Source: Larkinella terrae (GTDB taxonomy: Bacteria > Bacteroidota > Bacteroidia > Cytophagales > Spirosomataceae). From it: DNA of 64,000 nucleotides. Below, piece after piece: positions 1-64,000 of this stretch. The position numbers and the translations under genes were made by a program. How positions within the stretch are numbered: position 1 is the stretch's first letter; each line of letters begins with the position of its first letter. Where the stretch lies: the NCBI RefSeq assembly GCF_009668025.1, contig NZ_WJXZ01000018.1:1-64000 (forward strand), given 5' to 3'. The notes under the pieces were generated by a model, which was given only the letters and a program-made list of their open reading frames with translations, was not told where the DNA came from and made no database searches.

Positions 1-75
1 GAAGACCCTGTCAGCGGCTTGAAATAGTTAATATTTTTTAATTAAGAAACCGTTTTAGCCGCTGACAGGGTCTTC
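1..75. repeat. Long inverted repeat with 19-bp perfect arms
   Basis: Positions 1-19 are the exact reverse complement of 57-75, with a 37-bp AT-rich spacer. The arm contains the 14-mer ccctgtcagcggct, which recurs at 57758-57771 in another hairpin. The element lies upstream of the first AhpD-like gene and may continue left of the window. It could be a terminator of an upstream gene or a dispersed palindromic repeat. Confidence 0.8.
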
Positions 76-115
76 GACCGTACGACGGCCCGGCGCTGTC
101 AGGGCGTCAAAAATT

Positions 116-694
116 ATGGTACACATACAAGTTCCCGAGAGTATTTTTGGTATTCGCAGTCTGGTCATGTACCGCCCCGACACCGGTCAGCACCTCTACG
201 CACTGGCGCAGGCGCTGCTGCGCAACGATTCACCGTTGAGCGAAGCCGAGCGCGAGCTGATTGCCACGTTCGTGTCGTCGTTGAACGATTGCAATTTCTG
301 CGCCGGAAGCCACGCGGCTGCCGCCCGGTTTCTGTTTGGGCAGGATAAGGAATTGGTCGATCAGGTGATCGAGGATTACCAATCAGCCCCGATTTCCGAC
401 AAACTGAAAACCCTGCTGACCATCGCCAAACACGTTCAGGAAGACGCCCGCACGGTTTCGGACGAACTCGTGTCGGCAGCCCGTGCCACCGGTGCCACCG
501 ACCGCGACATTCATGATACGGTTTTGATTGCCGCTACCTTCTGCCTGTTCAATCGCTACGTCGATGGATTAGCCACGCTAACCCCGACCGATCCAACCGC
601 TTACGAAGCAATGGGCGAGCGCATGGGAACAATTGGCTACGTCATGCCAAGTTTGCCAGCAGAGGGCGTTGGGCATGGGACAAAGGTTAAATAG
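116..694 (+). CDS. AhpD-like / carboxymuconolactone decarboxylase family protein
   Basis: This 192-residue protein belongs by appearance to the peroxidase-related branch of the AhpD/CMD superfamily, all-helical proteins that use a CxxC pair and a nearby His in thiol redox chemistry. The motif is present as C59-x-x-C62 with H66 four residues later, preceded by the helix RELIATFVSSLNDC. The second half (DRDIHDTVLIAATFCLFNRYVDGLAT) is the usual second helical pair. A close paralogue with cysteines at the same positions follows 137 bp downstream on the same strand, so the pair is a tandem duplication. The substrate cannot be read from sequence; a role against peroxides or reactive organics is inferred from the family. 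Confidence 0.88.
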   Translation: MVHIQVPESIFGIRSLVMYRPDTGQHLYALAQALLRNDSPLSEAERELIATFVSSLNDCNFCAGSHAAAARFLFGQDKELVDQVIEDYQSAPISDKLKTLLTIAKHVQEDARTVSDELVSAARATGATDRDIHDTVLIAATFCLFNRYVDGLATLTPTDPTAYEAMGERMGTIGYVMPSLPAEGVGHGTKVK

Positions 695-759
695 TTGATT
701 TTTGCCCTGTGCCCCAAGCCCTCTGCCAAAAGATATAGTTCATAATAGGTTAGTGGTAT

Positions 760-784
760 TCCCTGACCGCTCTGCGGTCAGGGA
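760..784. terminator. Hairpin between the two AhpD-like genes
   Basis: The 11-bp arms tccctgaccgc (760-770) and gcggtcaggga (774-784) are separated by 3 bases. No T-run follows, so termination is uncertain. The core resembles the ccctgtcagcggc hairpins at 1-75 and 57755-57790. It could instead be an attenuator or a processing site ahead of the second gene. Confidence 0.55.
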
Positions 785-831
785 CATATGGTTCACTTTC
801 AATCAGTTAACGATATTTATTTTTACCATAT

Positions 832-1389
832 ATGCCTCATATTCAATTACCTGAAGGATTACCCGGTATTCGCGGACCGATGGCGTTTAGCCCCGAAACC
901 GCCCGGCCACTCAACGCGCTGGCCAACGCCCTGTTGCAAACTGACGAGGGCCTGAGCCGCGCCGAACGCGAGCTGATTGCGACCTTCGTTTCCTCCGAAA
1001 ACGATTGCTTTTTTTGTCAGACCATCCACGGTGCCGTGGCCAGCTATTACTGGGGCGACGAAAACGGAGAGTTTGTCAAAGCCGTCAAGGAGAATTACGG
1101 ATTAACAGCTATTACGCCCAAACTCAAAGCCCTGCTGGCGATAGCCGGTAGCGTGCAAAAAGGCGGAAAAGAGGTCACTCCCGAGCAGGTTCACGAAGCC
1201 CGGCAGCAGGGCGCAACGGACAAGGACATTCACGATACGGTTTTAATCGCGGCCGCCTTCTGCATGTTCAATCGCTACGTCGATGGCCTAGCGACCTGGG
1301 CGCCTGAAAATCCGGAACTGTACAAATTTCGGGCGACGAAAATTGCTGAGTATGGCTATACCGCCGATGATCATTATATGCCGAAGTAG
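832..1389 (+). CDS. AhpD-like / carboxymuconolactone decarboxylase family protein, second copy
   Basis: This 185-residue paralogue of the preceding gene keeps the same layout: C59-x-x-C62 and H66, the RELIATFVSS helix before the motif and the DKDIHDTVLIAAAFCMFNR segment near the C-terminus. Matching residue numbers for the motif show that the duplication is without indels up to there. The C-terminal tails differ (GYTADDHYMPK here). As in the first copy, a redox or peroxidase-like function is inferred from the family. The hairpin between the copies suggests that they need not be expressed equally. Confidence 0.88.
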   Translation: MPHIQLPEGLPGIRGPMAFSPETARPLNALANALLQTDEGLSRAERELIATFVSSENDCFFCQTIHGAVASYYWGDENGEFVKAVKENYGLTAITPKLKALLAIAGSVQKGGKEVTPEQVHEARQQGATDKDIHDTVLIAAAFCMFNRYVDGLATWAPENPELYKFRATKIAEYGYTADDHYMPK

Positions 1390-1441
1390 TTATGGTTGGC
1401 CGACACTCCCTGTTCGTTATTCGTTATTCAGGGATTGTCTA

Positions 1442-1543
1442 AATTTTCCTTTTCCACTTTGCCCCCAACCCCCTGAAGGAGACTTTAATCGGCGTCCCAG
1501 AGCCCCCTTCAGGGGGTTGGGGGCAGACCGAAGAAAGGGAAAA
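1442..1543. repeat. Intergenic palindrome, 19-bp perfect core arms
   Basis: The arms gcccccaaccccctgaagg (1461-1479) and its exact reverse complement (1506-1524) are extended outward by an imperfect match (attttccttttccac against gaaagggaaaat). A weaker outer layer of attcgttattcag-like and gaataatgaa-like words continues to about 1403 and 1660. No T-run follows. It fits a dispersed palindromic intergenic repeat better than a simple terminator. Confidence 0.7.
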
Positions 1544-1674
1544 TCTGAATTCTATACGTCTCTCAATAATCGATATTTAAAAATGAAACGAATAGCGAAC
1601 ACTGAATATCGAATAATGAAAAGGGAACAACGAACACCAAACAGGGAATGCGTAACCCGAAAACCGTTAAAACA

Positions 1675-2862
1675 ATGAGAAATACACTCCTTTTTGTAAT
1701 CGGAATTTTGCTGTTGACGGCGACCGAGATCGCGAAAGTTTACTTCATTATGCCGATGCCGGGTAGCCAGGAAGCCGAGACAATCGACTTTGCGTACTGG
1801 ATTCACCAGAATATCTGGATTATCCGGGTGATGGGCTGGCTACTGATCGCTTATCCGGCTTTCAGGCTGCTGACTGAACCGAAACGCGTTTGGCGGAAGG
1901 CGTTGATGCTGGTACTGGTGGCGGTTTACGGGACGGTTTTCTACCTGTTCAACTTCCAGTATTTAGCCGAAAAGATGTTTTACCAGCCTAAAGAAACCGT
2001 AATGCTGGATGTGCAAAACAGCAAAATTCCGCTGAATAAAGTGGTGTTGGGAGTGGTGGTCAACGGGCAGGCGCGGGCCTATCCGATTCAGTTCATCGGC
2101 TACCACCACCAGGTTCGGGACACGGTGGGCGGAGAGCATGTGATGATTACATACTGTACGGTTTGCCGAACGGGGCGGGTGTTCCGGCCACTGGTGGGCG
2201 ATAAAAAAGAAGAATTCAGGCTGGTGGGCATGGACCATTTCAACGCCATGTTTGAAGACAAAACCACCGGTAGCTGGTGGCGACAGGTCAACGGAGAAGC
2301 CATTGCCGGACCGCTGAAGGGCCAGTATCTGCCCGGTTTTCAGGCGGAACAAATGACCCTGAAAGCCTGGACCGAACTGCATCCTGAAACGCTGGTTCTA
2401 CAGCCCGATTCCACGTTCAAAGAGCAATACGCGAATATGGAGCCCTACGAAAGAGGCAAAACCAAACGCAAACTGACGGGGCGCGACAGCCTGACCTGGA
2501 AACCCAAATCGTGGGTGGTGGGGGTCGAGCAGAACAAAACCGCCCGGGCCTATGACTGGAGCCAGCTATTGAAACAAAAAGTCACCAACGACAGTCTGGC
2601 GGGAACTCCGCTGCTGCTCATGGTGGCCTCCGACAGCGCGACGTTTCACGTCTGGAACCGGAAAGTGAATGGGCAGACGCTGCGGTTTTCGGCGGACTCC
2701 ACCGATACGTTCCGGGATCAGGAAACCGGGTCACGCTGGAACCGTAATGGGATCTGTACGGAAGGCTTGTTAAAAGGCAAAAAACTGGCCCGGATTCCGG
2801 CCTCCCAGGAATACCTGCATTCGTGGGAAACCTTCCACCCGGCCTCGTCACGGTATTTGTGA
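1675..2862 (+). CDS. DUF3179 domain-containing membrane protein
   Basis: The protein has 395 residues from the ATG at 1675; an in-frame ATG at 1648 would add nine residues from the palindromic leader and is less likely. The N-terminus carries about three hydrophobic segments in the first 100 residues (LLFVIGILLLTATEIA; IRVMGWLLIAYPAF; LMLVLVAVYGTVFYLF). The rest is a soluble domain with the DUF3179 hallmark TYCTVCRTGRVF, where the two cysteines are the conserved pair, followed by the second half with GSRWNRNG. The biochemical function of DUF3179 is not established. Its neighbours (AhpD-like pair upstream, Kai operon downstream) give no functional link. Confidence 0.85.
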   Translation: MRNTLLFVIGILLLTATEIAKVYFIMPMPGSQEAETIDFAYWIHQNIWIIRVMGWLLIAYPAFRLLTEPKRVWRKALMLVLVAVYGTVFYLFNFQYLAEKMFYQPKETVMLDVQNSKIPLNKVVLGVVVNGQARAYPIQFIGYHHQVRDTVGGEHVMITYCTVCRTGRVFRPLVGDKKEEFRLVGMDHFNAMFEDKTTGSWWRQVNGEAIAGPLKGQYLPGFQAEQMTLKAWTELHPETLVLQPDSTFKEQYANMEPYERGKTKRKLTGRDSLTWKPKSWVVGVEQNKTARAYDWSQLLKQKVTNDSLAGTPLLLMVASDSATFHVWNRKVNGQTLRFSADSTDTFRDQETGSRWNRNGICTEGLLKGKKLARIPASQEYLHSWETFHPASSRYL

Positions 2863-2868
2863 AGGGGG

Positions 2869-2943
2869 AATTTTGACGATTGACCATTGATGAGAGCGCT
2901 GAGATCGTCGATGGTCAATCGTCGATCGTCAATGGTCAAAATT
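2869..2943. repeat. Imperfect intergenic palindrome
   Basis: Words aattttgac and gaccattga on the left pair with tcaatggtcaaaatt and atggtcaatcgtc on the right, giving a nested imperfect inverted repeat directly after the DUF3179 stop. It is one of a group of similar palindromes in this window that lie at gene ends. Confidence 0.55.
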
Positions 2944-2977
2944 CAATCAATGCATACTTAGGTGAAATAATGCCGTA

Positions 2978-3010
2978 AAGGATAGGAGCATTTGCTTCTA
3001 TCCTTTTTCT
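2978..3010 (+). terminator. Rho-independent-type terminator
   Basis: The stem aaggataggagca / tgcttctatcctt (one G-T pair) closes on a 2-base loop and is followed by a T-rich run. It is placed to end transcription from DUF3179 before the Kai operon. Confidence 0.7.
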
Positions 3011-3141
3011 TTAGGTGATGAAGAGGTTTAAACACGGAGCGAAGAACTCCGGTTGTATTTTTGAATAAATCGAACCGGCTCAATCAGCGGTTTTAAGAGC
3101 GTCTGGATTTGATTTGCCCAAAAAACCAGACATATTGCAGA

Positions 3142-3149
3142 TAGTTTTG
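3142..3149 (+). promoter_or_regulatory. Candidate -7 element of the Kai operon
   Basis: TAGTTTTG matches the Bacteroidota -7 consensus TAnnTTTG and sits 32 bp before the kaiC ATG. TTTG at 3113-3116 is a possible -33 element, but the spacing (25 bp) is a little long. The call is by motif only. Confidence 0.4.
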
Positions 3150-3181
3150 CACAAAACGTTTTTGAAAAATTGCAACGATAA

Positions 3182-4891
3182 ATGAGCTTGAAATCCTCAA
3201 ATAATTCTGACTCACCCACCGGTTCCTTACCAAAATCACCTACCGGAATTGCTGGATTAGATGAAATAACCGGTGGCGGAATACCCAAAGGCCGACCAAC
3301 GCTGATTTGCGGAGGAACAGGCTGCGGTAAAACCTTGTTTTCCATCGAATTTGTGGTTCACGGTGCCTTGCTCTACGGCGAACCGGGGGTTTTTATGTCC
3401 TTCGAGGAAAAATCGGAAGAATTGGCGTTGAATGTGGTTTCGCTGGGGTACGATCTGGAGCAGCTTCAGCGGGATAAATTACTCAAAATGGATTACGTCC
3501 GGATCGACCGGAGCGAAATCGAGGAAACCGGTGAATACGATCTGGATGGCCTGTTTATCCGGCTGGGCTATGCCATTGATAGCATTGGGGCGAAACGGGT
3601 GGTGCTCGACACCATCGAAAACCTGTTTTCCGGCCTGCTTGATCAGGGCATTTTGCGGGCCGAACTCCGACGGCTTTTTGAGTGGCTGAAAGGAAAAAAG
3701 GTCACGACGATCATCACCGGCGAAAAAGGCGAAGGCACGTTAACCCGCAACGGTCTGGAAGAATACATTTCCGACTGCGTGATTCTGCTCGATCACCGCG
3801 TTGCGAACCAGATTTCGACCCGGCTTCTGCGCATCGTCAAATACCGGGGAACGGTCCACGGCACCAACGAATATCCCTTCCTGATCGATGAAGCCGGAAT
3901 TTCCGTGTTGCCGATCACCTCGCTGACGCTGGAGCACGATGTTACCTCAGATCGGGTTTCATCGGGCATTCCGTCGATGGACAAAATGCTCGAAGGCAAA
4001 GGGTTTTTCCGGGGGAGCAGCATTCTGGTTTCCGGAACCGCCGGTACGGGAAAAACCAGTATTGCGGCCAGCTTTGTTCATGAAGCCTGCAACCAGAAAA
4101 AGCGGGCGATCTACTTTGCCTACGAAGAATCACCGCAGCAGATTATCCGGAATATGCGCTCGATCGGAATCGACCTGCAGCAGCACGTCGACAGCGGTTT
4201 GCTGCAATTTCAGGCTTCCCGGCCGTCGCTCAATGGGCTGGAAATGCACCTGCTGTCGATTCACAAAGCCGTTGAGCTGTATGATCCTCAGGTGGTTGCG
4301 CTTGATCCGATCACCAACCTGATTACGGTGGGTTCGATGAGTGAAGTGAAGTCGATGCTGATCCGGCTGATTGATTTTCTGCAATCGCGACAGATCACGG
4401 TGATGTTTACGGCGCTTTCGCTCAATACCATAGTTAATGAACAAACCGATGAAGGTGTTTCGTCGCTGGTGGACGCCTGGGTGCTGGTGCGCGAAATCGA
4501 GTCGAACGGCGAGCGAAACCGGGGCTTGTATATCATGAAATCGCGTGGGATGAAGCATTCGAACCAGGTTCGCGAATTTGTCATTACCGACGAAGGACTC
4601 AATCTGGTGGATGTTTACCTGGGTCCGGAAGGGGTGTTGACGGGTTCGGCGCGGGAAGCCCAGCAGTTGCAGGAACAGACCGGTGTCGTTCTACACCAGA
4701 ACGCCATTAACCGGAAAGACCGCGAAATTGAGCGAAAACGTTTCGTGCTGGAGTCGAAGATTGCCAGCCTGAAAGAAGAGTTTGAGTCGATGCAGGACGA
4801 GTTGAATAGAACCTACGTGGAAGAGGAGTTGCGCAAAGAGGTGATGGAGAAAAACCGGGAACAATTGACACGAAACCGCCACGACGAATAA
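3182..4891 (+). CDS. kaiC: KaiC-family double-domain ATPase/autokinase
   Basis: This 569-residue protein has two RecA/KaiC domains. CI (about 12-245) has Walker A GGTGCGKT with K50 and the catalytic pair E75/E76; CII (about 250-485) has GTAGTGKT with K291 and E315/E316. By hand alignment to cyanobacterial KaiC, the dyad Ser431/Thr432 corresponds to S427/S428 here, and Thr426 to T422, so both phosphosites are hydroxyl residues but the second is Ser. After CII comes a charged, heptad-like tail (about 500-569) predicted to be a coiled coil. This recalls the extended KaiC proteins of non-cyanobacteria such as Rhodobacter, rather than the short KaiA-binding tail of Synechococcus KaiC (519 residues). 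No kaiA is present. It is the first gene of kaiC-kaiB-kaiB-HK-RR. Rhythmicity cannot be inferred; an hourglass timer or energy sensor is possible. Confidence 0.95.
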   Translation: MSLKSSNNSDSPTGSLPKSPTGIAGLDEITGGGIPKGRPTLICGGTGCGKTLFSIEFVVHGALLYGEPGVFMSFEEKSEELALNVVSLGYDLEQLQRDKLLKMDYVRIDRSEIEETGEYDLDGLFIRLGYAIDSIGAKRVVLDTIENLFSGLLDQGILRAELRRLFEWLKGKKVTTIITGEKGEGTLTRNGLEEYISDCVILLDHRVANQISTRLLRIVKYRGTVHGTNEYPFLIDEAGISVLPITSLTLEHDVTSDRVSSGIPSMDKMLEGKGFFRGSSILVSGTAGTGKTSIAASFVHEACNQKKRAIYFAYEESPQQIIRNMRSIGIDLQQHVDSGLLQFQASRPSLNGLEMHLLSIHKAVELYDPQVVALDPITNLITVGSMSEVKSMLIRLIDFLQSRQITVMFTALSLNTIVNEQTDEGVSSLVDAWVLVREIESNGERNRGLYIMKSRGMKHSNQVREFVITDEGLNLVDVYLGPEGVLTGSAREAQQLQEQTGVVLHQNAINRKDREIERKRFVLESKIASLKEEFESMQDELNRTYVEEELRKEVMEKNREQLTRNRHDE

Positions 4892-4897
4892 TCGTCG

Positions 4898-4969
4898 GTT
4901 TACGGTATTCGGTTTTCGCCGGGCCGACGCGCGTTTTTGCACGGATACTGAAAACCGTATACCGTAAAC
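4898..4969. repeat. Inverted repeat between kaiC and the first kaiB
   Basis: The 20-bp arms at 4898-4917 and 4950-4969 pair with one mismatch across a 32-bp spacer. They fill most of the 98-bp gap inside an otherwise tightly packed operon. There is no T-run. It may attenuate or process the transcript between kaiC and kaiB, or it may be one of the dispersed palindromes of this genome. Confidence 0.7.
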
Positions 4970-4989
4970 TATAAATCCACTGCACCTAA

Positions 4990-5289
4990 ATGGAAACAAA
5001 AGAGGAAAAATGGGAGTTAAGGCTTTATGTAGCCGGAAAAACCGCTAAATCCGTTACGGCTCTGACGAATTTGAAACGCTACTGCGAAGAACATTTGAAG
5101 GGAAAATACGTCATTGAAGTAATTGACTTGCTGGTGGAGCCCCAACTGGCGGAGGGTGACCAGATTCTGGCCATTCCGACGCTGGTAAAAAAAGTGCCGG
5201 AGCCGATCCGGAAAATAATCGGCGATTTGTCGAATGAAGAAAAAGTATTGGTAGGATTAAATATTCGTCCGGCAAAGAAAGCAGAATGA
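4990..5289 (+). CDS. kaiB: KaiB-family protein 1
   Basis: This 99-residue protein aligns end to end with cyanobacterial Kai[53 protein letters not shown] and the signature [17 protein letters not shown]. KaiB is a thioredoxin-like, fold-switching protein that binds the KaiC CI ring when CII is phosphorylated. Its stop overlaps the ATG of the next kaiB (ATGA, 5286-5289), so the two are translationally coupled. Of the two copies this one is closer to classical KaiB and is the better candidate for the KaiC partner. No active-site CxxC is present, as expected for KaiB. Confidence 0.94.
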
Positions 5290-5615
5290 TCGAGCCCGCA
5301 AAACTTTCGGATTTAGAGTCTGATGACAATAACGGAAAGACCTACGAACTGCGTTTGTTCGTAACCGGAGCTTCGATTAATTCCATTCGCGCCATCGCCA
5401 ACCTGAAGCACATTTGTGAAAGCTATATTCCGGGGCGGTATTCCCTGGAAATCATCGATGTATATCAGCAAAAGGACCTGGCCGAAAGTGAACAAATTAT
5501 TGCGTTGCCTTTATTGATTAAAAAGTTTCCCATGCCCCAGCGCAGGCTGATCGGCGATATGTCGGACACGGCAAAGGTGCTCAAAGGCCTGGGTATTTCC
5601 ACAAAAAGTGAATGA
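5286..5615 (+). CDS. KaiB-family protein 2 (divergent paralogue)
   Basis: This 109-residue protein has a KaiB core: [60 protein letters not shown] and KVLKGLGIS. It starts about ten residues further N-terminal than KaiB 1 and departs from the consensus at several places (ALPLL for the usual PTL; VTG for VAG). ATGA overlaps join it to KaiB 1 upstream and to the histidine kinase downstream (5612-5615). Tandem unequal KaiB copies suggest separate jobs, for example one binding KaiC and the other signalling to the kinase, but this is inference. Confidence 0.92.
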
Positions 5616-6892
5616 ATACGGCCAAAACGTATGAGCAACTGGTTCGGGAAAATGAAGCCTTGCTCCTTCAGTTGGAGGAGGCTACCGAAACCATACACGC
5701 GATCCGGACGGGCCAGGTCGATGCCCTGGTGGTGCAGGGAAAAGACGGCCACGAACTCTACAGCCTGAAAACCGCCGATCAGACCTACCGGGTTTTTATC
5801 GAAACCATGAATGAGGGCGCGGTGACGCTGAACGAGGAAGGGCTGATTCTGTACTGCAACTCGCGGTTTGCATTGATGGTCGGATTGCCGCTTTCAAAAG
5901 TCATCGCGGTTTCTTTTACCACGTTTATTCCTCCCGAATGCAGCGAAGAATACGAACGCTTGTTTGAACTGGGCTGGACCGAAAACGGGAAAGTGGAAAC
6001 GTCCATTCTGAGTACTCAGGGCCTTGTGCCTTGTCAGCTTTCGGCGACGACGCTGGAACTGGACGGCGGTATTGCGATGAGCCTGATCATTACCGATCTG
6101 ACCAGCCAGAAAGAAACCCAGAAGTTGCTGAAATCCAACAACCAGCGGCTGGAAGAAATGAATGTTGCCCTCGAAATCAGCAACCACGATCTGCAGCAGT
6201 TTGCGTCGGTGGCGTCCCACGATTTGCAGGAACCGCTGCGGAAAATCCAGATGTTTTCGGAAATCCTGAAAGACCGGCACCTGGCCGAGCTGCCAGCCGA
6301 CAGCGTCAAATACCTGGAAAAAATCATCGACTCGTCGAACCGAATGCGGTCGATGATTATCGACATTCTGAGTTATTCGCGGCTGGCGTCGCCCCAGGAT
6401 ACCTACATTCTGACCGATTTGAATGAAATCGTCAGCGAAGTTCTAAAAGATTTTGAATTACGGATTCAGGACAAGAAAGCGCAGGTGCTGGTCGGTAAAC
6501 TTCCCAAAATTGAAATCAATCCGGGGCAGATCCGGCAGGTTTTTCAGAATCTGATCAGCAATGCCCTTAAATTCAGTAAGGCCGATCAACCGCCGGTGAT
6601 CGAAATTAACTGCACGGCCATGGGTCATCCCAACGGTCAGGCCGACGATCTGTTTTGTACGATTACCGTTTCCGATAACGGAATTGGTTTTGATGAACTG
6701 TATGCTGACAAAATTTTCTCGCTGTTTCAGCGCCTGAATACCAAAGATATTTACGAAGGCTCAGGCATTGGGCTGGCGGTAACCAAGCGGATTATCGACA
6801 AGCACAATGGCCGAATTAAGGTACAGAGTCGGGAAGGAGTAGGGTCTTCATTCATTATTAGCTTACCTTTGAGGCAAAATAATCCGTCCTGA
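5612..6892 (+). CDS. Soluble PAS-domain sensor histidine kinase of the Kai operon
   Basis: This 426-residue protein has no membrane segment. It has a short coiled-coil start (about 5-45), a PAS domain (about 55-170), a second helical linker, a HisKA domain with phospho-acceptor H203 in SVASHDLQEPLRK, and an HATPase_c domain with N-box NLISNALKFSK, DNGIGFD and GSGIGLAV. The HDLQEPLRKI form is typical of phytochrome-like/CikA-like kinases. Its position, overlapping kaiB 2 and one base before the response regulator, makes it the probable output or input kinase of the Kai module, analogous to SasA or CikA. It lacks the KaiB-like N-terminus of SasA; the neighbouring KaiB 2 might supply that contact in trans. 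Confidence 0.94.
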   Translation: MNTAKTYEQLVRENEALLLQLEEATETIHAIRTGQVDALVVQGKDGHELYSLKTADQTYRVFIETMNEGAVTLNEEGLILYCNSRFALMVGLPLSKVIAVSFTTFIPPECSEEYERLFELGWTENGKVETSILSTQGLVPCQLSATTLELDGGIAMSLIITDLTSQKETQKLLKSNNQRLEEMNVALEISNHDLQQFASVASHDLQEPLRKIQMFSEILKDRHLAELPADSVKYLEKIIDSSNRMRSMIIDILSYSRLASPQDTYILTDLNEIVSEVLKDFELRIQDKKAQVLVGKLPKIEINPGQIRQVFQNLISNALKFSKADQPPVIEINCTAMGHPNGQADDLFCTITVSDNGIGFDELYADKIFSLFQRLNTKDIYEGSGIGLAVTKRIIDKHNGRIKVQSREGVGSSFIISLPLRQNNPS

Positions 6893-6893
6893 A

Positions 6894-7319
6894 ATGACTC
6901 TGACCCACACTAAAAAGAAAATACTTCTGGCGGAAGACGACGGCGACGACCGGGATTTTTTTGCCGACTTTTTAGGTGACCGAACCGATATCGAACTGCT
7001 GCCCAGCCTGACAACCGGCGTTGAGGTGATTGAGTACCTCGACGGAATTTCACTGCCCGAACTGCTGCCGGATATTATTATTCTGGATCAGAATATGCCC
7101 AAAATGACCGGTCTGGAAACGCTGGTTGCCATTCGGTCAGATGAGCGGTTTTCCCCGATCAATGTTGTCATTTACTCGACCTACGTGGGGGAGGAACTGG
7201 CCGTTGCCTGTCTGGAACAGGGGGGTACTTTAGTGAAGTCGAAGCCTGTTTCGAAGGGCGGTTACAACGAGATGATGGATGACATTCTGAAGGTATGCAA
7301 AAGCATATCGGTTGGTTAA
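6894..7319 (+). CDS. Single-domain response regulator of the Kai operon
   Basis: This 141-residue receiver-only protein has an acidic pocket in LLAEDDGDDRDFF, phospho-acceptor D65 in IIILDQNMPKMTG, a T/S position in VVIYSTYVG and the conserved Lys-Pro in VKSKPVS. It resembles the Rcp1 class of small receivers that pair with bacteriophytochrome-type kinases. It starts one base after the kinase stop, so the two are a cognate pair. With no output domain it must act by protein contact or phosphorelay. The glgE ATG follows 22 bp after its stop with no hairpin between. Confidence 0.94.
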   Translation: MTLTHTKKKILLAEDDGDDRDFFADFLGDRTDIELLPSLTTGVEVIEYLDGISLPELLPDIIILDQNMPKMTGLETLVAIRSDERFSPINVVIYSTYVGEELAVACLEQGGTLVKSKPVSKGGYNEMMDDILKVCKSISVG

Positions 7320-7341
7320 ACACGAAATTTCGAGATTGACT

Positions 7342-9360
7342 ATGGCCACTCGCACTAAAACCTCCAAATCGGCCGCTGCGGCTTATAAACTTGCCAATTT
7401 ACCGGTGGATGGCCGGACCCGCGTCGTAATCGAGCGGGTGACGCCCGAACTCGACGGCGGGCGGTTTCCGATCAAAGCCGTTCCGGGCGACACCATTCCC
7501 GTTGAAGCCGATATTTTTCTGGATGGTCACGACAAACTGGCCGCACGGCTGTTGGTTAAACACGCCGACGATCCGGACTGGACGGAGGTGCCGATGGTTT
7601 TTATCAATAACGACCGCTGGGGCGCGGCTTTTTCGGTCGAAAAACCGGGTCTTTATTCGTACACGTTTGAAGCCTGGGTGGATCATATCGCGTCGTGGCA
7701 GCACGAAGTGAGTCTGAAAGTGGCGGCCGGTCAGCGCATTACGAGTGAGTTGAAAGCCGGGGCGGTTTTTGCCGACGGCATGGCCGAAAAAGCCGAAGGT
7801 GACGACAAACCAACGCTGGAGTGGGTGGCTGGTCTGTTCAGGGAAGGAGCGGAAGAATACAATGAGATTCAGTATAACGAAGCGATCCGGGTGGCCCAAA
7901 GCGAGCAGTTTACGGACTTGCTCAACCGCTACCCCGAACGGCAGCATGCCAGCCGCTTCGGGCGTGAACTGATTATCGATGTCGATCGTCCGAAGGCCGG
8001 TTTTAGCACCTGGTACTGCCTGTTTCCCCGTTCGGCCTCGCAGGAACCGGGCCGGCACGGCACGTTCCGGGATGTTGAAAAACTGCTGCCGCGCATCGAA
8101 GCGATGGGCTTTGACGTGCTGTATCTGCCGCCGATTCATCCCATTGGCCAGGCATTCCGGAAAGGAAAGAACAATAATGTGATGTCGGAACCCGGCGAAC
8201 CCGGCGTTCCTTACGGAATTGGTTCGGAACTCGGCGGCCACACCGCCATTCACCCCGAGCTGGGCACGCTCGACGATTTCAAACACCTGATTGCCATTGC
8301 CAAAAACCACGGGATGGAAGTGGCGATGGATCTGGCGATTCAGGTTTCACCCGATCATCCCTGGGCCAAGGATCACCCGGAATGGTTTAAAAAACGGCCC
8401 GACGGAACCATTCAGTACGCCGAAAATCCGCCCAAGAAATACCAGGATATTTACCCGGTTTATTTCGAAACCGACGACTGGCAGAGTCTCTGGATCGAAA
8501 TGAAGGAAACAATGCTGACCTGGGCGTCGTGGGGCGTTCGGATTATCCGGGTCGATAATCCGCATACCAAACCGTTCCAGTTCTGGGAGTGGCTGATTTC
8601 GGAGGTGAAGAAAGTCTACCCTGATCTGATTTTCCTGGCCGAAGCGTTCACCAAACCGAAGGTGATGCAGCAACTGGCGAAGCGCGGTTTTGCCCAGTCG
8701 TATACTTATTTCACCTGGCGCAACAACAAACGCGAACTGGAGGAATATATGACCGAGCTGACGCAGACCGAAATGAAGAGCTACTACCGCCCGAATTTCT
8801 GGCCGACTACGCACGACATCAACCCCTACATTCTGCAATCGGGTCATGAACCGCAGTTCCTGATCCGGTATTTGCTGGCGGCCACGTTATCCTCCAATTA
8901 CGGCATCTACGGGCCGTCGTTTGAATTGATGGAACACCTGCCGTTTCCGGGCAAGGAAGAATACATCGACTCGGAAAAATACGAAATCCGGCATTGGGAC
9001 TGGAACCGCACCAACCGGCTGACGTACCTGATTGGACTCGTCAACCGCCTTCGGCGGGAAAACCCGGCCCTGCAAACCACCAATAACCTGACGTTTTGCC
9101 GCATCGACGACGACGCGCTGATGGGGTACCTGAAAGTGACCGGCAATAACCGCCTGCTGATGGTAATCAATACCGACGCGTACAACCGCCGGGCTGCCAT
9201 GATCCAGGTGCCTACCTGGCAACTGGGAATCGCTGACGATCAGGAGTATACGGTGTTTGATCTGCTGACCGGTGCATACTATACCTGGAAAGGTCAGTGG
9301 AATTATGTCGAGCTGGATCCGTACCTTTTGCCGATGCACCTGCTGAAGATTGAGGTGTAG
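7342..9360 (+). CDS. glgE: Alpha-1,4-glucan:maltose-1-phosphate maltosyltransferase (GlgE)
   Basis: GlgE (GH13_3) transfers maltosyl units from maltose 1-phosphate to alpha-1,4-glucan. The ATG at 7342 gives 672 residues; an in-frame TTG at 7312 overlapping the preceding gene is less likely. The N-terminal all-beta domains (about 15-190) precede the GH13 barrel. Nucleophile D405 lies in IIRVDNPHTKPFQFWEW, acid/base E434 in FLAEAFTKPKV and the third carboxylate D492 in TTHDINPYIL. The 29-residue spacing of the first two matches the characterised Streptomyces enzyme (D394/E423). Maltokinase (12501) and GlgB (14869) nearby complete the branch. Its 22-bp distance from the Kai response regulator suggests shared transcription. 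Confidence 0.95.
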   Translation: MATRTKTSKSAAAAYKLANLPVDGRTRVVIERVTPELDGGRFPIKAVPGDTIPVEADIFLDGHDKLAARLLVKHADDPDWTEVPMVFINNDRWGAAFSVEKPGLYSYTFEAWVDHIASWQHEVSLKVAAGQRITSELKAGAVFADGMAEKAEGDDKPTLEWVAGLFREGAEEYNEIQYNEAIRVAQSEQFTDLLNRYPERQHASRFGRELIIDVDRPKAGFSTWYCLFPRSASQEPGRHGTFRDVEKLLPRIEAMGFDVLYLPPIHPIGQAFRKGKNNNVMSEPGEPGVPYGIGSELGGHTAIHPELGTLDDFKHLIAIAKNHGMEVAMDLAIQVSPDHPWAKDHPEWFKKRPDGTIQYAENPPKKYQDIYPVYFETDDWQSLWIEMKETMLTWASWGVRIIRVDNPHTKPFQFWEWLISEVKKVYPDLIFLAEAFTKPKVMQQLAKRGFAQSYTYFTWRNNKRELEEYMTELTQTEMKSYYRPNFWPTTHDINPYILQSGHEPQFLIRYLLAATLSSNYGIYGPSFELMEHLPFPGKEEYIDSEKYEIRHWDWNRTNRLTYLIGLVNRLRRENPALQTTNNLTFCRIDDDALMGYLKVTGNNRLLMVINTDAYNRRAAMIQVPTWQLGIADDQEYTVFDLLTGAYYTWKGQWNYVELDPYLLPMHLLKIEV

Positions 9361-9441
9361 CGGACCGTTGCCTCACTAGCCAGTGCGCTCTTGATTGCTT
9401 TAGAGTTATTAAACAATAAGGTAAATACTGTAGAGAAGCGC

Positions 9442-10293
9442 ATGATTCAGCAAGCCATTCAATATCCCGCACTGATTACACATTTGAAAGGATTCAGTAA
9501 TTACACGTGGTTGCACTATTGCGATGGACGTAAATTGCTGTTAGCCAAATCTCTCGGTTATTTTGAAAAGCGGTTGCCCGGTTTTTTTCGGATTCATAAA
9601 ACCGCCATGATTAATCCGCATTATGTGACGGATCTTCAGGCACCGCCGGGCCACAAAATGGCGGGGTCAATTACCTTGAAAGGGGAGATAAAATTGCCCG
9701 TCAGCCGTCGGCGTTGGCACGAAGTGGTCGACCCGATCACGATTGCCATGCTGAAAAGTCCAGCTTCTTTTCAGGCCGCTTCCGCCAGCGACCAGCCGGA
9801 GACCATTCAGCCGGTTCCGGATTCAGTTGAACCAGCTACCCATAACCGGAAACAGCCTTACAAGCACGTCTGGATCGTGATGGCGGATGAAATGAAAGCG
9901 GGACTGGTTCGGCAGTTGATCCATGAAAAATGGCCTCAGTGGTGGATTGAGTTATTCGAGACCGGCACCCGGCTGCAAAATGCCCTGCCCGCTGCGGTGG
10001 GTTCTGATTTGCCTGCCATGATCATTCTCGACGGTAGCGAAACCCGGAGTATGCTGACGCTGAAGTCGATCAAAGAAAGTCGCGACTACCGGTTCATTCC
10101 CACGCTGGTTTTGAGTTCGGCCGGGAGCCAGGATCTTTCCCAGGAGGGCTACGCATCCGGCGCTAACTCTGTCATCGTTCACCCGTCGGACCTGACCCGG
10201 TTTATTCAGGTACTGGAAAAAACATTTCGCTACTGGCTGACGATGGCTGCGGCTCCCAGTGCCTCGGCGATAAACAGGCCATTGGCGGCCTGA
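9442..10293 (+). CDS. LytTR DNA-binding protein with C-terminal degenerate receiver
   Basis: The ATG at 9442 gives 283 residues; the TTG at 9391 is a weaker option. The N-terminal domain (about 10-95) is LytTR: ALITHLKGFSNYTWLHYCDG, KLLLAKSLGYFEKRLPGFFR and IHKTAMINPHYV. A Pro/Ser-rich linker (about 105-130) leads to a receiver-like fold (about 135-265). This has D197 at the phospho-acceptor place (MIILDGSE) but H247 where the invariant Lys should be (VIVHPSD), and only a weak acidic pocket. The order, output first and receiver last, is the reverse of AlgR/LytR regulators. It lies between glgE and an Rcp1-like regulator, so it may regulate this locus. Phosphorylation is doubtful. Confidence 0.88.
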   Translation: MIQQAIQYPALITHLKGFSNYTWLHYCDGRKLLLAKSLGYFEKRLPGFFRIHKTAMINPHYVTDLQAPPGHKMAGSITLKGEIKLPVSRRRWHEVVDPITIAMLKSPASFQAASASDQPETIQPVPDSVEPATHNRKQPYKHVWIVMADEMKAGLVRQLIHEKWPQWWIELFETGTRLQNALPAAVGSDLPAMIILDGSETRSMLTLKSIKESRDYRFIPTLVLSSAGSQDLSQEGYASGANSVIVHPSDLTRFIQVLEKTFRYWLTMAAAPSASAINRPLAA

Positions 10294-10306
10294 TTTTGGC
10301 GGTTGG

Positions 10307-10786
10307 CTAGTACATCGACTTGTGGCTTGGCAGACTGACGGTTTCCCACCAGTATTCCTTTAAGGTCTGGAAGTACTCGACCCATTCTGTAAAATCGGCG
10401 GGTTTCACCACGTACGAGGCAACGCCCAGGTTATACGATTCGGTAATATCTTCAGAATATGCCGAATTGCTAAAAACGATAACCGGAATCTGCCCGATTT
10501 CCGGGCTTCTACTCTTAATTCCATTCAGGCAATTCCAGCCATCTTCCCGGTCGGGCAGGTACAAATCCAGCAAGATCAGTTGAGGAAGGCGGTTTCCGGT
10601 CAGGGCCGTATTGTCGAGGTAGTCAATGGCTTCCGGTTCGGTGGCTACCAGAACGGCCTCAACACCGACGAAACTCTGTTGAATCGCATTTTCTATGATT
10701 AACTGGTGGTCAAGGTTGTCTTCGATAACCAGAATCCGGGGATTCCGATTTTGATTCGGGTTTGATTTAAGGCGGGATATGCTCAT
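10307..10786 (-). CDS. Rcp1-like single-domain response regulator
   Basis: This 159-residue receiver-only protein has an acidic pair in ILVIEDNLDHQL, phospho-acceptor D74 in LILLDLYLPDREDG, a Ser in VIVFSNSAYSED and the conserved Lys in SYVVKPADF. The DREDGW insertion after the aspartate is typical of Rcp1-type receivers. It is transcribed toward the LytTR gene; the two stops are 13 bp apart. No partner kinase is adjacent on this strand; the Kai-operon kinase or a distant phytochrome-like kinase could serve it. Confidence 0.92.
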   Translation of the reverse strand: MSISRLKSNPNQNRNPRILVIEDNLDHQLIIENAIQQSFVGVEAVLVATEPEAIDYLDNTALTGNRLPQLILLDLYLPDREDGWNCLNGIKSRSPEIGQIPVIVFSNSAYSEDITESYNLGVASYVVKPADFTEWVEYFQTLKEYWWETVSLPSHKSMY

Positions 10787-11311
10787 ACACGTGAAGTCAC
10801 AATTCGTTTTTTAATTACTGATTAAGCGCGCAGCCAAATGAAAATGCACCTTGACTCCGTCTGTTTATTAACGGTTTGATTTGCTGGGCGCAACAAATTA
10901 ACTGCCGATTTTGATGCCCAAACGAAAAGAAAATAATATAAATGTGTTGATTTTTAGGCAGTAAAAGTTAGCAGAATTAAAAGTAACAATATATAACTTC
11001 ATTAATGATACGAATAATGATAATTCGTTTAACCGGCCCGCTACCCGGTTTTTAATTTAGTTAACAGACCTACGGCATTTTATAAATTGCTTGAGATTCA
11101 CCCGATTACCAACCGGCAAAACCGGATCGAGTCCGATGGATAAATTTTAAATTCCTGTTGCCCGGTTTGAGGGTTTACTAATTGGAGGGGAAGCTGCCGG
11201 GCAGGTCCGGGGAACGGATTCGGCGGCAAGTGGTGAGCTGGCAGTATTCATCACACCCTGCCAGGAAAATGAAAACAACCAGAGATCAAGTTTAATCTAA
11301 CGGAAAGAAGT
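10787..11311. other. 525-bp AT-rich intergenic region
   Basis: This is the divergent upstream region between the minus-strand response regulator and the small secreted protein. It is AT-rich in the first half (10900-11060) and more balanced later. No ORF, RNA gene or convincing hairpin was seen. It presumably carries both promoters, but no clear TAnnTTTG match could be chosen. Confidence 0.5.
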
Positions 11312-11689
11312 ATGAAAAAGGTAACGCTAATGGCAGTGGTTTGGGTAGGAATGATGGTTACCACACTGCAAACTCAGGCTCAGTCGACCAGCTCGGAAGG
11401 CAATGCCGCCAATCCGGCCATGAGTAAAAATGGTAAAATGCAGCAGCCGGAGGTTGAATCGGGCCGCGCGCGGGCCAAGGTAAGCCGGGAAGTCAGCGGA
11501 TCGCGTCCGGATAGTAACCAGTTGTCCAACAAATTCGGTCGGTCCAGCAAACAAGCCGACCGGGAAGGGCGAGCCCCAAGCAATTCGGACGGTAAGGTTT
11601 CGACCAAAATGAGGCCGAAAGCCGATGCAGCAACGAAGAAGAAACGCAGCAATGGCCGCACCTTCGGCGATACCGGTTCCGAAAATTAA
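11312..11689 (+). CDS. Small secreted hypothetical protein
   Basis: The 125 residues include a clear signal peptide (MKKVTLMAVVWVGMMVTTLQ, cleavage probably after TQAQ at residue 24). The mature part is about 100 residues, rich in Ser, Asn, Lys and Arg, basic and without hydrophobic segments, so it is probably disordered. There are no cysteines and no recognised domain. A strong terminator follows, so the gene is monocistronic. The family was not recognised. Confidence 0.7.
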   Translation: MKKVTLMAVVWVGMMVTTLQTQAQSTSSEGNAANPAMSKNGKMQQPEVESGRARAKVSREVSGSRPDSNQLSNKFGRSSKQADREGRAPSNSDGKVSTKMRPKADAATKKKRSNGRTFGDTGSEN

Positions 11690-11716
11690 CACCGGTTTTC
11701 GATTTTCAAGGTCATA

Positions 11717-11752
11717 AAACCCATTCCAGCCTGAACGTTGGAATGGGTTTTT
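11717..11752 (+). terminator. Rho-independent-type terminator
   Basis: The 12-bp perfect arms aaacccattcca and tggaatgggttt surround a 10-base loop and run into T residues, ending the small secreted protein gene. Confidence 0.85.
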
Positions 11753-11788
11753 ACTATTTCTCTTTTTACTATATTTCTCCATAACCGT

Positions 11789-12394
11789 ATGAGAATCAAG
11801 GGTATTGTTGATGCAGTTCAACACGGCGTAGACCTGTTGAAAGGGGAGGAGGCAATCGATAAAGCTTATTGCAGCCAGAACTCCTACCGGGACGAGCCCA
11901 CGGCTCTGCAAGCCTTTCAAAAGGCCCGGGAAAAAGTGTTCGATGTCAACCGCTGGTCGGATCTGTCGGCGATAACGGCTGATTTCGTTCTGCACGATCA
12001 AATCGGAAATCCCAAACCGGCGGGTCGTCCGGAAGTGGGCGATTTCATCCGCGTAGAGCTGCCCGGCCCCGCACCGGCGAACTGGGTTCAGGTCATCCAG
12101 GTGGAAGATGAAGATCGGAAAGCGGGATTTATCGCCCGGCCCAGCGCCGATCCGAGGGAAAAAAACGGCCCGACGGAACACTTTTTTACTGATGATTCCA
12201 CCAGTACGTTTCGGGTCTCGCTGGTTGGGCTGACGGTTTTTGGCTGTCAGCTTGGCGAAAACGAACGGGCCAACAACCAGAGCCCGGAAGCGGGCGATCG
12301 GTCGGCGATTAACACGATGATTGCGGGAACGGGCTGGCTTTTTTACCAGAAAATCCAGTGGAAAACCTTAACGGATTACCTGGTGGGAATCTAG
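11789..12394 (+). CDS. Hypothetical protein, function unknown
   Basis: The protein has 201 residues from the ATG at 11789; a TTG at 11738 lies inside the terminator hairpin and is rejected. It is soluble, without signal peptide or membrane segment. The N-terminal third is helical and charged. The middle (DFIRVELPGPAPANWVQVIQVE) looks like a small beta-domain, and the end has TGWLFYQKIQWKTLTDYL. The family was not recognised. It precedes maltokinase by 106 bp on the same strand, without an obvious terminator between. Confidence 0.7.
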   Translation: MRIKGIVDAVQHGVDLLKGEEAIDKAYCSQNSYRDEPTALQAFQKAREKVFDVNRWSDLSAITADFVLHDQIGNPKPAGRPEVGDFIRVELPGPAPANWVQVIQVEDEDRKAGFIARPSADPREKNGPTEHFFTDDSTSTFRVSLVGLTVFGCQLGENERANNQSPEAGDRSAINTMIAGTGWLFYQKIQWKTLTDYLVGI

Positions 12395-12500
12395 CCGCGC
12401 GCCCGATTCATCAATTTATAATTCTAGAAATTGGCTTATTTGTCTAATCACTTTGTATACTTACGGGTAGGATTGTTTTGCCTGTAACTCACTTGATTAC

Positions 12501-14177
12501 ATGTTCGATTCAACTGCTTCCAACCTGACCAGTCAGCAATCCTGGGCGAATCTGATGCAGGATCACGACGCCATCCGGTTGCTGGAAACGACGGTTTTGC
12601 CGCCCTACCTGAATTCCTGCCGCTGGTTTGCCGGAAAAGCCCGCCAGCAAGCTTACTTTCGGGTTCAGTTTGCACACGAAATTCCGTATCGGGCTGACGC
12701 GGAAACCAGCGACCAGGCTTTTCTGGTGATTGTTGAAGTGGGTTACGCTGATGGGGAAACTGAAAGTTACCTGCTCCCGCTGTCTTTTGTGGAAAGGGCT
12801 CAGCCGGAAATTCCGCCCAAAGGGATTCTGACGACGGCTTTGTTCGACCAAAAACCGGGCCGGATCGTCGATGCCATTTACGATGAGCGGTTTCGGCGGG
12901 CGCTTTATTTTAATCTGGTCCATCAGGAAACGCTGACGCAGCAAAGCGGACAACTCCGGTTTCACCGGGGACGCGGGCTGGCGGCTGACGACATTGACGC
13001 CGAGGTGAGCAGTCGCGTGCTTCCGGTCGATTCGAGCAATTCGGCGCTGGTTTTTGGCATTTCGTCGCAGGGCGAAAAATACTTTCTGAAACTTTACCGC
13101 AAACTGTTTCAGGAAACGAATCCGGAAGTGGAACTGGTGAGTTTTCTGACGGAGAAAAGTAATTTTGACCATATTCCGGCCTACGCGGGAAGTGTGGTCT
13201 GGGAGCAGGAAACGGGGGCGGATGTAACGCTGGGCATGATGCAGCGGATGGTTGAAAACCGCCACGATAGCTGGAACCAGACGGGCGATGACCTTAACGA
13301 TTTTCTGTATGCGGTTCCGAACCGCCTGTTTTCGGTAAAAGAAGAAGTATTCGAGCGCGTGGAATTGCTGGGCAGGCGAACGGGGCAGATGCACCTGGCG
13401 CTGTACAATTCTGACCCGGACGAAGCGGCTTTTGCGCCCGAACCGTTCAGCGACGAGTACCGGGAGTTCATCATTCAGCGGTTTGAAAATCTGTTGGAAC
13501 GCCGGTATAACCTGCTGATCGACAATTACGTGAAGCTCGATCCGCTGGCGCAGCGTCTGGCGTGGGTCTTTATGGAAGCGAAGGAAATGATCGATGAGTT
13601 TGTTGATGATTTCAGAAACCGCCCGCTCGAATCGCTCCGGATCCGGATTCACGGGGATTATCACCTGGGGCAAGTGCTGGTAACCGGTAAAGACTTCATT
13701 ATCATTGATTTCGAAGGCGAACCGGAAAGCAGTATTGCCGAACGGAAGATCAAGCACTCGCCCCTGAAAGATGTCGCCGGGATGATTCGGTCGTACCACT
13801 ACGCGGTTTCTGCCAAGTTGTTTGGCAGTACCGAAACGGCGGGTATCGAGCCCGATCACCTGCAACGCGTTTCCGAACGCTGGTTCAAATTGATTCGGGA
13901 TACGTATCTCGACGCATACCTGGAAACCATCGGGAGCCCACATCCGCTGTTTAAGAACAACAGCGAAGTAAATTTCCTGTTGCTGGTTTACCTGCTCGAA
14001 AAGGCGGTTTACGAACTCGGTTACGAAATCAGCTACCGACCCGCCTGGGTCAAGATTCCGCTGAAAGGAATCATGGACGTGATTCGGGAAATTGAAAAAA
14101 TACGAATTGCCGATCCAACGCGGGATTCGGAACTTCCGCTGCTGCAGGTAGGCTTGTTGCAGTCGAAAAAAGAGTAA
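12501..14177 (+). CDS. Maltokinase (Mak/Pep2-type)
   Basis: Maltokinase phosphorylates maltose with ATP to maltose 1-phosphate, the donor used by GlgE. The 558 residues have an N-terminal cap typical of Mak (CRWFAGKARQQAYFRVQFA) and a C-terminal aminoglycoside-phosphotransferase-like lobe. The catalytic loop is HGDYHLGQVL with D386, and the metal-binding motif is IIDFEGEP with D403. It is longer than mycobacterial Mak (about 455) and resembles the Mak half of TreS-Mak fusions, but no trehalose synthase domain is attached or encoded in the window. It sits with glgE (7342) and glgB (14869), so a role in the GlgE glucan pathway is strongly supported. Confidence 0.9.
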   Translation: MFDSTASNLTSQQSWANLMQDHDAIRLLETTVLPPYLNSCRWFAGKARQQAYFRVQFAHEIPYRADAETSDQAFLVIVEVGYADGETESYLLPLSFVERAQPEIPPKGILTTALFDQKPGRIVDAIYDERFRRALYFNLVHQETLTQQSGQLRFHRGRGLAADDIDAEVSSRVLPVDSSNSALVFGISSQGEKYFLKLYRKLFQETNPEVELVSFLTEKSNFDHIPAYAGSVVWEQETGADVTLGMMQRMVENRHDSWNQTGDDLNDFLYAVPNRLFSVKEEVFERVELLGRRTGQMHLALYNSDPDEAAFAPEPFSDEYREFIIQRFENLLERRYNLLIDNYVKLDPLAQRLAWVFMEAKEMIDEFVDDFRNRPLESLRIRIHGDYHLGQVLVTGKDFIIIDFEGEPESSIAERKIKHSPLKDVAGMIRSYHYAVSAKLFGSTETAGIEPDHLQRVSERWFKLIRDTYLDAYLETIGSPHPLFKNNSEVNFLLLVYLLEKAVYELGYEISYRPAWVKIPLKGIMDVIREIEKIRIADPTRDSELPLLQVGLLQSKKE

Positions 14178-14200
14178 GTTTGTGGTAAACGCATCGTGGT

Positions 14201-14794
14201 ATGGAAATAACCAGTCTGGATCAGTTGGATTTAACGCGGCAATACACCTACGCCGATTACCTGAGCTGGCGAATGCAGGAGCGGCTGGAGTTGATTCGGG
14301 GCTATATCTGGAAAATGTCACCCGCACCGAGTCGTCGGCATCAGCAGTTGGTGGGAAAATTCTTTTTGCCGTTTGGTAATTACCTGAAAGGAAAACCGTG
14401 TCAGGTTTTTATTGCTCCTTTCGATGTTCGGCTGCCGCGAACGAATAAAATCACGAATGAGTCCATTGTCACGGTCGTTCAGCCGGATTTGTGCATCATT
14501 TGCGACAGATCGAAGCTGGACGATGCCGGTTGCGTTGGGGCGCCCGATCTGGTGATTGAGGTATTGTCGAAAGGCAACACCAAAAAAGAAATGAAGGAAA
14601 AATTCAGCGCCTACGAAGAAGCTGGTGTTCGTGAATACTGGGTGGTTCTGCCGGAGTACAACAATGTATTGGTTTATACCCTGAACGAACAGGGGCAGTT
14701 TATCAGCCAACATCCTTACGATGAAAGCGATATGATTTCGCCGGCCATTTTTCCGGAATTACAGATTGATCTGCGCGAAGTTTTTGAAGAGTAA
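14201..14794 (+). CDS. Uma2-family (DUF820) putative endonuclease
   Basis: This 197-residue protein has the PD-(D/E)XK-like Uma2 pattern: the N-terminal YTYADYLSWRMQERLELIRG, the central VQPDLCIICDRSKLDDAGCVGAPDLVIEV and the KEKFSAYEEAGVREYWVV helix. The Asp of QPDL and the Asp/Glu of PDLVIEVLS are the likely metal ligands. Uma2 proteins are abundant in Cytophagales and cyanobacteria but poorly understood. It is inserted between maltokinase (23 bp upstream) and glgB (74 bp downstream) and has no evident tie to glucan metabolism. Confidence 0.9.
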   Translation: MEITSLDQLDLTRQYTYADYLSWRMQERLELIRGYIWKMSPAPSRRHQQLVGKFFLPFGNYLKGKPCQVFIAPFDVRLPRTNKITNESIVTVVQPDLCIICDRSKLDDAGCVGAPDLVIEVLSKGNTKKEMKEKFSAYEEAGVREYWVVLPEYNNVLVYTLNEQGQFISQHPYDESDMISPAIFPELQIDLREVFEE

Positions 14795-14868
14795 AACCGG
14801 CTCGAATCAGGTTGATTCTTCGGTAAAAAAATGCCTATATTTCACGGGCTAAACGAAATAGCTTTCCT

Positions 14869-16875
14869 ATGGCGAAACGTACGACTAAAACCAGTCCCCA
14901 AAATTCTGACCCAAAACCGGAAACTGAGCTGGCTGCTCCGGCACCGGCGCAATCGACATCCTCGCCTGAATCGGGGCCTTACAGTCGGCTTACCGAATTT
15001 GATATTTACCTGTTCCGTGCCGGAAAGCACACGCGTCTGTACGAGAAACTGGGTTCGCACGTCGTGGAAGTAAACGGCGTTGTGGGTACCTATTTTGCCG
15101 TTTGGGCACCGTCGGCCCGCTACGTGTCCGTCATCGGGAATTTCAACGGCTGGAACAAAGGCAGTCATCCGCTGAATGTCCGCTGGGACAGTTCGGGAAT
15201 CTGGGAAGGTTTTGTGCCGCACATCGGACGGGGTGAAGTTTACAAATATGCCATCACGCACGTGAACGGTCGCGAACTCGAAAAGGGCGATCCATTTGCG
15301 CTCTGGTGGGAAACGCCCCCCAAAACCGCATCCGTGGTTTGGGATACCTGGTATGAGTGGAAAGACGATTACTGGATGCGGAACCGGGGCAAATTCAATG
15401 CCCTCAACAAACCTATTTCCGTCTACGAAATTCACCTGAATTCGTGGCGTCGCGATCCCTCGGAACCCGCCCGGCAGTTGTCATACAACGAAGTGGCCGA
15501 TGCGCTGGTGCCGTACATCAAGGAACTGGGCTTCACGCACGTCGAATTTATGCCCGTCATGGAGCACCCCTACGATCCGTCCTGGGGCTATCAGATCACG
15601 GGTTATTTTGCACCGACGAGCCGGTTCGGGACGCCCCAGGATTTCATGCAGATGATCGAACGGCTGCACCAGGAAAACATTGGTGTTTACCTCGACTGGG
15701 TGCCCTCGCATTTTCCCAACGATGCCCACGGGTTGTACGAGTTTGATGGCTCCCACCTGTACGAGCACCCGGACCCGCGAAAAGGTTATCATCCCGACTG
15801 GAAAAGCTATATATTTAACTACGGTCGCAACGAGGTCCGGGCGTTTCTCCTCAGCAATGCGCTGTTTTGGCTGGATCGTTTCCACGCCGACGGCTTGCGG
15901 GTCGATGCCGTAGCGTCGATGTTGTACCTGGATTATTCGCGGAATCACGGCGAATGGGAGCCCAATATTTTCGGTGGCCGGGAAAACCTGGAAGCGATTT
16001 CGCTTTTCAAGGAACTGAACGAAGCGGTTTATAAGGATTTCCCCGAAGCCCAGATGATTGCCGAGGAATCGACGGCTTTTCCGGGCGTCACGCGACCTAC
16101 GTATACGGGCGGTTTAGGCTTCGGCATGAAGTGGATGATGGGCTGGATGAACGATACCCTGCGGTATTTTCAGCGCGATTCCTATTACCGTCGCTGGCAC
16201 CAGGACGAGCTGACCTTCAGCACGGTCTACGCGTTTTCGGAGAACTTCATGTTGCCTTTTTCCCACGATGAAGTCGTGTACGGCAAAAAGTCGCTGATCA
16301 GCAAAATGCCGGGCGACGAGTGGCAGCGGTTTGCGAATTTGCGGTTGCTGTTTACCTACATGTTTACGCATCCCGGTACTAAACTGCTGTTCATGGGCAG
16401 CGAATTCGGGCAAACGTCGGAGTGGAAATTCGACGGCAGTCTCGACTGGCACCTGCTCGATTATGCGCCCCACCAGGGCATGAAAGAATGTATGAAAGCG
16501 CTAAACCGCCTGTATCGCAGCGAACCGGCGCTTTATGAACAGAGTTTTGTGGCCGAAGGGTTTGAATGGATCGACACGATGGACCGCGAAAACAGCACCA
16601 TTGTTTACGCCCGGAAAGGTACCCGGACGAAAGAACAGATTGTGGTTGTGCTGAACATGACGCCCGTTCCCCGTACCGATTACCGCATTGGCGTACCGGT
16701 TTCCGGGACCTGGCTTGAGCTGTTCAACAGCGATGACCGGGCGTTTTTTGGCAGCGGTTTAACAAATTCTGAACCAATCGTTTCACAGCCGCAGGAGTGG
16801 CACGGACGTTCGGCTTCCGTTGTGCTGACGATTCCGCCCCTGGCAGCGGTGGTTTTGAAATACCAGAATAACTGA
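14869..16875 (+). CDS. glgB: 1,4-alpha-glucan branching enzyme (GlgB)
   Basis: GlgB cuts alpha-1,4 chains and re-attaches them in alpha-1,6 linkage. The 668 residues start with a Ser/Pro/Ala-rich tail (1-40), then a CBM48-like domain (about 65-165, YFAVWAPSARYVSVIGNFNG) and the GH13 barrel. Nucleophile D346 is in DGLRVDAVASM, acid/base E399 in IAEESTAF and D467 in FSHDEVVYG. The spacings of 53 and 121 residues equal those of E. coli GlgB (D405, E458, D526). It lacks the extra N-terminal N1 domain of E. coli GlgB. It completes the branching step of the GlgE route encoded nearby. Confidence 0.96.
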   Translation: MAKRTTKTSPQNSDPKPETELAAPAPAQSTSSPESGPYSRLTEFDIYLFRAGKHTRLYEKLGSHVVEVNGVVGTYFAVWAPSARYVSVIGNFNGWNKGSHPLNVRWDSSGIWEGFVPHIGRGEVYKYAITHVNGRELEKGDPFALWWETPPKTASVVWDTWYEWKDDYWMRNRGKFNALNKPISVYEIHLNSWRRDPSEPARQLSYNEVADALVPYIKELGFTHVEFMPVMEHPYDPSWGYQITGYFAPTSRFGTPQDFMQMIERLHQENIGVYLDWVPSHFPNDAHGLYEFDGSHLYEHPDPRKGYHPDWKSYIFNYGRNEVRAFLLSNALFWLDRFHADGLRVDAVASMLYLDYSRNHGEWEPNIFGGRENLEAISLFKELNEAVYKDFPEAQMIAEESTAFPGVTRPTYTGGLGFGMKWMMGWMNDTLRYFQRDSYYRRWHQDELTFSTVYAFSENFMLPFSHDEVVYGKKSLISKMPGDEWQRFANLRLLFTYMFTHPGTKLLFMGSEFGQTSEWKFDGSLDWHLLDYAPHQGMKECMKALNRLYRSEPALYEQSFVAEGFEWIDTMDRENSTIVYARKGTRTKEQIVVVLNMTPVPRTDYRIGVPVSGTWLELFNSDDRAFFGSGLTNSEPIVSQPQEWHGRSASVVLTIPPLAAVVLKYQNN

Positions 16876-16903
16876 TTCAAAATGCTCCGGAAGGAGCATT
16901 TTG
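16876..16903 (+). terminator. Terminator after glgB
   Basis: The palindrome tcaaaatgctcc / ggagcattttga follows immediately after the glgB stop and has a tight loop. A longer palindrome (16911-16997) comes next. Confidence 0.7.
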
Positions 16904-16910
16904 AATGCCG

Positions 16911-16997
16911 AATGTAAAATGATGAACACCGAATGGAAAAGTGAAAGGCTGGGATCGGCGCAACCACTTTTACATTCGGTGTTCATCATTTTACATT
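16911..16997. repeat. Long palindrome, 25-bp perfect arms
   Basis: Positions 16911-16935 are the exact reverse complement of 16973-16997, with a 37-bp spacer, in the gap between convergent glgB and the pirin-like gene. The arm words (atgatgaacaccgaatg) recall other palindromes in the window (22661-22739, 30178-30253). Confidence 0.85.
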
Positions 16998-17011
16998 TAT
17001 CATTAATCCAT

Positions 17012-17713
17012 TCACGTTTCCATCACCAGCAAAATAGCATCGTTGGAAAGGGCTTCGAACTCCAGCTCATCCAGATTCCACAAGGCGAGGCCGTCGCGGG
17101 GGTGCAAAAGCCGCCCCTGAACTTCAAAAGCGCCTTCGATCACGAAAACGAACAGGCGGTTTTGAGGATTGCTGAGCGTATAAATACCGTACTGCCGACC
17201 GCCGTATTTTCCGATGAAACCTAGGCGATTGTGATTAGGTGACGAAAAAAGCGGAATCAACCGGTTTTTATTCGCCAGATCAAACGTCGTGAGCGGAAAA
17301 TGGGAAGTGCTATCGGCGGCCGATGGATTCACCTTCAGGCCGATCTGTAAATAATTAACCGCTTCGGAATCATACGGATTTCCGATCCGGTATTCCTGAT
17401 CCGCAAAAACCGTCAAGTGAAATACGTCACCGGACCCCAGAAAAACGCTTTCGCCGAGTCCATCCACCAGTTCGATACCGCCAACGACCGGGATCAGGAG
17501 AATTTCCGTTGGCTCCTCAACCTGGATGGTGTGGTTTTTTCCCGCCAGTAAAGTGTTGTCATTAAAAACCGTCAGACCGCCAAACGAACCGCGGCTATCG
17601 TGTTGGTAACTGCCAAAATTAAACGTGTGAAAACTGCGGAAACCGGCGGTTTGCGTCATTCCCCGTTGTTCGGCAAGGTAAATTTGGGCTTCCGTTTGGG
17701 CAAGCATATTCAT
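17012..17713 (-). CDS. Pirin-like bicupin protein
   Basis: The 233 residues have an N-terminal pirin-type segment (FHTFNFGSYQHDSRGSFGGLTVFND) and two beta-barrel halves (about 50-130 and 165-230). In metal-binding pirins the segment after this carries a His-rich HPHRD-type motif. Here the equivalent stretch reads LLAGKNHTIQVEEPTEILL, so most metal ligands appear lost. Catalytic (quercetinase-like) activity is therefore doubtful. It is followed on the minus strand by nothing but the palindrome, and is preceded by an unknown gene 12 bp upstream. Confidence 0.75.
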   Translation of the reverse strand: MNMLAQTEAQIYLAEQRGMTQTAGFRSFHTFNFGSYQHDSRGSFGGLTVFNDNTLLAGKNHTIQVEEPTEILLIPVVGGIELVDGLGESVFLGSGDVFHLTVFADQEYRIGNPYDSEAVNYLQIGLKVNPSAADSTSHFPLTTFDLANKNRLIPLFSSPNHNRLGFIGKYGGRQYGIYTLSNPQNRLFVFVIEGAFEVQGRLLHPRDGLALWNLDELEFEALSNDAILLVMET

Positions 17714-17725
17714 CGGTTTTGCGTT

Positions 17726-18256
17726 TTATTCGACCTTCCCGGGAAAAGATATATGTGAAATACTTAAAAACGGAACCAGCGGAATTAGATCGGTTTCAAG
17801 TCCCTGTCCCGCAGCCAGTTGTGTCGTTTGATCACCATACACAATCAGCAGATTAGTACCAATGGTGTCGAGCCAGGTTAGTGGTTCGCTGTAAAAGTAA
17901 ATGGCGATTTTATGCTGACTTTTATCCTGAATATGGGAGTCGATAATTTCAAACTTAAAGTTCTTGAAGGGCAGGCATAATTTACCAAACTGGTTGGTCA
18001 CATCCGGGACCTGATCATTGAGTTGTCGAATGTAACCAATCGCGGCCGTGCTGGTCAGGAAGTGGAGTTGCTCGGCGCGGGGGAGGTTCTCCCGCAAAAG
18101 CCGGAAAGTTGGGTATTTACTTTCCGGGTCCAGTCGCTGCGCCTGCATGTAGAATTCAAGATGCGTGTCGTTGAACACCATCTGATCCCAGGGTTTCTGC
18201 GACGACGCATCGATGATTTTACGATAACACAATTTGATAATGCCTTTACTACGCAT
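17726..18256 (-). CDS. Hypothetical protein, function unknown
   Basis: The protein has 176 residues from the ATG at 18256; a TTG three codons earlier is not preferred. It has no signal peptide or transmembrane segment. It is a mixed alpha/beta protein with KPWDQMVFNDTHLEFYMQAQ near the start and KIAIYFYSEPLTWLDTIGTN toward the end. The family was not recognised. It lies 12 bp after the intradiol dioxygenase-like gene and 12 bp before the pirin-like gene, so the three form a probable operon. Confidence 0.7.
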   Translation of the reverse strand: MRSKGIIKLCYRKIIDASSQKPWDQMVFNDTHLEFYMQAQRLDPESKYPTFRLLRENLPRAEQLHFLTSTAAIGYIRQLNDQVPDVTNQFGKLCLPFKNFKFEIIDSHIQDKSQHKIAIYFYSEPLTWLDTIGTNLLIVYGDQTTQLAAGQGLETDLIPLVPFLSISHISFPGKVE

Positions 18257-18268
18257 TGGTTCCAACGC

Positions 18269-18997
18269 TTACGCTTCAACGACCATGTTCCAGGTCAATA
18301 CATAACCAGCTGACGTACTTCCCGTTATGGTAGACAGGTTGGTAGTAACGCCGTCGCTGAACACATTATCCCGGGCATTGGTGGTGTCGGCCTGGCCGTG
18401 GCTGGCATAAACTCCCTGCGCAAAAACCACCTTGCTGATGTCTTCCGGAAAAGCAATCTGCGAAATTTTCAGCGACTTGCCGGCCGAATTGTAAACGTGA
18501 ACGTGGATATGAACCGCGCGACCCGAGTACCAGCCGGGATAGATACTGGTGAAGGTAACCAGTCCGTTGGCGTCGGTCGTCTGCCGACCGCGCAGGAAGT
18601 GGACGCTCTGGTAGTTGGTCGACTGCATGCCGGTGCCGCCGTATTCGGAGTAATTTCCGCCCGCATCGCAGTGCCAGATGTCGACCAGGGCGCCCGATAA
18701 TGCCCCGCAACTGTTGTTTTTGTTTTGAACGGTAATTTTAACGGTAAGTTGTGTGCCCTGCCGATCGGACCGAATGTCCGTCGCAACCAGGCTAGCCGGA
18801 GTTTTGGTCGGGAAAGGGCCGTCGGTTTCGTCCGAAGTGGTCGTGCAACTGCCGGAAGTTGTACCGGTCGTCGTTCCTGTACTGGTCGTTGAATCAGGTA
18901 CAACGGCATCGTCGGTATTACAGGCGCCTACCATCGGTGAAATGGCCGCGATTCCCAGGGCCGAAAAAGTTCGTTTCAAAAATTCTTTACGCTCCAT
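18269..18997 (-). CDS. Intradiol ring-cleavage dioxygenase-like lipoprotein
   Basis: This 242-residue protein has a lipoprotein signal (MERKEFLKRTFSALGIAA, lipobox MVGAC, Cys26) and a Thr/Ser-rich linker (35-58). Its C-terminal domain is like protocatechuate/catechol intradiol dioxygenases. The likely Fe(III) ligands are visible: Tyr in GGNYSEYGG, Tyr in YPGWYSGR and two His in AVHIHVHV. Such anchored single-chain members are common in Bacteroidota, and their substrate is unknown; a ring-cleaving role is inferred from the ligands only. It leads a three-gene minus-strand operon. Confidence 0.88.
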   Translation of the reverse strand: MERKEFLKRTFSALGIAAISPMVGACNTDDAVVPDSTTSTGTTTGTTSGSCTTTSDETDGPFPTKTPASLVATDIRSDRQGTQLTVKITVQNKNNSCGALSGALVDIWHCDAGGNYSEYGGTGMQSTNYQSVHFLRGRQTTDANGLVTFTSIYPGWYSGRAVHIHVHVYNSAGKSLKISQIAFPEDISKVVFAQGVYASHGQADTTNARDNVFSDGVTTNLSTITGSTSAGYVLTWNMVVEA

Positions 18998-19319
18998 TTT
19001 GCTATAGGTGGTTGATTAACAGGACTCACGGATTTGAATCCGTTTCCTTTCTATATCGTCGAAAGGAATCGTTTCGTTGCATCCGGGTTGATTTTGTAGG
19101 TAAACATTCTAAATCTGTCGGTGAATGGGTTTCAAATGACTACATCGCGTTCTGTTAACCGGTAAAAACCGGTAGGCGGAAGACCAAACGACGAATGAAT
19201 GACCCGGAGTGGTGCAGACGCGATAAAAAAGGTTGAATTAAGCCCGGAAAATTCATACTTTGAGCGCGGTTATTAATCCGCTAATTGACAACAATCCCCG
19301 AAATCCCTTCCCTGAGTCG
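18998..19319. other. Divergent intergenic region
   Basis: About 320 bp separate the dioxygenase-like gene (minus) and the sulfatase (plus). Short palindromes such as cggatttgaatccg (about 19030-19043) are present. No ORF or RNA gene was seen. Promoters for both directions must lie here. Confidence 0.45.
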
Positions 19320-20837
19320 ATGAGAAATACGTTCCTATTGCTATTTTTCTGTGCAGCAGCCTTTCTATCCCCAAACAGTCAGGCCCAGCAAAAACCCAAC
19401 ATTATTCTGATCTATGCGGATGATTTAGGATATGGCGATCTGAGTTGTTACGGAGCTACGAAGGTAAAAACACCGAACATCGACCGGGTTGCGGCCGAAG
19501 GGCTGCGGTTTACCAATGCGCATGCTACCTCCGCGACCTGCACACCGTCCCGGTATTCGATGCTGACGGGACAGTATGCCTGGCGAAAAACCGGGACGGG
19601 AATTGCCCCCGGCGACGCGGCTTTGCTGATTCCAACCAATCGAATCACCTTGCCCGGAATGCTCCAGAAAGCCGGGTACCAGTCCGGTGTGGTGGGCAAA
19701 TGGCACCTGGGGTTAGGGCCAAAAGGCGGTCCCGACTGGAATGCTGACATTAAACCCGGGCCGCTGGAAATCGGTTTCAATTATTCGTTTCTGCTTCCGG
19801 CCACGGGCGACCGGGTTCCCTGCGTGTATGTCGAAAACCACCGTATTGTTGGCCTAAACCCCGGCGATCCGGTTCAGGTGAGTTACGGCGAACCGATCGG
19901 AACCGAACCGACCGGGAAAGCCAATCCGGAATTGCTGAAAATGAAGTATTCCCACGGACATGATCAAACCATCATCAACGGTGTTAGCCGGATCGGTTAC
20001 ATGAGCGGAGGAAAATCGGCGCGCTGGGTCGACGAAGAAATGGCCGACGTGTTGACCGGGAAAGTAAACCAGTTTATCGAAACCAATCAAAAAAAGCCCT
20101 TTTTTCTCTATTTTTCAACGCACGATATTCATGTTCCCCGGATGCCGCATTCCCGTTTTGTGGGAAAAAGCGAAATGGGTCCACGGGGTGACGCCATTCT
20201 GCAACTGGACTGGTGTGTGGGTGAAGTCATGAAAACCGTGGAGCGGCTTGGTCTGAAAAACAACACGATTATCCTGATCAGCAGCGACAACGGACCCGTT
20301 GTGGACGATGGTTACCAGGATGATGCCGTGGCAAAATTGGGTGGACATAAACCAGCGGGGCCGTTGCGGGGGGGAAAATACAGCGCATTCGATGCCGGAA
20401 CCCGGGTACCGTTCATTGTTCGGTGGCCGGGAAAAGTGAAGCCTGGAACTTCCGATGCGTTGCTGAGTCAGGTGGATTTGCTGGCATCACTGGCGGTTTT
20501 AACGGGACAGAAACTGGCTAAGATCGATGCCACCGACAGCTTCAATACCCTCGACGCGCTGCTGGGAAAAGACAAAAAAGGACGGGATTATGTCATCGAA
20601 CAAGCCCTGAACAATACGCTGTCGGTCGTGAAAGGCAACTGGAAATACATTGAACCGAGCAACGGACCTGCCGTGCAAAAAAACACCAATACCGAACTAG
20701 GAAATAACGCGCAACCGCAGTTGTATAATTTAGAAAGTGATCTGGGTGAAACCAGAAACGTGGCCGAACAGAATCCGCAGGTGATTGCTGAATTGGCGGA
20801 TTTGCTGAAATCGGAGAAGCAAAAAGAGCTGAAATAA
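19320..20837 (+). CDS. Secreted sulfatase (type I, Cys-type)
   Basis: The ATG at 19320 gives 505 residues with a good signal peptide (MRNTFLLLFFCAAAFLSPNSQAQ). A TTG at 19260 would put 20 polar residues before it and is rejected. Metal ligands lie in ILIYADDLGYGDLSCYG. The formylglycine motif is CTPSR with C74, which must be oxidised by an anaerobic-type or FGE maturase not encoded here. GKWHLG and the ISSDNGP motif are also present. The substrate is a sulfate ester, probably of a polysaccharide or glycosaminoglycan. No SusCD pair or glycosidase is adjacent, so it does not form an obvious utilisation locus. Confidence 0.95.
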   Translation: MRNTFLLLFFCAAAFLSPNSQAQQKPNIILIYADDLGYGDLSCYGATKVKTPNIDRVAAEGLRFTNAHATSATCTPSRYSMLTGQYAWRKTGTGIAPGDAALLIPTNRITLPGMLQKAGYQSGVVGKWHLGLGPKGGPDWNADIKPGPLEIGFNYSFLLPATGDRVPCVYVENHRIVGLNPGDPVQVSYGEPIGTEPTGKANPELLKMKYSHGHDQTIINGVSRIGYMSGGKSARWVDEEMADVLTGKVNQFIETNQKKPFFLYFSTHDIHVPRMPHSRFVGKSEMGPRGDAILQLDWCVGEVMKTVERLGLKNNTIILISSDNGPVVDDGYQDDAVAKLGGHKPAGPLRGGKYSAFDAGTRVPFIVRWPGKVKPGTSDALLSQVDLLASLAVLTGQKLAKIDATDSFNTLDALLGKDKKGRDYVIEQALNNTLSVVKGNWKYIEPSNGPAVQKNTNTELGNNAQPQLYNLESDLGETRNVAEQNPQVIAELADLLKSEKQKELK

Positions 20838-20844
20838 ACCGAAT

Positions 20845-21036
20845 TTATGGCTTACCGGAATGGACGATTTGCCCCTCTTTAATCACCACTTCTACGTCAA
20901 AAAGTGAAGCGGAAAAGTTGTTTTCCAGATCGCCTTTAAAAACCGTCAGGTCAGCTTTCATTCCTTTTTTATAACACCGGTTTTGTTTGAAATACCGAGT
21001 GCTTTAGCCGCATTATACGTAGCGAGGAATAAGGAG
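20845..21036 (-). pseudogene. Remnant of an amidohydrolase (3' end only, frameshifted)
   Basis: On the minus strand, a frame ending at 20845 reads GMKADLTVFKGDLENNF...DVEVVIKEGQIVHSGKP and then stops, the typical C-terminus of imidazolonepropionase-like amidohydrolases. Upstream in the next frame it continues with ATYNAAKALGISNKTGVI, the expected preceding segment. The two join across a run of six A on the minus strand (20965-20970); one extra A would restore the frame. The homology fades at about 21036, and no metal-binding or catalytic part remains. It is a truncated, frameshifted gene relic beside the sulfatase. Confidence 0.75.
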
Positions 21037-21090
21037 GAATAAAAAAGCAACTAAAAAGTGCATGAATGTACTGGGTGTGGAATTTAAAAT

Positions 21091-21143
21091 GATGGACGAT
21101 GACGCCCGCACTGTTTAGTGCGTCAGGCTCTTCATCGTCCATC
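21091..21143. repeat. Nested palindrome
   Basis: The outer arms gatggacgatga (21091-21102) and tcatcgtccatc (21132-21143) are perfect. An inner hairpin is formed by cgcact / agtgcg (21107-21122). It lies between the amidohydrolase relic and the TetR gene stop, where it may terminate TetR transcription. Confidence 0.75.
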
Positions 21144-21149
21144 AATCCG

Positions 21150-21743
21150 TTAACGAAGTCCGCGGACAAACCGGCGGATCGAGTCACGGTAAACTTGTTC
21201 GGAGAGTTCCAGCGGCTGCTGCTCGCGGAGCATCATGGCGAGCGTAATCATGCCGTGCGACAGTGACCACCATTCGAAATAAAGCTTCTGAATGCTTTCT
21301 TTCGACTTCGGAATAAAGGAGAAAATGATCTCCCGGATGGTGTTGCTAAGGTCTTCAACGGCGACTGAATTGCAAACCGGAATGGTACAATACGCGCCGT
21401 TCAGGTTGTACATAACCTGGTAAATTTCGGGTTGCTCGACGGCAAATTGCCATTGGGCAATGGACATCTCAAAAAGCCTTTTTTCGGGGTCCCGGTAAAC
21501 TTTTTTGATGCGTTCGTATTCTTGTTTCAAATGGCGAAATCCTTCATTTCGGATTTCGTCGAGCAGTATATCTTTGCTATCAAAATATTCGTAGACGATC
21601 GGTGCACTATATTCAATGGCATCGGCAATTTTGCGGATCGACACGGCTTGCCAACCTTCCCGGCGAGCGATGTCCTTAGCGGTCAAAACAATTCCGACGC
21701 GGGTTTGCTCCCGGCTGCGTTGCTTGCGCTCAAGTGTCTCCAT
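21150..21743 (-). CDS. TetR/AcrR-family transcriptional regulator
   Basis: The 197 residues have an N-terminal helix-turn-helix domain (about 12-60): GIVLTAKDIARREGWQAVSIRKIADAIEYSAPIVYEYFDSKDIL. The C-terminal ligand domain has a WHG-type region (TFEWWSLSHGMITLAM-like segment, about 150-180). TetR repressors usually control a neighbouring gene; the adjacent plus-strand space holds no gene, and the neighbour on the minus strand is a methyltransferase transcribed toward it. The target and ligand are unknown. Confidence 0.92.
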   Translation of the reverse strand: METLERKQRSREQTRVGIVLTAKDIARREGWQAVSIRKIADAIEYSAPIVYEYFDSKDILLDEIRNEGFRHLKQEYERIKKVYRDPEKRLFEMSIAQWQFAVEQPEIYQVMYNLNGAYCTIPVCNSVAVEDLSNTIREIIFSFIPKSKESIQKLYFEWWSLSHGMITLAMMLREQQPLELSEQVYRDSIRRFVRGLR

Positions 21744-21915
21744 TCAGCTTACATCAAGTTAACAGTGTTAAATTGGCGTTAAGCTACGCATTAGAAACCA
21801 AACCGTCTAATAAAATTGCAATTATTCTTCAAATTATTCAATACTTGCAATGAATAGTCTAGTTAATCCGTTTGATACCAGAAGTTTATTCGATCAGATC
21901 TATCCCCAATCTAAG

Positions 21916-22656
21916 TCATTCACTTTTTCGGGCGATGAGCAGGAGCCGTTCGTCGCCAAGTTGAAAATCCGAACCATCCAGATTACCAAACTGTTCCGTA
22001 ACGATCAGTCCGGTTTTTTGAAAAAGACGATGCAGTTCGGCAACCGTGTAAATGTAATGCCGGGAGGTGCGGTGCTCGGTCTGGCCATTCCGCAAGTACG
22101 TCAGGTGGGCCGTCACGCAGCTCGCGCGGGCATCGTATTCGTTTTCCATCAGAAAAGTAATATCGCCGATCTGCATCCAGCTTCGTTCCTGAAAATCAGG
22201 CAAAACGCTCTCGGCAATCATGGCGGTGTCGGCCACAAAATACCCGCCCGGCGTCAGACTGCCGGCAATTTTTTCCAGAAAAACCGCCATCTGATCGTGG
22301 GGAAAAAAGCTGAAACTGTTGCCCATGCAATAGGCACCCTGAAAACCGCTTGCGAGCGGAACGGTTAAAAAATCACCCGCCAGTGCTTCGATGGACAGTT
22401 TTTCACGTTGAGCGGTTTTTTGGAGTTGGAGAATCGATTCGGTTGAAATATCGACGCCGGTTACTGAATAGCCCAACCGGGCCAGCTCGATCGCATGCCG
22501 ACCGTATCCGCAGAAAACATCCAGAACCCGCTGGCCCGGTTGCAACGCCAGGACGTCATTCAGGAAATCGGCTTCCAGTTCGGTTTGCTCGTCGGTCTGG
22601 GCGGCTTTCCAGGCTTCCTGCACCAAACCGCTGAAAAAATTATCGTACCAAGGCAT
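21916..22656 (-). CDS. SAM-dependent methyltransferase
   Basis: The protein has 246 residues from the ATG at 22656. A longer start at 22713 would translate part of the upstream palindrome (NETHQQFITHHYIIHHSL) and is rejected. The class I Rossmann motif I is RVLDVFCGYGRHAIELA, and the acidic loop after beta2 is TGVDISTESI. Motif post-I is ALAGDFLTVP and motif III lies around SLTPGGYFVAD. The substrate is not evident. Confidence 0.92.
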   Translation of the reverse strand: MPWYDNFFSGLVQEAWKAAQTDEQTELEADFLNDVLALQPGQRVLDVFCGYGRHAIELARLGYSVTGVDISTESILQLQKTAQREKLSIEALAGDFLTVPLASGFQGAYCMGNSFSFFPHDQMAVFLEKIAGSLTPGGYFVADTAMIAESVLPDFQERSWMQIGDITFLMENEYDARASCVTAHLTYLRNGQTEHRTSRHYIYTVAELHRLFQKTGLIVTEQFGNLDGSDFQLGDERLLLIARKSE

Positions 22657-22660
22657 GAGG

Positions 22661-22739
22661 GAATGATGAATTATGTAATGATGAGTTATGAATTGTTGAT
22701 GCGTTTCATTCATCGTTTATCATACATAATCCATCATTC
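22661..22739. repeat. Imperfect palindrome upstream of methyltransferase
   Basis: The left half starts gaatgatgaattatgtaatg and the right half ends cataatccatcattc, the two being reverse complements with a few mismatches. It fills the gap between the divergent methyltransferase and ROK kinase genes, so here it cannot be a terminator. It belongs to the same word-type as the palindromes at 16911 and 30178. Confidence 0.7.
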
Positions 22740-22796
22740 TTTTGAGCTTTTCGACAAATAAACGTAATTCGCGGAGAATAATTCTTAAATCCATCT

Positions 22797-23717
22797 ATGC
22801 AAACATACTGGGGTATCGATCTGGGCGGTACCAAAATTGAAGGAGTTGTGCTGTCGGCACCTTCGCCCGACGCCGTTGTGGTTCGCAAACGCATCGATAC
22901 CGAAGCGGATAAAGGCTATCACCACATTGTCAATCAAATTGCCAGCCTTGTTGATTTACTGAAAGCTGAAACCGGTTACCAGCCCGACCACATTGGTTTT
23001 GGTACACCCGGCACCTTCGATCCCGCCCGGCATGTCATGAAAGGCTGCAATACGACCTGTCTGAACGGAATGCCGCTGCCGCAGGAACTGGAGAAAGTTT
23101 TGGGCGTGCCGGTAACCATCGCGAACGATGCCAACTGTTTTGCACTGGCCGAGGCCACGCTGGGGGCCGTGCCGGAAGTTGTTCCGGATTACCGGGCGGT
23201 TTTTGGTGTAATCATGGGAACCGGCGTTGGCGGAGGAGTGGTTTTTCGCGGAAAAGACGGCCAGCCTTTTGTGCAGAACGGTTTGCAGGGGATTGGTGGC
23301 GAGTGGGGGCACATTGTCCTCGAAGAAAACGGCTATCCGTGTTACTGCGGCAAGCGGGGGTGCAACGAACAGGTTTTCTCCGGCCCGGCCCTTCAGCGGT
23401 ATTACAGCGACATCAGCGGTGAAAAGCGGAAACTGAAAGAGATTGTCGAGCGTCACTTCGCCGGAATTGACCCGCACGCGACCCAAACCATCGACCGGCT
23501 GCTGGAAAACTTCGGCAAGGCGATTTCGGTGATTATCAACGTTCTGGACCCGGACGCCATTGTGTTGGGCGGGGGAGTGGGCAACATTGATCTGTTGTAT
23601 ACCGAAGGTGTTGAGCGCGCCAAAAAATACGTTTTCAACGAAGGTCGGCTGAGCACGCACTTCCTCAAGCCCAAACTTGGCGACAGTGCCGGAGTTTTCG
23701 GGGCCGCTATGCTGTAG
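22797..23717 (+). CDS. ROK-family sugar kinase
   Basis: The 306 residues have the N-terminal ATP-binding motif WGIDLGGTKIEG, a sugar-binding and catalytic region TIANDANCFALAEA (catalytic Asp in NDAN), and the phosphate-binding GVIMGTGVGGGVV. The ROK zinc motif is CYCGKRGCNEQVFSG. It is most likely a glucokinase, fructokinase or N-acetylglucosamine kinase; the sequence does not decide which. It is not linked to sugar genes, being flanked by a methyltransferase and an unknown lipoprotein. Confidence 0.92.
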   Translation: MQTYWGIDLGGTKIEGVVLSAPSPDAVVVRKRIDTEADKGYHHIVNQIASLVDLLKAETGYQPDHIGFGTPGTFDPARHVMKGCNTTCLNGMPLPQELEKVLGVPVTIANDANCFALAEATLGAVPEVVPDYRAVFGVIMGTGVGGGVVFRGKDGQPFVQNGLQGIGGEWGHIVLEENGYPCYCGKRGCNEQVFSGPALQRYYSDISGEKRKLKEIVERHFAGIDPHATQTIDRLLENFGKAISVIINVLDPDAIVLGGGVGNIDLLYTEGVERAKKYVFNEGRLSTHFLKPKLGDSAGVFGAAML

Positions 23718-23826
23718 GTAATTGGTGTTTACATGGTTGATGATTAAGTACTGGGCTTACTGACAAAAATTGATGAAAAGGTGTGGATAGATATTTCATT
23801 TGGGTTAGACTGCTTAGTGGTCACGT

Positions 23827-25209
23827 TTATTGACACACATTAAACTTATCCATTTCGCGAGGGTCAATCCAGTCTGTTATATCTATTCTCCACACCCGAA
23901 CGGGAGAGCTCATTGTAAACTGACTAACATTTCTCAATTTTTTCAAATCATACAATTCCTTCACTTTCACCTGGACTCGTTCACCGCCGTTTGAGATCGA
24001 CTCAATGGTCACGCGGATCAGGGTTTTACCTTCTGTTCCTTTGATGCGTTCTCCTTTTTCGTCCGTTGAATAAGACTCGGCTTCCCAGCATAAATTGTCG
24101 CCAATCACCCATTTCGAAACAACTAATCGGCGGGCTTCTTCTTTGGCCAGTGCTTCTTTGGCGGCTTCGTCTATTCGACTAATTCGATTTTGCAAGGCTT
24201 TTCTAAGATCGGTGAGCGGATTACTGGTCGCTATTTCGCGGTGAACTTTGCCAGCCTCTTCATACCAGGCATCCAGACGTGGTTTGAACCGTTCGGCAGC
24301 TTCTTTAGCGGCCAGGTAATCGGAATTGTATTTCGCGGAGAAATACAGGTCGTGAATCGCATCAAGTCCTTTGCTAACATCCCGGTATTCCCGTACAATA
24401 GCTACGTGTTTGCCCTTCGGGAAAAAGGTCATGTATTTTTCCCATGAACCATTCTTATTCCAAATATGCGTTTTTCCATCTCTGACGTCGTAGTAGGCTT
24501 CTTCTTCGCCCCGTTCCCGCACCTCTTCAGCATACCGGCCATTGGGGTAGGCGGTTAGGTAGGTATCCCAGTAATAGTTGGGGTTATTCCTGAATTTTCG
24601 ATAAACCGAATCTTCTTTGGCCTGGGCCAAACGGATGATTTCTTCTTCTCTGGCTCGTTTTTGAGCTTCCGCCCGATCAACTATTGCTTTTTCTTCGGCT
24701 TCGTAAGCCGCCAGGTTATTTTGAGGAATCAGGAAGTATCCGTACGTATCCTGACCATATCTCACAAATTTCTGGTTTTGCTTCCGGTTGTAGTCTGAAA
24801 GCCAGTTGTTAAAATTTGCGGGCGTAACCTGCTCCGTTCTTGGCGGCTTTTTCTTACGAACAAGTGCATAAATGCCGTACAATCCTCCTACGTAAAGCCC
24901 CGCTAGTGCCAGTGATTTCGCATTGCCAACACGTTGCTCATTGGTGTACGGATTGCCATTTTTATCTTCTTTGGATGCATAGCCTAATCCGCCAAAGAGA
25001 AGGCTGCATCCCGCCGTAATTCCGAGATAAGATCCTACTCTTCCACCTTTCTTGGTTACCTGATAAGAAGGTTGAATGCGTTGGGCTCCGTGGTGCGAGG
25101 TTTGCACCACCTGCCCCATTGGAATGCGAACGGTGCAGGCCTGAACTAAAATGATGGAAGCGATCAGTAGGAGGAGACCAGAATTGAAAGAAGCTACTTT
25201 AAACAGCAT
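23827..25209 (-). CDS. Large hypothetical lipoprotein
   Basis: The protein has 460 residues from the ATG at 25209; the TTG at 25242 is an unlikely longer start. The N-terminus is a lipoprotein signal (LLLLIASIILVQAC). A glycine-rich hydrophobic stretch follows (VGSYLGITAGCSLLFGGLGY), and later SLALAGLYVGGLYGIYALV. The centre has long charged helices (about 180-330) rich in Glu, Lys and Arg with YAEEVRERGEEEAYYDVRDG-like units, which may be tetratrico-like repeats. The C-terminal 110 residues look beta-rich. The family was not recognised. Confidence 0.75.
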   Translation of the reverse strand: MLFKVASFNSGLLLLIASIILVQACTVRIPMGQVVQTSHHGAQRIQPSYQVTKKGGRVGSYLGITAGCSLLFGGLGYASKEDKNGNPYTNEQRVGNAKSLALAGLYVGGLYGIYALVRKKKPPRTEQVTPANFNNWLSDYNRKQNQKFVRYGQDTYGYFLIPQNNLAAYEAEEKAIVDRAEAQKRAREEEIIRLAQAKEDSVYRKFRNNPNYYWDTYLTAYPNGRYAEEVRERGEEEAYYDVRDGKTHIWNKNGSWEKYMTFFPKGKHVAIVREYRDVSKGLDAIHDLYFSAKYNSDYLAAKEAAERFKPRLDAWYEEAGKVHREIATSNPLTDLRKALQNRISRIDEAAKEALAKEEARRLVVSKWVIGDNLCWEAESYSTDEKGERIKGTEGKTLIRVTIESISNGGERVQVKVKELYDLKKLRNVSQFTMSSPVRVWRIDITDWIDPREMDKFNVCQ

Positions 25210-25445
25210 GACGTGATAGGGCTTGGCAATGGTTGTTTCCAACCTGTGTTCTACCCTTAAATTTGGCTAATAACTGGAAATTTGGATTTGGTAACTTTAC
25301 GAGTGCAAGAGCTTTCTTTATGAAGCGAGGGGTTTCCCTAACGAAACCATTTTAGGTCTTTTAAATGAAGCTTTAAACCGCACTCCATTTTTACGAATCC
25401 TCCATGTTTTGGAACGGTAATAGCTCCGAGTTTCAGGTATAAAAC

Positions 25446-25477
25446 AAAAAGAGCGAACCGGCCGGTTCGCTCTTTTT
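25446..25477 (-). terminator. Perfect 32-bp palindromic terminator
   Basis: The perfect palindrome runs from an A-run through gagcgaaccggccggttcgctc to a T-run, 28 bp after the TonB receptor stop. It works in either direction, and only the minus-strand receptor gene ends here. Confidence 0.88.
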
Positions 25478-25504
25478 GGGACTGGATAGATGTGGAATCT
25501 GTTT

Positions 25505-28072
25505 TTACCGCTGGCGGTTATTTCCACCCTGTTGACCTCCGCCGTCGCCACCGTCTTTCACGTCGTCGTTATTAACCGATTTTTTCCGGCGTTGGGGTTG
25601 GTCGAAGCTCATTTTACCGATCCGGTAGCTGAACGTCAACCGCACACCCCGGTTGTAAAAGTAGTTGATGCTGCTCTGCTGGAAAGTGGGGGAGGTCAGT
25701 TCGGTTTGCATTTTAAACCGGTTGGCCAGGAAGTTTTCACCCGCCAGTCCGAGGCTGCCTCGGGTCTGTCCTTTATCGTCTTTGAAGTCCTTCTTGATAC
25801 CCAGCGAATAAAAGGCAAAACCGGTCTGATAGCCCTGCAGTTGCACATTCCGGCCCTGCATGAACCCAAAACCCTGAATACCCCAACCCTTTTTCATGGA
25901 TAGGTTGGTGAATAACCGCCCGGTCATTACCCAGCCCGAATTGCTTGCATTCAGAGTCGGCGACGGGCTGTTGTTGGTGATGTAGGAATGGTAGGCATCA
26001 AAACCGCCACCCACCTGCCATTTTGAGGTTACGCTGACGTTTCCGAAAACGTTGGCGCCGTAGTTTTCTTTGTGACCGATATTCTGGTACGTCGTCGTGA
26101 TCACGCCTTCCTGACTCGTCGTTCGCACGCTTTCAATCGAGTTGTCCGTGCGACGGGCAAAAAGCGAAACGTTCAGGTATGTTTTCTTGATGCTGGCGCT
26201 GGTGCTCAGTTCCACGTTATCCGTTAGTTCGGGTGCCAGATACGGGTTTCCGAAGGTGATGTTCTGCGGGTTAGCTGCGTTCACGTTCGGATTCAGGAAC
26301 TGGATACCGGGCCGCTGCAAACGCCGGTTATACGCCAGTTTCACGATTTTGCCACCTTTCAGCGATTTCGAAATGTTGATGCTCGGAACCAGGTTTCCGT
26401 AGTTCGGAATATCGATGGTTTGGCCCGGCGTTTCCGATCGGAAATTGGCATCGATCATTGTGTATTCGTACCGCGCACCGGCTTTGATCGTATACTTGGT
26501 TTTTGTGGTGTACGTATACGACACGTACGAAGCGGCAACGTTCTGGTTGTAGTCCAGACCGTTGTTCGGGCGCAGCGGGTTCTGGCCGTATTCGCCAGTC
26601 GGGCCGGTCGAGATGAAGTATTTATAGTCACTGTCTACCTGCCGGAAAATTCCTTTTCCCCCAAATTCGATCTGTTGATTGGTTTTAATCGGCGTCTGGT
26701 AGTCGATCTGAATGGTCGATTCCTGGTTGTAGCTCAGGTTGTCGTTGCGGTCGCGGCCCGTGATGATGGCGGTGTTGCCAAACAATTCGGCTTCGTAATC
26801 ATTCGTCCGGTTGTTGCGGCTGAACTGCGTCAGAATGCTGAGTTCCTGCTGCGGTTTTTTAAACGTCCGGGTGTAATCGACATTCAGGTCGACCGTTCCT
26901 GACAGGTTTTTCATATCGACATCCCGGCGCGAGGTTTGCCCCGGAATCAATCCGCCCGGGAACAGGAGCGTTGTCAGATTCTGCGACGTTTTTCCGTTCT
27001 GTGCGCCATACCGCAACGTTGCCGTAAGACTCTGGTTTTTAGCAATATCGTAATCGAAGCCCAGTTGGTAGTTTCCGAAAATAAATTGATTCTTCGAATC
27101 GCTCGCCTGGCGGGTTTCGGTCGTGACGCCGTCCACAAAACTGCGCTGGATATTTTCCGACTTGCCAATCAGGTTGTAATTCGCCCGACCAAAACCGCCC
27201 AGCGAAAAGCCCATTTTTCCGGCGCGGTAGTTTCCGTTTAACCCAAGATTGGAACCCCGGTTCCCGACACCCGCATCGACATTCAGCGTTAGACCCTGCA
27301 GCGTATTTTTCTTGGTAATGATGTTGATAATGCCGGCCGAACCTTCCGCATCGTATTTGGCCGACGGCGAGGTAATGACCTCCACCGATTTGATCATGTC
27401 GGCCGGAATCTGCTTCAGGGCGTCAGCCACGCTGGCGGCCACAATCGTCGACGGTTTGTTGTTGATCAAAACCCGGACGTTGCTGCTGCCCCGCAGCGAC
27501 ACATTGCCGTCGAGATCGACTGACAGCATCGGCACTTTCCGCATCACTTCGGCGGCATCACCGCCTTTATTCGTCACATCCTTATCGGCATTGTAAACGA
27601 GACGGTCCACTTTTTCTTCAATCACCGCAGCCTGACCGACCACGTTGACTTCCTTCAGCGTCCGCACATCCGGGGCCAGCAAGACATTGCCGACGTTAAT
27701 GTCCGTGCCGCGTTCGATTTTCAGCTTACCGGTTTCTTTGTTTTTGTAACCCATGAAAGACGCCTGCAAGCGGTATTCGCCCGGCAGCAGCTTGGTCAAT
27801 GAAAACTTGCCTTTTTCGTCGCTGGTAGTGCCGTCGACGGGCTTGCCGGTTTGCATGCTGAGCAGGGCAATGGTAGCAAATTCAACGGGTTTGTTGGTCG
27901 TGGAGTCAACCAGAACGCCGGAGATTTTTCCGTTCCCGCGCGGAGCTTCGGGATTGACGGTTCCGGGAATAACGGTTGCCGGACGGGCACCCCCCTGGGG
28001 CGGACCCGCAGGAGGTTGAGCAAACGAAAGTGTGGAACAAAGAATAGTAATAAAAAGTATTAACTTTTTCAT
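25505..28072 (-). CDS. TonB-dependent receptor, outer-membrane beta-barrel family
   Basis: The 855 residues have a signal peptide (MKKLILFITILCSTLSFAQ) and a CarboxypepD_reg-like domain (about 45-130: GKISGVLVDSTTNKPVEFATIAL). A plug (about 140-240: VMRKVPMLSVDLDGNVSLRGSS) and a long beta-barrel of the OMP_b-brl_3 type follow, with aromatic C-terminal strands. The last 30 residues are a Gly/Asn/Arg-rich disordered tail beyond the barrel. No SusD partner is adjacent, so it is a stand-alone receptor whose cargo (metal chelate or peptide) is unknown. A TATCTTTG promoter-like box precedes it. Confidence 0.93.
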   Translation of the reverse strand: MKKLILFITILCSTLSFAQPPAGPPQGGARPATVIPGTVNPEAPRGNGKISGVLVDSTTNKPVEFATIALLSMQTGKPVDGTTSDEKGKFSLTKLLPGEYRLQASFMGYKNKETGKLKIERGTDINVGNVLLAPDVRTLKEVNVVGQAAVIEEKVDRLVYNADKDVTNKGGDAAEVMRKVPMLSVDLDGNVSLRGSSNVRVLINNKPSTIVAASVADALKQIPADMIKSVEVITSPSAKYDAEGSAGIINIITKKNTLQGLTLNVDAGVGNRGSNLGLNGNYRAGKMGFSLGGFGRANYNLIGKSENIQRSFVDGVTTETRQASDSKNQFIFGNYQLGFDYDIAKNQSLTATLRYGAQNGKTSQNLTTLLFPGGLIPGQTSRRDVDMKNLSGTVDLNVDYTRTFKKPQQELSILTQFSRNNRTNDYEAELFGNTAIITGRDRNDNLSYNQESTIQIDYQTPIKTNQQIEFGGKGIFRQVDSDYKYFISTGPTGEYGQNPLRPNNGLDYNQNVAASYVSYTYTTKTKYTIKAGARYEYTMIDANFRSETPGQTIDIPNYGNLVPSINISKSLKGGKIVKLAYNRRLQRPGIQFLNPNVNAANPQNITFGNPYLAPELTDNVELSTSASIKKTYLNVSLFARRTDNSIESVRTTSQEGVITTTYQNIGHKENYGANVFGNVSVTSKWQVGGGFDAYHSYITNNSPSPTLNASNSGWVMTGRLFTNLSMKKGWGIQGFGFMQGRNVQLQGYQTGFAFYSLGIKKDFKDDKGQTRGSLGLAGENFLANRFKMQTELTSPTFQQSSINYFYNRGVRLTFSYRIGKMSFDQPQRRKKSVNNDDVKDGGDGGGQQGGNNRQR

Positions 28073-28421
28073 AATTTTAATATAATATTGAGTAGGATGC
28101 TGAATCTGACCAATTAAATAGAACTATACAAAGATACCGTTAACTTCAGTCAATAAGACAACCCGGTTGACTACAGTTCTTTTAAATCGGTGGAACGGCA
28201 AAATCAGAGCCGCAGGTGGTATAGGAAATGGATGAACGGATTGCAATCGATTAATTAAAAAGTACACCCAAATGTACGGCAGTAGGATTGCTTCAGCACC
28301 TGAAATTCGACGAGTGGCGGTTTTTAGGGGATGAACACGAGGTATTTTGGGGCAGGGCAAAATCGCGTTCTGAGCGGTTTGTTTGAGCGGTTTTTAAGCC
28401 GGATGAGTGGGAAAGAAACCG
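28073..28421. other. Intergenic region upstream of the TonB receptor
   Basis: This 349-bp stretch lies between the membrane protein stop at 28422 and the receptor start, both on the minus strand. It carries the candidate promoter at 28129-28136. No ORF, RNA or strong hairpin was seen. Confidence 0.5.
28129..28136 (-). promoter_or_regulatory. Candidate -7 element of the TonB receptor gene
   Basis: On the minus strand TATCTTTG matches TAnnTTTG exactly. A TTG lies 22 bp upstream as a possible -33 element. The ATG is 56 bp downstream. Confidence 0.5.
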
Positions 28422-29048
28422 CTAGGCAGTCGTGTCCAATTGCTCCAGTTCCTGGATGTGTTCCCGCAGATCATTCCCGATTCGGTCTTCAAAAAGATTG
28501 AAAATCCAGCGGGCAGCCGCATAAAGTATCACGATCATTACCGCCTGAAAGCTCAGAAAAAAACTGATTTTGGTCAAACTGTACGCTTCCAGTTTCCGGG
28601 TCACCATCGAAACCGCAAACAGAAAACCGGATAACATGCAGAGAAGCCAGACGCGCGATAAAGTAGCCTCCGCCTTTTCGTGCCACCGGAGAACTGTCGT
28701 CAGGCTGTCCCGGAGATTCCGGCGGCTCAGGTTGACCCGGCGCAAATTGCGGGAAGTTGTCACAACAACCGTCAGGGCAATAACCGCCAGCAAAATATAC
28801 AACCCGGACGGCAGGTAAAAATACCAGTCGGGGTAATCGAACGCATTGCCGATGATGGCCGCCGAAAAGAAAACGATCACGGAACTCATGATAAAACCCG
28901 CCAGCCGCAGCTTTCGCTCCAGTTTTGCCAGTGTGCCATTCGATCGGTCTTTGATCATCAGGAAAATCAGTTGTTCGCTCAGTTTCTGACTGTTGCTCAA
29001 TTTCTCATCATAAGCCTTCCAGGTTGATTTTAATTCTTCCAGATTCAT
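28422..29048 (-). CDS. Membrane protein, probable partner of the adjacent sigma factor
   Basis: The 208 residues begin with a soluble N-terminus (MNLEELKSTWKAYDEKLSNSQ) and have four predicted membrane helices (about 50-68, 75-98, 130-150 and 158-180). The gene starts 11 bp after the ECF sigma factor stop, so the two are co-transcribed. In Bacteroidota, small membrane proteins in this place with this kind of N-terminus are common and may act as anti-sigma-like regulators, but no recognised anti-sigma motif is visible. Function otherwise unknown. Confidence 0.8.
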   Translation of the reverse strand: MNLEELKSTWKAYDEKLSNSQKLSEQLIFLMIKDRSNGTLAKLERKLRLAGFIMSSVIVFFSAAIIGNAFDYPDWYFYLPSGLYILLAVIALTVVVTTSRNLRRVNLSRRNLRDSLTTVLRWHEKAEATLSRVWLLCMLSGFLFAVSMVTRKLEAYSLTKISFFLSFQAVMIVILYAAARWIFNLFEDRIGNDLREHIQELEQLDTTA

Positions 29049-29059
29049 GTTGTTGGTAG

Positions 29060-29548
29060 TTAATGGGTTGTAGCTTTAATTAGCTTCTCTAATTTCAGTT
29101 TGATGCGGTTTAGCTTGACACCCACGTTGGACTTGGAGATGCCTAGAATAGTTGCCATTTCGTCGTAACTTCGGTCGTCCAGGTAGAGGGTAATAACGGC
29201 TTTTTCAACGGGCGAAAGCTGACCGATGGCCGTGTAGAGCTGCGTTCTTTCTTCTTCGAAATGGTCGTCTTTTAAATCCGGAATTTGCAACTCACTGGTT
29301 GAGAATGCGATCGGTTGCGGTTTTTGCGTCCTTTTCCGAAAATTGGAAATGGCGGTATTGAGCGCAATCCGGTACATCCAGGTCGTTATTGCCGATTCGT
29401 TTTTAAAAGCCGGGAACGCTTTCCAGAGTTGCAGAACAATCTCCTGAAAAAGATCTTTCCGGTCTTCCGGTTCCTGGCAATACAGCGAACAGACTTTGTA
29501 GAGAATGCCGGGGTGACGATTGAGTAAAATGACAAATTCCTTTTCCAT
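29060..29548 (-). CDS. ECF-type RNA polymerase sigma factor
   Basis: The protein has 162 residues from the ATG at 29548 (MEKEFVILLNRHPGIL). A TTG at 29674 would overlap the divergent gene and add a non-family extension. Region 2 is visible in DRKDLFQEIVLQLWKAFPAFKNESAITTWMYRIALNTAISNFRK, and region 4 in LSPVEKAVITLYLDDRSYDEMATILGISKSNVGVKLNRIKLKLE. It directs RNA polymerase to a small regulon and is probably held by the membrane protein encoded 11 bp downstream. Confidence 0.93.
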   Translation of the reverse strand: MEKEFVILLNRHPGILYKVCSLYCQEPEDRKDLFQEIVLQLWKAFPAFKNESAITTWMYRIALNTAISNFRKRTQKPQPIAFSTSELQIPDLKDDHFEEERTQLYTAIGQLSPVEKAVITLYLDDRSYDEMATILGISKSNVGVKLNRIKLKLEKLIKATTH

Positions 29549-29673
29549 TTCGGAGTGTTGAACTTTCACGATGTTAGTCGCGGGAAAGCGGCATTTATTA
29601 CAAATCCGGCGAAAAAAGAGAATAAAAACCAAAACCGGAAGCCGTGGTTTACTAAGAATCAACCTGGTAACCA

Positions 29674-30174
29674 ATGAAAAACGAGCGGGAAAAGTTTGAT
29701 TACAGTCTTAATTACAAAGCCTTGGATTTGCGGAAACAGCCTGAATTGTATCGCGTTGGAAAAGGCGAGCAGGGCGTTTTGTTGGTCGAACCGTATAAAT
29801 CGGAAATTCTGCCGCACTGGCGGTTTAAGACTCCCGACATTGCCCGCGAATCGTCGGAGAAGATTTACGAACTATTTCTGGATTACAAAAAGAACGCTGA
29901 TTTTGTCGGGATGGACATGGCGCGGAAATTCCTGCAAATGGGCGTGACGCGCTCCCGGCGGTATGCCAATCACCGAACCGGTCAGAAATACGATGGCCCG
30001 GTTCCCGACGATAAAAAAGGCCGCAGCGGAAGCCACGGCCGAGATACTTTACCCCTCGACACCGATCCGGTTAAAGCCGAAAGTGCCGCCATTTTCCGCG
30101 AAAAATACCTCCTTGCCCGTGAAGACGCAGATTACAAACGGATGCAGAAGGAATGGCAGGAGAAGTTTGGTTAA
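29674..30174 (+). CDS. DUF4385 family protein
   Basis: This 166-residue soluble protein without signal peptide matches the DUF4385 pattern as remembered: KFDYSLNYKALDLRKQPELY, RVGKGEQGVLLVEPYKSEIL, HWRFKTPDIA and GMDMARKFLQMGVTRSRRYANH. The basic character (RSRRYANHRTGQKY) may hint at nucleic acid binding, but the family is uncharacterised. The gene diverges from the ECF sigma gene and converges with the malic enzyme gene. Confidence 0.85.
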   Translation: MKNEREKFDYSLNYKALDLRKQPELYRVGKGEQGVLLVEPYKSEILPHWRFKTPDIARESSEKIYELFLDYKKNADFVGMDMARKFLQMGVTRSRRYANHRTGQKYDGPVPDDKKGRSGSHGRDTLPLDTDPVKAESAAIFREKYLLAREDADYKRMQKEWQEKFG

Positions 30175-30177
30175 CTT

Positions 30178-30253
30178 AATGATGAATTAGGAATGATGAA
30201 CGATGAATTGATGCGTCAGCCCGTTCATCGTTCGTCATTCCTAATTCATCATT
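30178..30253. repeat. Long palindrome, 30-bp arms with one mismatch
   Basis: Positions 30178-30207 and 30224-30253 are reverse complements at 29 of 30 bases across a 16-bp spacer. The element exactly fills the gap between two convergent genes and can serve as a bidirectional terminator. Its arm words (gaatgatgaacgatgaa) recur in other palindromes of the window. Confidence 0.85.
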
Positions 30254-30259
30254 CATTTT

Positions 30260-32527
30260 TTACTTTCCCTGCGCTTCAACCACCGCGATGGCGACCATGT
30301 TAACGATTTCGCGTTCGGAGCTACCGAGTTGCAGGACGTGCACCGGTTTTCGCAGACCCAGCAGAATGGGCCCAATCGCGTCGAAACCAGCGGATTCCGT
30401 CATGAGGTTGTAGGCAATGTTCGAGGCTGCCAGATTCGGGAAAATAAGGGTGTTGGCGCCTTCCTCCACCAGTTTGCTGAACGGGTGATTGAGCTTCAGC
30501 AGGTCGGTATTGAAAGCCAGGTGGGCCTGAATTTCCCCATCCACGATCATTTCCGGGTGTTTGCGCTGCAAAATTTCGACGGCCTGGTTCATCTTTTGCG
30601 CATCGTCGCCTTTCGCACTGCCGAAGTTGGAATACGAAACCAGCGCAATTCGGGGCTTGATGTTAAACCGTTCGACGGCTTTGGCCGTCAGTTCCGTGAT
30701 TTCGACAATTTCGTCGACTGTCGGGTTAAAATTGACGGTCGTATCGGAGAAGAACAAGGGGCCGCGTTTGGTCAGCAGAATGTACATCCCGGCCACTTTT
30801 TTCACCCCGGCTTCTTTGCCCATTACTTGCAGGGCCGGCCGAATTGTGTCGGGATAATTGCGCGTCAGACCTGAAATAACGGCGTCGGCTTCGCCCGCTT
30901 CCACCATCATCACTCCGAAATAATTCCGGAAATACATTTGCTTCTTCGCTTCTGTCGCGGTGACGCCCTTGCGTTTGCGCTTTTCGTAATACAGTTCGCT
31001 GAATTTCTGAATCAGTTCTTCCTGTTCCGGAGCGCGGGGGTCGAGAATCGGAATATTGGCCAGATCCAGGTTATTTTCGGTAATCAGCGCCCGAATGCGA
31101 TCCACCTGACCCAGCAGGATTGGGAATGCAATTCCTTCATCCCGAACCTGTTGAGCGGCTTTTAAAACTTTCAGGTTTTCGGCATCCGCAAAAACGACGC
31201 GCTTTGGATTGGATTTGGCCTTGTTCAGAATGACCCGCGAAATCTGATTGTCCTGGCCCAGTCGTCGGGCCAATTGCTGCTCGTAGGCGTCCCAGTCTTC
31301 GATCGGATGTTTGGCAACGCCCGAATCCATAGCTGCCTGGGCCACGGCCGGGGCCACGGTCGTCAGCAGACGCGGATCGACCGGTTTTGGAATGATGTAT
31401 TTCCGGCCAAACATCAAATTGGATTCGCCATAAGCCAGATTGACCAGATCGGGTACGGATTTCTTCGCCAGATCGGCCAGCGCGTGTACGGCGGCCAGTT
31501 TCATGGCTTCGTTGATTTCGGTGGCCCGAACGTCCAGCGCTCCCCGGAAAATGAACGGAAAGCCGAGTACGTTGTTGACCTGATTGGGATAATCGGAACG
31601 CCCTGTTGCCATGATAATATCCGGTCGGGCCTCAATGGCGTCGGGATACGCGATTTCGGGCGTGGGATTGGCCATCGCAAAAACGATCGCGTCTTTCGCC
31701 ATCGAGCGCACCATGTCCTGCGTTACCACATTTCCTTTTGATAAACCGATAAAGACATCTGCGCCGACCATCGCTTCCTCCAGCGTATGTAAATCGCGGG
31801 AGGTAATGAACTGGCTTTTGCGCTCATCGAGGTCGTTTCGATCGGGGCGGATAACGCCTTTGCTGTCGCACATGACGAAATTTTCGACTTTCGCACCCAG
31901 TGCAATGTACAGTTTCGAGCACGAAATGGCCGACGCGCCCGCGCCGTTGACCACAATTTTGACGTCCTCAATATTTTTACCGATGATCTCCAGCGCGTTC
32001 AGCAAGGCGGCCGCCGAGATGATGGCGGTTCCGTGCTGGTCGTCGTGCATGACGGGAATATTGAGCTCTTTTTTGAGTCGTTCTTCAATCTCGAAACATT
32101 CCGGCGCTTTGATGTCTTCCAGATTGACGCCACCGAAGGTCGGTTCCAGAATTTTAACGGTGCGGACAAATTCGTCAACGTTTTTCGTATTGAGTTCAAT
32201 GTCAAAGACATCGATGTCGGCGTAAATCTTAAAAAGCAACCCTTTGCCTTCCATGACCGGTTTTCCGGCTTCGGGGCCAATGTCGCCCAGGCCCAAAACC
32301 GCACTTCCATTGCTGATAACCGCCACCAGGTTTCCTTTAGCGGTATATTTGTAAACGTCCTCGCTATTTTCGGCAATGGCCAGACAGGGCTCGGCCACAC
32401 CCGGAGAATAGGCCAGGGTCAGGTCACGTTGCGTGCTATATTCTTTGGTCGGTATAACTTCGATTTTACCCGGACGTCCCTTGGCATGATATTCAAGGGC
32501 ATCTTCCCGGCGGATTTTCTTCTCCAT
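30260..32527 (-). CDS. maeB: NADP-dependent malic enzyme with phosphotransacetylase-like domain
   Basis: The protein has 755 residues from the ATG at 32527 ([20 protein letters not shown]); an upstream start at 32602 adds 25 non-conserved residues. The N-terminal half (1-430) is malic enzyme: [37 protein letters not shown], and the NAD(P)-binding [21 protein letters not shown]. The C-terminal half (about 430-755) is a phosphate acetyl/butyryltransferase-like domain ([39 protein letters not shown]), usually regulatory in MaeB. It converts malate to pyruvate with NADPH. It ends 6 bp from a palindrome shared with the convergent DUF4385 gene. Confidence 0.95.
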
Positions 32528-32754
32528 AAAGCAATGTGTCAGGGGTGTACTGTGGAATAAAGATGGTGGAACATTCGATGCGGTTTCGGATTCCAGCCGC
32601 ATTTTTATTTTTTTTTAGCGGATGAACCGGGTCGCTAAGGTAAGGAAAAAAGTAGCTTTCAAAGCCTTTTAAAATAAGATGACCCGCCAATAATAGCGGG
32701 TCACCAGGTATTCAGAGAAGGTAGTAGATTTAGATCAAATTAAGAACAGAGTTT

Positions 32755-32997
32755 TTAGAGTTGGACTTTACCTACGGACGCTTTTGGCAGGGTGGTTTTA
32801 GCGATAGTCTGCTCATTTAGTATTCCACGTTCCTCCATCAGCATTTTAACCGGGTTGATTTTGGGTAACATCTGATCGTATTGAAATCTCCAGAAAGACA
32901 TTGCAACGATCAGGAGTGAAAGAACCGACAACTGGATAATCTGCCAGCGCGACAACTTTAATGTCGGCCATTCACGGGTTCGGGTTAAGTGATTCAT
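32755..32997 (-). CDS. Small single-span membrane protein
   Basis: The 80 residues have one hydrophobic segment (about 22-40, IIQLSVLSLLIVAMSFWRF) after a basic N-terminus, then a charged 40-residue tail (MLPKINPVKMLMEERGILNE). The family was not recognised. It is flanked by non-coding DNA on both sides. Confidence 0.6.
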   Translation of the reverse strand: MNHLTRTREWPTLKLSRWQIIQLSVLSLLIVAMSFWRFQYDQMLPKINPVKMLMEERGILNEQTIAKTTLPKASVGKVQL

Positions 32998-33123
32998 CGA
33001 CGATACGGTACGGTTTAAAAGATACTTATTGTACTATTACTAGAATCTTCATTTTAGGTCAGCTTGAATAATCCAAAAATAAACAAATTGTTAAATAATT
33101 ACAAAATTTCTGTAAAAATTAAT

Positions 33124-33160
33124 AAAAAAAGATCCGATTCATTGAATCGGATCTTTTTTT
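33124..33160 (-). terminator. Strong terminator of the MFS gene
   Basis: The 18-bp perfect arms include gatccgattca and tgaatcggatc, run into A/T tracts at each side and are separated by 1 base. It lies 46 bp beyond the MFS transporter stop on the minus strand. Confidence 0.9.
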
Positions 33161-33205
33161 AAGCTAACTGGTTCTATTTGAGATAGTTCAGGAATGAACC
33201 ATTGA

Positions 33206-34438
33206 TCAACGCGCAGCCGCTTTCCGGTTCCGAATATAAATATAAAGGAACGTAAAAGCAACGATCAGAATAATGGGAAAGGAAGTCATCCGGAGCAGGG
33301 TTGCCTGTCCGGCTGCCAGTTCCAGTTCGTCGCCGGATAAGCCCAGCGCGGATTTCTCAACGCGCTCGGCATCGATCCAGCCACCAATGATCGGCTGGAA
33401 AATAGCGGTTGAGAACATGCCGACACCACCGACAATCGACATACCGAGGGCTCCGCTCAGGGGAATGCGTTCGGCCACAAAACCGATCATGGTTGGCCAG
33501 AAATAACAAACTCCGATGGCGAAGAAAACCGCAGCGATGTAAGCGGAAGTGCCGGTTTGGGTGCTGAAAAGATAGATACCGATGGTGGCAAAAACCGCCG
33601 AGCCCAGCAGAACGCCCGTTTGGTCGAGCCGGTGAATGATCGGTCCGGCGAAAAACCGCCCAATGGCCATCAGACCCGTTACCAGCGCCAGAATCAGCAT
33701 CGGGCTGGCACCGCTCTTGCTCATGATCAGACCAACCCACTGCTGCGGACCGAACTCAGAGATAGCAGTAAACGCCATGCAGCAGAAGATGAAAATATAC
33801 AGGAATGTGCCCATCGCCTTGAAGTTTTTGGCCAGCGAGGTAGCGCCTTCAACCTGCGGTTTTGGAAAAGCCTGTCCGAAATACAGGAACACGTAAATCA
33901 GGGTTGGGATCATGATGATCCAGATTTGTGACTGCCAGCCGTAGCCACTATCCGTCATGAATTTCGAGATCAAGCTACCCAAAACGATACCGCCGGGGAA
34001 CCACATGTGAAACCGGCTCAGCATTTTGTTCATTTTTTCGCCCACGTACATGTCGGCAATCATCGGGTTACAGGCCGCTTCGGTACAACCATTCCCGAAA
34101 CCGATGAAGAAGGTAGAGATCAATAAACCGGTGTAGCCACCTGAATAAATGGTCAGCAGAATACCGAGCGTGTGCGCCACAAAGGCTACCATCATGATGA
34201 TCCGCGGACCAACCGAGTGGTAAACCAATCCGCCGATAATCATCGAAATGGGAAATCCGAAGAAGAACATCGAATTGATAAAACCTAACTGCGTGGCAGT
34301 TAATCCAAATTCCGTACCCAGCTGGGGCAAAATACCCGCCCGGATACTAAAGGAAAAGGCCGTGGTAATGAGCGCAAAGCAACTAGCATTAAAAAGGCGG
34401 CTTTGGTTGACAGGCGAGGTCGCCATAGCGGTCTGCAT
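33206..34438 (-). CDS. MFS transporter
   Basis: This 410-residue polytopic protein has about 12 hydrophobic segments, beginning with NASCFALITTAFSFSIRAG and including SMFFFGFPISMIIGGLVYH (loop 2-3 region) and FAIGVCYFWPTMIGFVAERIP. The substrate is not fixed by sequence. The gene diverges from a Gfo/Idh/MocA oxidoreductase, and with the isomerase beyond it the set suggests uptake of a sugar, polyol or sugar acid. The exact start is uncertain: MQTAM, with a second ATG four codons on. Confidence 0.92.
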   Translation of the reverse strand: MQTAMATSPVNQSRLFNASCFALITTAFSFSIRAGILPQLGTEFGLTATQLGFINSMFFFGFPISMIIGGLVYHSVGPRIIMMVAFVAHTLGILLTIYSGGYTGLLISTFFIGFGNGCTEAACNPMIADMYVGEKMNKMLSRFHMWFPGGIVLGSLISKFMTDSGYGWQSQIWIIMIPTLIYVFLYFGQAFPKPQVEGATSLAKNFKAMGTFLYIFIFCCMAFTAISEFGPQQWVGLIMSKSGASPMLILALVTGLMAIGRFFAGPIIHRLDQTGVLLGSAVFATIGIYLFSTQTGTSAYIAAVFFAIGVCYFWPTMIGFVAERIPLSGALGMSIVGGVGMFSTAIFQPIIGGWIDAERVEKSALGLSGDELELAAGQATLLRMTSFPIILIVAFTFLYIYIRNRKAAAR

Positions 34439-34686
34439 AAAAAGGAAGTAGGGGTTTAGTTGAAAAATTTTCGGTCAATACTAAGTTTTATTGATTGGAA
34501 ATATACAAAATTTCCGAAAAATAAGCGAAACTGCTAATTTCCCGGCCAAAATCTTCGGATTTTAAATTCTCAGATTTTTGATCGTGGATTAGTAGGAACT
34601 GGTTTTCAAAACCTTCATCTTTCCGGAACCCGAAAGATTCAGTCAGAAATCAACAATTCTAACCAAACCTTCAGTTTTATACAATT

Positions 34687-35844
34687 ATGGCGCACAGAAA
34701 AATGCGGATGGGCATGATTGGCGGAAGCCTTGAAGCCTTCATTGGGGCCGTCCACCGCCGGGCTGCCGTTTTCGACGGGGAAATCGAACTGGTCTGCGGG
34801 GCGTTTAGCTCCAATCCGGAAAAATCAAAAGCCACCGGATACGCCCTCTACCTGCCCGACGAACGGGTGTATGGCAGCTTTGAGGAAATGATTTTGAAAG
34901 AAAAAGAATTGCCGGAGGGCGAACGGATGGATTTTGTGTCGATCGTGACGCCGAACCACATGCACTTTCCACCGGCCAAGCTGGCGCTGGAAAACGGATT
35001 TCATGTGGTTTGCGATAAACCGATGACGCTGAATTTGGAGGAAGCCCGGGAGCTGGCCCGCATCGTCCAGGAAACCGGCAACCTGTTCTGCCTGACGCAC
35101 AATTATACGGGTTATCCGATGGTGAAAGAAGCCCGCGAGATCGTGCGGAGCGGCAAATTGGGCAAATTGCGGAAAGTGGTGGTGGAATACCCGCAGGGCT
35201 GGCTTTCCAAGCTCGAAGAAGCGACTTCCTACAAACAGGCCATCTGGCGGACCGACCCGGCGCAGTCGGGCGCAGCGGGCTGTATGGGCGATATTGGAAC
35301 CCATGCCGAAAACCTGGCAGAATACATTACTGGTTTGAAAATCACCGAATTATGTGCTGATCTGACCATTTTTGTGCCGGGCCGCAAACTCGACGACGAC
35401 GGCAATGTATTGCTGCGGTTTGAAGACGGCGTTAAAGGCGTGCTGCACGCCAGCCAGATTGCCAACGGTGAAGAAAACGCGCTGAATATCCGGATTTACG
35501 GTGAACTGGGCGGTTTGGAATGGCACCAGATGGAGCCGAATACGCTGATTTATAAGACGCAGGAAGGCCAGCGGATTTTCCGGCCATCCGTGGGAGATTT
35601 GTCGGCGGCTGCCAAAGCGCACATTCGGGTGCCGTCGGGTCACCCCGAAGGCTTCTTCGAAGCGTTCGCCAATCTGTATCGCAACTTTGCCATCACGCTG
35701 CGCAGCAAAATGGAAGGCAAGGAACCCGATCCGATCTACGCCGACTTCCCTTCGGCCGAAGACGGCATCCGCGGGCTGGCGTTCATCGAAACCGTCATCC
35801 AGTCGAATCAGTCTTCGGAAAAGTGGACGAAATTTATTGAATGA
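34687..35844 (+). CDS. Gfo/Idh/MocA-family oxidoreductase (1)
   Basis: The 385 residues have a Rossmann N-terminus (MRMGMIGGSLEAFIGAVHR, a glycine-poor variant of GxGxxG). The conserved Lys is in FHVVCDKPMTLN (D replacing E of the usual EKP), and the catalytic region is GCMGDIGTHAENLAEYITG. Members oxidise sugars, inositols or related polyols with NAD(P). It shares AEYITGLK and other segments with the next oxidoreductase, and both stand with a TIM-barrel isomerase and the divergent MFS gene. The precise substrate is unknown. Confidence 0.93.
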   Translation: MAHRKMRMGMIGGSLEAFIGAVHRRAAVFDGEIELVCGAFSSNPEKSKATGYALYLPDERVYGSFEEMILKEKELPEGERMDFVSIVTPNHMHFPPAKLALENGFHVVCDKPMTLNLEEARELARIVQETGNLFCLTHNYTGYPMVKEAREIVRSGKLGKLRKVVVEYPQGWLSKLEEATSYKQAIWRTDPAQSGAAGCMGDIGTHAENLAEYITGLKITELCADLTIFVPGRKLDDDGNVLLRFEDGVKGVLHASQIANGEENALNIRIYGELGGLEWHQMEPNTLIYKTQEGQRIFRPSVGDLSAAAKAHIRVPSGHPEGFFEAFANLYRNFAITLRSKMEGKEPDPIYADFPSAEDGIRGLAFIETVIQSNQSSEKWTKFIE

Positions 35845-35854
35845 AATAAGTTGT

Positions 35855-35955
35855 ATCGCGAAGATTAGCAGAGAAAAAAGGAGTTAAGCGGAGAATTATT
35901 TTCTCTGGGTAAAACTCCGCTTAACTCTTAAAACTCCGCTATACTTCGCGAAACA
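35855..35955. repeat. Nested palindrome between the two oxidoreductase genes
   Basis: The inner perfect arms gagttaagcggag (35881-35893) and ctccgcttaactc (35915-35927) are enclosed by an imperfect outer pair (cgcgaagattagc against gctatacttcgcg). It may act as a terminator or an intra-operon processing site. Confidence 0.75.
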
Positions 35956-35997
35956 ACCCTTTTTTAACCTTTAAATACATTACTTCAAATCTCACAA

Positions 35998-37146
35998 ATG
36001 GAAAAAATCAAAGTTGGTGTAGTTGGTACGGGCTTTATTGGTCCGGCCCACATTGAAGCCCTGCGTCGGCTTCCGAACGTCGAGGTCGTTGCGCTTTGCG
36101 AAGTGACCGCCGAACTGGCCCGGCAAAAAGCCGATGCGCTCGGCATTGCCCGTTCCTACACCTTTGACGAATTGCTCAAACAGGACGACATTCAGAGTGT
36201 ACACATCTGTACGCCCAACTTCCTGCACTACTCGCAATCGAAAGCGGCTTTGGCAGCCGGTAAGCATGTAATTTGCGAAAAACCGCTCGCCAAAGACCTG
36301 AAAGAAGCTGAAGAGCTGGTTGAACTGGCCGCTAAATCGGGGCTGGTGAATGCCGTTCACTTTAACCTGCGGTATTATCCCCTGGCCCGTCAGATGCGGG
36401 TAATGCGGCAAAAAGGCGATTTGGGCGAAGTTTATTCGGTGATAGGGTCGTATTTGCAGGACTGGCTTTTCTACAATACCGATTACAACTGGCGACTCGA
36501 ACCCGATAAATCGGGCGACTCCCGGGCCATTGCCGACATCGGTTCGCACCTGATGGACATTCTGGAATACATTACCGGTTTGAAAACCGTTGCCGTGCTT
36601 GCCGATTTCAATACCATTCATAAAACCCGCAAAAAACCGCTAAAAGCCGTTGAAACGTATTCGGGCAAGATGTTGCAACCGGAAGATTACGCCGATGTGC
36701 CCATCAATACTGAAGACCACGCCAACGTATTATTGCGCTTCGACAACGGAAATAAAGGAGTGATTACGGTTTCGCAGGTGTCGGCGGGTCGGAAAAACCA
36801 GATGAAACTGGAGATTGCCGGTTCGAAGAAGACGTTTGCCTGGAACTCCGAAGCGCCGAACGAAATGTGGATCGGAAACCGTGACGGTTACAACGAAAAC
36901 CTGATGCGCGACCCCTCGTTGCTGTACTCCGAAGCGCGGTCGGTCGTCTCCTTCCCCGGCGGTCACAACGAAGGGTTCCCCGACACCTCGAAGCAGCTTT
37001 TCAAAGAGGTGTACGACGCCATTGCGGCCGGAAAACAGCCCGAAAACCCCACATTCCCCACTTTCGCCGACGGCTACCGCGAGTTGCTGATCTGCGAACG
37101 AATCCTGGAATCAAACCGCAAACAGGCATGGGTGAACATTGAGTGA
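35998..37146 (+). CDS. Gfo/Idh/MocA-family oxidoreductase (2)
   Basis: The 382 residues have a canonical GVVGTGFIGPAHIEA Rossmann motif, HVICEKPLAKDL with the catalytic Lys, and ADIGSHLMDILEYITG containing the conserved Asp and His. It resembles a sugar or inositol dehydrogenase. Two such enzymes plus a xylose isomerase-like epimerase recall inositol or 3-keto-glycoside pathways, but substrate assignment is inference. A palindrome separates it from gene 1, and a broken four-helix-bundle gene lies between it and the isomerase. Confidence 0.93.
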   Translation: MEKIKVGVVGTGFIGPAHIEALRRLPNVEVVALCEVTAELARQKADALGIARSYTFDELLKQDDIQSVHICTPNFLHYSQSKAALAAGKHVICEKPLAKDLKEAEELVELAAKSGLVNAVHFNLRYYPLARQMRVMRQKGDLGEVYSVIGSYLQDWLFYNTDYNWRLEPDKSGDSRAIADIGSHLMDILEYITGLKTVAVLADFNTIHKTRKKPLKAVETYSGKMLQPEDYADVPINTEDHANVLLRFDNGNKGVITVSQVSAGRKNQMKLEIAGSKKTFAWNSEAPNEMWIGNRDGYNENLMRDPSLLYSEARSVVSFPGGHNEGFPDTSKQLFKEVYDAIAAGKQPENPTFPTFADGYRELLICERILESNRKQAWVNIE

Positions 37147-37155
37147 TTGAGCGAA
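37138..37155. repeat. Left inverted repeat flanking the four-helix-bundle pseudogene
   Basis: The 18-mer attgagtgattgagcgaa is repeated perfectly inverted at 37574-37591. It overlaps the stop region of the preceding oxidoreductase gene. Confidence 0.8.
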
Positions 37156-37162
37156 TGAATGA

Positions 37163-37564
37163 TTGAGTGAAAAACCGCCACGCCAGTATATAGAGTCGAT
37201 CCGAATTGATAAAGGTGAATTTGCTGACGGTGTGGAAAAACGCCTTAAAGGATTCATGTTACGGTGTGTTAAGGTTTTTCGCTCATTGCCTAATTCGTTC
37301 GAAGCATAACATTTTGGGAAACAACTTCTTTGAAGTTCATCGTCATCTGCCGCAAATTACCGGGCGGTGCGACGAGCCCGAAGCCAAAATGAGTTTTTCG
37401 CTAAAATCAGCATCGTTATCGAAGAATTAGACGAATCGCTCTTTTGGCTAGAAACATTAATTGATACCGAAATAGTAACAGAAACCCGGTTAAGTGATTT
37501 ACTAAGTGAAGGAATCCAACTAGTGAAGATGCTTTCCAAATCACGGAACAGTATCAAAAAATAG
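37163..37564 (+). pseudogene. Broken four-helix-bundle (S23/IVP-like) gene
   Basis: One continuous reading frame gives VEKRLKGFMLRCVKVFRSLPNSFEA, stop, HFGKQLL, stop, SSSSAAANYRAVRRARSQNEFFAKISIVIEELDESLFWLETLI and on to a stop at 37564. This is the TIGR02436/23S rRNA-intervening-sequence protein pattern (LRSLP..., anRA.RA.S..DF..KLSIv.EE.dE..fWLe) interrupted by TAA at 37307 and TGA at 37331, both in frame. No ATG is found ahead of the first conserved residues. The remnant sits inside perfect 18-bp inverted repeats. It is decayed by nonsense changes rather than truncation. Confidence 0.8.
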
Positions 37565-37573
37565 CCGATTGCT

Positions 37574-37591
37574 TTCGCTCAATCACTCAAT
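37574..37591. repeat. Right inverted repeat flanking the four-helix-bundle pseudogene
   Basis: ttcgctcaatcactcaat is the exact reverse complement of 37138-37155. The two arms lie 418 bp apart and enclose the pseudogene. The isomerase ATG follows 21 bp later. Confidence 0.8.
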
Positions 37592-37611
37592 CACTAACTC
37601 ACTCAATAAAA

Positions 37612-38664
37612 ATGAAGACTATCAAAGGACCTGCGGTCTTTCTGGCGCAGTTTTTAGGGGATTCGGCACCCTTCAATTCGTTAGATTCGATTGCGAAATA
37701 CATGGCCGATCTGGGCTATAAAGGGATTCAGTTGCCAACCTGGGATCCCCGGGTGATTGACCTGAAAAAAGCCGCTGAAAGTGTTACGTATTGCGATGAA
37801 CTGAAAGGCAAACTGAAGGATATTGGCGTGGAAATCACCGAACTTTCGACGCACCTTCAGGGGCAACTCGTGGCTGTTCATCCGGCGTATGCCTCCATGT
37901 TCGACGGTTTTGGGCCGGGCGAACTGGCGGGAAAACCGAAAGCGCAGCAGGAGTGGGCCGTGCAGCAATTGAAATGGGCCGCCAAAGCGAGCCAGAATCT
38001 CGGTCTGACGTCGCACGTGACGTTCTCGGGGGCGTTGTTATGGCCGTTTGTTTATCCCTGGCCTCAACGCCCGCAAGGGTTGGTAACCACGGCTTTCCAG
38101 GAACTGGCAAACCGCTGGAAACCCATCCTGGACGCGTTCGATGAGTCGGGTGTGAACGTTGGTTATGAGCTGCACCCCGGCGAAGACCTGCACGATGGGA
38201 TTACGTTCGAAACCTTTCTGGACTACGTCGGCGGGCACCCACGCGCGGGGATCAACTACGACCCGAGCCACTTTGTGTTGCAACAGCTTGATTACCTGCA
38301 ATTCATCGATTTCTACCACGACCGGATTTATGCCTTCCACGTGAAAGACGCCGAGTTCAACCCGACGGGCAAGCAGGGTGTTTACAGCGGGTATCAGGGC
38401 TGGGTTGAGCGGGCCGGGCGGTTCCGTTCGCTGGGCGACGGTCAGGTCGATTTCGGCGGCATATTTAGCAAATTGTCGCAGTACGACTACGACGGCTGGG
38501 CGGTTCTGGAATGGGAATGTGCCATCAAACACCCCGAGCAGGGTGCGGCCGAAGGCGCACCGTTTATCGAAAGCCACATCATTCGCGTAACGGAACACGC
38601 TTTCGACGATTTCGCCGGAACCGGTGCTGATGAAGCATTCAACAAGAAATTGCTGGGCTTATAA
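37612..38664 (+). CDS. Sugar phosphate isomerase/epimerase (TIM barrel, AP2Ec/XylI-like)
   Basis: The 350 residues form a TIM-barrel of the xylose isomerase-like family. Metal and substrate residues are visible in VEITELSTHLQGQL, NVGYELHPGEDLHDG (Glu and His), GINYDPSHFVLQ (Asp/His), IYAFHVKDAE (His, Asp) and WAVLEWECAIKHPEQG (Glu). Members isomerise or epimerise sugars or inosose derivatives. It is the last gene of the oxidoreductase set, with a hairpin at 38671-38725 after it. The precise substrate is unknown. Confidence 0.93.
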   Translation: MKTIKGPAVFLAQFLGDSAPFNSLDSIAKYMADLGYKGIQLPTWDPRVIDLKKAAESVTYCDELKGKLKDIGVEITELSTHLQGQLVAVHPAYASMFDGFGPGELAGKPKAQQEWAVQQLKWAAKASQNLGLTSHVTFSGALLWPFVYPWPQRPQGLVTTAFQELANRWKPILDAFDESGVNVGYELHPGEDLHDGITFETFLDYVGGHPRAGINYDPSHFVLQQLDYLQFIDFYHDRIYAFHVKDAEFNPTGKQGVYSGYQGWVERAGRFRSLGDGQVDFGGIFSKLSQYDYDGWAVLEWECAIKHPEQGAAEGAPFIESHIIRVTEHAFDDFAGTGADEAFNKKLLGL

Positions 38665-38670
38665 TTCAGT

Positions 38671-38725
38671 GGGGGAGAGTTGTCCTAAGGTTCTATTGGT
38701 CAGGACCTGGGGACAATTCTCCCTC
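38671..38725 (+). terminator. Hairpin after the isomerase gene
   Basis: The arms gggggagagttgtcc (38671-38685) and ggacaattctccctc (38711-38725) pair with two G-T type mismatches and a 25-base loop. No long T-run follows. Confidence 0.55.
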
Positions 38726-38851
38726 AAATTTTAAAACCACCCCCGGATTTTGACAGTTTAAAGCAGCAAACTTCCATTCGTAAAAAACCGGATGGTTCGA
38801 TTAGTTATCCTGTTAAATTCAGGACGGTTTTACCCTTTAAACTCGCAAAAA

Positions 38852-39055
38852 ATGGCAGGTCAAGGATCGGGCGGCAACGTGTTGGCAGCCCTCTGTAGTT
38901 TCTTCATTCCGGGTTTGGGACAGCTTTTGCAAGGCCGACTGCTGATGGCGATCATTCAGTTCGTGCTGGCGGGCGTTCTCTGGTTTTTTCTGCTCGGCTG
39001 GCTGATTCATTTATGGTCCATCATCGATGCGGCCCGGTTTAATCCGGGTAATTGA
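38852..39055 (+). CDS. Small hydrophobic membrane protein
   Basis: The protein has 67 residues from the ATG at 38852 (an ATG at 38792 would add 20 atypical residues). Two membrane helices are visible: NVLAALCSFFIPGLGQLLQG (with the PGLGQLLQGR turn) and AIIQFVLAGVLWFFLLGWLIH. A short tail, WSIIDAARF, follows. The PG.GQ.. motif with a following WSI.DA is recurrent in small bacterial membrane proteins of unknown function. Confidence 0.7.
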   Translation: MAGQGSGGNVLAALCSFFIPGLGQLLQGRLLMAIIQFVLAGVLWFFLLGWLIHLWSIIDAARFNPGN

Positions 39056-39184
39056 TATCGCCCATGTTTGATGTGATCAGGGGCCATATTACGCAGCTAA
39101 TTTGTCTCGGAGGAAAAACGAAAAAAAGCCTGATGGCGATTGAACGCCGGTTTTCTGGCTCAGAGGCTAAAAAGAATTCATCAA

Positions 39185-39793
39185 CTAAAATTCAATCCCC
39201 TCTTCCCGCAACAACTCCGCCAGATTCAATACACAAGTATCCAAAACCGGTATATTGATGTCCCAGTTATGCGTTGTCCAGTCGGCAGCGCGGCTGGCGA
39301 TGAAAATCTTTTGCGGTTGGGTAGTAATCCAGATCACCCGTTCGACGCCAAAGTCGAGGAGCCGCTCGGTTTTTTCGTAAATGTAACTTTGGTCGCGGGA
39401 CGGGAAGTTTTCCAGATCAATCCGGACGTCAATTTCAATGGCAACTTTCGGAGGTCTGTCGAAATATTTGTTATTCAGGATTAAACCTTTTTTTGCAAAG
39501 ATGGCAATGTCATTGGATAAATTATTCCCTTTATCCACATGCACGCCAGACTCATTCGTAACGAGTAAATATAGTTTTCGATTGATATTGTTAAACAGAA
39601 AACCGTGTATAAGCGATACGAGTGCTGCTTGCAACGAACTACTTCCCATAACCTCTTCGGGTGTTTTCTTTCCGGACAAAACTTCTTTATAGTCCCTGTA
39701 ATACAGGGGCTTCCCGTTGAGTGTCTCGTAAATCAGCGAAGTAGGAATCTTTCTCCGACGCCTGGGTTCTTCGGTAACAATCGGAATGGTCAT
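39185..39793 (-). CDS. Uma2-family (DUF820) putative endonuclease
   Basis: The 202 residues follow the Uma2 pattern: PTSLIYETLNGKPLYYRDYK, GSSSLQAALVSLIHGFLF, LSNDIAIFAKKG (Asp), VAIEIDVRIDLENF (Glu, Asp) and ERLLDFGVERVIWITTQPQKI. It is more divergent than the copy at 14201; the usual PDL is replaced by NDI. It is transcribed divergently from modA. Function of the family is unproven. Confidence 0.87.
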   Translation of the reverse strand: MTIPIVTEEPRRRRKIPTSLIYETLNGKPLYYRDYKEVLSGKKTPEEVMGSSSLQAALVSLIHGFLFNNINRKLYLLVTNESGVHVDKGNNLSNDIAIFAKKGLILNNKYFDRPPKVAIEIDVRIDLENFPSRDQSYIYEKTERLLDFGVERVIWITTQPQKIFIASRAADWTTHNWDINIPVLDTCVLNLAELLREEGIEF

Positions 39794-39854
39794 AGCTGGC
39801 TCATCAAGATGAAATCAATACTACCAATTTTAACCCGAAATTTCAAGAACTCGC

Positions 39855-39862
39855 TATATTTG
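39855..39862 (+). promoter_or_regulatory. Candidate -7 element of modABC
   Basis: TATATTTG matches TAnnTTTG exactly and lies 20 bp ahead of the modA ATG, implying a very short leader. No good -33 element was seen. Confidence 0.42.
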
Positions 39863-39882
39863 GAAAACCATAACGATACCGT

Positions 39883-40620
39883 ATGCGTCAGTGCCTGACT
39901 TTGCTGCTTATTGCACTTACCTTATCCGCGTCGGGCCAGAAAATCCGGGTGGCAGTGGCCGCCAATGCGCAGTTTGTGATGGAGAAACTACAGGCGGGTT
40001 TTGAAAAGAAAACCGGTCGGGAGGTTGAAACCATCGTTAGCTCGTCGGGGAAATTAACCACCCAGATTCAGAATGGAGCGCCGTTCGACGTTTTTCTGTC
40101 AGCCGACATGAGCTATCCCGAAGCGGTTTTTCAGGCCGGATTGTCCGAAACCAAACCGAAAATTTACGCCTACGGTTTGCTGGTGCTCTGGACGCGATCC
40201 GGGCTCGACCCCAGCCGGGGATTGTCCGTGTTGAACGATAAAGCTGTCGTAAAAATCGCCGTCGCAAATCCCAAAACCGCCCCATACGGAACCGTAGCCG
40301 TCGATGTGTTAACCAAACAGAAACTCCTGACCGGTCTGCAACCCAAAATCGTTTACGGCGAAAGCATTGCCCAGGTCAATCAGTACCTGATTTCGGGCGC
40401 AGTCGACGCCGGTTTTACGGCCAAATCGGTGGTACTGGAGCCGATGCTGAAAGACAAAGGGCGCTGGGCTGACGTGAAAGGTGCGGAGCCGATCGCCCAG
40501 GGGGTGGTGTTACTCAAAAACGCCAAAGAAGGCTCCCGGGCGTTTTACGATTACCTGTTTACGCCGGAAGCGCGGGCCATTTTCCGGCAATACGGCTACC
40601 AACTGCCTTCCCGCCAATGA
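39883..40620 (+). CDS. modA: Molybdate ABC transporter substrate-binding protein
   Basis: The 245 residues have a signal peptide (MRQCLTLLLIALTLSASGQ). It is a type II periplasmic binding protein with ModA motifs IRVAVAANAQFVMEKL, IVSSSGKLTTQIQNGAPFDVFLSADMSYPE and KIAVANPKTAPYG. The last segment and VVYGESIAQVNQYLISGAVDAGFT-type region form the oxyanion pocket. It binds molybdate or tungstate. Its stop overlaps the modB ATG (ATGA). Confidence 0.95.
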   Translation: MRQCLTLLLIALTLSASGQKIRVAVAANAQFVMEKLQAGFEKKTGREVETIVSSSGKLTTQIQNGAPFDVFLSADMSYPEAVFQAGLSETKPKIYAYGLLVLWTRSGLDPSRGLSVLNDKAVVKIAVANPKTAPYGTVAVDVLTKQKLLTGLQPKIVYGESIAQVNQYLISGAVDAGFTAKSVVLEPMLKDKGRWADVKGAEPIAQGVVLLKNAKEGSRAFYDYLFTPEARAIFRQYGYQLPSRQ

Positions 40621-41288
40621 TTGATTTCGACTGGCAACCGTTGCTGCTCACGTTTCGGCTGGCTACCACCACCACTATCCTGTTGCTCCTGGTCGGTATT
40701 CCGCTGGCCGGTTGGCTGGCATTTACCCGGTTTCGGTTCAAACCGGTGGTCGAAGCGGTCATCAGCCTGCCGTTGGTTCTGCCGCCCTCGGTGCTGGGTT
40801 TTTACTTCCTGCTGGCGTTTAGCCCGACCGGTTTCTGGGGCGCAAAACTGCTTACCTGGTTCGATATACGCTTATTGTTTACGTTTGAAGGGCTGGTGGT
40901 TGCTTCCATTTTTTACAGCCTGCCGTTCATGGTGCATCCCGTTCAGGCTGGGTTGGAAAACCTCCCCAATTCATTGCGTGAAGTGGCCTATACCTTGGGA
41001 AAGTCGCCCCGGGAAACGTTTTTCCGGGTATTGCTGCCCAACATAAAACCCTCGCTGTTAACCGGCGTCGTGCTCTCTTTCGCCCATACGATCGGCGAAT
41101 TTGGACTGGTGCTGATGATTGGCGGCAACCTGCCCGGCGAAACCCGCGTGGCGTCGGTGGCCATCTACGACGAGGTCGAGCTGCTGCACTACGATACTGC
41201 CAATGCCTACGCCCTGTTGCTGTTGGCGGTCTCCTTTGGTATTTTGCTGGCGGTTTATGCCATTAATAAACGGTGGGTGATTTTCTGA
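40617..41288 (+). CDS. modB: Molybdate ABC transporter permease
   Basis: This 223-residue permease has about five to six transmembrane helices. Its ABC-coupling loop is in LREVAYTLGKSPRETFFRVLLPNIKPSLL (EAA-like motif with Gly). FGLVLMIGGNLPGETRVASVAIYDEVE is the ModB-typical segment near the C-terminus. It overlaps modA by 4 bp and modC by 1 bp, a tight operon. Confidence 0.95.
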   Translation: MIDFDWQPLLLTFRLATTTTILLLLVGIPLAGWLAFTRFRFKPVVEAVISLPLVLPPSVLGFYFLLAFSPTGFWGAKLLTWFDIRLLFTFEGLVVASIFYSLPFMVHPVQAGLENLPNSLREVAYTLGKSPRETFFRVLLPNIKPSLLTGVVLSFAHTIGEFGLVLMIGGNLPGETRVASVAIYDEVELLHYDTANAYALLLLAVSFGILLAVYAINKRWVIF

Positions 41289-42142
41289 TGCCAACCATTC
41301 ATTTACAAGCCCGGATGAACCTGGCGTTCGCCAGCGGCAGCGATTTACTGGACGTCGATTTTACCTTGAAAACCGGTAGCCTGACCGGTTTATACGGCCC
41401 GTCCGGTTCGGGAAAAACCACTCTTTTGCGGATTCTGGCGGGTTTGACCACACCGGAAAGTGGCCGAATTCGGGTCGACGACCGGTTTTGGCTCGATACC
41501 GAACGGCGTATTGATTTGCCCGCTCAGCAACGAAACGTTGGGATGGTTTTTCAGGATGCGGCTTTGTTTCCCAATATGACCGTTCGGCAAAATGTGGAAT
41601 TTGCGGCCGAAAACCGCCGGGCTTTCCTCGTGGATGAACTGTTGGAACTGATGGGTTTACAGAATCTGGCGGACCGAAAACCGGCCACGCTTTCGGGAGG
41701 GCAGCGGCAGCGGGTAGCGCTGATTCGGGCACTGGCGCGACGGCCAAAGGTATTGTTGCTGGACGAACCCTTCTCGGCTTTAGACCGCGAAACCCGCGAC
41801 CAGCTTTTGATGGAACTGGTTCGATTGCACCAGCGATTTGAAACCACAACGGTTTTGGTGAGCCACCAATTGGAAGAAATACACCGGGTAGCCGATCACT
41901 GGATCGAATTAAAAATGGGGAAAATTCACTTCGCCGGGGACCATCCGGACCGTAGCAGTTTCAAAAGTCAGCGGGTTGCCGGAATCGTAACGGAATTGAA
42001 AGAAGAAACCGGGCAGGTTCAAATTTCCCTGACTGATCAAACCGTATTGCTGGAAATGTCGTCGCAAACCTCCGGATGGAAGATCGGCGAAAGGGTGACT
42101 TTTTTAATCGACCCGAACAACCTGGACCGCCCGGCGAATTGA
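41288..42142 (+). CDS. modC: Molybdate ABC transporter ATP-binding protein
   Basis: The protein has 284 residues from the ATG at 41288, which overlaps the modB stop (TGATG); a GTG at 41273 is rejected. Walker A is GPSGSGKTTLLRI, the Q-loop is in GMVFQDAALFPNM and the ABC signature is LSGGQRQRVALIRA. Walker B is VLLLDEPFSALDR and the switch His is in TTVLVSHQLEEI. The C-terminal 60 residues form one Mop/TOBE domain (QRVAGIVTELKEETGQVQIS). It energises ModAB. Confidence 0.95.
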   Translation: MPTIHLQARMNLAFASGSDLLDVDFTLKTGSLTGLYGPSGSGKTTLLRILAGLTTPESGRIRVDDRFWLDTERRIDLPAQQRNVGMVFQDAALFPNMTVRQNVEFAAENRRAFLVDELLELMGLQNLADRKPATLSGGQRQRVALIRALARRPKVLLLDEPFSALDRETRDQLLMELVRLHQRFETTTVLVSHQLEEIHRVADHWIELKMGKIHFAGDHPDRSSFKSQRVAGIVTELKEETGQVQISLTDQTVLLEMSSQTSGWKIGERVTFLIDPNNLDRPAN

Positions 42143-42155
42143 CCAAAAAAGAAAA

Positions 42156-42184
42156 ATCCCCGGAATCTTCGTCCGGGGATCTTT
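42156..42184 (+). terminator. Terminator of modABC
   Basis: The arms atccccgga and tccggggat surround a 7-base loop, close after the modC stop, with a T-containing run following. Confidence 0.8.
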
Positions 42185-42688
42185 GCTACCATTTTCTCTG
42201 TCCTACCTACCTTACCCCGTTAAGAGTAAGGCTCAAAAAAGATCTTTATATTGAATTCGCGCCATGGGTTGATCCGCCTGAACAATACTCGTGGCAATCA
42301 GATTGATCAATTTGCAACGAAATAATAAATGGCCGAATAAATTCAAATGATATCAAATCTTGTGCACGTTGACACGGATTTGAACGAGTAAAATTTTTGA
42401 TGAAATGTCGGGTATGTGTACACCAAAAAAACAGGCGTGAATGTCTAGCTCGAGTAGAGCAGTTCAGCAGGGAAATCTTTAAGGTTCATACACGTTAAGT
42501 ATTAAATCAACGCCTAAAGGTAATGATTATGTCTGGTAAATGCAAGTCAAATCAATTTTTAAAATAAATAAAAATAGTTTTTTCTTCAAGTAAAGTATGT
42601 TCATTTTTTATTTTTCGGGGAAAAATAGCCAATTAAATTGTAAATGAGAGTCTGTTTATTCATTTTCGGAAATCCTAGCTGAATCCTT
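42185..42688. other. 504-bp intergenic region
   Basis: The sequence is AT-rich, especially from 42300 to 42650. No ORF, RNA gene or repeat was seen. It separates modC from an MBL-fold hydrolase on the same strand and presumably holds the promoter of the latter. Confidence 0.5.
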
Positions 42689-43525
42689 ATGAAATTACAA
42701 ATTATTGATACCGGTTTTTTCAAATTAGATGGCGGGGCGATGTTCGGCGTTGTACCGAAGACGCTCTGGAGCAAACACAATCCGGCCGACGACCGCAACC
42801 TTTGTACGTGGGCCATGCGCTGCCTGCTGGTCGAAAACGGGAACCGGTTGTTGTTGGTGGATACCGGCATGGGTGATAAACAGGATGCCCGGTTTTTCAG
42901 TTTTTATGAACCACACGGTGAGGCTTCCCTTTTGACGTCGATCCACCAGGCGGGGTATTCGGAGAAGGATATTACGGATGTTTTATTGACTCACCTGCAC
43001 TTCGATCATGTTGGTGGGGCTGTATATCGGGCGTCTGATCGCTTATTGCCAACGTTCAGTGCAGCAACCTATTGGAGTCATAGCGAACACTGGCAGTGGG
43101 CCACCCATCCGAACCCGCGTGAGAAGGCGTCTTTTTTGAAGGAGAATATGGAGCCATTGCAGGAAAGCGGCCAACTGCAGTTTCTGGATAAAAATAGTTT
43201 CGCATTTCCCAACGTTGATCTAAGGCAGGTCGACGGGCATACCGAAAAAATGACGTTGCCCATTTTTAAGTTTGGGGATCGGACCATTGCGTACGTTGCC
43301 GATTTGATTCCGTCGTCGGCCCACATTGCGTTGCCGTGGATCATGAGCTACGATGTGCGCCCGCTGTTGACGCTGGAAGAAAAAACGCGCTTGCTGCAAC
43401 AGGCCGCCGATGGGAACTGGATTCTGGTTTTCGAACACGATCCGCTTTTTGAAGCTGCCACCGTTGAAGCGACCGAAAAAGGCATCCGAATCCGGGACAA
43501 AGGATCGCTCTCCAGCTTATTATAA
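42689..43525 (+). CDS. MBL-fold metallo-hydrolase
   Basis: The 278 residues have the metal motif LLTHLHFDHVGGAV (HxHxDH), preceded by LLVDTGMGDKQDARFF. Further metal ligands lie in VDGHTEKMTLP (His) and IAYVADLIPSSAHIALPW (Asp). A final His is in WILVFEHDPLFEAATVE. It resembles quorum-quenching-lactonase/AidC-like members of the family. The substrate is not established. It is followed 35 bp later by a patatin gene. Confidence 0.92.
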   Translation: MKLQIIDTGFFKLDGGAMFGVVPKTLWSKHNPADDRNLCTWAMRCLLVENGNRLLLVDTGMGDKQDARFFSFYEPHGEASLLTSIHQAGYSEKDITDVLLTHLHFDHVGGAVYRASDRLLPTFSAATYWSHSEHWQWATHPNPREKASFLKENMEPLQESGQLQFLDKNSFAFPNVDLRQVDGHTEKMTLPIFKFGDRTIAYVADLIPSSAHIALPWIMSYDVRPLLTLEEKTRLLQQAADGNWILVFEHDPLFEAATVEATEKGIRIRDKGSLSSLL

Positions 43526-43560
43526 GAAATAGTTGTCTGGTAATTAATTGATGTAATGCA

Positions 43561-44328
43561 ATGAAAATTGGCCTGGTGCTTTCGGGGGGCGGGGCGCGGG
43601 GGATCGCGCACCTGGGCGTTTTGAAGGGATTGCTCGAGCAGGGCTTTGCATTCGATCAGATTGCGGGTACGAGTGCCGGAGCAATTGTCGGCGCGTTATT
43701 CGCTAATGGATATACGCCTGATGAAATATTGAAAATCATCGAGACGACACCGTTTTACCGGCACATCCGGCCCGCGTTTACCCGGATGGGTTTGCTGCGA
43801 CTTGATAAAGCCGAAGACTTATACCGGACTTATCTGCCGCACGATCGTTTTGAAGCCCTACAAATCCCTATGCACGTAGTGGCGACGGATTTGAACGAAG
43901 GCGTTCTGACGGTTTTTGAAACCGGTGAACTCGTCCGGCCCATCCTGGCGTCCTGTTGTTTGCCCGGAATCTTTGAACCGTATCTGATCAATAAACGACA
44001 ATACGTTGATGGGGCGGTTTTGAATAATATGCCGGTGGAAGTTGTTGAGCCGAAAGTTGATTTTATCGTGGGCGTTCACTGCAATCCGTTCACGACGCAA
44101 AAACCGATTACCTCCGTCAAAGGCGTCCTGGAACGCAGCCTGATTCTGGCCGTCCGCAGCAAAACCAAGGAACGCCTGGCCAAATGCAATCTGCTCATCG
44201 AGCCGCCCGAACTCAGCCGCTTCGATGTGTTCGACTGGCGACGGGCCCGCGATCTCTTCCGCATTGGTTACCAGCACACCCAATCCATCAAATCCGAGCT
44301 AAGCAAAACGCTGGATTCTGTCTTGTAA
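43561..44328 (+). CDS. Patatin-like phospholipase family protein (RssA-type)
   Basis: The 255 residues carry the oxyanion motif GGGARGIAHLGVL (9-21), nucleophile Ser38 in GTSAG, and catalytic Asp150 in YVDGAVLNNMPVE. The short single-domain form resembles RssA/YchK. It is an intracellular serine hydrolase of lipids in other bacteria; the substrate here is unknown. It probably shares transcription with the MBL-fold gene. Confidence 0.93.
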   Translation: MKIGLVLSGGGARGIAHLGVLKGLLEQGFAFDQIAGTSAGAIVGALFANGYTPDEILKIIETTPFYRHIRPAFTRMGLLRLDKAEDLYRTYLPHDRFEALQIPMHVVATDLNEGVLTVFETGELVRPILASCCLPGIFEPYLINKRQYVDGAVLNNMPVEVVEPKVDFIVGVHCNPFTTQKPITSVKGVLERSLILAVRSKTKERLAKCNLLIEPPELSRFDVFDWRRARDLFRIGYQHTQSIKSELSKTLDSVL

Positions 44329-44744
44329 CTGACCTGTAATAAACCGAGGCAAATCAATTGTTTGGGAACCGCTACTGCAAAACGCCGAACCTTTCCGTCT
44401 GTTTGTAAACCGGTTGGGCAGAAATGAATACATTTTGTAACCCAATGAGGTAGCAAATACGGAACGTTGCCTGCCAGAGTGATCTCATCGCTTTTTCTTG
44501 GACTAAAATATAGAAGAACTGGGTATGTCTTTGTTTATCAGCTATTTATAGCTTTATTTTTATTTTTTGTTTAATTGCAGAGCCGATAAATTATCGTTTA
44601 TTGGTATGCAGGCATACAAATTTTTTTGATTGTAAGGCACTTCTTATCCCCCGGATTGCATTAAATTGCCATTAAGTAAATTCCCATTGAGTGCGGGATT
44701 ACGTAATAGTTTATCAATTTCATTAACAAACCAAACCTATTTGT
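44329..44744. other. 416-bp region upstream of the first SusC gene
   Basis: The sequence is AT-rich from about 44480. A 6+2+6 palindrome gtatgc-ag-gcatac (44604-44617) could be an operator. No exact TAnnTTTG box was chosen, and no ORF was seen. Confidence 0.4.
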
Positions 44745-47738
44745 ATGAGAAGATCATTACTGCTTAGCTGTCTGCTAACCCTATTGGTGTGGGCGACGGC
44801 TAGTGCGCAAGACCGGCAGGTGACGGGAAAGGTCACGTCTGCCGATGACGGATCATCGTTGCCGGGTGTATCCATTCAAGTGAAAGGGTCCTCGCGCGGC
44901 ACCCAGACTGACGCCAATGGCGCCTACACGATCAGTGTTCCCAGCTCGGGCGGTACGCTGATTTTTAGCTTCATCGGTACTACTACGCAGGAAGTTGAAA
45001 TTGGCAATCGCAGCACGATTGATGTCAGACTGGTCAACGATGCCCGCGCCTTGAATGAGGTGGTCGTGGTTGGGTACGGTACGCAGCAACGTCGGGACCT
45101 GACCGGTTCTCAGGTAACGGTCAGAGGTGACGACATTGCCCGGCTACCGGTGCAAACGTTCGAAACCGCCCTGCAGGGCCGTACGCCGGGCGTTCAGATT
45201 ACGCAGGGAAGCGGTCGGCTGGGGTCGGCGCTGCAGATCCGGGTTCGCGGGGCGGCTTCCATTTCGGCCGGAAACGAACCTCTGTACGTGCTGGATGGCA
45301 TTCCGATTACTTCACAGGACGTCAATACCACGGACAACGAACTTTTCAGCCCGCTGGCCGACATTGATCCGAATGATATTGAGTCCATTGAAATTCTGAA
45401 AGATGCTTCGGCATCGGCTATTTATGGCTCACGGGCCAGCAATGGCGTCGTGCTGGTGACAACCAAACGGGGAAAAGTGGGCCGGACCAACGTAACCGTC
45501 GGTTATTATACCGGGGTGAGTAAACCAACCCGACTGCGCAAATTCCTGAATGCCGCCCAGTACAAGGAACTCTTCTCGGAAGCCGCCACCAATGCCGGTT
45601 ATGTTCCGGCCGAGGAATTTGAAGGCGCCGGGCTGGACCTTAATTCCACCTCCGACGTAAACTGGTCCGACCAGGCTTTTCAAACCGGGTCGGTCAATCA
45701 GGCAAATTTCGGGATCAGCGGAGGAAACGAAAAGACCCGCTTCAACCTTTCAGGGGCGCTCAACAAGCAGATCGGGATTGTGATCGCGAATGAATTCAAG
45801 CGGAACAACATCCGGTTAAACCTGGATCATAACATCAGCAAGAAGTTTACCGTCGGAACCAGTCTGGCCCTGACCCGGACGATTAACCGCAAAACACCGG
45901 GCGACAACGCTTTCTCGAACCCGGTGCAGCTGAACGCACTGCCGCCGATCCAGCCGATCTACGATCCGGCCAATCCGACCCAGTTTAACCGGCAGACGCT
46001 GTATTACAACAACCTGATCGAAGTCACCAATGCCTATAATTATGCAAATACGTACCGGATTTTTGGCAACCTGTTTGGATCGTATCAGGTCATTCCCGGA
46101 CTGACGTTCCGCACCGAATACGGTTTTGACTTTTTGAACCTGCAGGAAGAACTTTATCAAGGCCGCCTGACGGAAGATGGTTCGCCCACGGGCTACGGCT
46201 ACCAGGCGCAGTCGCGGGCGCTGAACTGGACGACCAACAATACCCTGTCGTATTTGCGGACTTTCGGTAATCACAACATTGACTTACTGGGAGGTATAAC
46301 CTACCAGGAACAGAATTTGCAGTCCGTAACAACCTCGGGCCGGGGTTTTCCAAACGATCAGTTTAAGAAACTGGCCAGTGCGGCCCGCATTCTGAGTGGC
46401 AGTTCGACTGCCACGGGGTACAGCATTCTTTCGTACGTTGCCCGGGCCAACTACAAATACCGGGATCGGTACCTGCTCGGACTGTCGGGCCGGATCGATG
46501 GCTCATCGCGGTTTGGGGCTAATAACCGGTACGGTTTTTTTCCATCGGTGTCGGCAGGCTGGGTGCTGAATGAAGAGCCTTTCATTAAAAATCTGGTTCC
46601 CGTTCTTAGTCTGTTGAAACTGCGGGCCAGCTACGGCGTAACCGGCAACTCAGAAATTGGCAACTTCGACTCGCGGGGTTTGTATTCCGCCATTCCGTAC
46701 GCGGATCAGGCCGGTATTCAGCCTACCCAGATCGCCAATCCGGATTTGCGCTGGGAAAAATCGTCGCAGTTTGATCTGGGTCTGGAATTTGGCTTCCGCA
46801 ATAACCGGGTGAACGGCCAGATCGATTTATATGACAAAACGACCAACGACTTGCTGCTGAACGTACCGCAACCTGCCATTAACGGTTTTACGACCATCGC
46901 CCGCAACATCGGTAGTTTGCGAAACCGGGGAATCGAATTCAGCGTGACCTCCCAGAATCTGGTTGGCGCTTTCCGCTGGTCGACTAATTTCAACATTTCC
47001 TTCAACCGCAATAAAGTACTCCGGCTCGATGTATCGCCCATCCGCCCCAATTCGCGCTTCCTGAGCTACGTGACGGAAGGGCAGCCACTGGGTATTTTCT
47101 ACGGTAAAAAGTATTTGGGTGCTGACCCCGCCAATGGCGACGCCCTGTATGAAGGCCCGGATGGAAAACCGACCAACGATTACGCTTCGGCGCCGGACCT
47201 GTACGTCGGCAACCCGAACCCGGATTTTACGGGTGGTTTGACCAATAATTTCTCCTACAAAGGCTTCGACCTGAACGTGTTGCTGCAATTCGTTTCGGGA
47301 AATGATATCTACAACGTTGCCGGATTATTCCAGTCAGTCAATGGCGATTATTTTGATAACCAAACCGTTGACCAGCTGAGACGCTGGCAAAAACCGGGTG
47401 ATCAGACTGACATTCCGCAGGCGCGTCTGTACGAAGGAAACGGAACGTCGGTTTCGTCGCGCTGGGTGCAGGATGGGTCGTTTCTCCGGGTTAAAACCGT
47501 TTCGCTGGGCTATAATGTGCCGAGTCGGTTGATGCGCCGGGTTTTTGCGCAGTCGGCCCGGATTTACGTGTCAGCCCTGAACCTGTTTACGTTTACCAAG
47601 TATACCGGGTACGATCCCGAGGTGAGCACGCAGTACGCAAATTCGTCGACCCAAACGGCCAACGTCGCCTTGGGACACGATTTCTATACGCCACCGCAGG
47701 CCCGGACGATCACGGTTGGTATCAATCTCGGATTCTAA
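44745..47738 (+). CDS. SusC/RagA-family TonB-linked outer membrane protein (1)
   Basis: The 997 residues have a signal peptide (MRRSLLLSCLLTLLVWATASA) and a CarboxypepD_reg-like domain (about 24-105: VTGKVTSADDGSSLPGVSIQVKG). The plug (about 110-225) carries LQGRTPGVQITQGSGRLG and the SusC signature IEILKDASASAIYGSRASNGVV. A 22-strand-type barrel with aromatic C-terminus (VGINLGF) follows. It imports oligomers with the SusD lipoprotein encoded 70 bp downstream. No adjacent sigma/anti-sigma or enzyme gene fixes the substrate. Confidence 0.96.
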   Translation: MRRSLLLSCLLTLLVWATASAQDRQVTGKVTSADDGSSLPGVSIQVKGSSRGTQTDANGAYTISVPSSGGTLIFSFIGTTTQEVEIGNRSTIDVRLVNDARALNEVVVVGYGTQQRRDLTGSQVTVRGDDIARLPVQTFETALQGRTPGVQITQGSGRLGSALQIRVRGAASISAGNEPLYVLDGIPITSQDVNTTDNELFSPLADIDPNDIESIEILKDASASAIYGSRASNGVVLVTTKRGKVGRTNVTVGYYTGVSKPTRLRKFLNAAQYKELFSEAATNAGYVPAEEFEGAGLDLNSTSDVNWSDQAFQTGSVNQANFGISGGNEKTRFNLSGALNKQIGIVIANEFKRNNIRLNLDHNISKKFTVGTSLALTRTINRKTPGDNAFSNPVQLNALPPIQPIYDPANPTQFNRQTLYYNNLIEVTNAYNYANTYRIFGNLFGSYQVIPGLTFRTEYGFDFLNLQEELYQGRLTEDGSPTGYGYQAQSRALNWTTNNTLSYLRTFGNHNIDLLGGITYQEQNLQSVTTSGRGFPNDQFKKLASAARILSGSSTATGYSILSYVARANYKYRDRYLLGLSGRIDGSSRFGANNRYGFFPSVSAGWVLNEEPFIKNLVPVLSLLKLRASYGVTGNSEIGNFDSRGLYSAIPYADQAGIQPTQIANPDLRWEKSSQFDLGLEFGFRNNRVNGQIDLYDKTTNDLLLNVPQPAINGFTTIARNIGSLRNRGIEFSVTSQNLVGAFRWSTNFNISFNRNKVLRLDVSPIRPNSRFLSYVTEGQPLGIFYGKKYLGADPANGDALYEGPDGKPTNDYASAPDLYVGNPNPDFTGGLTNNFSYKGFDLNVLLQFVSGNDIYNVAGLFQSVNGDYFDNQTVDQLRRWQKPGDQTDIPQARLYEGNGTSVSSRWVQDGSFLRVKTVSLGYNVPSRLMRRVFAQSARIYVSALNLFTFTKYTGYDPEVSTQYANSSTQTANVALGHDFYTPPQARTITVGINLGF

Positions 47739-47808
47739 ATTTTAGCCGGATTGTCAGCTCATCTCCGCAAACCTGCGTGGAGGAAGACAATCAAAAAAGA
47801 CTTTCAGG

Positions 47809-49182
47809 ATGAAAAAAATAATCGCAATCTTAAGCGTTTCGCTGGTTTTGGGCCTGTCGGCCTGCGACAACCGGCTGAATCTGCAACCCGCCCAGTCGAT
47901 TGATGCCGCAACGGCTTTATCGACGGAACAGGATGTCGAAAGTGCCATTATCGGGGCTTACGGTCAATTGGGCAACGGGGCCTTGTACGGAACCAACCTG
48001 AACCTGCTGTCTGAATTGCAGGGAGCCGAAGGGTACCTGACCTGGCGCGGCACGTTTGCCAGTTACCGCGAAGTGTATCAGAAAACGACGCAGGCCATCA
48101 ATACCGATGTAACCCGCACCTGGGTGAATGCTTACGCGGCCATTAATACCGTCAATAATGTGCTGGAAGCGCTGGGCAAGGTGCAGGATGCTGATAAAAA
48201 AGCCCAACTGGAAGGAGAAGCGCGGTTTGTACGGGGCATTCTGTATTTTGAACTGGCACGGTATTATGCCCTGCCCTGGGGTGCAACCGCCGACAACAGT
48301 CAGCCGGGCGTGCCGATCGTGTTGCGGGCCACCATCACCGCGGATCAGGCTGCCCAAACCGCAGCCCGGAATACAGTCGCTCAGGTTTACGCCCAAGCAA
48401 TCGACGATCTGACCAAAGCATCGACCTTGTTGCCCACCGATAACAGAACGCGGGCGGATAAGTATTCGGCTCTGGCGTTTCTGGCGCGGGTTTACCTGCA
48501 GCAAAGCGATTATACCAAAGCGCTGAATGCCGCCAATCAGGTCATTGAGTCGGGGCAATTCCGGCTGAATCCGTCGGTTACTTCTGCCTTCCGCAACCGG
48601 AATACGTCAGAAAGTATTTTCGAAATTCAGCAAAACGATCAGAACAACGCCGGAACGTCGAACGACGGTCTGACCACCCTGTATGCCAGCTTGCCGGTAA
48701 ATGGCGTCAATATTGGTCGGGGTGACATCCAGGTAAACACGGCTTTTGTTACTTCGTATGATTCGACGGATGCGCGCCGGACGGAGCTTTTTTACATCGG
48801 ATACAAAGGTGTAAACCGCTACTATACGGGAAAATACACCGACTTTGGTGCCAACATTCCGGTGATTCGGCTGGCGGAAATGATGCTGGTCCGTGCCGAA
48901 TGCAACCTCCGGCTGAATTCAACGGTGGGCGCCACGCCAGCCGCCGATCTGAACGCCATCCGGCAGCGCGCAGGGATCGCGCCGATTGCGGCACCGACGA
49001 TCCAGAACGTCCTAACCGAGCGGGTTAAAGAACTGGCATTCGAGGGGTTACGCATCCACGACATCAAACGGACCAAAGGCAAAACCGGTGATTATAACTG
49101 GAATGATCCGAAGCTGGTGTTCCCGATTCCAAAACGCGAAGTTGACGCCAACAACCTGCTGGTTCAGAATCCGGGCTATTGA
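47809..49182 (+). CDS. SusD/RagB-family outer membrane lipoprotein (1)
   Basis: The 457 residues have a lipoprotein signal (MKKIIAILSVSLVLGLSAC, Cys19). SusD helices include NLQPAQSIDAATALSTEQDV, EARFVRGILYFELARYYALPWG and YSALAFLARVYLQQSDYTKAL. The C-terminus is the typical ERVKELAFEGLRIHDIKR...WNDPKLVFPIPKREVDANNLLVQNPGY. It forms the lid of the preceding SusC. The hairpin at 49204 ends the pair's transcript. Confidence 0.96.
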   Translation: MKKIIAILSVSLVLGLSACDNRLNLQPAQSIDAATALSTEQDVESAIIGAYGQLGNGALYGTNLNLLSELQGAEGYLTWRGTFASYREVYQKTTQAINTDVTRTWVNAYAAINTVNNVLEALGKVQDADKKAQLEGEARFVRGILYFELARYYALPWGATADNSQPGVPIVLRATITADQAAQTAARNTVAQVYAQAIDDLTKASTLLPTDNRTRADKYSALAFLARVYLQQSDYTKALNAANQVIESGQFRLNPSVTSAFRNRNTSESIFEIQQNDQNNAGTSNDGLTTLYASLPVNGVNIGRGDIQVNTAFVTSYDSTDARRTELFYIGYKGVNRYYTGKYTDFGANIPVIRLAEMMLVRAECNLRLNSTVGATPAADLNAIRQRAGIAPIAAPTIQNVLTERVKELAFEGLRIHDIKRTKGKTGDYNWNDPKLVFPIPKREVDANNLLVQNPGY

Positions 49183-49203
49183 CAGGTAGTAAAAGCTAAT
49201 ACT

Positions 49204-49237
49204 AAAAACGCCGTTCCCTCAGGGTTCGGCGTTTTTA
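49204..49237 (+). terminator. Terminator of the first SusCD pair
   Basis: The stem aaaaacgccg / cggcgttttt has a loop that contains further weak pairing (ttccctcagggtt). A T-run follows. Confidence 0.85.
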
Positions 49238-49336
49238 TTTGGCCTAACTACAACGTTTCAGTCAAAAACCGCGTCATGGTCTATGTTACAGAATTTTTTA
49301 TTCGGTATACATTGATTAATAGATCTTCAACGTTTA

Positions 49337-49344
49337 TAATTTTG
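49337..49344 (+). promoter_or_regulatory. Candidate -7 element of the second SusCD operon
   Basis: TAATTTTG matches TAnnTTTG; TTG at 49312-49314 is 22 bp upstream. The ATG lies 85 bp downstream. Confidence 0.42.
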
Positions 49345-49429
49345 AAAATTAAGTATATTGGACTTTTAATGGGCAGAAAAGGCATTTAATCCTGGCCGGG
49401 AGTTCAGTTAAACACGCAGTAACCAATCT

Positions 49430-52400
49430 ATGGGAAGACGGTCTACTTTTTTAAGTTCCTGGTTATTACTTCTTATTCTGTCGGGCAGTCTGGCATTTGG
49501 GCAGACTCGCCGGGTGACGGGGCGGGTAACCTCGGCGCAGGACGGAACCACGCTGCCGGGCGTGAACGTCGTTGTGAAGGGAACAACCATCGGCGTCAGC
49601 ACCGATGCGCAGGGGAGTTACAGCATCAACGTCCCCGACGACAAAAATATCCTGACTTTCTCCTCCATCGCGCTAATTGCCCAGGACGTCACGATCAATA
49701 ACCGGTCAGTCATCAATGTGCAGTTGAAGGAAGCCGTCAACGAACTGGCACAGGTCGTCGTAACGGGATACAACTCCGTCCAGAAGAAAGACATTACCGG
49801 CTCGATGGTTTCGGTATCTTCTGAAAAATTCAAAGAGCTTCCGGTAACGAGTTTCGATCAGGCTTTGCAAGGTCAGGCTGCGGGGGTTCAGGTAACCCAA
49901 TCGTCGGGTACGCCGGGGGGGGGTATTTCCGTCCGTGTTCGGGGTAGCACGTCCATCTCGGCCAGCAACCGGCCCCTGTTTATTGTCGATGGCGTTCCTG
50001 TCGAAGACGGCGGTCTTTCTTCGCTGGGTACCGGCGGGCAGAACGACAACGCTTTTGCGTTGCTGAATCCGAATGATATCGAGTCGATGCAGATTTTGAA
50101 AGATGCTTCGGCCAAAGCCATTTACGGCTCCCGGGCCGCCAACGGTGTGGTGCTAATCACCACCAAGCGCGGGAAGAACAACGAAAAAACCACGATCACG
50201 GCGGAAGTGCAGCGGGGTATGACGGAAATTATCCGCAAACCGCGTTTGTTGAACTCGACGGAATTGCTCGAACTGCAACGCGAAGCGGTTGTCAATGCCG
50301 GTCAGGACCCGGACAAATTCGGGTTAATTCCCGGCGTAACCGACGCGATCAATACGGATTGGGTCGATGCCGTTACCCGTCGCGGACTCTACAAGCAATA
50401 CCAGCTTTCGGCGAGCGGTGGAACCGAACGAACCCGGTTTTACATCAGTGGCAACTTCCGTGACGAGCAGGGTGTTCTGCTGGCGAATGAGTTTAAACGC
50501 ATGAGTGGAACGGTCAATCTGGACCACAAAGCCAACTCGAAGTTATCATTCGGAACCAATATGACGCTGGCCCGCTCCATGAACAAACGGGTGTTGGGCG
50601 ATAACTCGCTCAATGGGGTTTACTCCGGGGCGGTCAATAGCCTGCCATTTTATTCGCCCTACAATGAAAAAGGGCAGATCCTGGTGCCGGGTGATCCGAA
50701 TTATTCCCTGCGCAATTACAACCCGGTTGGCGAAGCCCTGTTTCCGCGCCAAAATGTAATTTCGGTCAAAATGTTAGGCGGTATTTACGCAGAGTATGAA
50801 TTACTGGATAACCTGCGGTTTCGGTCCAAAGCCAGTATCGACTACAATAGCGTTATCGACGATGATTACTTCCCGACGACGACCTGGGCGGGCGGGATCA
50901 GCGAAGGTGTCGGCGGGCAGGGGCTCGGGGTTTATACGGCTTCCGTAGCGGCTACCTTCATCAATACCAACACGCTGACGTACAATGCGCTATTCAGCGA
51001 AAAGCACCGCCTGAGTGTGATGCTGGGTCACGAACTGATCAACCGGACGGACCGGAGCAGCTTTGTGCAGGGTCGGTTGTTTACCAGCGACGACTTTACA
51101 TATATCAGTTCAGCCGGTGTAGTCGACCAGGGAGGCTCAGGGTTGTCCAACAGCGGTCTGTTGTCGTTCTTTGGGGAAGCCCGGTATGACTACAAGGAAC
51201 GCTACCTGTTTACGCTGACCTCGCGGTACGACGGCTCATCACGATTCGGGAGTGACCGCCGGTTTGGGTTTTTTCCATCGGCTTCGGCTGCCTGGCGGAT
51301 TTCCGGCGAAGAGTTCATGGAGCGTTTCCGCGACCTGAGCGACCTGAAGCTGCGGGCCAGTTTTGGTTACACGGGTAACGAACGAATTGGAGACTTCCAG
51401 TTTCTGGGTACCTGGGGATCAACAACCTACAGCGGGGCCACGGGTCTGGGACCATCGTCGGTTCCGAACCCTTTTCTGCAGTGGGAGCGAACCCGCGAAG
51501 CCAACTTAGGATTGGATGCTTCCTTTTTTAACGGTCGCTTGTCTTTCTCGATCGATGCTTACGACAACTTAACGGATAAACTCTTGTTTGCCCAGCCCAT
51601 TCCGCGTACGACCGGTTTTGGCGCCGTTCAGGGAAATATCGGTAAAGTATCGAACAAAGGAGCCGAGTTGACGGTGTCTTCGGTCAATCTGAATAAAACC
51701 GTGCGCTGGAGCACGGATCTGAACCTGTCTCACAACTCCAATAAAGTCGTGGAACTCGATACGCCCGAACCGTTGTACCGGGGTTACCAGGCTTCCGGAG
51801 CCACGGCGACGAACATTATTTTGCCCGGCCAGCCGCTCGGGACGTTCTGGGGACTCAAGTTCCTGGGCGTTGATCCGGCAACGGGCGACGCAATTTATGA
51901 AGATAAAAACGGCGATGGCCGGATTACGCCCGACGATGCGCAGGTAATCGGAACGGCCCAGGCCAAACTCTTCGGTGGGATGACCAACAAAGTGTCGTGG
52001 AATGGCTTCGATCTGAGTGTTTTCCTCCAGTTCTCGTACGGAAACAAAGTGCTCAATTTGACGAAGAACAGTACGGTCAATGCAGGCGAATCTTTGGAGT
52101 TCAACCAGAGCAAGGATGCGCTGAAACGTTGGCGGAAACCGGGAGACATTACCAGCGTTCCCCGGTACGAATTCGAAAATACGTTCAATAACTACCAAAG
52201 CAGCCGGTTTCTGGAAGATGGATCTTACCTCCGCCTGAAAAACGTGACCCTGGGGTATAATGTTAATAAAAAGTGGGTAAACCGGGTCAAGGTGGCCAGC
52301 GCCCGGGTGTACGTTTCGGGAACCAACCTCTGGACACTGACAAAATACAGCGGTTCCGATCCGGAAGTAAGTACGCTTGACGGATCGACCTCGGCACAGG

Positions 52401-52465
52401 GTATTGAGCTTAACACCCTGCCCCAGGTAAAAACCGGCATGGTGGGTCTTTCGGTTACTTTTTAA
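49430..52465 (+). CDS. SusC/RagA-family TonB-linked outer membrane protein (2)
   Basis: The 1011 residues have a signal peptide (about 1-25, ending near SLAFGQ) and a CarboxypepD_reg-like domain with VTGRVTSAQDGTTLPGVNVV. The plug carries ALQGQAAGVQVTQSSGTPGG and IESMQILKDASAKAIYGSRAANG, and a barrel ends VGLSVTF. It is clearly paralogous to the SusC at 44745. It heads a longer operon with SusD, two lipoproteins and perhaps the M43 protease, which may indicate peptide or protein-derived nutrients. That is inference. Confidence 0.96.
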   Translation: MGRRSTFLSSWLLLLILSGSLAFGQTRRVTGRVTSAQDGTTLPGVNVVVKGTTIGVSTDAQGSYSINVPDDKNILTFSSIALIAQDVTINNRSVINVQLKEAVNELAQVVVTGYNSVQKKDITGSMVSVSSEKFKELPVTSFDQALQGQAAGVQVTQSSGTPGGGISVRVRGSTSISASNRPLFIVDGVPVEDGGLSSLGTGGQNDNAFALLNPNDIESMQILKDASAKAIYGSRAANGVVLITTKRGKNNEKTTITAEVQRGMTEIIRKPRLLNSTELLELQREAVVNAGQDPDKFGLIPGVTDAINTDWVDAVTRRGLYKQYQLSASGGTERTRFYISGNFRDEQGVLLANEFKRMSGTVNLDHKANSKLSFGTNMTLARSMNKRVLGDNSLNGVYSGAVNSLPFYSPYNEKGQILVPGDPNYSLRNYNPVGEALFPRQNVISVKMLGGIYAEYELLDNLRFRSKASIDYNSVIDDDYFPTTTWAGGISEGVGGQGLGVYTASVAATFINTNTLTYNALFSEKHRLSVMLGHELINRTDRSSFVQGRLFTSDDFTYISSAGVVDQGGSGLSNSGLLSFFGEARYDYKERYLFTLTSRYDGSSRFGSDRRFGFFPSASAAWRISGEEFMERFRDLSDLKLRASFGYTGNERIGDFQFLGTWGSTTYSGATGLGPSSVPNPFLQWERTREANLGLDASFFNGRLSFSIDAYDNLTDKLLFAQPIPRTTGFGAVQGNIGKVSNKGAELTVSSVNLNKTVRWSTDLNLSHNSNKVVELDTPEPLYRGYQASGATATNIILPGQPLGTFWGLKFLGVDPATGDAIYEDKNGDGRITPDDAQVIGTAQAKLFGGMTNKVSWNGFDLSVFLQFSYGNKVLNLTKNSTVNAGESLEFNQSKDALKRWRKPGDITSVPRYEFENTFNNYQSSRFLEDGSYLRLKNVTLGYNVNKKWVNRVKVASARVYVSGTNLWTLTKYSGSDPEVSTLDGSTSAQGIELNTLPQVKTGMVGLSVTF

Positions 52466-52494
52466 TCCATACGCATCGTTCATCACTTTCGATT

Positions 52495-53847
52495 ATGACT
52501 CGTCTTCTTAGCTATATTTTCCTGTTTTCGCTGGTGTATCTGAGTGCCTGTAAAGAAGTGCTGGAACCACCTCCGCGCGACTTGCGGATCGATGACCTGG
52601 TGTTGAAGCGTCCGCAGGATGTACCGGCCGTTCGCGTAGGACTTTATTCCTCGTTCCGCGCCATTACCCAGTATACGGTGGTGGCCGGGGATTTTATGTC
52701 CGATCACGTCCGGTACAACGGTACTTTCAATGATTACCGGGAATTTGGTACCAAACAGGTCACGACCACCAATGGCGACGTTGCGGCCATGTGGGGCTAC
52801 ATCTACAACACAATTTACGTCGCCAATTTTATTCTGGAACGTCTGCCGGATTTAACGGGCGTGCAGGCTGCCGCGAAAAAGCAACTGCTGGCTGAGGCCC
52901 ACTTTCTGCGCGGTTTGTCCAATTTTTACGGGGCTTATACCTACGGTGATATTCCGAAAGTGACAACCACCGATCAGGAAACCAACCGGAACATTGCCCG
53001 AACGGCGAAGGCTGACATCCTGGCTTCCGTGCTGGCGGATTACCAGTATGCCCTCACCAATTTGCCCGCTGAGCAAACCGAAGGAGCTGCGTATGCCACC
53101 CAGAATACCGTCAAGGCGGCTTTGGCCCGGTATTATTTGTATCAGAAAAACTGGGCACTGGCCGAACAGTATGCCGGGCAGGTGATCGACTCGAAAGTCT
53201 ATACCCTGGAGCCATCTTACGAAACGATCGTGCTGACCAACTTTCCGAAAGAATCGATCTTTGAAGTGGGTTATACGCAGAACGATGCGAATAGCCCCTT
53301 GCTGAATAACCTGCTCGTGACCCGGCGCGAAATGATCCCTTCCGAACAGTTGATTCAGGCGCTGGCATCGGCGGAATCGAAAGACCGGATTAGCACCATC
53401 GGATTCGACGGTACGAAACAGCGGGGTAACGACAACGGCTGGACCGTTCGGAAATACGGTACGGCCACCGACGGTAACTCCAACATGGTGGTTTTCCGGC
53501 TGGCGGAAATGTACCTGATCCGGGCCGAAGCCCGCGCCCAGTTGGGCAAACTGACGGGGACAAGCGGAGCGATTGCGGATGTAAACGTTCTCCGGGCCCG
53601 GGCGAAAGCAAGTGCGGCTGCAGTGACTTCGCAGGCTGAACTCCTGCTGACAATCGAGCGCGAACGCCAGTATGAGCTGTCGTTTGAAGGGCACCGCTGG
53701 TATGATCTGGTCCGGACCGGGCGCGTTCAGACCGTTATGGCAGCCTTTTCGCCCAACTGGAATGCCCGTTATGAGCGCTGGCCCATTCCGCAAACCGAAA
53801 TTCAGCGAAATCCGGCCCTGAAAGGCGCACAGAATCCGGGATATTAA
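52495..53847 (+). CDS. SusD/RagB-family outer membrane lipoprotein (2)
   Basis: The 450 residues have a lipoprotein signal (LSYIFLFSLVYLSAC, Cys18). SusD helices appear in AKKQLLAEAHFLRGLSNFYGAY and YATQNTVKAALARYYLYQKNW. The family C-terminus is ERERQYELSFEGHRWYDLVRTGR...RWPIPQTEIQRNPALKGAQNPGY. It starts 29 bp after SusC 2 and partners with it in ligand capture. Confidence 0.96.
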   Translation: MTRLLSYIFLFSLVYLSACKEVLEPPPRDLRIDDLVLKRPQDVPAVRVGLYSSFRAITQYTVVAGDFMSDHVRYNGTFNDYREFGTKQVTTTNGDVAAMWGYIYNTIYVANFILERLPDLTGVQAAAKKQLLAEAHFLRGLSNFYGAYTYGDIPKVTTTDQETNRNIARTAKADILASVLADYQYALTNLPAEQTEGAAYATQNTVKAALARYYLYQKNWALAEQYAGQVIDSKVYTLEPSYETIVLTNFPKESIFEVGYTQNDANSPLLNNLLVTRREMIPSEQLIQALASAESKDRISTIGFDGTKQRGNDNGWTVRKYGTATDGNSNMVVFRLAEMYLIRAEARAQLGKLTGTSGAIADVNVLRARAKASAAAVTSQAELLLTIERERQYELSFEGHRWYDLVRTGRVQTVMAAFSPNWNARYERWPIPQTEIQRNPALKGAQNPGY

Positions 53848-53867
53848 GAAAGGATCAATAACGACGC

Positions 53868-54740
53868 ATGATGACTATCTATAAAAAGTTGCTGGTTGGT
53901 TTGGTGGCGCTACTCCTGGGCTGGGTGGTGGTGGCTTGCGAAAAAGGAGACATCGACCGAACCTTTGAAGGGCCTTATTTTGTGCGGTTTACGGATACAA
54001 CGTTGACCTACAAAGAAAGCTACAGCCAGCCGATTACCATCCGCGTGCACAATGCGGGGCCGCAATTGAATGAAGCGATCACCATTAACTATACCGTCAG
54101 CGGAACGGCCCGGGAAGGGAAAGACTACGCTTTTCAGTCTACCAAAGGAACCGTGACGATTCCGGCGAAACAAAGTTTTGGGGAGATCAAGCTGAAACTG
54201 ATCAACAACGCGAATAATATCCTGGAATCGCAAACGGTGGTGCTGACCCTGACAAGTGTTACGCCCAATTCGCTGAAGGTAGGTTTTGGCAATGAAGGCG
54301 CTTTGGGAAAACGGATGACGTTTATCATTCAGGATGATTGCCTGTTCAGCGGTAGCTATGCGGGTGTCCGCCAGAATGGAGCCTATGTAAACCTGCTGGG
54401 AATTACGCCGGCCAGCGCTACGGTTTCGGGTATCGACATCAGCAGCCTGGATTGTAAAACCTACACGATCGCGAACTGGAATATCGGGCTGGAAGATATT
54501 TTCGGATTCAGTGCCATCAAACCCAAATTTACTTTTATTGACAACGGGGATAATTCGCTGACGATTCCGGTTCAGTCGAGTCCTGATCTGGGTGGGGATA
54601 CGTTGACGGGCTCGGGTTCCTGGAATCCGCAAAACCGTCAGATTTCACTTAATCTACGCTGGAAATCGGTTTTCACAAACTCGGCCGGTAAGGATACGAC
54701 CTTGACGATTACATTCCCATTTACTTACACTCCGCAATAA
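53868..54740 (+). CDS. Calx-beta-like domain lipoprotein of the SusCD locus
   Basis: The 290 residues have a lipobox at LGWVVVAC. After it comes a Calx-beta-like/DUF4843-type domain (about 35-140: PITIRVHNAGPQLNEAITINYTVSGTAREGKDY and KLINNANNILESQTVVLTLTS). A beta-sandwich C-terminal domain (about 150-290) follows. Such surface lipoproteins accompany SusCD pairs and may help bind the ligand. Its stop overlaps the next gene's ATG (TAATG). Confidence 0.82.
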   Translation: MMTIYKKLLVGLVALLLGWVVVACEKGDIDRTFEGPYFVRFTDTTLTYKESYSQPITIRVHNAGPQLNEAITINYTVSGTAREGKDYAFQSTKGTVTIPAKQSFGEIKLKLINNANNILESQTVVLTLTSVTPNSLKVGFGNEGALGKRMTFIIQDDCLFSGSYAGVRQNGAYVNLLGITPASATVSGIDISSLDCKTYTIANWNIGLEDIFGFSAIKPKFTFIDNGDNSLTIPVQSSPDLGGDTLTGSGSWNPQNRQISLNLRWKSVFTNSAGKDTTLTITFPFTYTPQ

Positions 54741-55255
54741 TGAGTACCATGAAAATATTCGCCCGACTTGTGGTTTTGTCAGCTGGCCTGATCTGGATCT
54801 TCTCCGGTTGTGCGGAGAAACTGGAACCGAAGCCGCCGACCTACAGCCAGCTTCTTACCGGAACCGATAAGAAAACCTGGCGGCTGGTCTCCATCGAAGT
54901 GGTCGATCAGGGACAGAAATCGGGCATCATCCCGGTTCAGAATGCGTTGAGTGCCTGCCGGGGGGATGATCAGTACGTCTTTTATGCAGATGAGTCCCGC
55001 AAACTTTCTTACCTGAACGGTTCCTTAAAATGCAGTGCTACAGAACCCGACACCTTATTCGAAGATAGCTGGGCGCTGATTAACGCCAACGCAACGCTGG
55101 AATTTGTGATCCCGGTTTTTGCCAACAGCGTTTTGCCCTACACGATCAAGAATCTGACGGCCACATCGATGACGGTAGAGATTTACTTCGAAAAAATATA
55201 CACCGATCCGGTCAACGCCAGTTACCGGTTTACGTTTAATTCAACCACTAAATAA
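54740..55255 (+). CDS. Small lipoprotein, lipocalin-like
   Basis: The 171 residues have a lipobox at WIFSGC (Cys24 region). The mature part contains KTWRLVSIEVVDQGQKSG and the late strand TSMTVEIYFEKIYTDPVNASYRFTF, a pattern seen in lipocalin-like surface lipoproteins of Bacteroidota. One base overlaps with the preceding gene, so it is co-translated. Role is unknown beyond the SusCD context. Confidence 0.78.
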   Translation: MSTMKIFARLVVLSAGLIWIFSGCAEKLEPKPPTYSQLLTGTDKKTWRLVSIEVVDQGQKSGIIPVQNALSACRGDDQYVFYADESRKLSYLNGSLKCSATEPDTLFEDSWALINANATLEFVIPVFANSVLPYTIKNLTATSMTVEIYFEKIYTDPVNASYRFTFNSTTK

Positions 55256-55349
55256 AAGGTGGATTGCGGTTTAAATAGAAAATTTCCTGAGCGTTTTGGG
55301 GATTTGATGGTAAAATTCAAGTCGTAATTCACACTTTGTGATCCGTTTT

Positions 55350-57752
55350 ATGCTTCAACGATTACTCCTTTCCACAGCTCTATTTCTACTGACATGTCAT
55401 TGGTTAGCAGCTCAGCAGAACCCCGCCTGGAAGCAGATTATTGATCGGCCCACGGCGGAAAAATGCGCAACCATGCAAATGGACAGCGCTCTACGGGCAC
55501 GTTATCCGGAAATGGGCTCGTTGAATGACCTTGAAAAATCGTTGCAGGACCGGATTACCCAGCTCAAAAAACTCCAGAGTACGGGCCGTCTGGCCGCCAG
55601 CTTACTGACCATCCCGGTCGTTGTCCACGTGGTTCACAATGGTGAAGCCGTCGGCACCGGCCGGAACATCAGTGCCGCGCAGGTGCAGTCGCAAATCGAA
55701 ACCCTCAACGAAGATTTTCGGCGGAAAGCCGGAACGCGCGGGTTTAACACGAACGCCGTCGGGGCCGATATCGAGATCGAGTTTTGTCTGGCTGCTTTCA
55801 ACCAGCAGGGCGGAGCGATGGCCGAACGCGGGATTGACCGGGTGAACGGAAACCGGGCGACCTGGTCGCGAAGTGACGTTGAAGGCGTGTTAAAACCGGG
55901 TTCTTACTGGGACCCCGAAAAATACTTTAACATCTGGGTGGTGGATATGAGCGAGGCTACTGCGGGCGGTATTGTGGTCGCATATGCGCAGTTTCCGAGC
56001 GGGTCCAATCTGCCGGGGATTCCGTCGGCCGGACCGGCCAGTACGGACGGGGTCGTTGTGAATTACTGGGCGTTTGGAAATTCCGAAAAAGGCAGTTTCC
56101 CGGTCCTGCGGGCACCAACCAATCTGGGCCGGACGCTGACTCACGAAACTGGTCACTGGCTGGGCCTTCGCCATATCTGGGGCGATGCAACCTGCGGGGA
56201 CGATTTCTGCGCCGACACCCCTCCGCAGGCTTCCGAAAGCCGGGGATGTCAGAAAGGACGCGTCAGTTGTGGCAATACCAACATGGTTGAAAACTACATG
56301 GATTATTCCGACGACGCCTGTTTTAACGTGTTTACGCTCGATCAGAAAACTCGTATCCGGGCGGTTATGGACGTGAGTCCGCGCCGGGCGAATCTGGTTA
56401 AAAACAGCCTATGTGGTACGAGCGTCGCCGGAAAACCGATCCCGGACTTCCGCGCCGACCGCCAGCGTGTTCTGTTGGGTTCGTCAGTCCGGTTTACGGA
56501 TTTATCATCCAACTTCCCCACGCGCTGGGAGTGGACCTTCGAAGGGGGAACACCGTCTACTTCATCGGAACAGAATCCGACCGTTGTTTACAATCAGGCG
56601 GGTAAATTCAAGGTAACGCTGGTGGCCGCTAATCCTGCCGGAGCTTCCGAGCCATTAATTAAAACGGCGTATATTGAGGTGTTAAACAGCGGGTTGTGCA
56701 GCGATCAAACCAATTTCAACGGTACCCGAACGGTTTTGCCTCAACCCGGGGGAAGAGGGTATGTAGCGGGCCAGAATAGTTTACTGACCAAAGCTGTATC
56801 CGAATCGTTTGCGAACGAATTGGGTTATACCAACCTGAGCTCGGCCAGCTTACGGTTTGGCGTGGCCAAAGCCGCTAAAGGTGCTGAAACCGAATCCATT
56901 GTGGTTGTGAACGTCTGGAATGCACGCGGCTTCCAGAACGGACCGGGCGCCATCCTGGAAACGAAAGAAGTGCCGTTGCGAACCATCCTGGAAGACGTCG
57001 CCAATAACCGGGCTACCAAAGTAACCTTCGACCGAAACGTGCCGTTGAGCGGTTTGGGTTACCACATCGGCATTGAGTTGAAGTACGCAGCCGGAGATAC
57101 CGTGGCGCTGGTAACAACGAAGAACGGCGAGTCGGTTTTTGCAACGGCCTGGAAACAAAATGCAAAGGGCGACTGGGCGCGGTATGCGGACAGTCTTGGT
57201 ATCAACGTCGCCCATGACATTTCGGCCCGCGTAGGCATGAAATCGTCCGTCCAGGTTGCGGCTTCGGCGCAATTTGTGGGCGCTGGCGAAGCGGTCACGC
57301 TGAATGCCCGGGGAGCCAGTATTTTCAACTGGACCGGGGCCAATCTGAGTTCAACGCTGGGTGCGCAGGTGATCGCCCGCCCCACCCAGACAACTTCCTA
57401 TACCGTTACGGGTTCCGGTATGGAATTGTGTGATTCGACGGCCACCGCCCGGATTTTCGTACGCGCCGGTGCCGTTACCGGTATTCCAACGTCCTTACCC
57501 GATCAGTTGTTAACGGTATCACCCAACCCCAGCGACGGATTGACCACCCTCACGTTCCGGAACGCCCTGCGGGGCTTGACCACGCTTTCGGTTCGGAACG
57601 TCGCCGGGATGGAGGTGTTGAAGCAGCAGTTCCAGAAAACCGACGACGGTTTTGAACGAAGTCTCGACCTCCGAACGGTGCCGAGCGGAATGTATCTGAT
57701 CGAAGTCCGAATCGGGACGCAGGTAATTCGAAAGAAAATCGTGAAATATTAA
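55350..57752 (+). CDS. Secreted M43 zinc metalloprotease with PKD domain and T9SS sorting signal
   Basis: The protein has 800 residues from the ATG at 55350 (the GTG at 55338 is rejected), with a signal peptide (LQRLLLSTALFLLTCHWLAAQ). The catalytic domain (about 80-350) has H265-E266-x-x-H269-x-x-G-x-x-H275 (HETGHWLGLRH) and a Met-turn NYMDYSDD, the pappalysin/ulilysin M43B pattern. A PKD domain follows (about 360-445: RFTDLSSNFPTRWEWTFEGG). The C-terminal 75 residues are a type IX secretion sorting domain (LTVSPNPSDGLTTLTF...SGMYLIEVRIGTQVIRKKIVKY). It cleaves proteins outside the cell or on its surface and follows the SusCD-lipoprotein genes. Confidence 0.94.
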   Translation: MLQRLLLSTALFLLTCHWLAAQQNPAWKQIIDRPTAEKCATMQMDSALRARYPEMGSLNDLEKSLQDRITQLKKLQSTGRLAASLLTIPVVVHVVHNGEAVGTGRNISAAQVQSQIETLNEDFRRKAGTRGFNTNAVGADIEIEFCLAAFNQQGGAMAERGIDRVNGNRATWSRSDVEGVLKPGSYWDPEKYFNIWVVDMSEATAGGIVVAYAQFPSGSNLPGIPSAGPASTDGVVVNYWAFGNSEKGSFPVLRAPTNLGRTLTHETGHWLGLRHIWGDATCGDDFCADTPPQASESRGCQKGRVSCGNTNMVENYMDYSDDACFNVFTLDQKTRIRAVMDVSPRRANLVKNSLCGTSVAGKPIPDFRADRQRVLLGSSVRFTDLSSNFPTRWEWTFEGGTPSTSSEQNPTVVYNQAGKFKVTLVAANPAGASEPLIKTAYIEVLNSGLCSDQTNFNGTRTVLPQPGGRGYVAGQNSLLTKAVSESFANELGYTNLSSASLRFGVAKAAKGAETESIVVVNVWNARGFQNGPGAILETKEVPLRTILEDVANNRATKVTFDRNVPLSGLGYHIGIELKYAAGDTVALVTTKNGESVFATAWKQNAKGDWARYADSLGINVAHDISARVGMKSSVQVAASAQFVGAGEAVTLNARGASIFNWTGANLSSTLGAQVIARPTQTTSYTVTGSGMELCDSTATARIFVRAGAVTGIPTSLPDQLLTVSPNPSDGLTTLTFRNALRGLTTLSVRNVAGMEVLKQQFQKTDDGFERSLDLRTVPSGMYLIEVRIGTQVIRKKIVKY

Positions 57753-57754
57753 CC

Positions 57755-57796
57755 CCACCCTGTCAGCGGCTGAAAGCCCTGACAGGGTGGTTTTTC
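57755..57796 (+). terminator. Terminator of the metalloprotease gene; shares the ccctgtcagcggct core
   Basis: The arms ccaccctgtcag (57755-57766) and ctgacagggtgg (57779-57790) are perfect and are followed by a T-run. The 14-mer at 57758-57771 is identical to the arm at 6-19. Confidence 0.85.
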
Positions 57797-58143
57797 AGTA
57801 ATCTGCTAACTGATCAAAAGCCGGATATTTCACATTCTTCGTTACCTTTGTCGGCACAAACAGCGCTGAATGGTTGTTCTGAATCTTCTCAGAAACCTTT
57901 TTCAACAACCGGTTTCAACAACCGATACGGTTTCTCAAACCGTGCTGTGCATCGTAAACGAAACGCTCGTTGACGCTGCCAATCTTAAAACCGGACCAAC
58001 TCCCTGGTAAAAACCGCCCCAAACCGGTAGTCATTGCAATGAGGCATTCTGTTCATCATCAGCCTTTTTTGTACATTGGGGCTATATTGAAGGCATATCT
58101 GGTTAAATTCCCTACGGCGTAATTACGCAACACAACTCGTTTC
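57797..58143. other. Intergenic region with a possible 46-codon ORF
   Basis: A TACCTTTG box (57843-57850) fits the -7 consensus and is followed by an ORF from ATG 57870 to TAA 58010 (MVVLNLLRNLFQQ...). The ORF has no homology that could be recognised and no clear ribosome site; the box may equally serve the antiporter gene. No other structure was seen. Confidence 0.3.
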
Positions 58144-59727
58144 ATGCACACCCTTTTACCTTTTTTGCTCGCCATGATCGCGGCCATCGTGCTGTTGAAT
58201 ATGTGGGCCAACAAACTGAAAATTGCCTATCCGATTCTGCTGGTGGTAGCCGGGCTGCTGGTTAGTTTCCTGCCGGGACTACCGAAGGTCCAAATTAATC
58301 CCGACCTGATCTTTTTCATTTTCCTGCCACCGTTGCTATTTGAAGCTTCCTGGTCGATCTCCTTCAAGGAAATGAAAAAATGGTGGCGGATCATTGGCAG
58401 TTTTGCCTTTCTTGTCGTGTTTTTCACTGCTTTTTCAGTAGCGGTCATCGCGCATCACTTCATTCCGGGATTTACCATTGCTTTGGGGTTTTTGTTGGGC
58501 GGAATCGTGTCGCCACCGGATGCGGTCAGTACCGGCGCTATTACCAAATTTGTGAAGATTCCAAAATCAACCTCGGCCATTCTGGAAGGGGAGAGCCTGC
58601 TAAACGATGCATCTTCCCTGATCATTTTCCGGTTTGCGCTGGTAGCCGTCGGAACGGGGCAGTTTATCTGGCAGGATGTGGCGCTGAGTTTTATATGGAT
58701 GATTCTGGGTGGCGCGGGCATTGGCCTGGTGCTGGCCTGGATCTTTGTGCAGGCCCACAGACGCCTTCCGCTCGATGCGCAGTCGCACATTACCCTGACA
58801 CTTATTGAGCCTTATTTTATGTATTGGGCGGCTGAACAGGTGCATTGCTCGGGCGTGTTGGCGGTCGTAACGGGCGGTTTATACATGTCGGCCAAGCGGC
58901 TGGTTTTCCTAAACAGTGCCAGCCGGATTCAAGGCTTCAGCGTTTGGGAAAGTTTCGTCTATATTCTGAACGGTATTGTCTTTCTGATCATCGGTCTGGA
59001 GCTTCCCGAAATTGTCGAGGGGTTGCACGCGAAAGGCATTCCAATCCGCACGGCCATCGGCTACGGGTTGCTGGTAACCGGGGTGCTGATTGCGGCCCGG
59101 ATGATCAGTTCATTTGCAGCCTTGCTGGCTACCATCATCTTTCGTCCGAGTGTAGTTCCCCGTGCCCGTTCCAACAGAAGGCGCTGGATGATGCCGCTGT
59201 TACTGGGCTGGACGGGGATGCGGGGGGTGGTGTCGCTGGCTTCGGCGCTGGCGATTCCCATTGCGCTGGACAATGGCCCGGCTTTTCCCCAAAGGAACCT
59301 CATTCTGTTCATCACGTTTGTTGTAATCCTGCTTACCCTTCTGGTACAGGGACTTACGCTTCCCTCCTTTATCACCCGGACGAAATTATTTGAAGGCATA
59401 CTGGATGAAGAATCCGAAGCCCTGACCAAACAGAAAATGAAACAGGGACTGAAGCAGCACGTCTACCAGTTTCTGAAAAATAAATACGAAAACGAACTGA
59501 ATGGTCATGTCGGTATGGAGAAATTCCTCAAGCAATGGGAAGAGCGGACCAAAGCCACCGACGATAGCTGGATGAATAAAAAGACCAAGATCATTTTTGT
59601 GGAAGTGCTCGAAATCCAGCGCCAATACCTCACCGAACTCAACAAAGACCCGCAGATTGACGAGGAAATTATCCGACAGCAATTATACCAAATCGACCTG
59701 GAAGAAGAACGGCTGAAGATTATTTGA
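58144..59727 (+). CDS. Na+/H+ antiporter (CPA1/NhaP type)
   Basis: This 527-residue protein has about 12 membrane helices over the first 400 residues. The CPA1 ion-site motif lies in LLGGIVSPPDAVSTGAIT, followed by LEGESLLNDASSLIIFRFAL (with the acidic pair Asn-Asp). MRGVVSLASALAIPIAL contains the conserved Arg. The last 130 residues are charged, helical and cytoplasmic. It exchanges Na+ (or K+) for H+ for pH and salt homeostasis. Confidence 0.95.
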   Translation: MHTLLPFLLAMIAAIVLLNMWANKLKIAYPILLVVAGLLVSFLPGLPKVQINPDLIFFIFLPPLLFEASWSISFKEMKKWWRIIGSFAFLVVFFTAFSVAVIAHHFIPGFTIALGFLLGGIVSPPDAVSTGAITKFVKIPKSTSAILEGESLLNDASSLIIFRFALVAVGTGQFIWQDVALSFIWMILGGAGIGLVLAWIFVQAHRRLPLDAQSHITLTLIEPYFMYWAAEQVHCSGVLAVVTGGLYMSAKRLVFLNSASRIQGFSVWESFVYILNGIVFLIIGLELPEIVEGLHAKGIPIRTAIGYGLLVTGVLIAARMISSFAALLATIIFRPSVVPRARSNRRRWMMPLLLGWTGMRGVVSLASALAIPIALDNGPAFPQRNLILFITFVVILLTLLVQGLTLPSFITRTKLFEGILDEESEALTKQKMKQGLKQHVYQFLKNKYENELNGHVGMEKFLKQWEERTKATDDSWMNKKTKIIFVEVLEIQRQYLTELNKDPQIDEEIIRQQLYQIDLEEERLKII

Positions 59728-60055
59728 AATCCGGGAAATGGGAAAGCCGTCCCAATAAACCACTGCAACAACCGGCCAGCCAAAAGATAAATTAAAGTGC
59801 CATCTGGCACTATTTATGCACCCACCCGGCCCAATTAAAACCTGATTAAAGCTGGAATAAATAGGTTAACTATTCGTTAAACTTTGGTGATTAGTGGCTT
59901 TTATCAGACACGAAGATTCGAATGGAATATTTTTTGTAACCGATAGTTACCAACTACCATCTCTATTTCTATTAACTGTGAAACCAGGAAATAAAAGACT
60001 CATCCCGGAAAAATAATCCGGCGGTTTTCTCCAAAAAAGATTGGTTTTATAGGAA
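59728..60055. other. 328-bp AT-rich intergenic region
   Basis: It contains a small hairpin agtgcca-tc-tggcact (59793-59808). No ORF, RNA or clear promoter box was found. It precedes the hybrid kinase. Confidence 0.5.
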
Positions 60056-61708
60056 ATGCCTTTTACCAGCTTTATTTACCTTGATATGCTGACGGCACCG
60101 ATCCCCTTCAATGACGCTCAACGGCTTGAGTCACTTCATCAATATTTCCTGCTGGATACGGCCCCGGAAGCCGAATACGACCGGGTGTCGCACATTGCGT
60201 CCCAGATTTGCCAGACGCCCATTGCAATGGTTAGCCTGATCGATAAAGACCGGCAGTGGGTTAAATCCTATTTTGGGCTGGCAGTCAGCAGCATTCCGCG
60301 GGAAATCTCGCTCTGTGCGCACACCATTGTCAACGTCCATCCGCTGGTGGTGGAAGACACCAGTAAGGACATCCGGTTTTGGGATAATCCCGCCGTGGTG
60401 GGGCCACCCAACATCATATTTTATGCCGGCGTCCCTTTACTGTCCTCGGAAGGGCTGGCCATCGGGTCGATCTGCGTGATCGACCATTATCCCCGGCAGC
60501 TGGCACCCGCGCAAAAAATTACGCTACAGGCGCTGGCCGCTCAGGTTATGCTCCTGATGGAGTTACGACGAACGAACAATAAGCTGGTTCAGGCGCGGGC
60601 GGAAGCCGAGGAGCTGGCCCGCCAGAAATCACAGCTGCTGGCCACCCTGAGTCACGAAATTCGGACTCCGCTGCATGCTTTGGAGGGCTATACCCAGTTA
60701 ATGATCGACGAACGGCCCCGCGAAGACCAGCAAAAAAGTCTCCGCCGTCTGCAAACGACGGGACGCACGCTCATCAATCTGGTTAATAACATTCTCGATT
60801 ACAGTAAATTACAGGCCGGAAAATTGCTGCTGGAAGAAATACCCTTTTCGCTCAGCGAGTTGATTCAACAGGCAATTGACATGCAGGCCTGGCAGGCGCA
60901 GCAGAAAAATATTCAGTTAACCGCTTCGATCGATCCCCGGTTGCCTGCCCAGTTGAAGGGCGATGCGACCCGCTTGTTTCAGGTTTTACTGAATCTGATT
61001 AGCAATGCCATCAAGTTTACGCACGTTGGGGAAGTCCGCGTGGGGGTCGAAGTTCTCTCCGGTGACAATTCGGAAGTGACTTTAAAAATTGCCGTACACG
61101 ATACCGGTATTGGAATTCCGCAGGCCTCCCTGGCTTTGCTGTTCAACGAATACACCCAGGTTTCGGCCTCAACCACCCGGCTTTACGGGGGGAGCGGTTT
61201 GGGGCTGGCCATCAGCCGCCAACTCCTGGAACTGATGGGCAGTAAACTCGAAGTCCAGAGTCAGGAAGGAGAAGGATCACAATTTGGCTTTCGGTTGTCG
61301 CTCCCCGTGTTTGAAGCCATTCCGAAAGAATCGGATGCTCTGGCGCCGAAACCAGCCGACTTGTTTCTGGCCGTCGACGACAACCCGCTCAATACGAAAT
61401 TATTAGCCCATCACATCACGAAACAAGGTGGCAAAGTGGCGGTTTTTAATTCGCCACTGGAAGCGCTGGAATCGGCAAAAACCGTTCCGTACCGGGCCAT
61501 GATTCTGGATTTGCACATGCCCGAACTGGATGGCTACGAACTGGCCCGGGCGTTGCAGGAAATCCAACCCGGCGTGCCGCTGATTGCCCTGTCGGCCGAC
61601 GATAGTGTTGAAACCATCGACCGAGTGAAATCGACCGGTTTTCAATTCTTTCTGCGAAAACCGTTCCTGCCGCACGATTTGGTGCGAATATTGAACGAAT
61701 TGCCTTAA
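60056..61708 (+). CDS. GAF-domain hybrid histidine kinase with C-terminal receiver
   Basis: This 550-residue soluble protein has a GAF domain (about 30-170: SHIASQICQTPIAMVSLIDKDRQWVKSYFGL) and a HisKA domain with H200 in TLSHEIRTPLHALEGY. HATPase_c has NLISNAIKFTHVG, DTGIGIP and GGSGLGLAIS. The receiver (about 435-550) has phospho-acceptor D485 in AMILDLHMPELDGYE and Lys in FFLRKPFLP. No membrane segment is present, so it senses a cytoplasmic signal. The response regulator 113 bp downstream may be a partner. Confidence 0.95.
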   Translation: MPFTSFIYLDMLTAPIPFNDAQRLESLHQYFLLDTAPEAEYDRVSHIASQICQTPIAMVSLIDKDRQWVKSYFGLAVSSIPREISLCAHTIVNVHPLVVEDTSKDIRFWDNPAVVGPPNIIFYAGVPLLSSEGLAIGSICVIDHYPRQLAPAQKITLQALAAQVMLLMELRRTNNKLVQARAEAEELARQKSQLLATLSHEIRTPLHALEGYTQLMIDERPREDQQKSLRRLQTTGRTLINLVNNILDYSKLQAGKLLLEEIPFSLSELIQQAIDMQAWQAQQKNIQLTASIDPRLPAQLKGDATRLFQVLLNLISNAIKFTHVGEVRVGVEVLSGDNSEVTLKIAVHDTGIGIPQASLALLFNEYTQVSASTTRLYGGSGLGLAISRQLLELMGSKLEVQSQEGEGSQFGFRLSLPVFEAIPKESDALAPKPADLFLAVDDNPLNTKLLAHHITKQGGKVAVFNSPLEALESAKTVPYRAMILDLHMPELDGYELARALQEIQPGVPLIALSADDSVETIDRVKSTGFQFFLRKPFLPHDLVRILNELP

Positions 61709-61821
61709 CACCCGCAGCGTAACATTATGGGCTGCACGAAGTTTACTACTAAATTTTCAACGTTAAAAGCCAACGCCTGATTACTCTTCGAAGAAACGTA
61801 GATTGGGTGTCGATAGGGAAG

Positions 61822-62235
61822 ATGGGAGGAAAACAAAAAATACTGGTCGTGGATGATGACGCCATTTATCGACGTTTACTGACTTCGAGATTAACCAGAG
61901 CGGGTTACGAAATACTGATGGCCAACGATGGCCGGGAAGCGATTAGCTGGCTGCGGCATCCCCACCAACGCCCCGATCTGGTCCTGTTGGACCTGTTGAT
62001 GCCACGGTTCAGCGGCATCGAAGTCCTGGAAGCCATCAAGGCGTTGCCCTATAAATTACCCGTCATCCTCATCTCTGGTGCCGAATGGCCCATTGCCCGT
62101 CAGGTGCTGCAGCAATCCAGTCCGGATGCGTATTTAATGAAGCCCATTGCCATCCCCGAACTGCTGGACAAAATAGAGACCTTACTCCAGCCTGCCCAAG
62201 AAGTCAACGAGAGTAGCTCGTTTTTGTCCGAGTGA
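61822..62235 (+). CDS. Single-domain response regulator
   Basis: The protein has 137 residues from the ATG at 61822; a GTG at 61807 is less likely. The receiver fold has the acidic pair in ILVVDDDAIYRRLL, D57 in LVLLDLLMPRFSGIE, Ser in VILISGAEWP and Lys in AYLMKPIAIPEL. There is no output domain. It follows the hybrid kinase on the same strand and may receive its phosphate. Confidence 0.93.
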   Translation: MGGKQKILVVDDDAIYRRLLTSRLTRAGYEILMANDGREAISWLRHPHQRPDLVLLDLLMPRFSGIEVLEAIKALPYKLPVILISGAEWPIARQVLQQSSPDAYLMKPIAIPELLDKIETLLQPAQEVNESSSFLSE

Positions 62236-62281
62236 ACGCCGGAACGGTTGGCGGTTTTGGAAAATGGTCGCAACTTGCTGA

Positions 62282-63013
62282 ATGGATGAAAATGGGAACA
62301 TGAACCCATCCGAATCGACCATTAATCAGTCCATCGCAATCATGACGAATCAAATTTCAGCCGATATTCACGCCCTGGCCAAAAAACTTTGGAATTACCA
62401 CCAGCTTCATCAGCCGCTGCAACCCGCTGACGCCATTCTGGTGCTGTGTAGCTACGATAAACGGGTGGCAGAACGCGGAGCCCAACTCTGGCTTGAGGGC
62501 TGGGCGCCGGTGCTTATTTTTTCCGGTGGACTGGGCGTCATTACCCGAACCATGTGGAGTGAACCCGAAGCCGATCAATTTGCCCGGATCGCCGTTGAAA
62601 TGGGAGTTCCGGCGAGTGCGATCATTGTCGAAAACCGGTCGACGAACACCGGCGAGAACGTGCTTTTTACCCGCCAATTGCTGACCGATCGTAACCTGGA
62701 CCCGGCGCGATTTATTCTGGTCCAGAAGCCCTACATGGAACGCCGGAGCTTTGCTACTTTCCGCAAGCTGTGGCCCGAAAAACCGGTCAGCGTGACTTCT
62801 CCGCAAACTTCCTACGAAGAATACCTCGATCAGTATTCAAACCCGGATCTGTCGCAGGAACAGGTGATTAACATCATGGTTGGGGATTTGCAACGAATCC
62901 GGGAGTATCCGCAAAAAGGGTTTCAGATTCCGCAGGAAATACCGCCAGCGGTTTGGGAAGCCTACGAAGCTCTGATCAAAGCCGGGTATACCAAGCACCT
63001 GATCAAAGACTAA
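62282..63013 (+). CDS. YdcF-family (DUF218/ElyC-like) protein
   Basis: This 243-residue protein has the DUF218 core: ADAILVLCSYDKRVAERGAQLWLEGWAPVLIFSGG, RIAVEMGVPASAIIVENRSTNTGENVLFTRQLL and RFILVQKPYMERRSFATFRKLWP. The likely start is one of three in-frame ATGs (62282, 62300 or 62342); no signal peptide is present with any of them. The molecular function of YdcF-like proteins is uncertain; some are linked to S-adenosylmethionine binding or envelope functions. Confidence 0.9.
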   Translation: MDENGNMNPSESTINQSIAIMTNQISADIHALAKKLWNYHQLHQPLQPADAILVLCSYDKRVAERGAQLWLEGWAPVLIFSGGLGVITRTMWSEPEADQFARIAVEMGVPASAIIVENRSTNTGENVLFTRQLLTDRNLDPARFILVQKPYMERRSFATFRKLWPEKPVSVTSPQTSYEEYLDQYSNPDLSQEQVINIMVGDLQRIREYPQKGFQIPQEIPPAVWEAYEALIKAGYTKHLIKD

Positions 63014-63098
63014 CGGGCGGTTTTCAGCATTCGATTGCTGTCCGCAACTGTCCGCTTGCTGTCCGTTTCTGGACATTCAACTTCCGTTATTATACACG

Positions 63099-63133
63099 AA
63101 AAATGCCTTTTCCAATTCAGAAAAGGCATTTTT
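63099..63133. terminator. Bidirectional-type terminator
   Basis: The perfect 13-bp arms aaaaatgcctttt and aaaaggcattttt enclose a 9-base loop. The hairpin lies after the YdcF gene. Confidence 0.88.
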
Positions 63134-63160
63134 AATCTTTGGCATTTCATTTGACATACA

Positions 63161-63200
63161 GAAATAGAAGAAATAAAGCATTGTGCTTTCTTCTATTTTC
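63161..63200. repeat. Palindrome just before the ABC permease start
   Basis: aaatagaagaaa-ta-aagca pairs with tgctttcttctattt across a 3-base loop, with a small bulge, ending 7 bp before the ATG at 63203. It would place a hairpin over the ribosome-binding region. Confidence 0.6.
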
Positions 63201-63202
63201 CT

Positions 63203-64000
63203 ATGCAGCGAAATGACTCTGACGTTCCGCGAGACCCCGGGCCACCGCGCTGGCTTGACCGGTTGCTTCTGTGGCTGATCGCTCCCCACTGGCGTGAAGA
63301 AGTGCTGGGGGATCTGCACGAGCGATACTACCGGCGCGCCCAACGACTGGGAACCGCCAAAGCCCGACAACGTTACTGGCGGGAAATACTGGCGTACGTC
63401 CGGCTCTCAATGATAAAATGTAAACCGAGTGACTACCCGAACCCAACCCATACGACGATGTTACGCAATTATTTAAAGCTCGCTTTCCGCAACCTGGCCA
63501 AGCACAAGGGATATTCATTCATCAACATCGGTGGGTTAGCCGTGGGCATGGCCGTGACGATGCTGATCGGCATCTGGATCAATGATGAAGTGTCGGCCAA
63601 TCGGCATCATAAAAATTACGAAAGCCTTTATCAGGTAAAAATGAACCAGACTTTTGATGGTCGGCGGGGCACGCAGGACGCCTTGCCTTATCCCATCGGC
63701 GAAGAATTGAAGACGAAGTTCCCGGACTTTAAGGCGGTGGCGATGTTTGACCGGGGCAACGGCAATCGTTCGCTGATTTTCGGAAATCAAAAATTCCTGA
63801 AAACCGGTCAGTTCATTGGGGAAGACGCCATTGACATGTTTTCGCTCCACATTCTGAACGGCGATAAAAAACCATTGAAAGAACCGTACTCGATTGTGCT
63901 GACGGACGAAACCGCCCGGACCATTTTCGGAAACCAGGACCCGGTGGGCAAAATCCTCAAACTGGATAATAAAGTGAATCTAAAGGTGACGGCGGTGGTC
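63203..64000 (+). CDS. ABC transporter permease (MacB/FtsX type) with permease-prefix domain, partial
   Basis: The reading frame is open from the ATG at 63203 to the window end (266 codons, no stop). The N-terminal 85 residues are a permease-prefix domain: PRWLDRLLLWLIAPHWREEV, LGDLHERYYRRAQRLG and YWREILAYVRL. Then follow LRNYLKLAFRNLAKHKGYSF, the first membrane helix (FINIGGLAVGMAVTMLIGIWI) and the start of the MacB periplasmic core (SANRHHKNYESLYQVKM). In Cytophagales such prefixed permeases form large multi-copy families of unknown cargo, probably peptides or lipids. The C-terminal half lies outside the window. Confidence 0.9.
   Translation, partial: MQRNDSDVPRDPGPPRWLDRLLLWLIAPHWREEVLGDLHERYYRRAQRLGTAKARQRYWREILAYVRLSMIKCKPSDYPNPTHTTMLRNYLKLAFRNLAKHKGYSFINIGGLAVGMAVTMLIGIWINDEVSANRHHKNYESLYQVKMNQTFDGRRGTQDALPYPIGEELKTKFPDFKAVAMFDRGNGNRSLIFGNQKFLKTGQFIGEDAIDMFSLHILNGDKKPLKEPYSIVLTDETARTIFGNQDPVGKILKLDNKVNLKVTAVV

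Follow-up and report, generated by a model that had tools for sequence, protein, structure and literature searches.

A kai cassette joined to glgE in Larkinella and its probable origin by a single insertion

In Larkinella, a Kai cassette with its own histidine kinase (HK) and receiver is physically joined to the alpha-glucan gene glgE, as the preliminary description of this DNA had proposed, and the join is kept in six of the nine genomes of the genus that were compared (labelled G000 to G008). We hold it somewhat more probable than not that a single insertion brought the kai genes before glgE and that transcription of the kai genes now runs on into glgE, whose expression follows that of the Kai proteins. 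Sugar storage could thus be tied to a timer or an energy gauge through one transcript. The role of Kai proteins in non-photosynthetic bacteria is largely open; the insertion supplies a testable output gene, and close relatives with the same glgE locus and no kai genes at the site, members of the same genus, provide natural controls.

Organization of the kai-glgE unit

All coordinates refer to the window, i.e. the whole analysed stretch of 64,000 nucleotides, and the genes, hairpins and control element described here lie on the plus strand. The unit comprises kaiC (3182..4891; 569 amino acids, a pair of KaiC ATPase domains followed by a C-terminal extension; Pfam KaiC, 4.3e-106), kaiB1 (4990..5289; Pfam KaiB, 9e-27), kaiB2, which encodes a more divergent KaiB (5286..5615; Pfam KaiB, 1.1e-22; 4KSO, 2.9e-21), the HK gene (5612..6892; N-terminal segment, PAS, HisKA and HATPase_c domains in Pfam), the gene of a single-domain response regulator (RR) with D65 (6894..7319; Pfam Response_reg, 2.1e-12), and glgE, encoding a maltosyltransferase (7342..9360, ATG at 7342; Pfam GlgE_dom_N_S, 3.6e-55). 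A gap of 98 bp separates kaiC from kaiB1, kaiB1 and kaiB2 as well as kaiB2 and the HK gene overlap by 4 bp, and gaps of 1 bp and 22 bp follow between HK and RR and between RR and glgE, respectively; a check of the open reading frames returned these frames, overlaps and gaps exactly as first described. All six genes pass the Pfam cut-offs, and dN/dS lies between 0.02 and 0.15 for each of them in the three species pairs computed.

The closest solved sequence to the glgE product is GlgE 3ZSS (1e-166, full-length match), and both the N/S and the C-terminal domains are present according to Pfam. Downstream, at a distance of 81 bp from glgE, lies a gene whose product has a LytTR DNA-binding domain and, by prediction, a receiver at its C-terminus (9442..10293; Pfam LytTR, 1.6e-10), followed by genes for a maltokinase (12501..14177; NCBIfam TreS_Cterm, 400 bits) and the branching enzyme GlgB (14869..16875; NCBIfam GlgB, 963 bits), both above cut-off; TreS is found above cut-off elsewhere in the genome (G000:C1:311723). 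With maltokinase and glgB nearby and TreS in the genome, the locus is, by its predicted gene content, a GlgE-pathway cluster. None of the nine Larkinella genomes contains GlgC above cut-off, and GlgE may therefore be the main route to alpha-glucan. Regulation of the GlgE pathway has been called very sparsely studied in the available text of one paper (PMC11046441).

Distribution and origin of the join

The join occurs in six of the seven kaiB-bearing Larkinella genomes (G000, G002, G004, G005, G006 and G008), with a steady RR-glgE gap of 20-23 bp, two other gaps being variable (12-130 bp between kaiC and kaiB1, 169-383 bp before kaiC). Together with the low dN/dS values of the six genes, this conservation exceeds what chance would give. 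The six form one clade (bootstrap 97 and SH-aLRT 98 for glgE; SH-aLRT 99 for KaiC and 98 for the kinase). In G001 and G003, the site is unoccupied, with the order DUF3179-glgE-LytTR and no match to a kai gene at the glgE locus; a separate kai cluster of G001 groups with another genus, g33, in the KaiC and kinase trees (96-99).

The DUF3179 gene, which directly adjoins glgE where kai is absent from the site, forms the left flank of the window's unit (1678..2862; Pfam DUF3179, 3.2e-56) and is followed by a terminator-like hairpin with a 13-pair stem and a T-rich tail (2977..3006). In G001, which has glgE next to DUF3179, the DNA 3' of the latter gene resembles this hairpin region (87% over 47 bp, 1.7e-11) and has matches in four of the six kai-glgE genomes (G000, G002, G006 and G008; E 6e-10 or below); the match is missing in G004 and G005, which counts against an insertion. 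At the right junction, the glgE 3' leader gave no clear match (2 to 206 of 1000 shuffles scored as high).

Next to the hairpin lies a conserved candidate control element, AAACAC-N9-AA-N4-RGTTRTR (3030..3057), which is common to the upstream regions of glgE in G001 and G003. The window has a single occurrence of it, where 0.01 are expected, and this overlaps a 5-pair hairpin scored as terminator-like. The element was found at the locus in eight of the nine Larkinella genomes, with two other matches across all nine; the pattern was derived from the same sequences and its presence in them is therefore not independent. When a block was built from G001 and G003 only, the number of shuffles (of 2000) scoring as high or higher was 0 for G004, 1 each for G002, G005 and G008, 5 for G000 and 23 for G006. 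In Bacteroidota, the -7 promoter motif is TAnnTTTG. This motif fits the element in three of the eight genomes only (G000, G001 and G003), so that the element is perhaps not itself the promoter. As an ancestral promoter of kaiC it was rejected, because the strict pattern is found in none of 69 other kaiC upstream regions, a rejection qualified by the best two of these 69, which score no lower than G006, the weakest of the six genomes (22 of 37).

Comparison of the genomes shows how the genes are ordered, how occupied sites differ from unoccupied ones, that the six go back to one origin, that they have an element in common with the unoccupied sites and that the short gap is constant. The most likely explanation of these features is that the ancestor of the six species acquired the kai cassette in one insertion event between glgE and its former control region, because the element that precedes glgE in relatives without kai at the site precedes kaiC in the six. 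Less probably, kai was instead lost from the line of G001 and G003.

Outside the genus, 65 kaiB-bearing genomes of the family were compared (63 windows of 12 kb and two of about 6 kb). The core order kaiC-kaiB-kaiB-kinase is ordinary, being present in 64 of them, and the genes directly 3' of the kinase are otherwise diverse. Neither glgE nor a maltokinase gene nor glgB was found around kai in any of the 65 windows, and kai and glgE lie at least 368 kb apart in the 21 pairs located on the same contig. The conserved neighbourhood asked for in the preliminary description as a test of its claim therefore holds within Larkinella and fails beyond it. A core kai operon that exists in the family without glgE, and the lack of linkage outside the genus, would also fit neutral hitch-hiking, in which the cassette landed by chance, glgE is transcribed with it merely for want of its old control region, which was cut off, and Kai signalling is irrelevant to alpha-glucan. 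We regard this as a less probable but serious alternative; the persistence of the join in six species with a gap of 20-23 bp speaks against it, weakly, because the loss of an independent promoter could equally explain why the join survived.

A general storage clock of KaiBC and GlgE in Bacteroidota is very improbable. Its one favourable observation, GlgE in 57 of the 65 kaiB-bearing family genomes outside the genus against 155 of 222 overall, has genome size and descent as confounders, and a survey of the order showed no GlgE in 53 of the 65 genomes with kaiB that lie outside the family. A kaiB position is listed for 11 of the 12 that do have GlgE, and in none of them is it near glgE (same contig in five, at least 170 kb apart). 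As a conserved neighbourhood, the general kai-glycogen timer hinted at earlier is thus refuted by the absence of linkage outside Larkinella in the sequences of both surveys. In the freely accessible papers listed as matches, nothing was found on a connection of kai with glgE or with glycogen in heterotrophs; for Defluviicoccus genomes, kai and glgE genes are both reported in one paper, whose available text does not link them.

Transcription of glgE

The short gaps, the synteny and the lack of a terminator-like site in a plus-strand scan of 6894-7342, which bears out the first description, indicate that glgE is probably co-transcribed with kai. That glgE is merely a neighbour with its own promoter inside RR or the 22-bp gap appears improbable: a sigma-70-like match inside RR (7049-7078) is weak (9/12) and within chance expectation, the non-coding space amounts to only 20-23 bp, and the old upstream element sits before kaiC. 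A better match lies at the end of kaiC (4865-4892; 11/12); five such matches were seen against 6.1 expected, and the consensus differs from that of Bacteroidota. In all six kai-glgE genomes, the 250 bp that precede glgE are free of TAnnTTTG, which is uninformative because only about 0.06 occurrences are expected per stretch. The gap between kaiC and kaiB1 contains a strong hairpin not mentioned in the preliminary description (4898..4969; inverted repeat, 20-nt arms, 95% complementary; fold z = -4.0). A comparable one is present in G006, and the other four kai-glgE genomes have gaps of 12-13 bp at this place. In these two species the hairpin counts against co-transcription, and read-through could be weakened.

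Kai proteins

KaiC passes the NCBIfam model PRK09302 (739 vs 408 bits) and does not reach the cyanobacterial KaiC model (340 vs 546 bits). Its Pfam match consists of two stretches, and the open reading frame contains the Walker A motifs GGTGCGKT and GTAGTGKT. The closest solved sequence is Rhodobacter sphaeroides KaiC 8DBA (1e-188), the alignment running to residue 566 and including the C-terminal extension; judged by sequence, the protein is of the long type solved from that organism. S427 and S428 align opposite the residues replaced in 8FWI and are invariant across nine sequences; two serines at the phosphorylation site are described as a KaiC2 trait (PMC5520375, available text). The KaiB domain was recognized by Pfam in kaiB1 (93 bits) and kaiB2 (80 bits; cut-off 27), kaiB1 remaining below cut-off for both NCBIfam equivalog models (105 vs 110 and 101 vs 145 bits); its closest solved sequence is KaiB 8FWJ (2.6e-27). 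KaiA was detected in the control, S. elongatus, and in none of the nine Larkinella genomes, in agreement with the KaiA-less timer first described.

Histidine kinase, receiver and output

In cyanobacteria, Kai output proceeds via the kinases SasA and CikA and via RpaA, with glycogen metabolism among the outputs. The analogy drawn to this pathway was not supported, and a SasA-RpaA-type output was rejected on the domain content of HK and RR (Pfam, NCBIfam). The KaiB-like N-terminal domain of SasA is absent from HK, since PRK09303 covers only kinase residues 166-422 (101 vs 342 bits), a CikA pseudo-receiver was detected neither by Pfam nor by NCBIfam, and RR, with 141 amino acids, is a lone receiver in which Pfam recognizes Response_reg only and no DNA-binding domain. 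The residues D15, D16, D65, T96 and K117 of RR are invariant in seven sequences. The N-terminal segment of HK is the best conserved part of the kinase and occurs once in the genome; the predicted structure has a mean pLDDT of 63.8, with the N-terminal part mostly below 50, and therefore does not reveal how Kai is read. The LytTR gene is possibly the last gene of the kai-glgE unit. Its product gave no receiver domain match at E up to 1, but the predicted model of its C-terminal end and Foldseek match receivers, and the protein is a possible DNA-binding output.

Proposed mechanism

The favoured insertion would have separated glgE from its former control element; glgE would be transcribed from the kai operon as its 3' portion, perhaps with the LytTR gene behind it, and its expression would therefore rise and fall with the Kai proteins. 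KaiC probably acts like the R. sphaeroides protein as a KaiA-independent ATPase and kinase, and its phosphorylation would track the ATP-to-ADP ratio, with KaiB resetting it. The kinase would sense the state of KaiC and KaiB via its strongly conserved N-terminal segment and would phosphorylate the lone receiver, perhaps also the predicted receiver of the LytTR protein. In this scheme, Kai would control glgE and might affect alpha-glucan. By analogy, a storage timer or an energy gauge is a plausible role, because phosphorylation of the closest solved KaiC, that of R. sphaeroides, tracks the ATP-to-ADP ratio (PMC10076222, available text). The furthest-reaching version, in which a KaiBC energy-state timer captured the control element of the alpha-glucan polymerase and one transcript became a self-contained storage timer by one insertion, is speculative and on balance doubtful.

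Comparison with known systems

The unit resembles the cyanobacterial SasA/CikA-RpaA system in that Kai is linked to a kinase-regulator pair and, in the proposed scheme, to glycogen metabolism as an output, and differs in that the Larkinella kinase carries a PAS domain and the regulator has no DNA-binding domain. The KaiABC circadian oscillator requires KaiA, which Larkinella is without. Larkinella shares its phylum and the two-serine KaiC type with the Bacteroidetes group possessing only KaiB2 and KaiC2 (PMC5520375); the available text of that paper mentions neither receiver nor glgE neighbours of this group, and 'glycogen' does not occur in its main text. Operons with consecutive kaiC, kaiB and PAS histidine kinase genes are described for Rhodopseudomonas palustris and R. 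sphaeroides (PMC4794148, available text); Larkinella also has these three kinds of gene side by side, with the addition of a second kaiB, a lone receiver and glgE. Like the glgE-treS/mak-glgB clusters described in the available text of PMC11046441, the locus has maltokinase and glgB near glgE, but a kai cassette precedes glgE and two regulators lie between glgE and the maltokinase gene. Another close counterpart is R. sphaeroides KaiBC (8DBA, 8FWI, 8FWJ; PMC10076222, available text), with a KaiC of nearly equal length, paired serines, KaiB and no KaiA. In the R. sphaeroides and KaiC2 type, a C-terminal coiled-coil extension makes the dodecamer, and the Larkinella extension aligns in sequence with that of 8DBA; compared with this KaiBC pair, the Larkinella unit has a second kaiB and includes a receiver gene as well as glgE.

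The kai-glgE gene block

The six-gene block of kaiC (3182-4891), two kaiB genes (kaiB1, 4990-5289; kaiB2, 5286-5615), a histidine kinase gene (HK, 5612-6892), a gene for a single-domain response regulator (RR, 6894-7319) and glgE (7342-9360) was borne out by an ORF check of coordinates and gaps, and the family assignments by Pfam and NCBIfam agree. The preliminary description had also proposed a KaiA-less Kai set running into glgE without a terminator; both points held, as a KaiA search gave matches in none of the nine Larkinella genomes and the terminator scan of the window lists no terminator-like site between RR and glgE. Among solved sequences, KaiC is closest to the Rhodobacter sphaeroides protein (8DBA, 1e-188); the two align through the C-terminal extension, and S427/S428 align opposite the residues mutated to glutamate in 8FWI. 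The window proteins pass the cut-offs of PRK09302 (KaiC) and Pfam KaiB and do not reach those of the NCBIfam cyanobacterial KaiC model and the NCBIfam KaiB models.

Six Larkinella genomes (G000, the window genome, and G002, G004, G005, G006 and G008) share this block, with an RR-glgE gap of 22, 22, 23, 22, 20 and 22 bp, respectively; the kaiC-kaiB1 (12-130 bp), DUF3179-kaiC (169-383 bp) and glgE-LytTR (81-132 bp) gaps are variable. In the pairs computed, dN/dS across the block genes was 0.02-0.15, indicating purifying selection. The weak promoter-like matches that lie within RR and at the kaiC end are no more numerous than expected by chance (5 found, 6.1 expected). Shared transcription from kaiC to glgE is likely. 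A strong kaiC-kaiB1 hairpin (4898-4969), which counts against simple read-through and may fix the amount of KaiC relative to the proteins encoded downstream, occurs only in the window species and its sister G006; it is absent from the other four genomes, where the gap is 12-13 bp.

Probable insertion at the glgE locus

All nine Larkinella genomes contain glgE and seven a kaiB pair. The gene order is DUF3179-kaiC-kaiB1-kaiB2-HK-RR-glgE-LytTR in the six and DUF3179-glgE-LytTR in G001 and G003, with a DUF3179-glgE spacing of 267-271 bp. The kai cluster of G001 is located on a separate contig from its glgE locus, no kaiB was found in G003, and G007 has neither kai genes nor the DUF3179 neighbourhood. 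Near the G001 kai cluster, an ORF (L024, 2787-4994) resembles, as judged by eye, a fused trehalose-6-phosphate synthase/phosphatase and is a candidate only. In the glgE tree the six form one clade (97/98, bootstrap/SH-aLRT) with G001 and G003 as sister (100/99) and G007 outside. The KaiC and kinase trees, obtained by short searches with SH-aLRT as sole support measure, also group the six (99 and 98) and nest the G001 cluster within another genus (g33). The most economical account is that kai was gained once in the common ancestor of the six and separately in G001; an earlier gain followed by loss in the G001/G003 line is possible at the cost of one extra step. Insertion of kai into the glgE locus has good comparative support. 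The observation in the preliminary description is confirmed and its interpretation supported in part; Kai control of alpha-glucan storage is a possibility.

The terminator region of DUF3179 in the G001 DUF3179-glgE spacer is matched in the DUF3179-kaiC spacers of G000, G002, G006 and G008 (E 6e-10 or below), with no such match in those of G004 or G005. It is followed by the element AAACAC-N9-AA-N4-RGTTRTR, whose exact pattern is present at this locus in eight of nine genomes (before glgE in G001 and G003, before kaiC in the six), the pattern being derived from the very sequences in which it was counted; elsewhere in the nine genomes it has two further matches, as has the reversed control pattern. 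As a fairer test, a 44-column block was built from G001 and G003 alone, and 5, 23, 0, 1, 1 and 1 of 2000 shuffles per kaiC spacer reached the score of its best match (G000, G006, G004, G002, G005 and G008, respectively). Among 69 other kaiC upstream regions the top two score 22 of 37, equal to G006 and below the remaining five genomes (23-28). The Bacteroidota -7 motif is TAnnTTTG. Since its strict form lies within the element in only 3 of 8 genomes, and since the window element overlaps a short hairpin scored as terminator-like, we refer to a conserved element and not to a proven promoter. At the right-hand junction of the insertion the comparison gave no clear match.

Signalling components

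KaiBC of R. sphaeroides has been characterised as an hourglass, with the ATP-to-ADP ratio as its driver (PMC10076222). By analogy, we infer the same chemistry for the Larkinella KaiC, which would respond to this ratio in like manner. A SasA-type output, as drawn on in the preliminary description, does not fit the kinase, which lacks a SasA-like KaiB domain in the NCBIfam scan. Its residues 1-57 are the best conserved (mean 72% to the window protein versus 55-63% for other parts, across 66 kinases outside Larkinella, after removal of Ferruginibacter, a duplicated Fibrella entry and G001); no second copy of this segment was found in the genome, and it is a candidate for the Kai-reading part. The RR consists of a receiver domain alone, in which D65 is invariant.

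GlgE pathway and neighbouring genes

Maltokinase (mak) and glgB genes lie downstream of glgE (NCBIfam), a TreS above cut-off (1111-aa frame) is encoded elsewhere in the genome, and GlgC reaches the cut-off in none of the nine Larkinella genomes, with weak matches only. GlgE is likely to be the main alpha-glucan route in Larkinella.

The LytTR protein encoded after glgE (9442-10293) has its LytTR domain first and a predicted (beta-alpha)5 receiver second (pLDDT about 52-80 in this block but 47 for the model as a whole; best Foldseek match 3KHT, 2.7e-06), the reverse of the usual order. D197 of the predicted receiver is invariant, although a Pfam search with E values up to 1 returned no receiver domain. 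The gene also adjoins glgE where kai is missing from the locus (G001 and G003), which makes it part of the glgE locus and older than, or independent of, the kai insertion.

A Uma2-family gene (14201-14794) lies between mak and glgB in G000, G002, G005, G006 and G008, without a match in G001 and G003. The stretch from RR2 to a small secreted gene is short in G000 and G006 and about 4-6 kb longer in G002, G004, G005 and G008 (loci L026, L028, L029 and L032), with a distant kinase match within the extra stretch in L028 and L029. Long intergenic inverted repeats with 19-40 nt arms (1460-1525, 2868-2944, 16904-17004) may represent a genomic repeat family.

Distribution beyond Larkinella

Among 222 Spirosomataceae genomes, 74 gave KaiB matches (72 over cut-off) and 155 GlgE matches. 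Windows around kai (63 of 12 kb, two of about 6 kb) covered all 65 over-cut-off genomes outside Larkinella, the below-cut-off G136 and G178 being left out. The order kaiC-kaiB-kaiB-HK is kept in 64 of them; the exception, G092 (G092:C14:565000-577000, L108), has a degraded locus with a stop in kaiB, no kaiC found and the kinase remaining. A receiver gene precedes kaiC in 23 of the 65 windows (31-39% identity to the window RR over the matched part) and follows the kinase in four. The proposed joining of Kai to glucan synthesis is conserved in six of nine Larkinella genomes but in none of the 65 other kaiB-bearing family genomes, whose windows contain no glgE, mak or glgB. The 21 pairs of kaiB and GlgE on one contig in the family are at least 368 kb apart. 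An order survey that sampled 390 genomes of a larger set gave 65 kaiB-bearing genomes outside the family, 12 of them with GlgE: in five the listed kaiB shares the GlgE contig at a distance of at least 170 kb, in six the listed kaiB is on other contigs, and one has no listed kaiB place. A contig labelled Flavobacterium sp. SUN052 (L036, 7620-11686) carries kaiC-kaiB-kaiB-HK-RR; in the trees both proteins, KaiC and the kinase, cluster with those of the Spirosomataceae genome G158 (99), which points to transfer or a mislabelled contig.

Relation to known Kai systems

The literature searched on KaiC, kaiB, glgE, glycogen, Larkinella and Bacteroidota yielded no kai-glgE link. KaiC-B-PAS/HK operons are described in purple bacteria (PMC4794148), and Bacteroidetes with only KaiB2/KaiC2 have been reported (PMC5520375). 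Compared with the known kai operons, the Larkinella block is of a known operon type to which an output gene, glgE, has been added.
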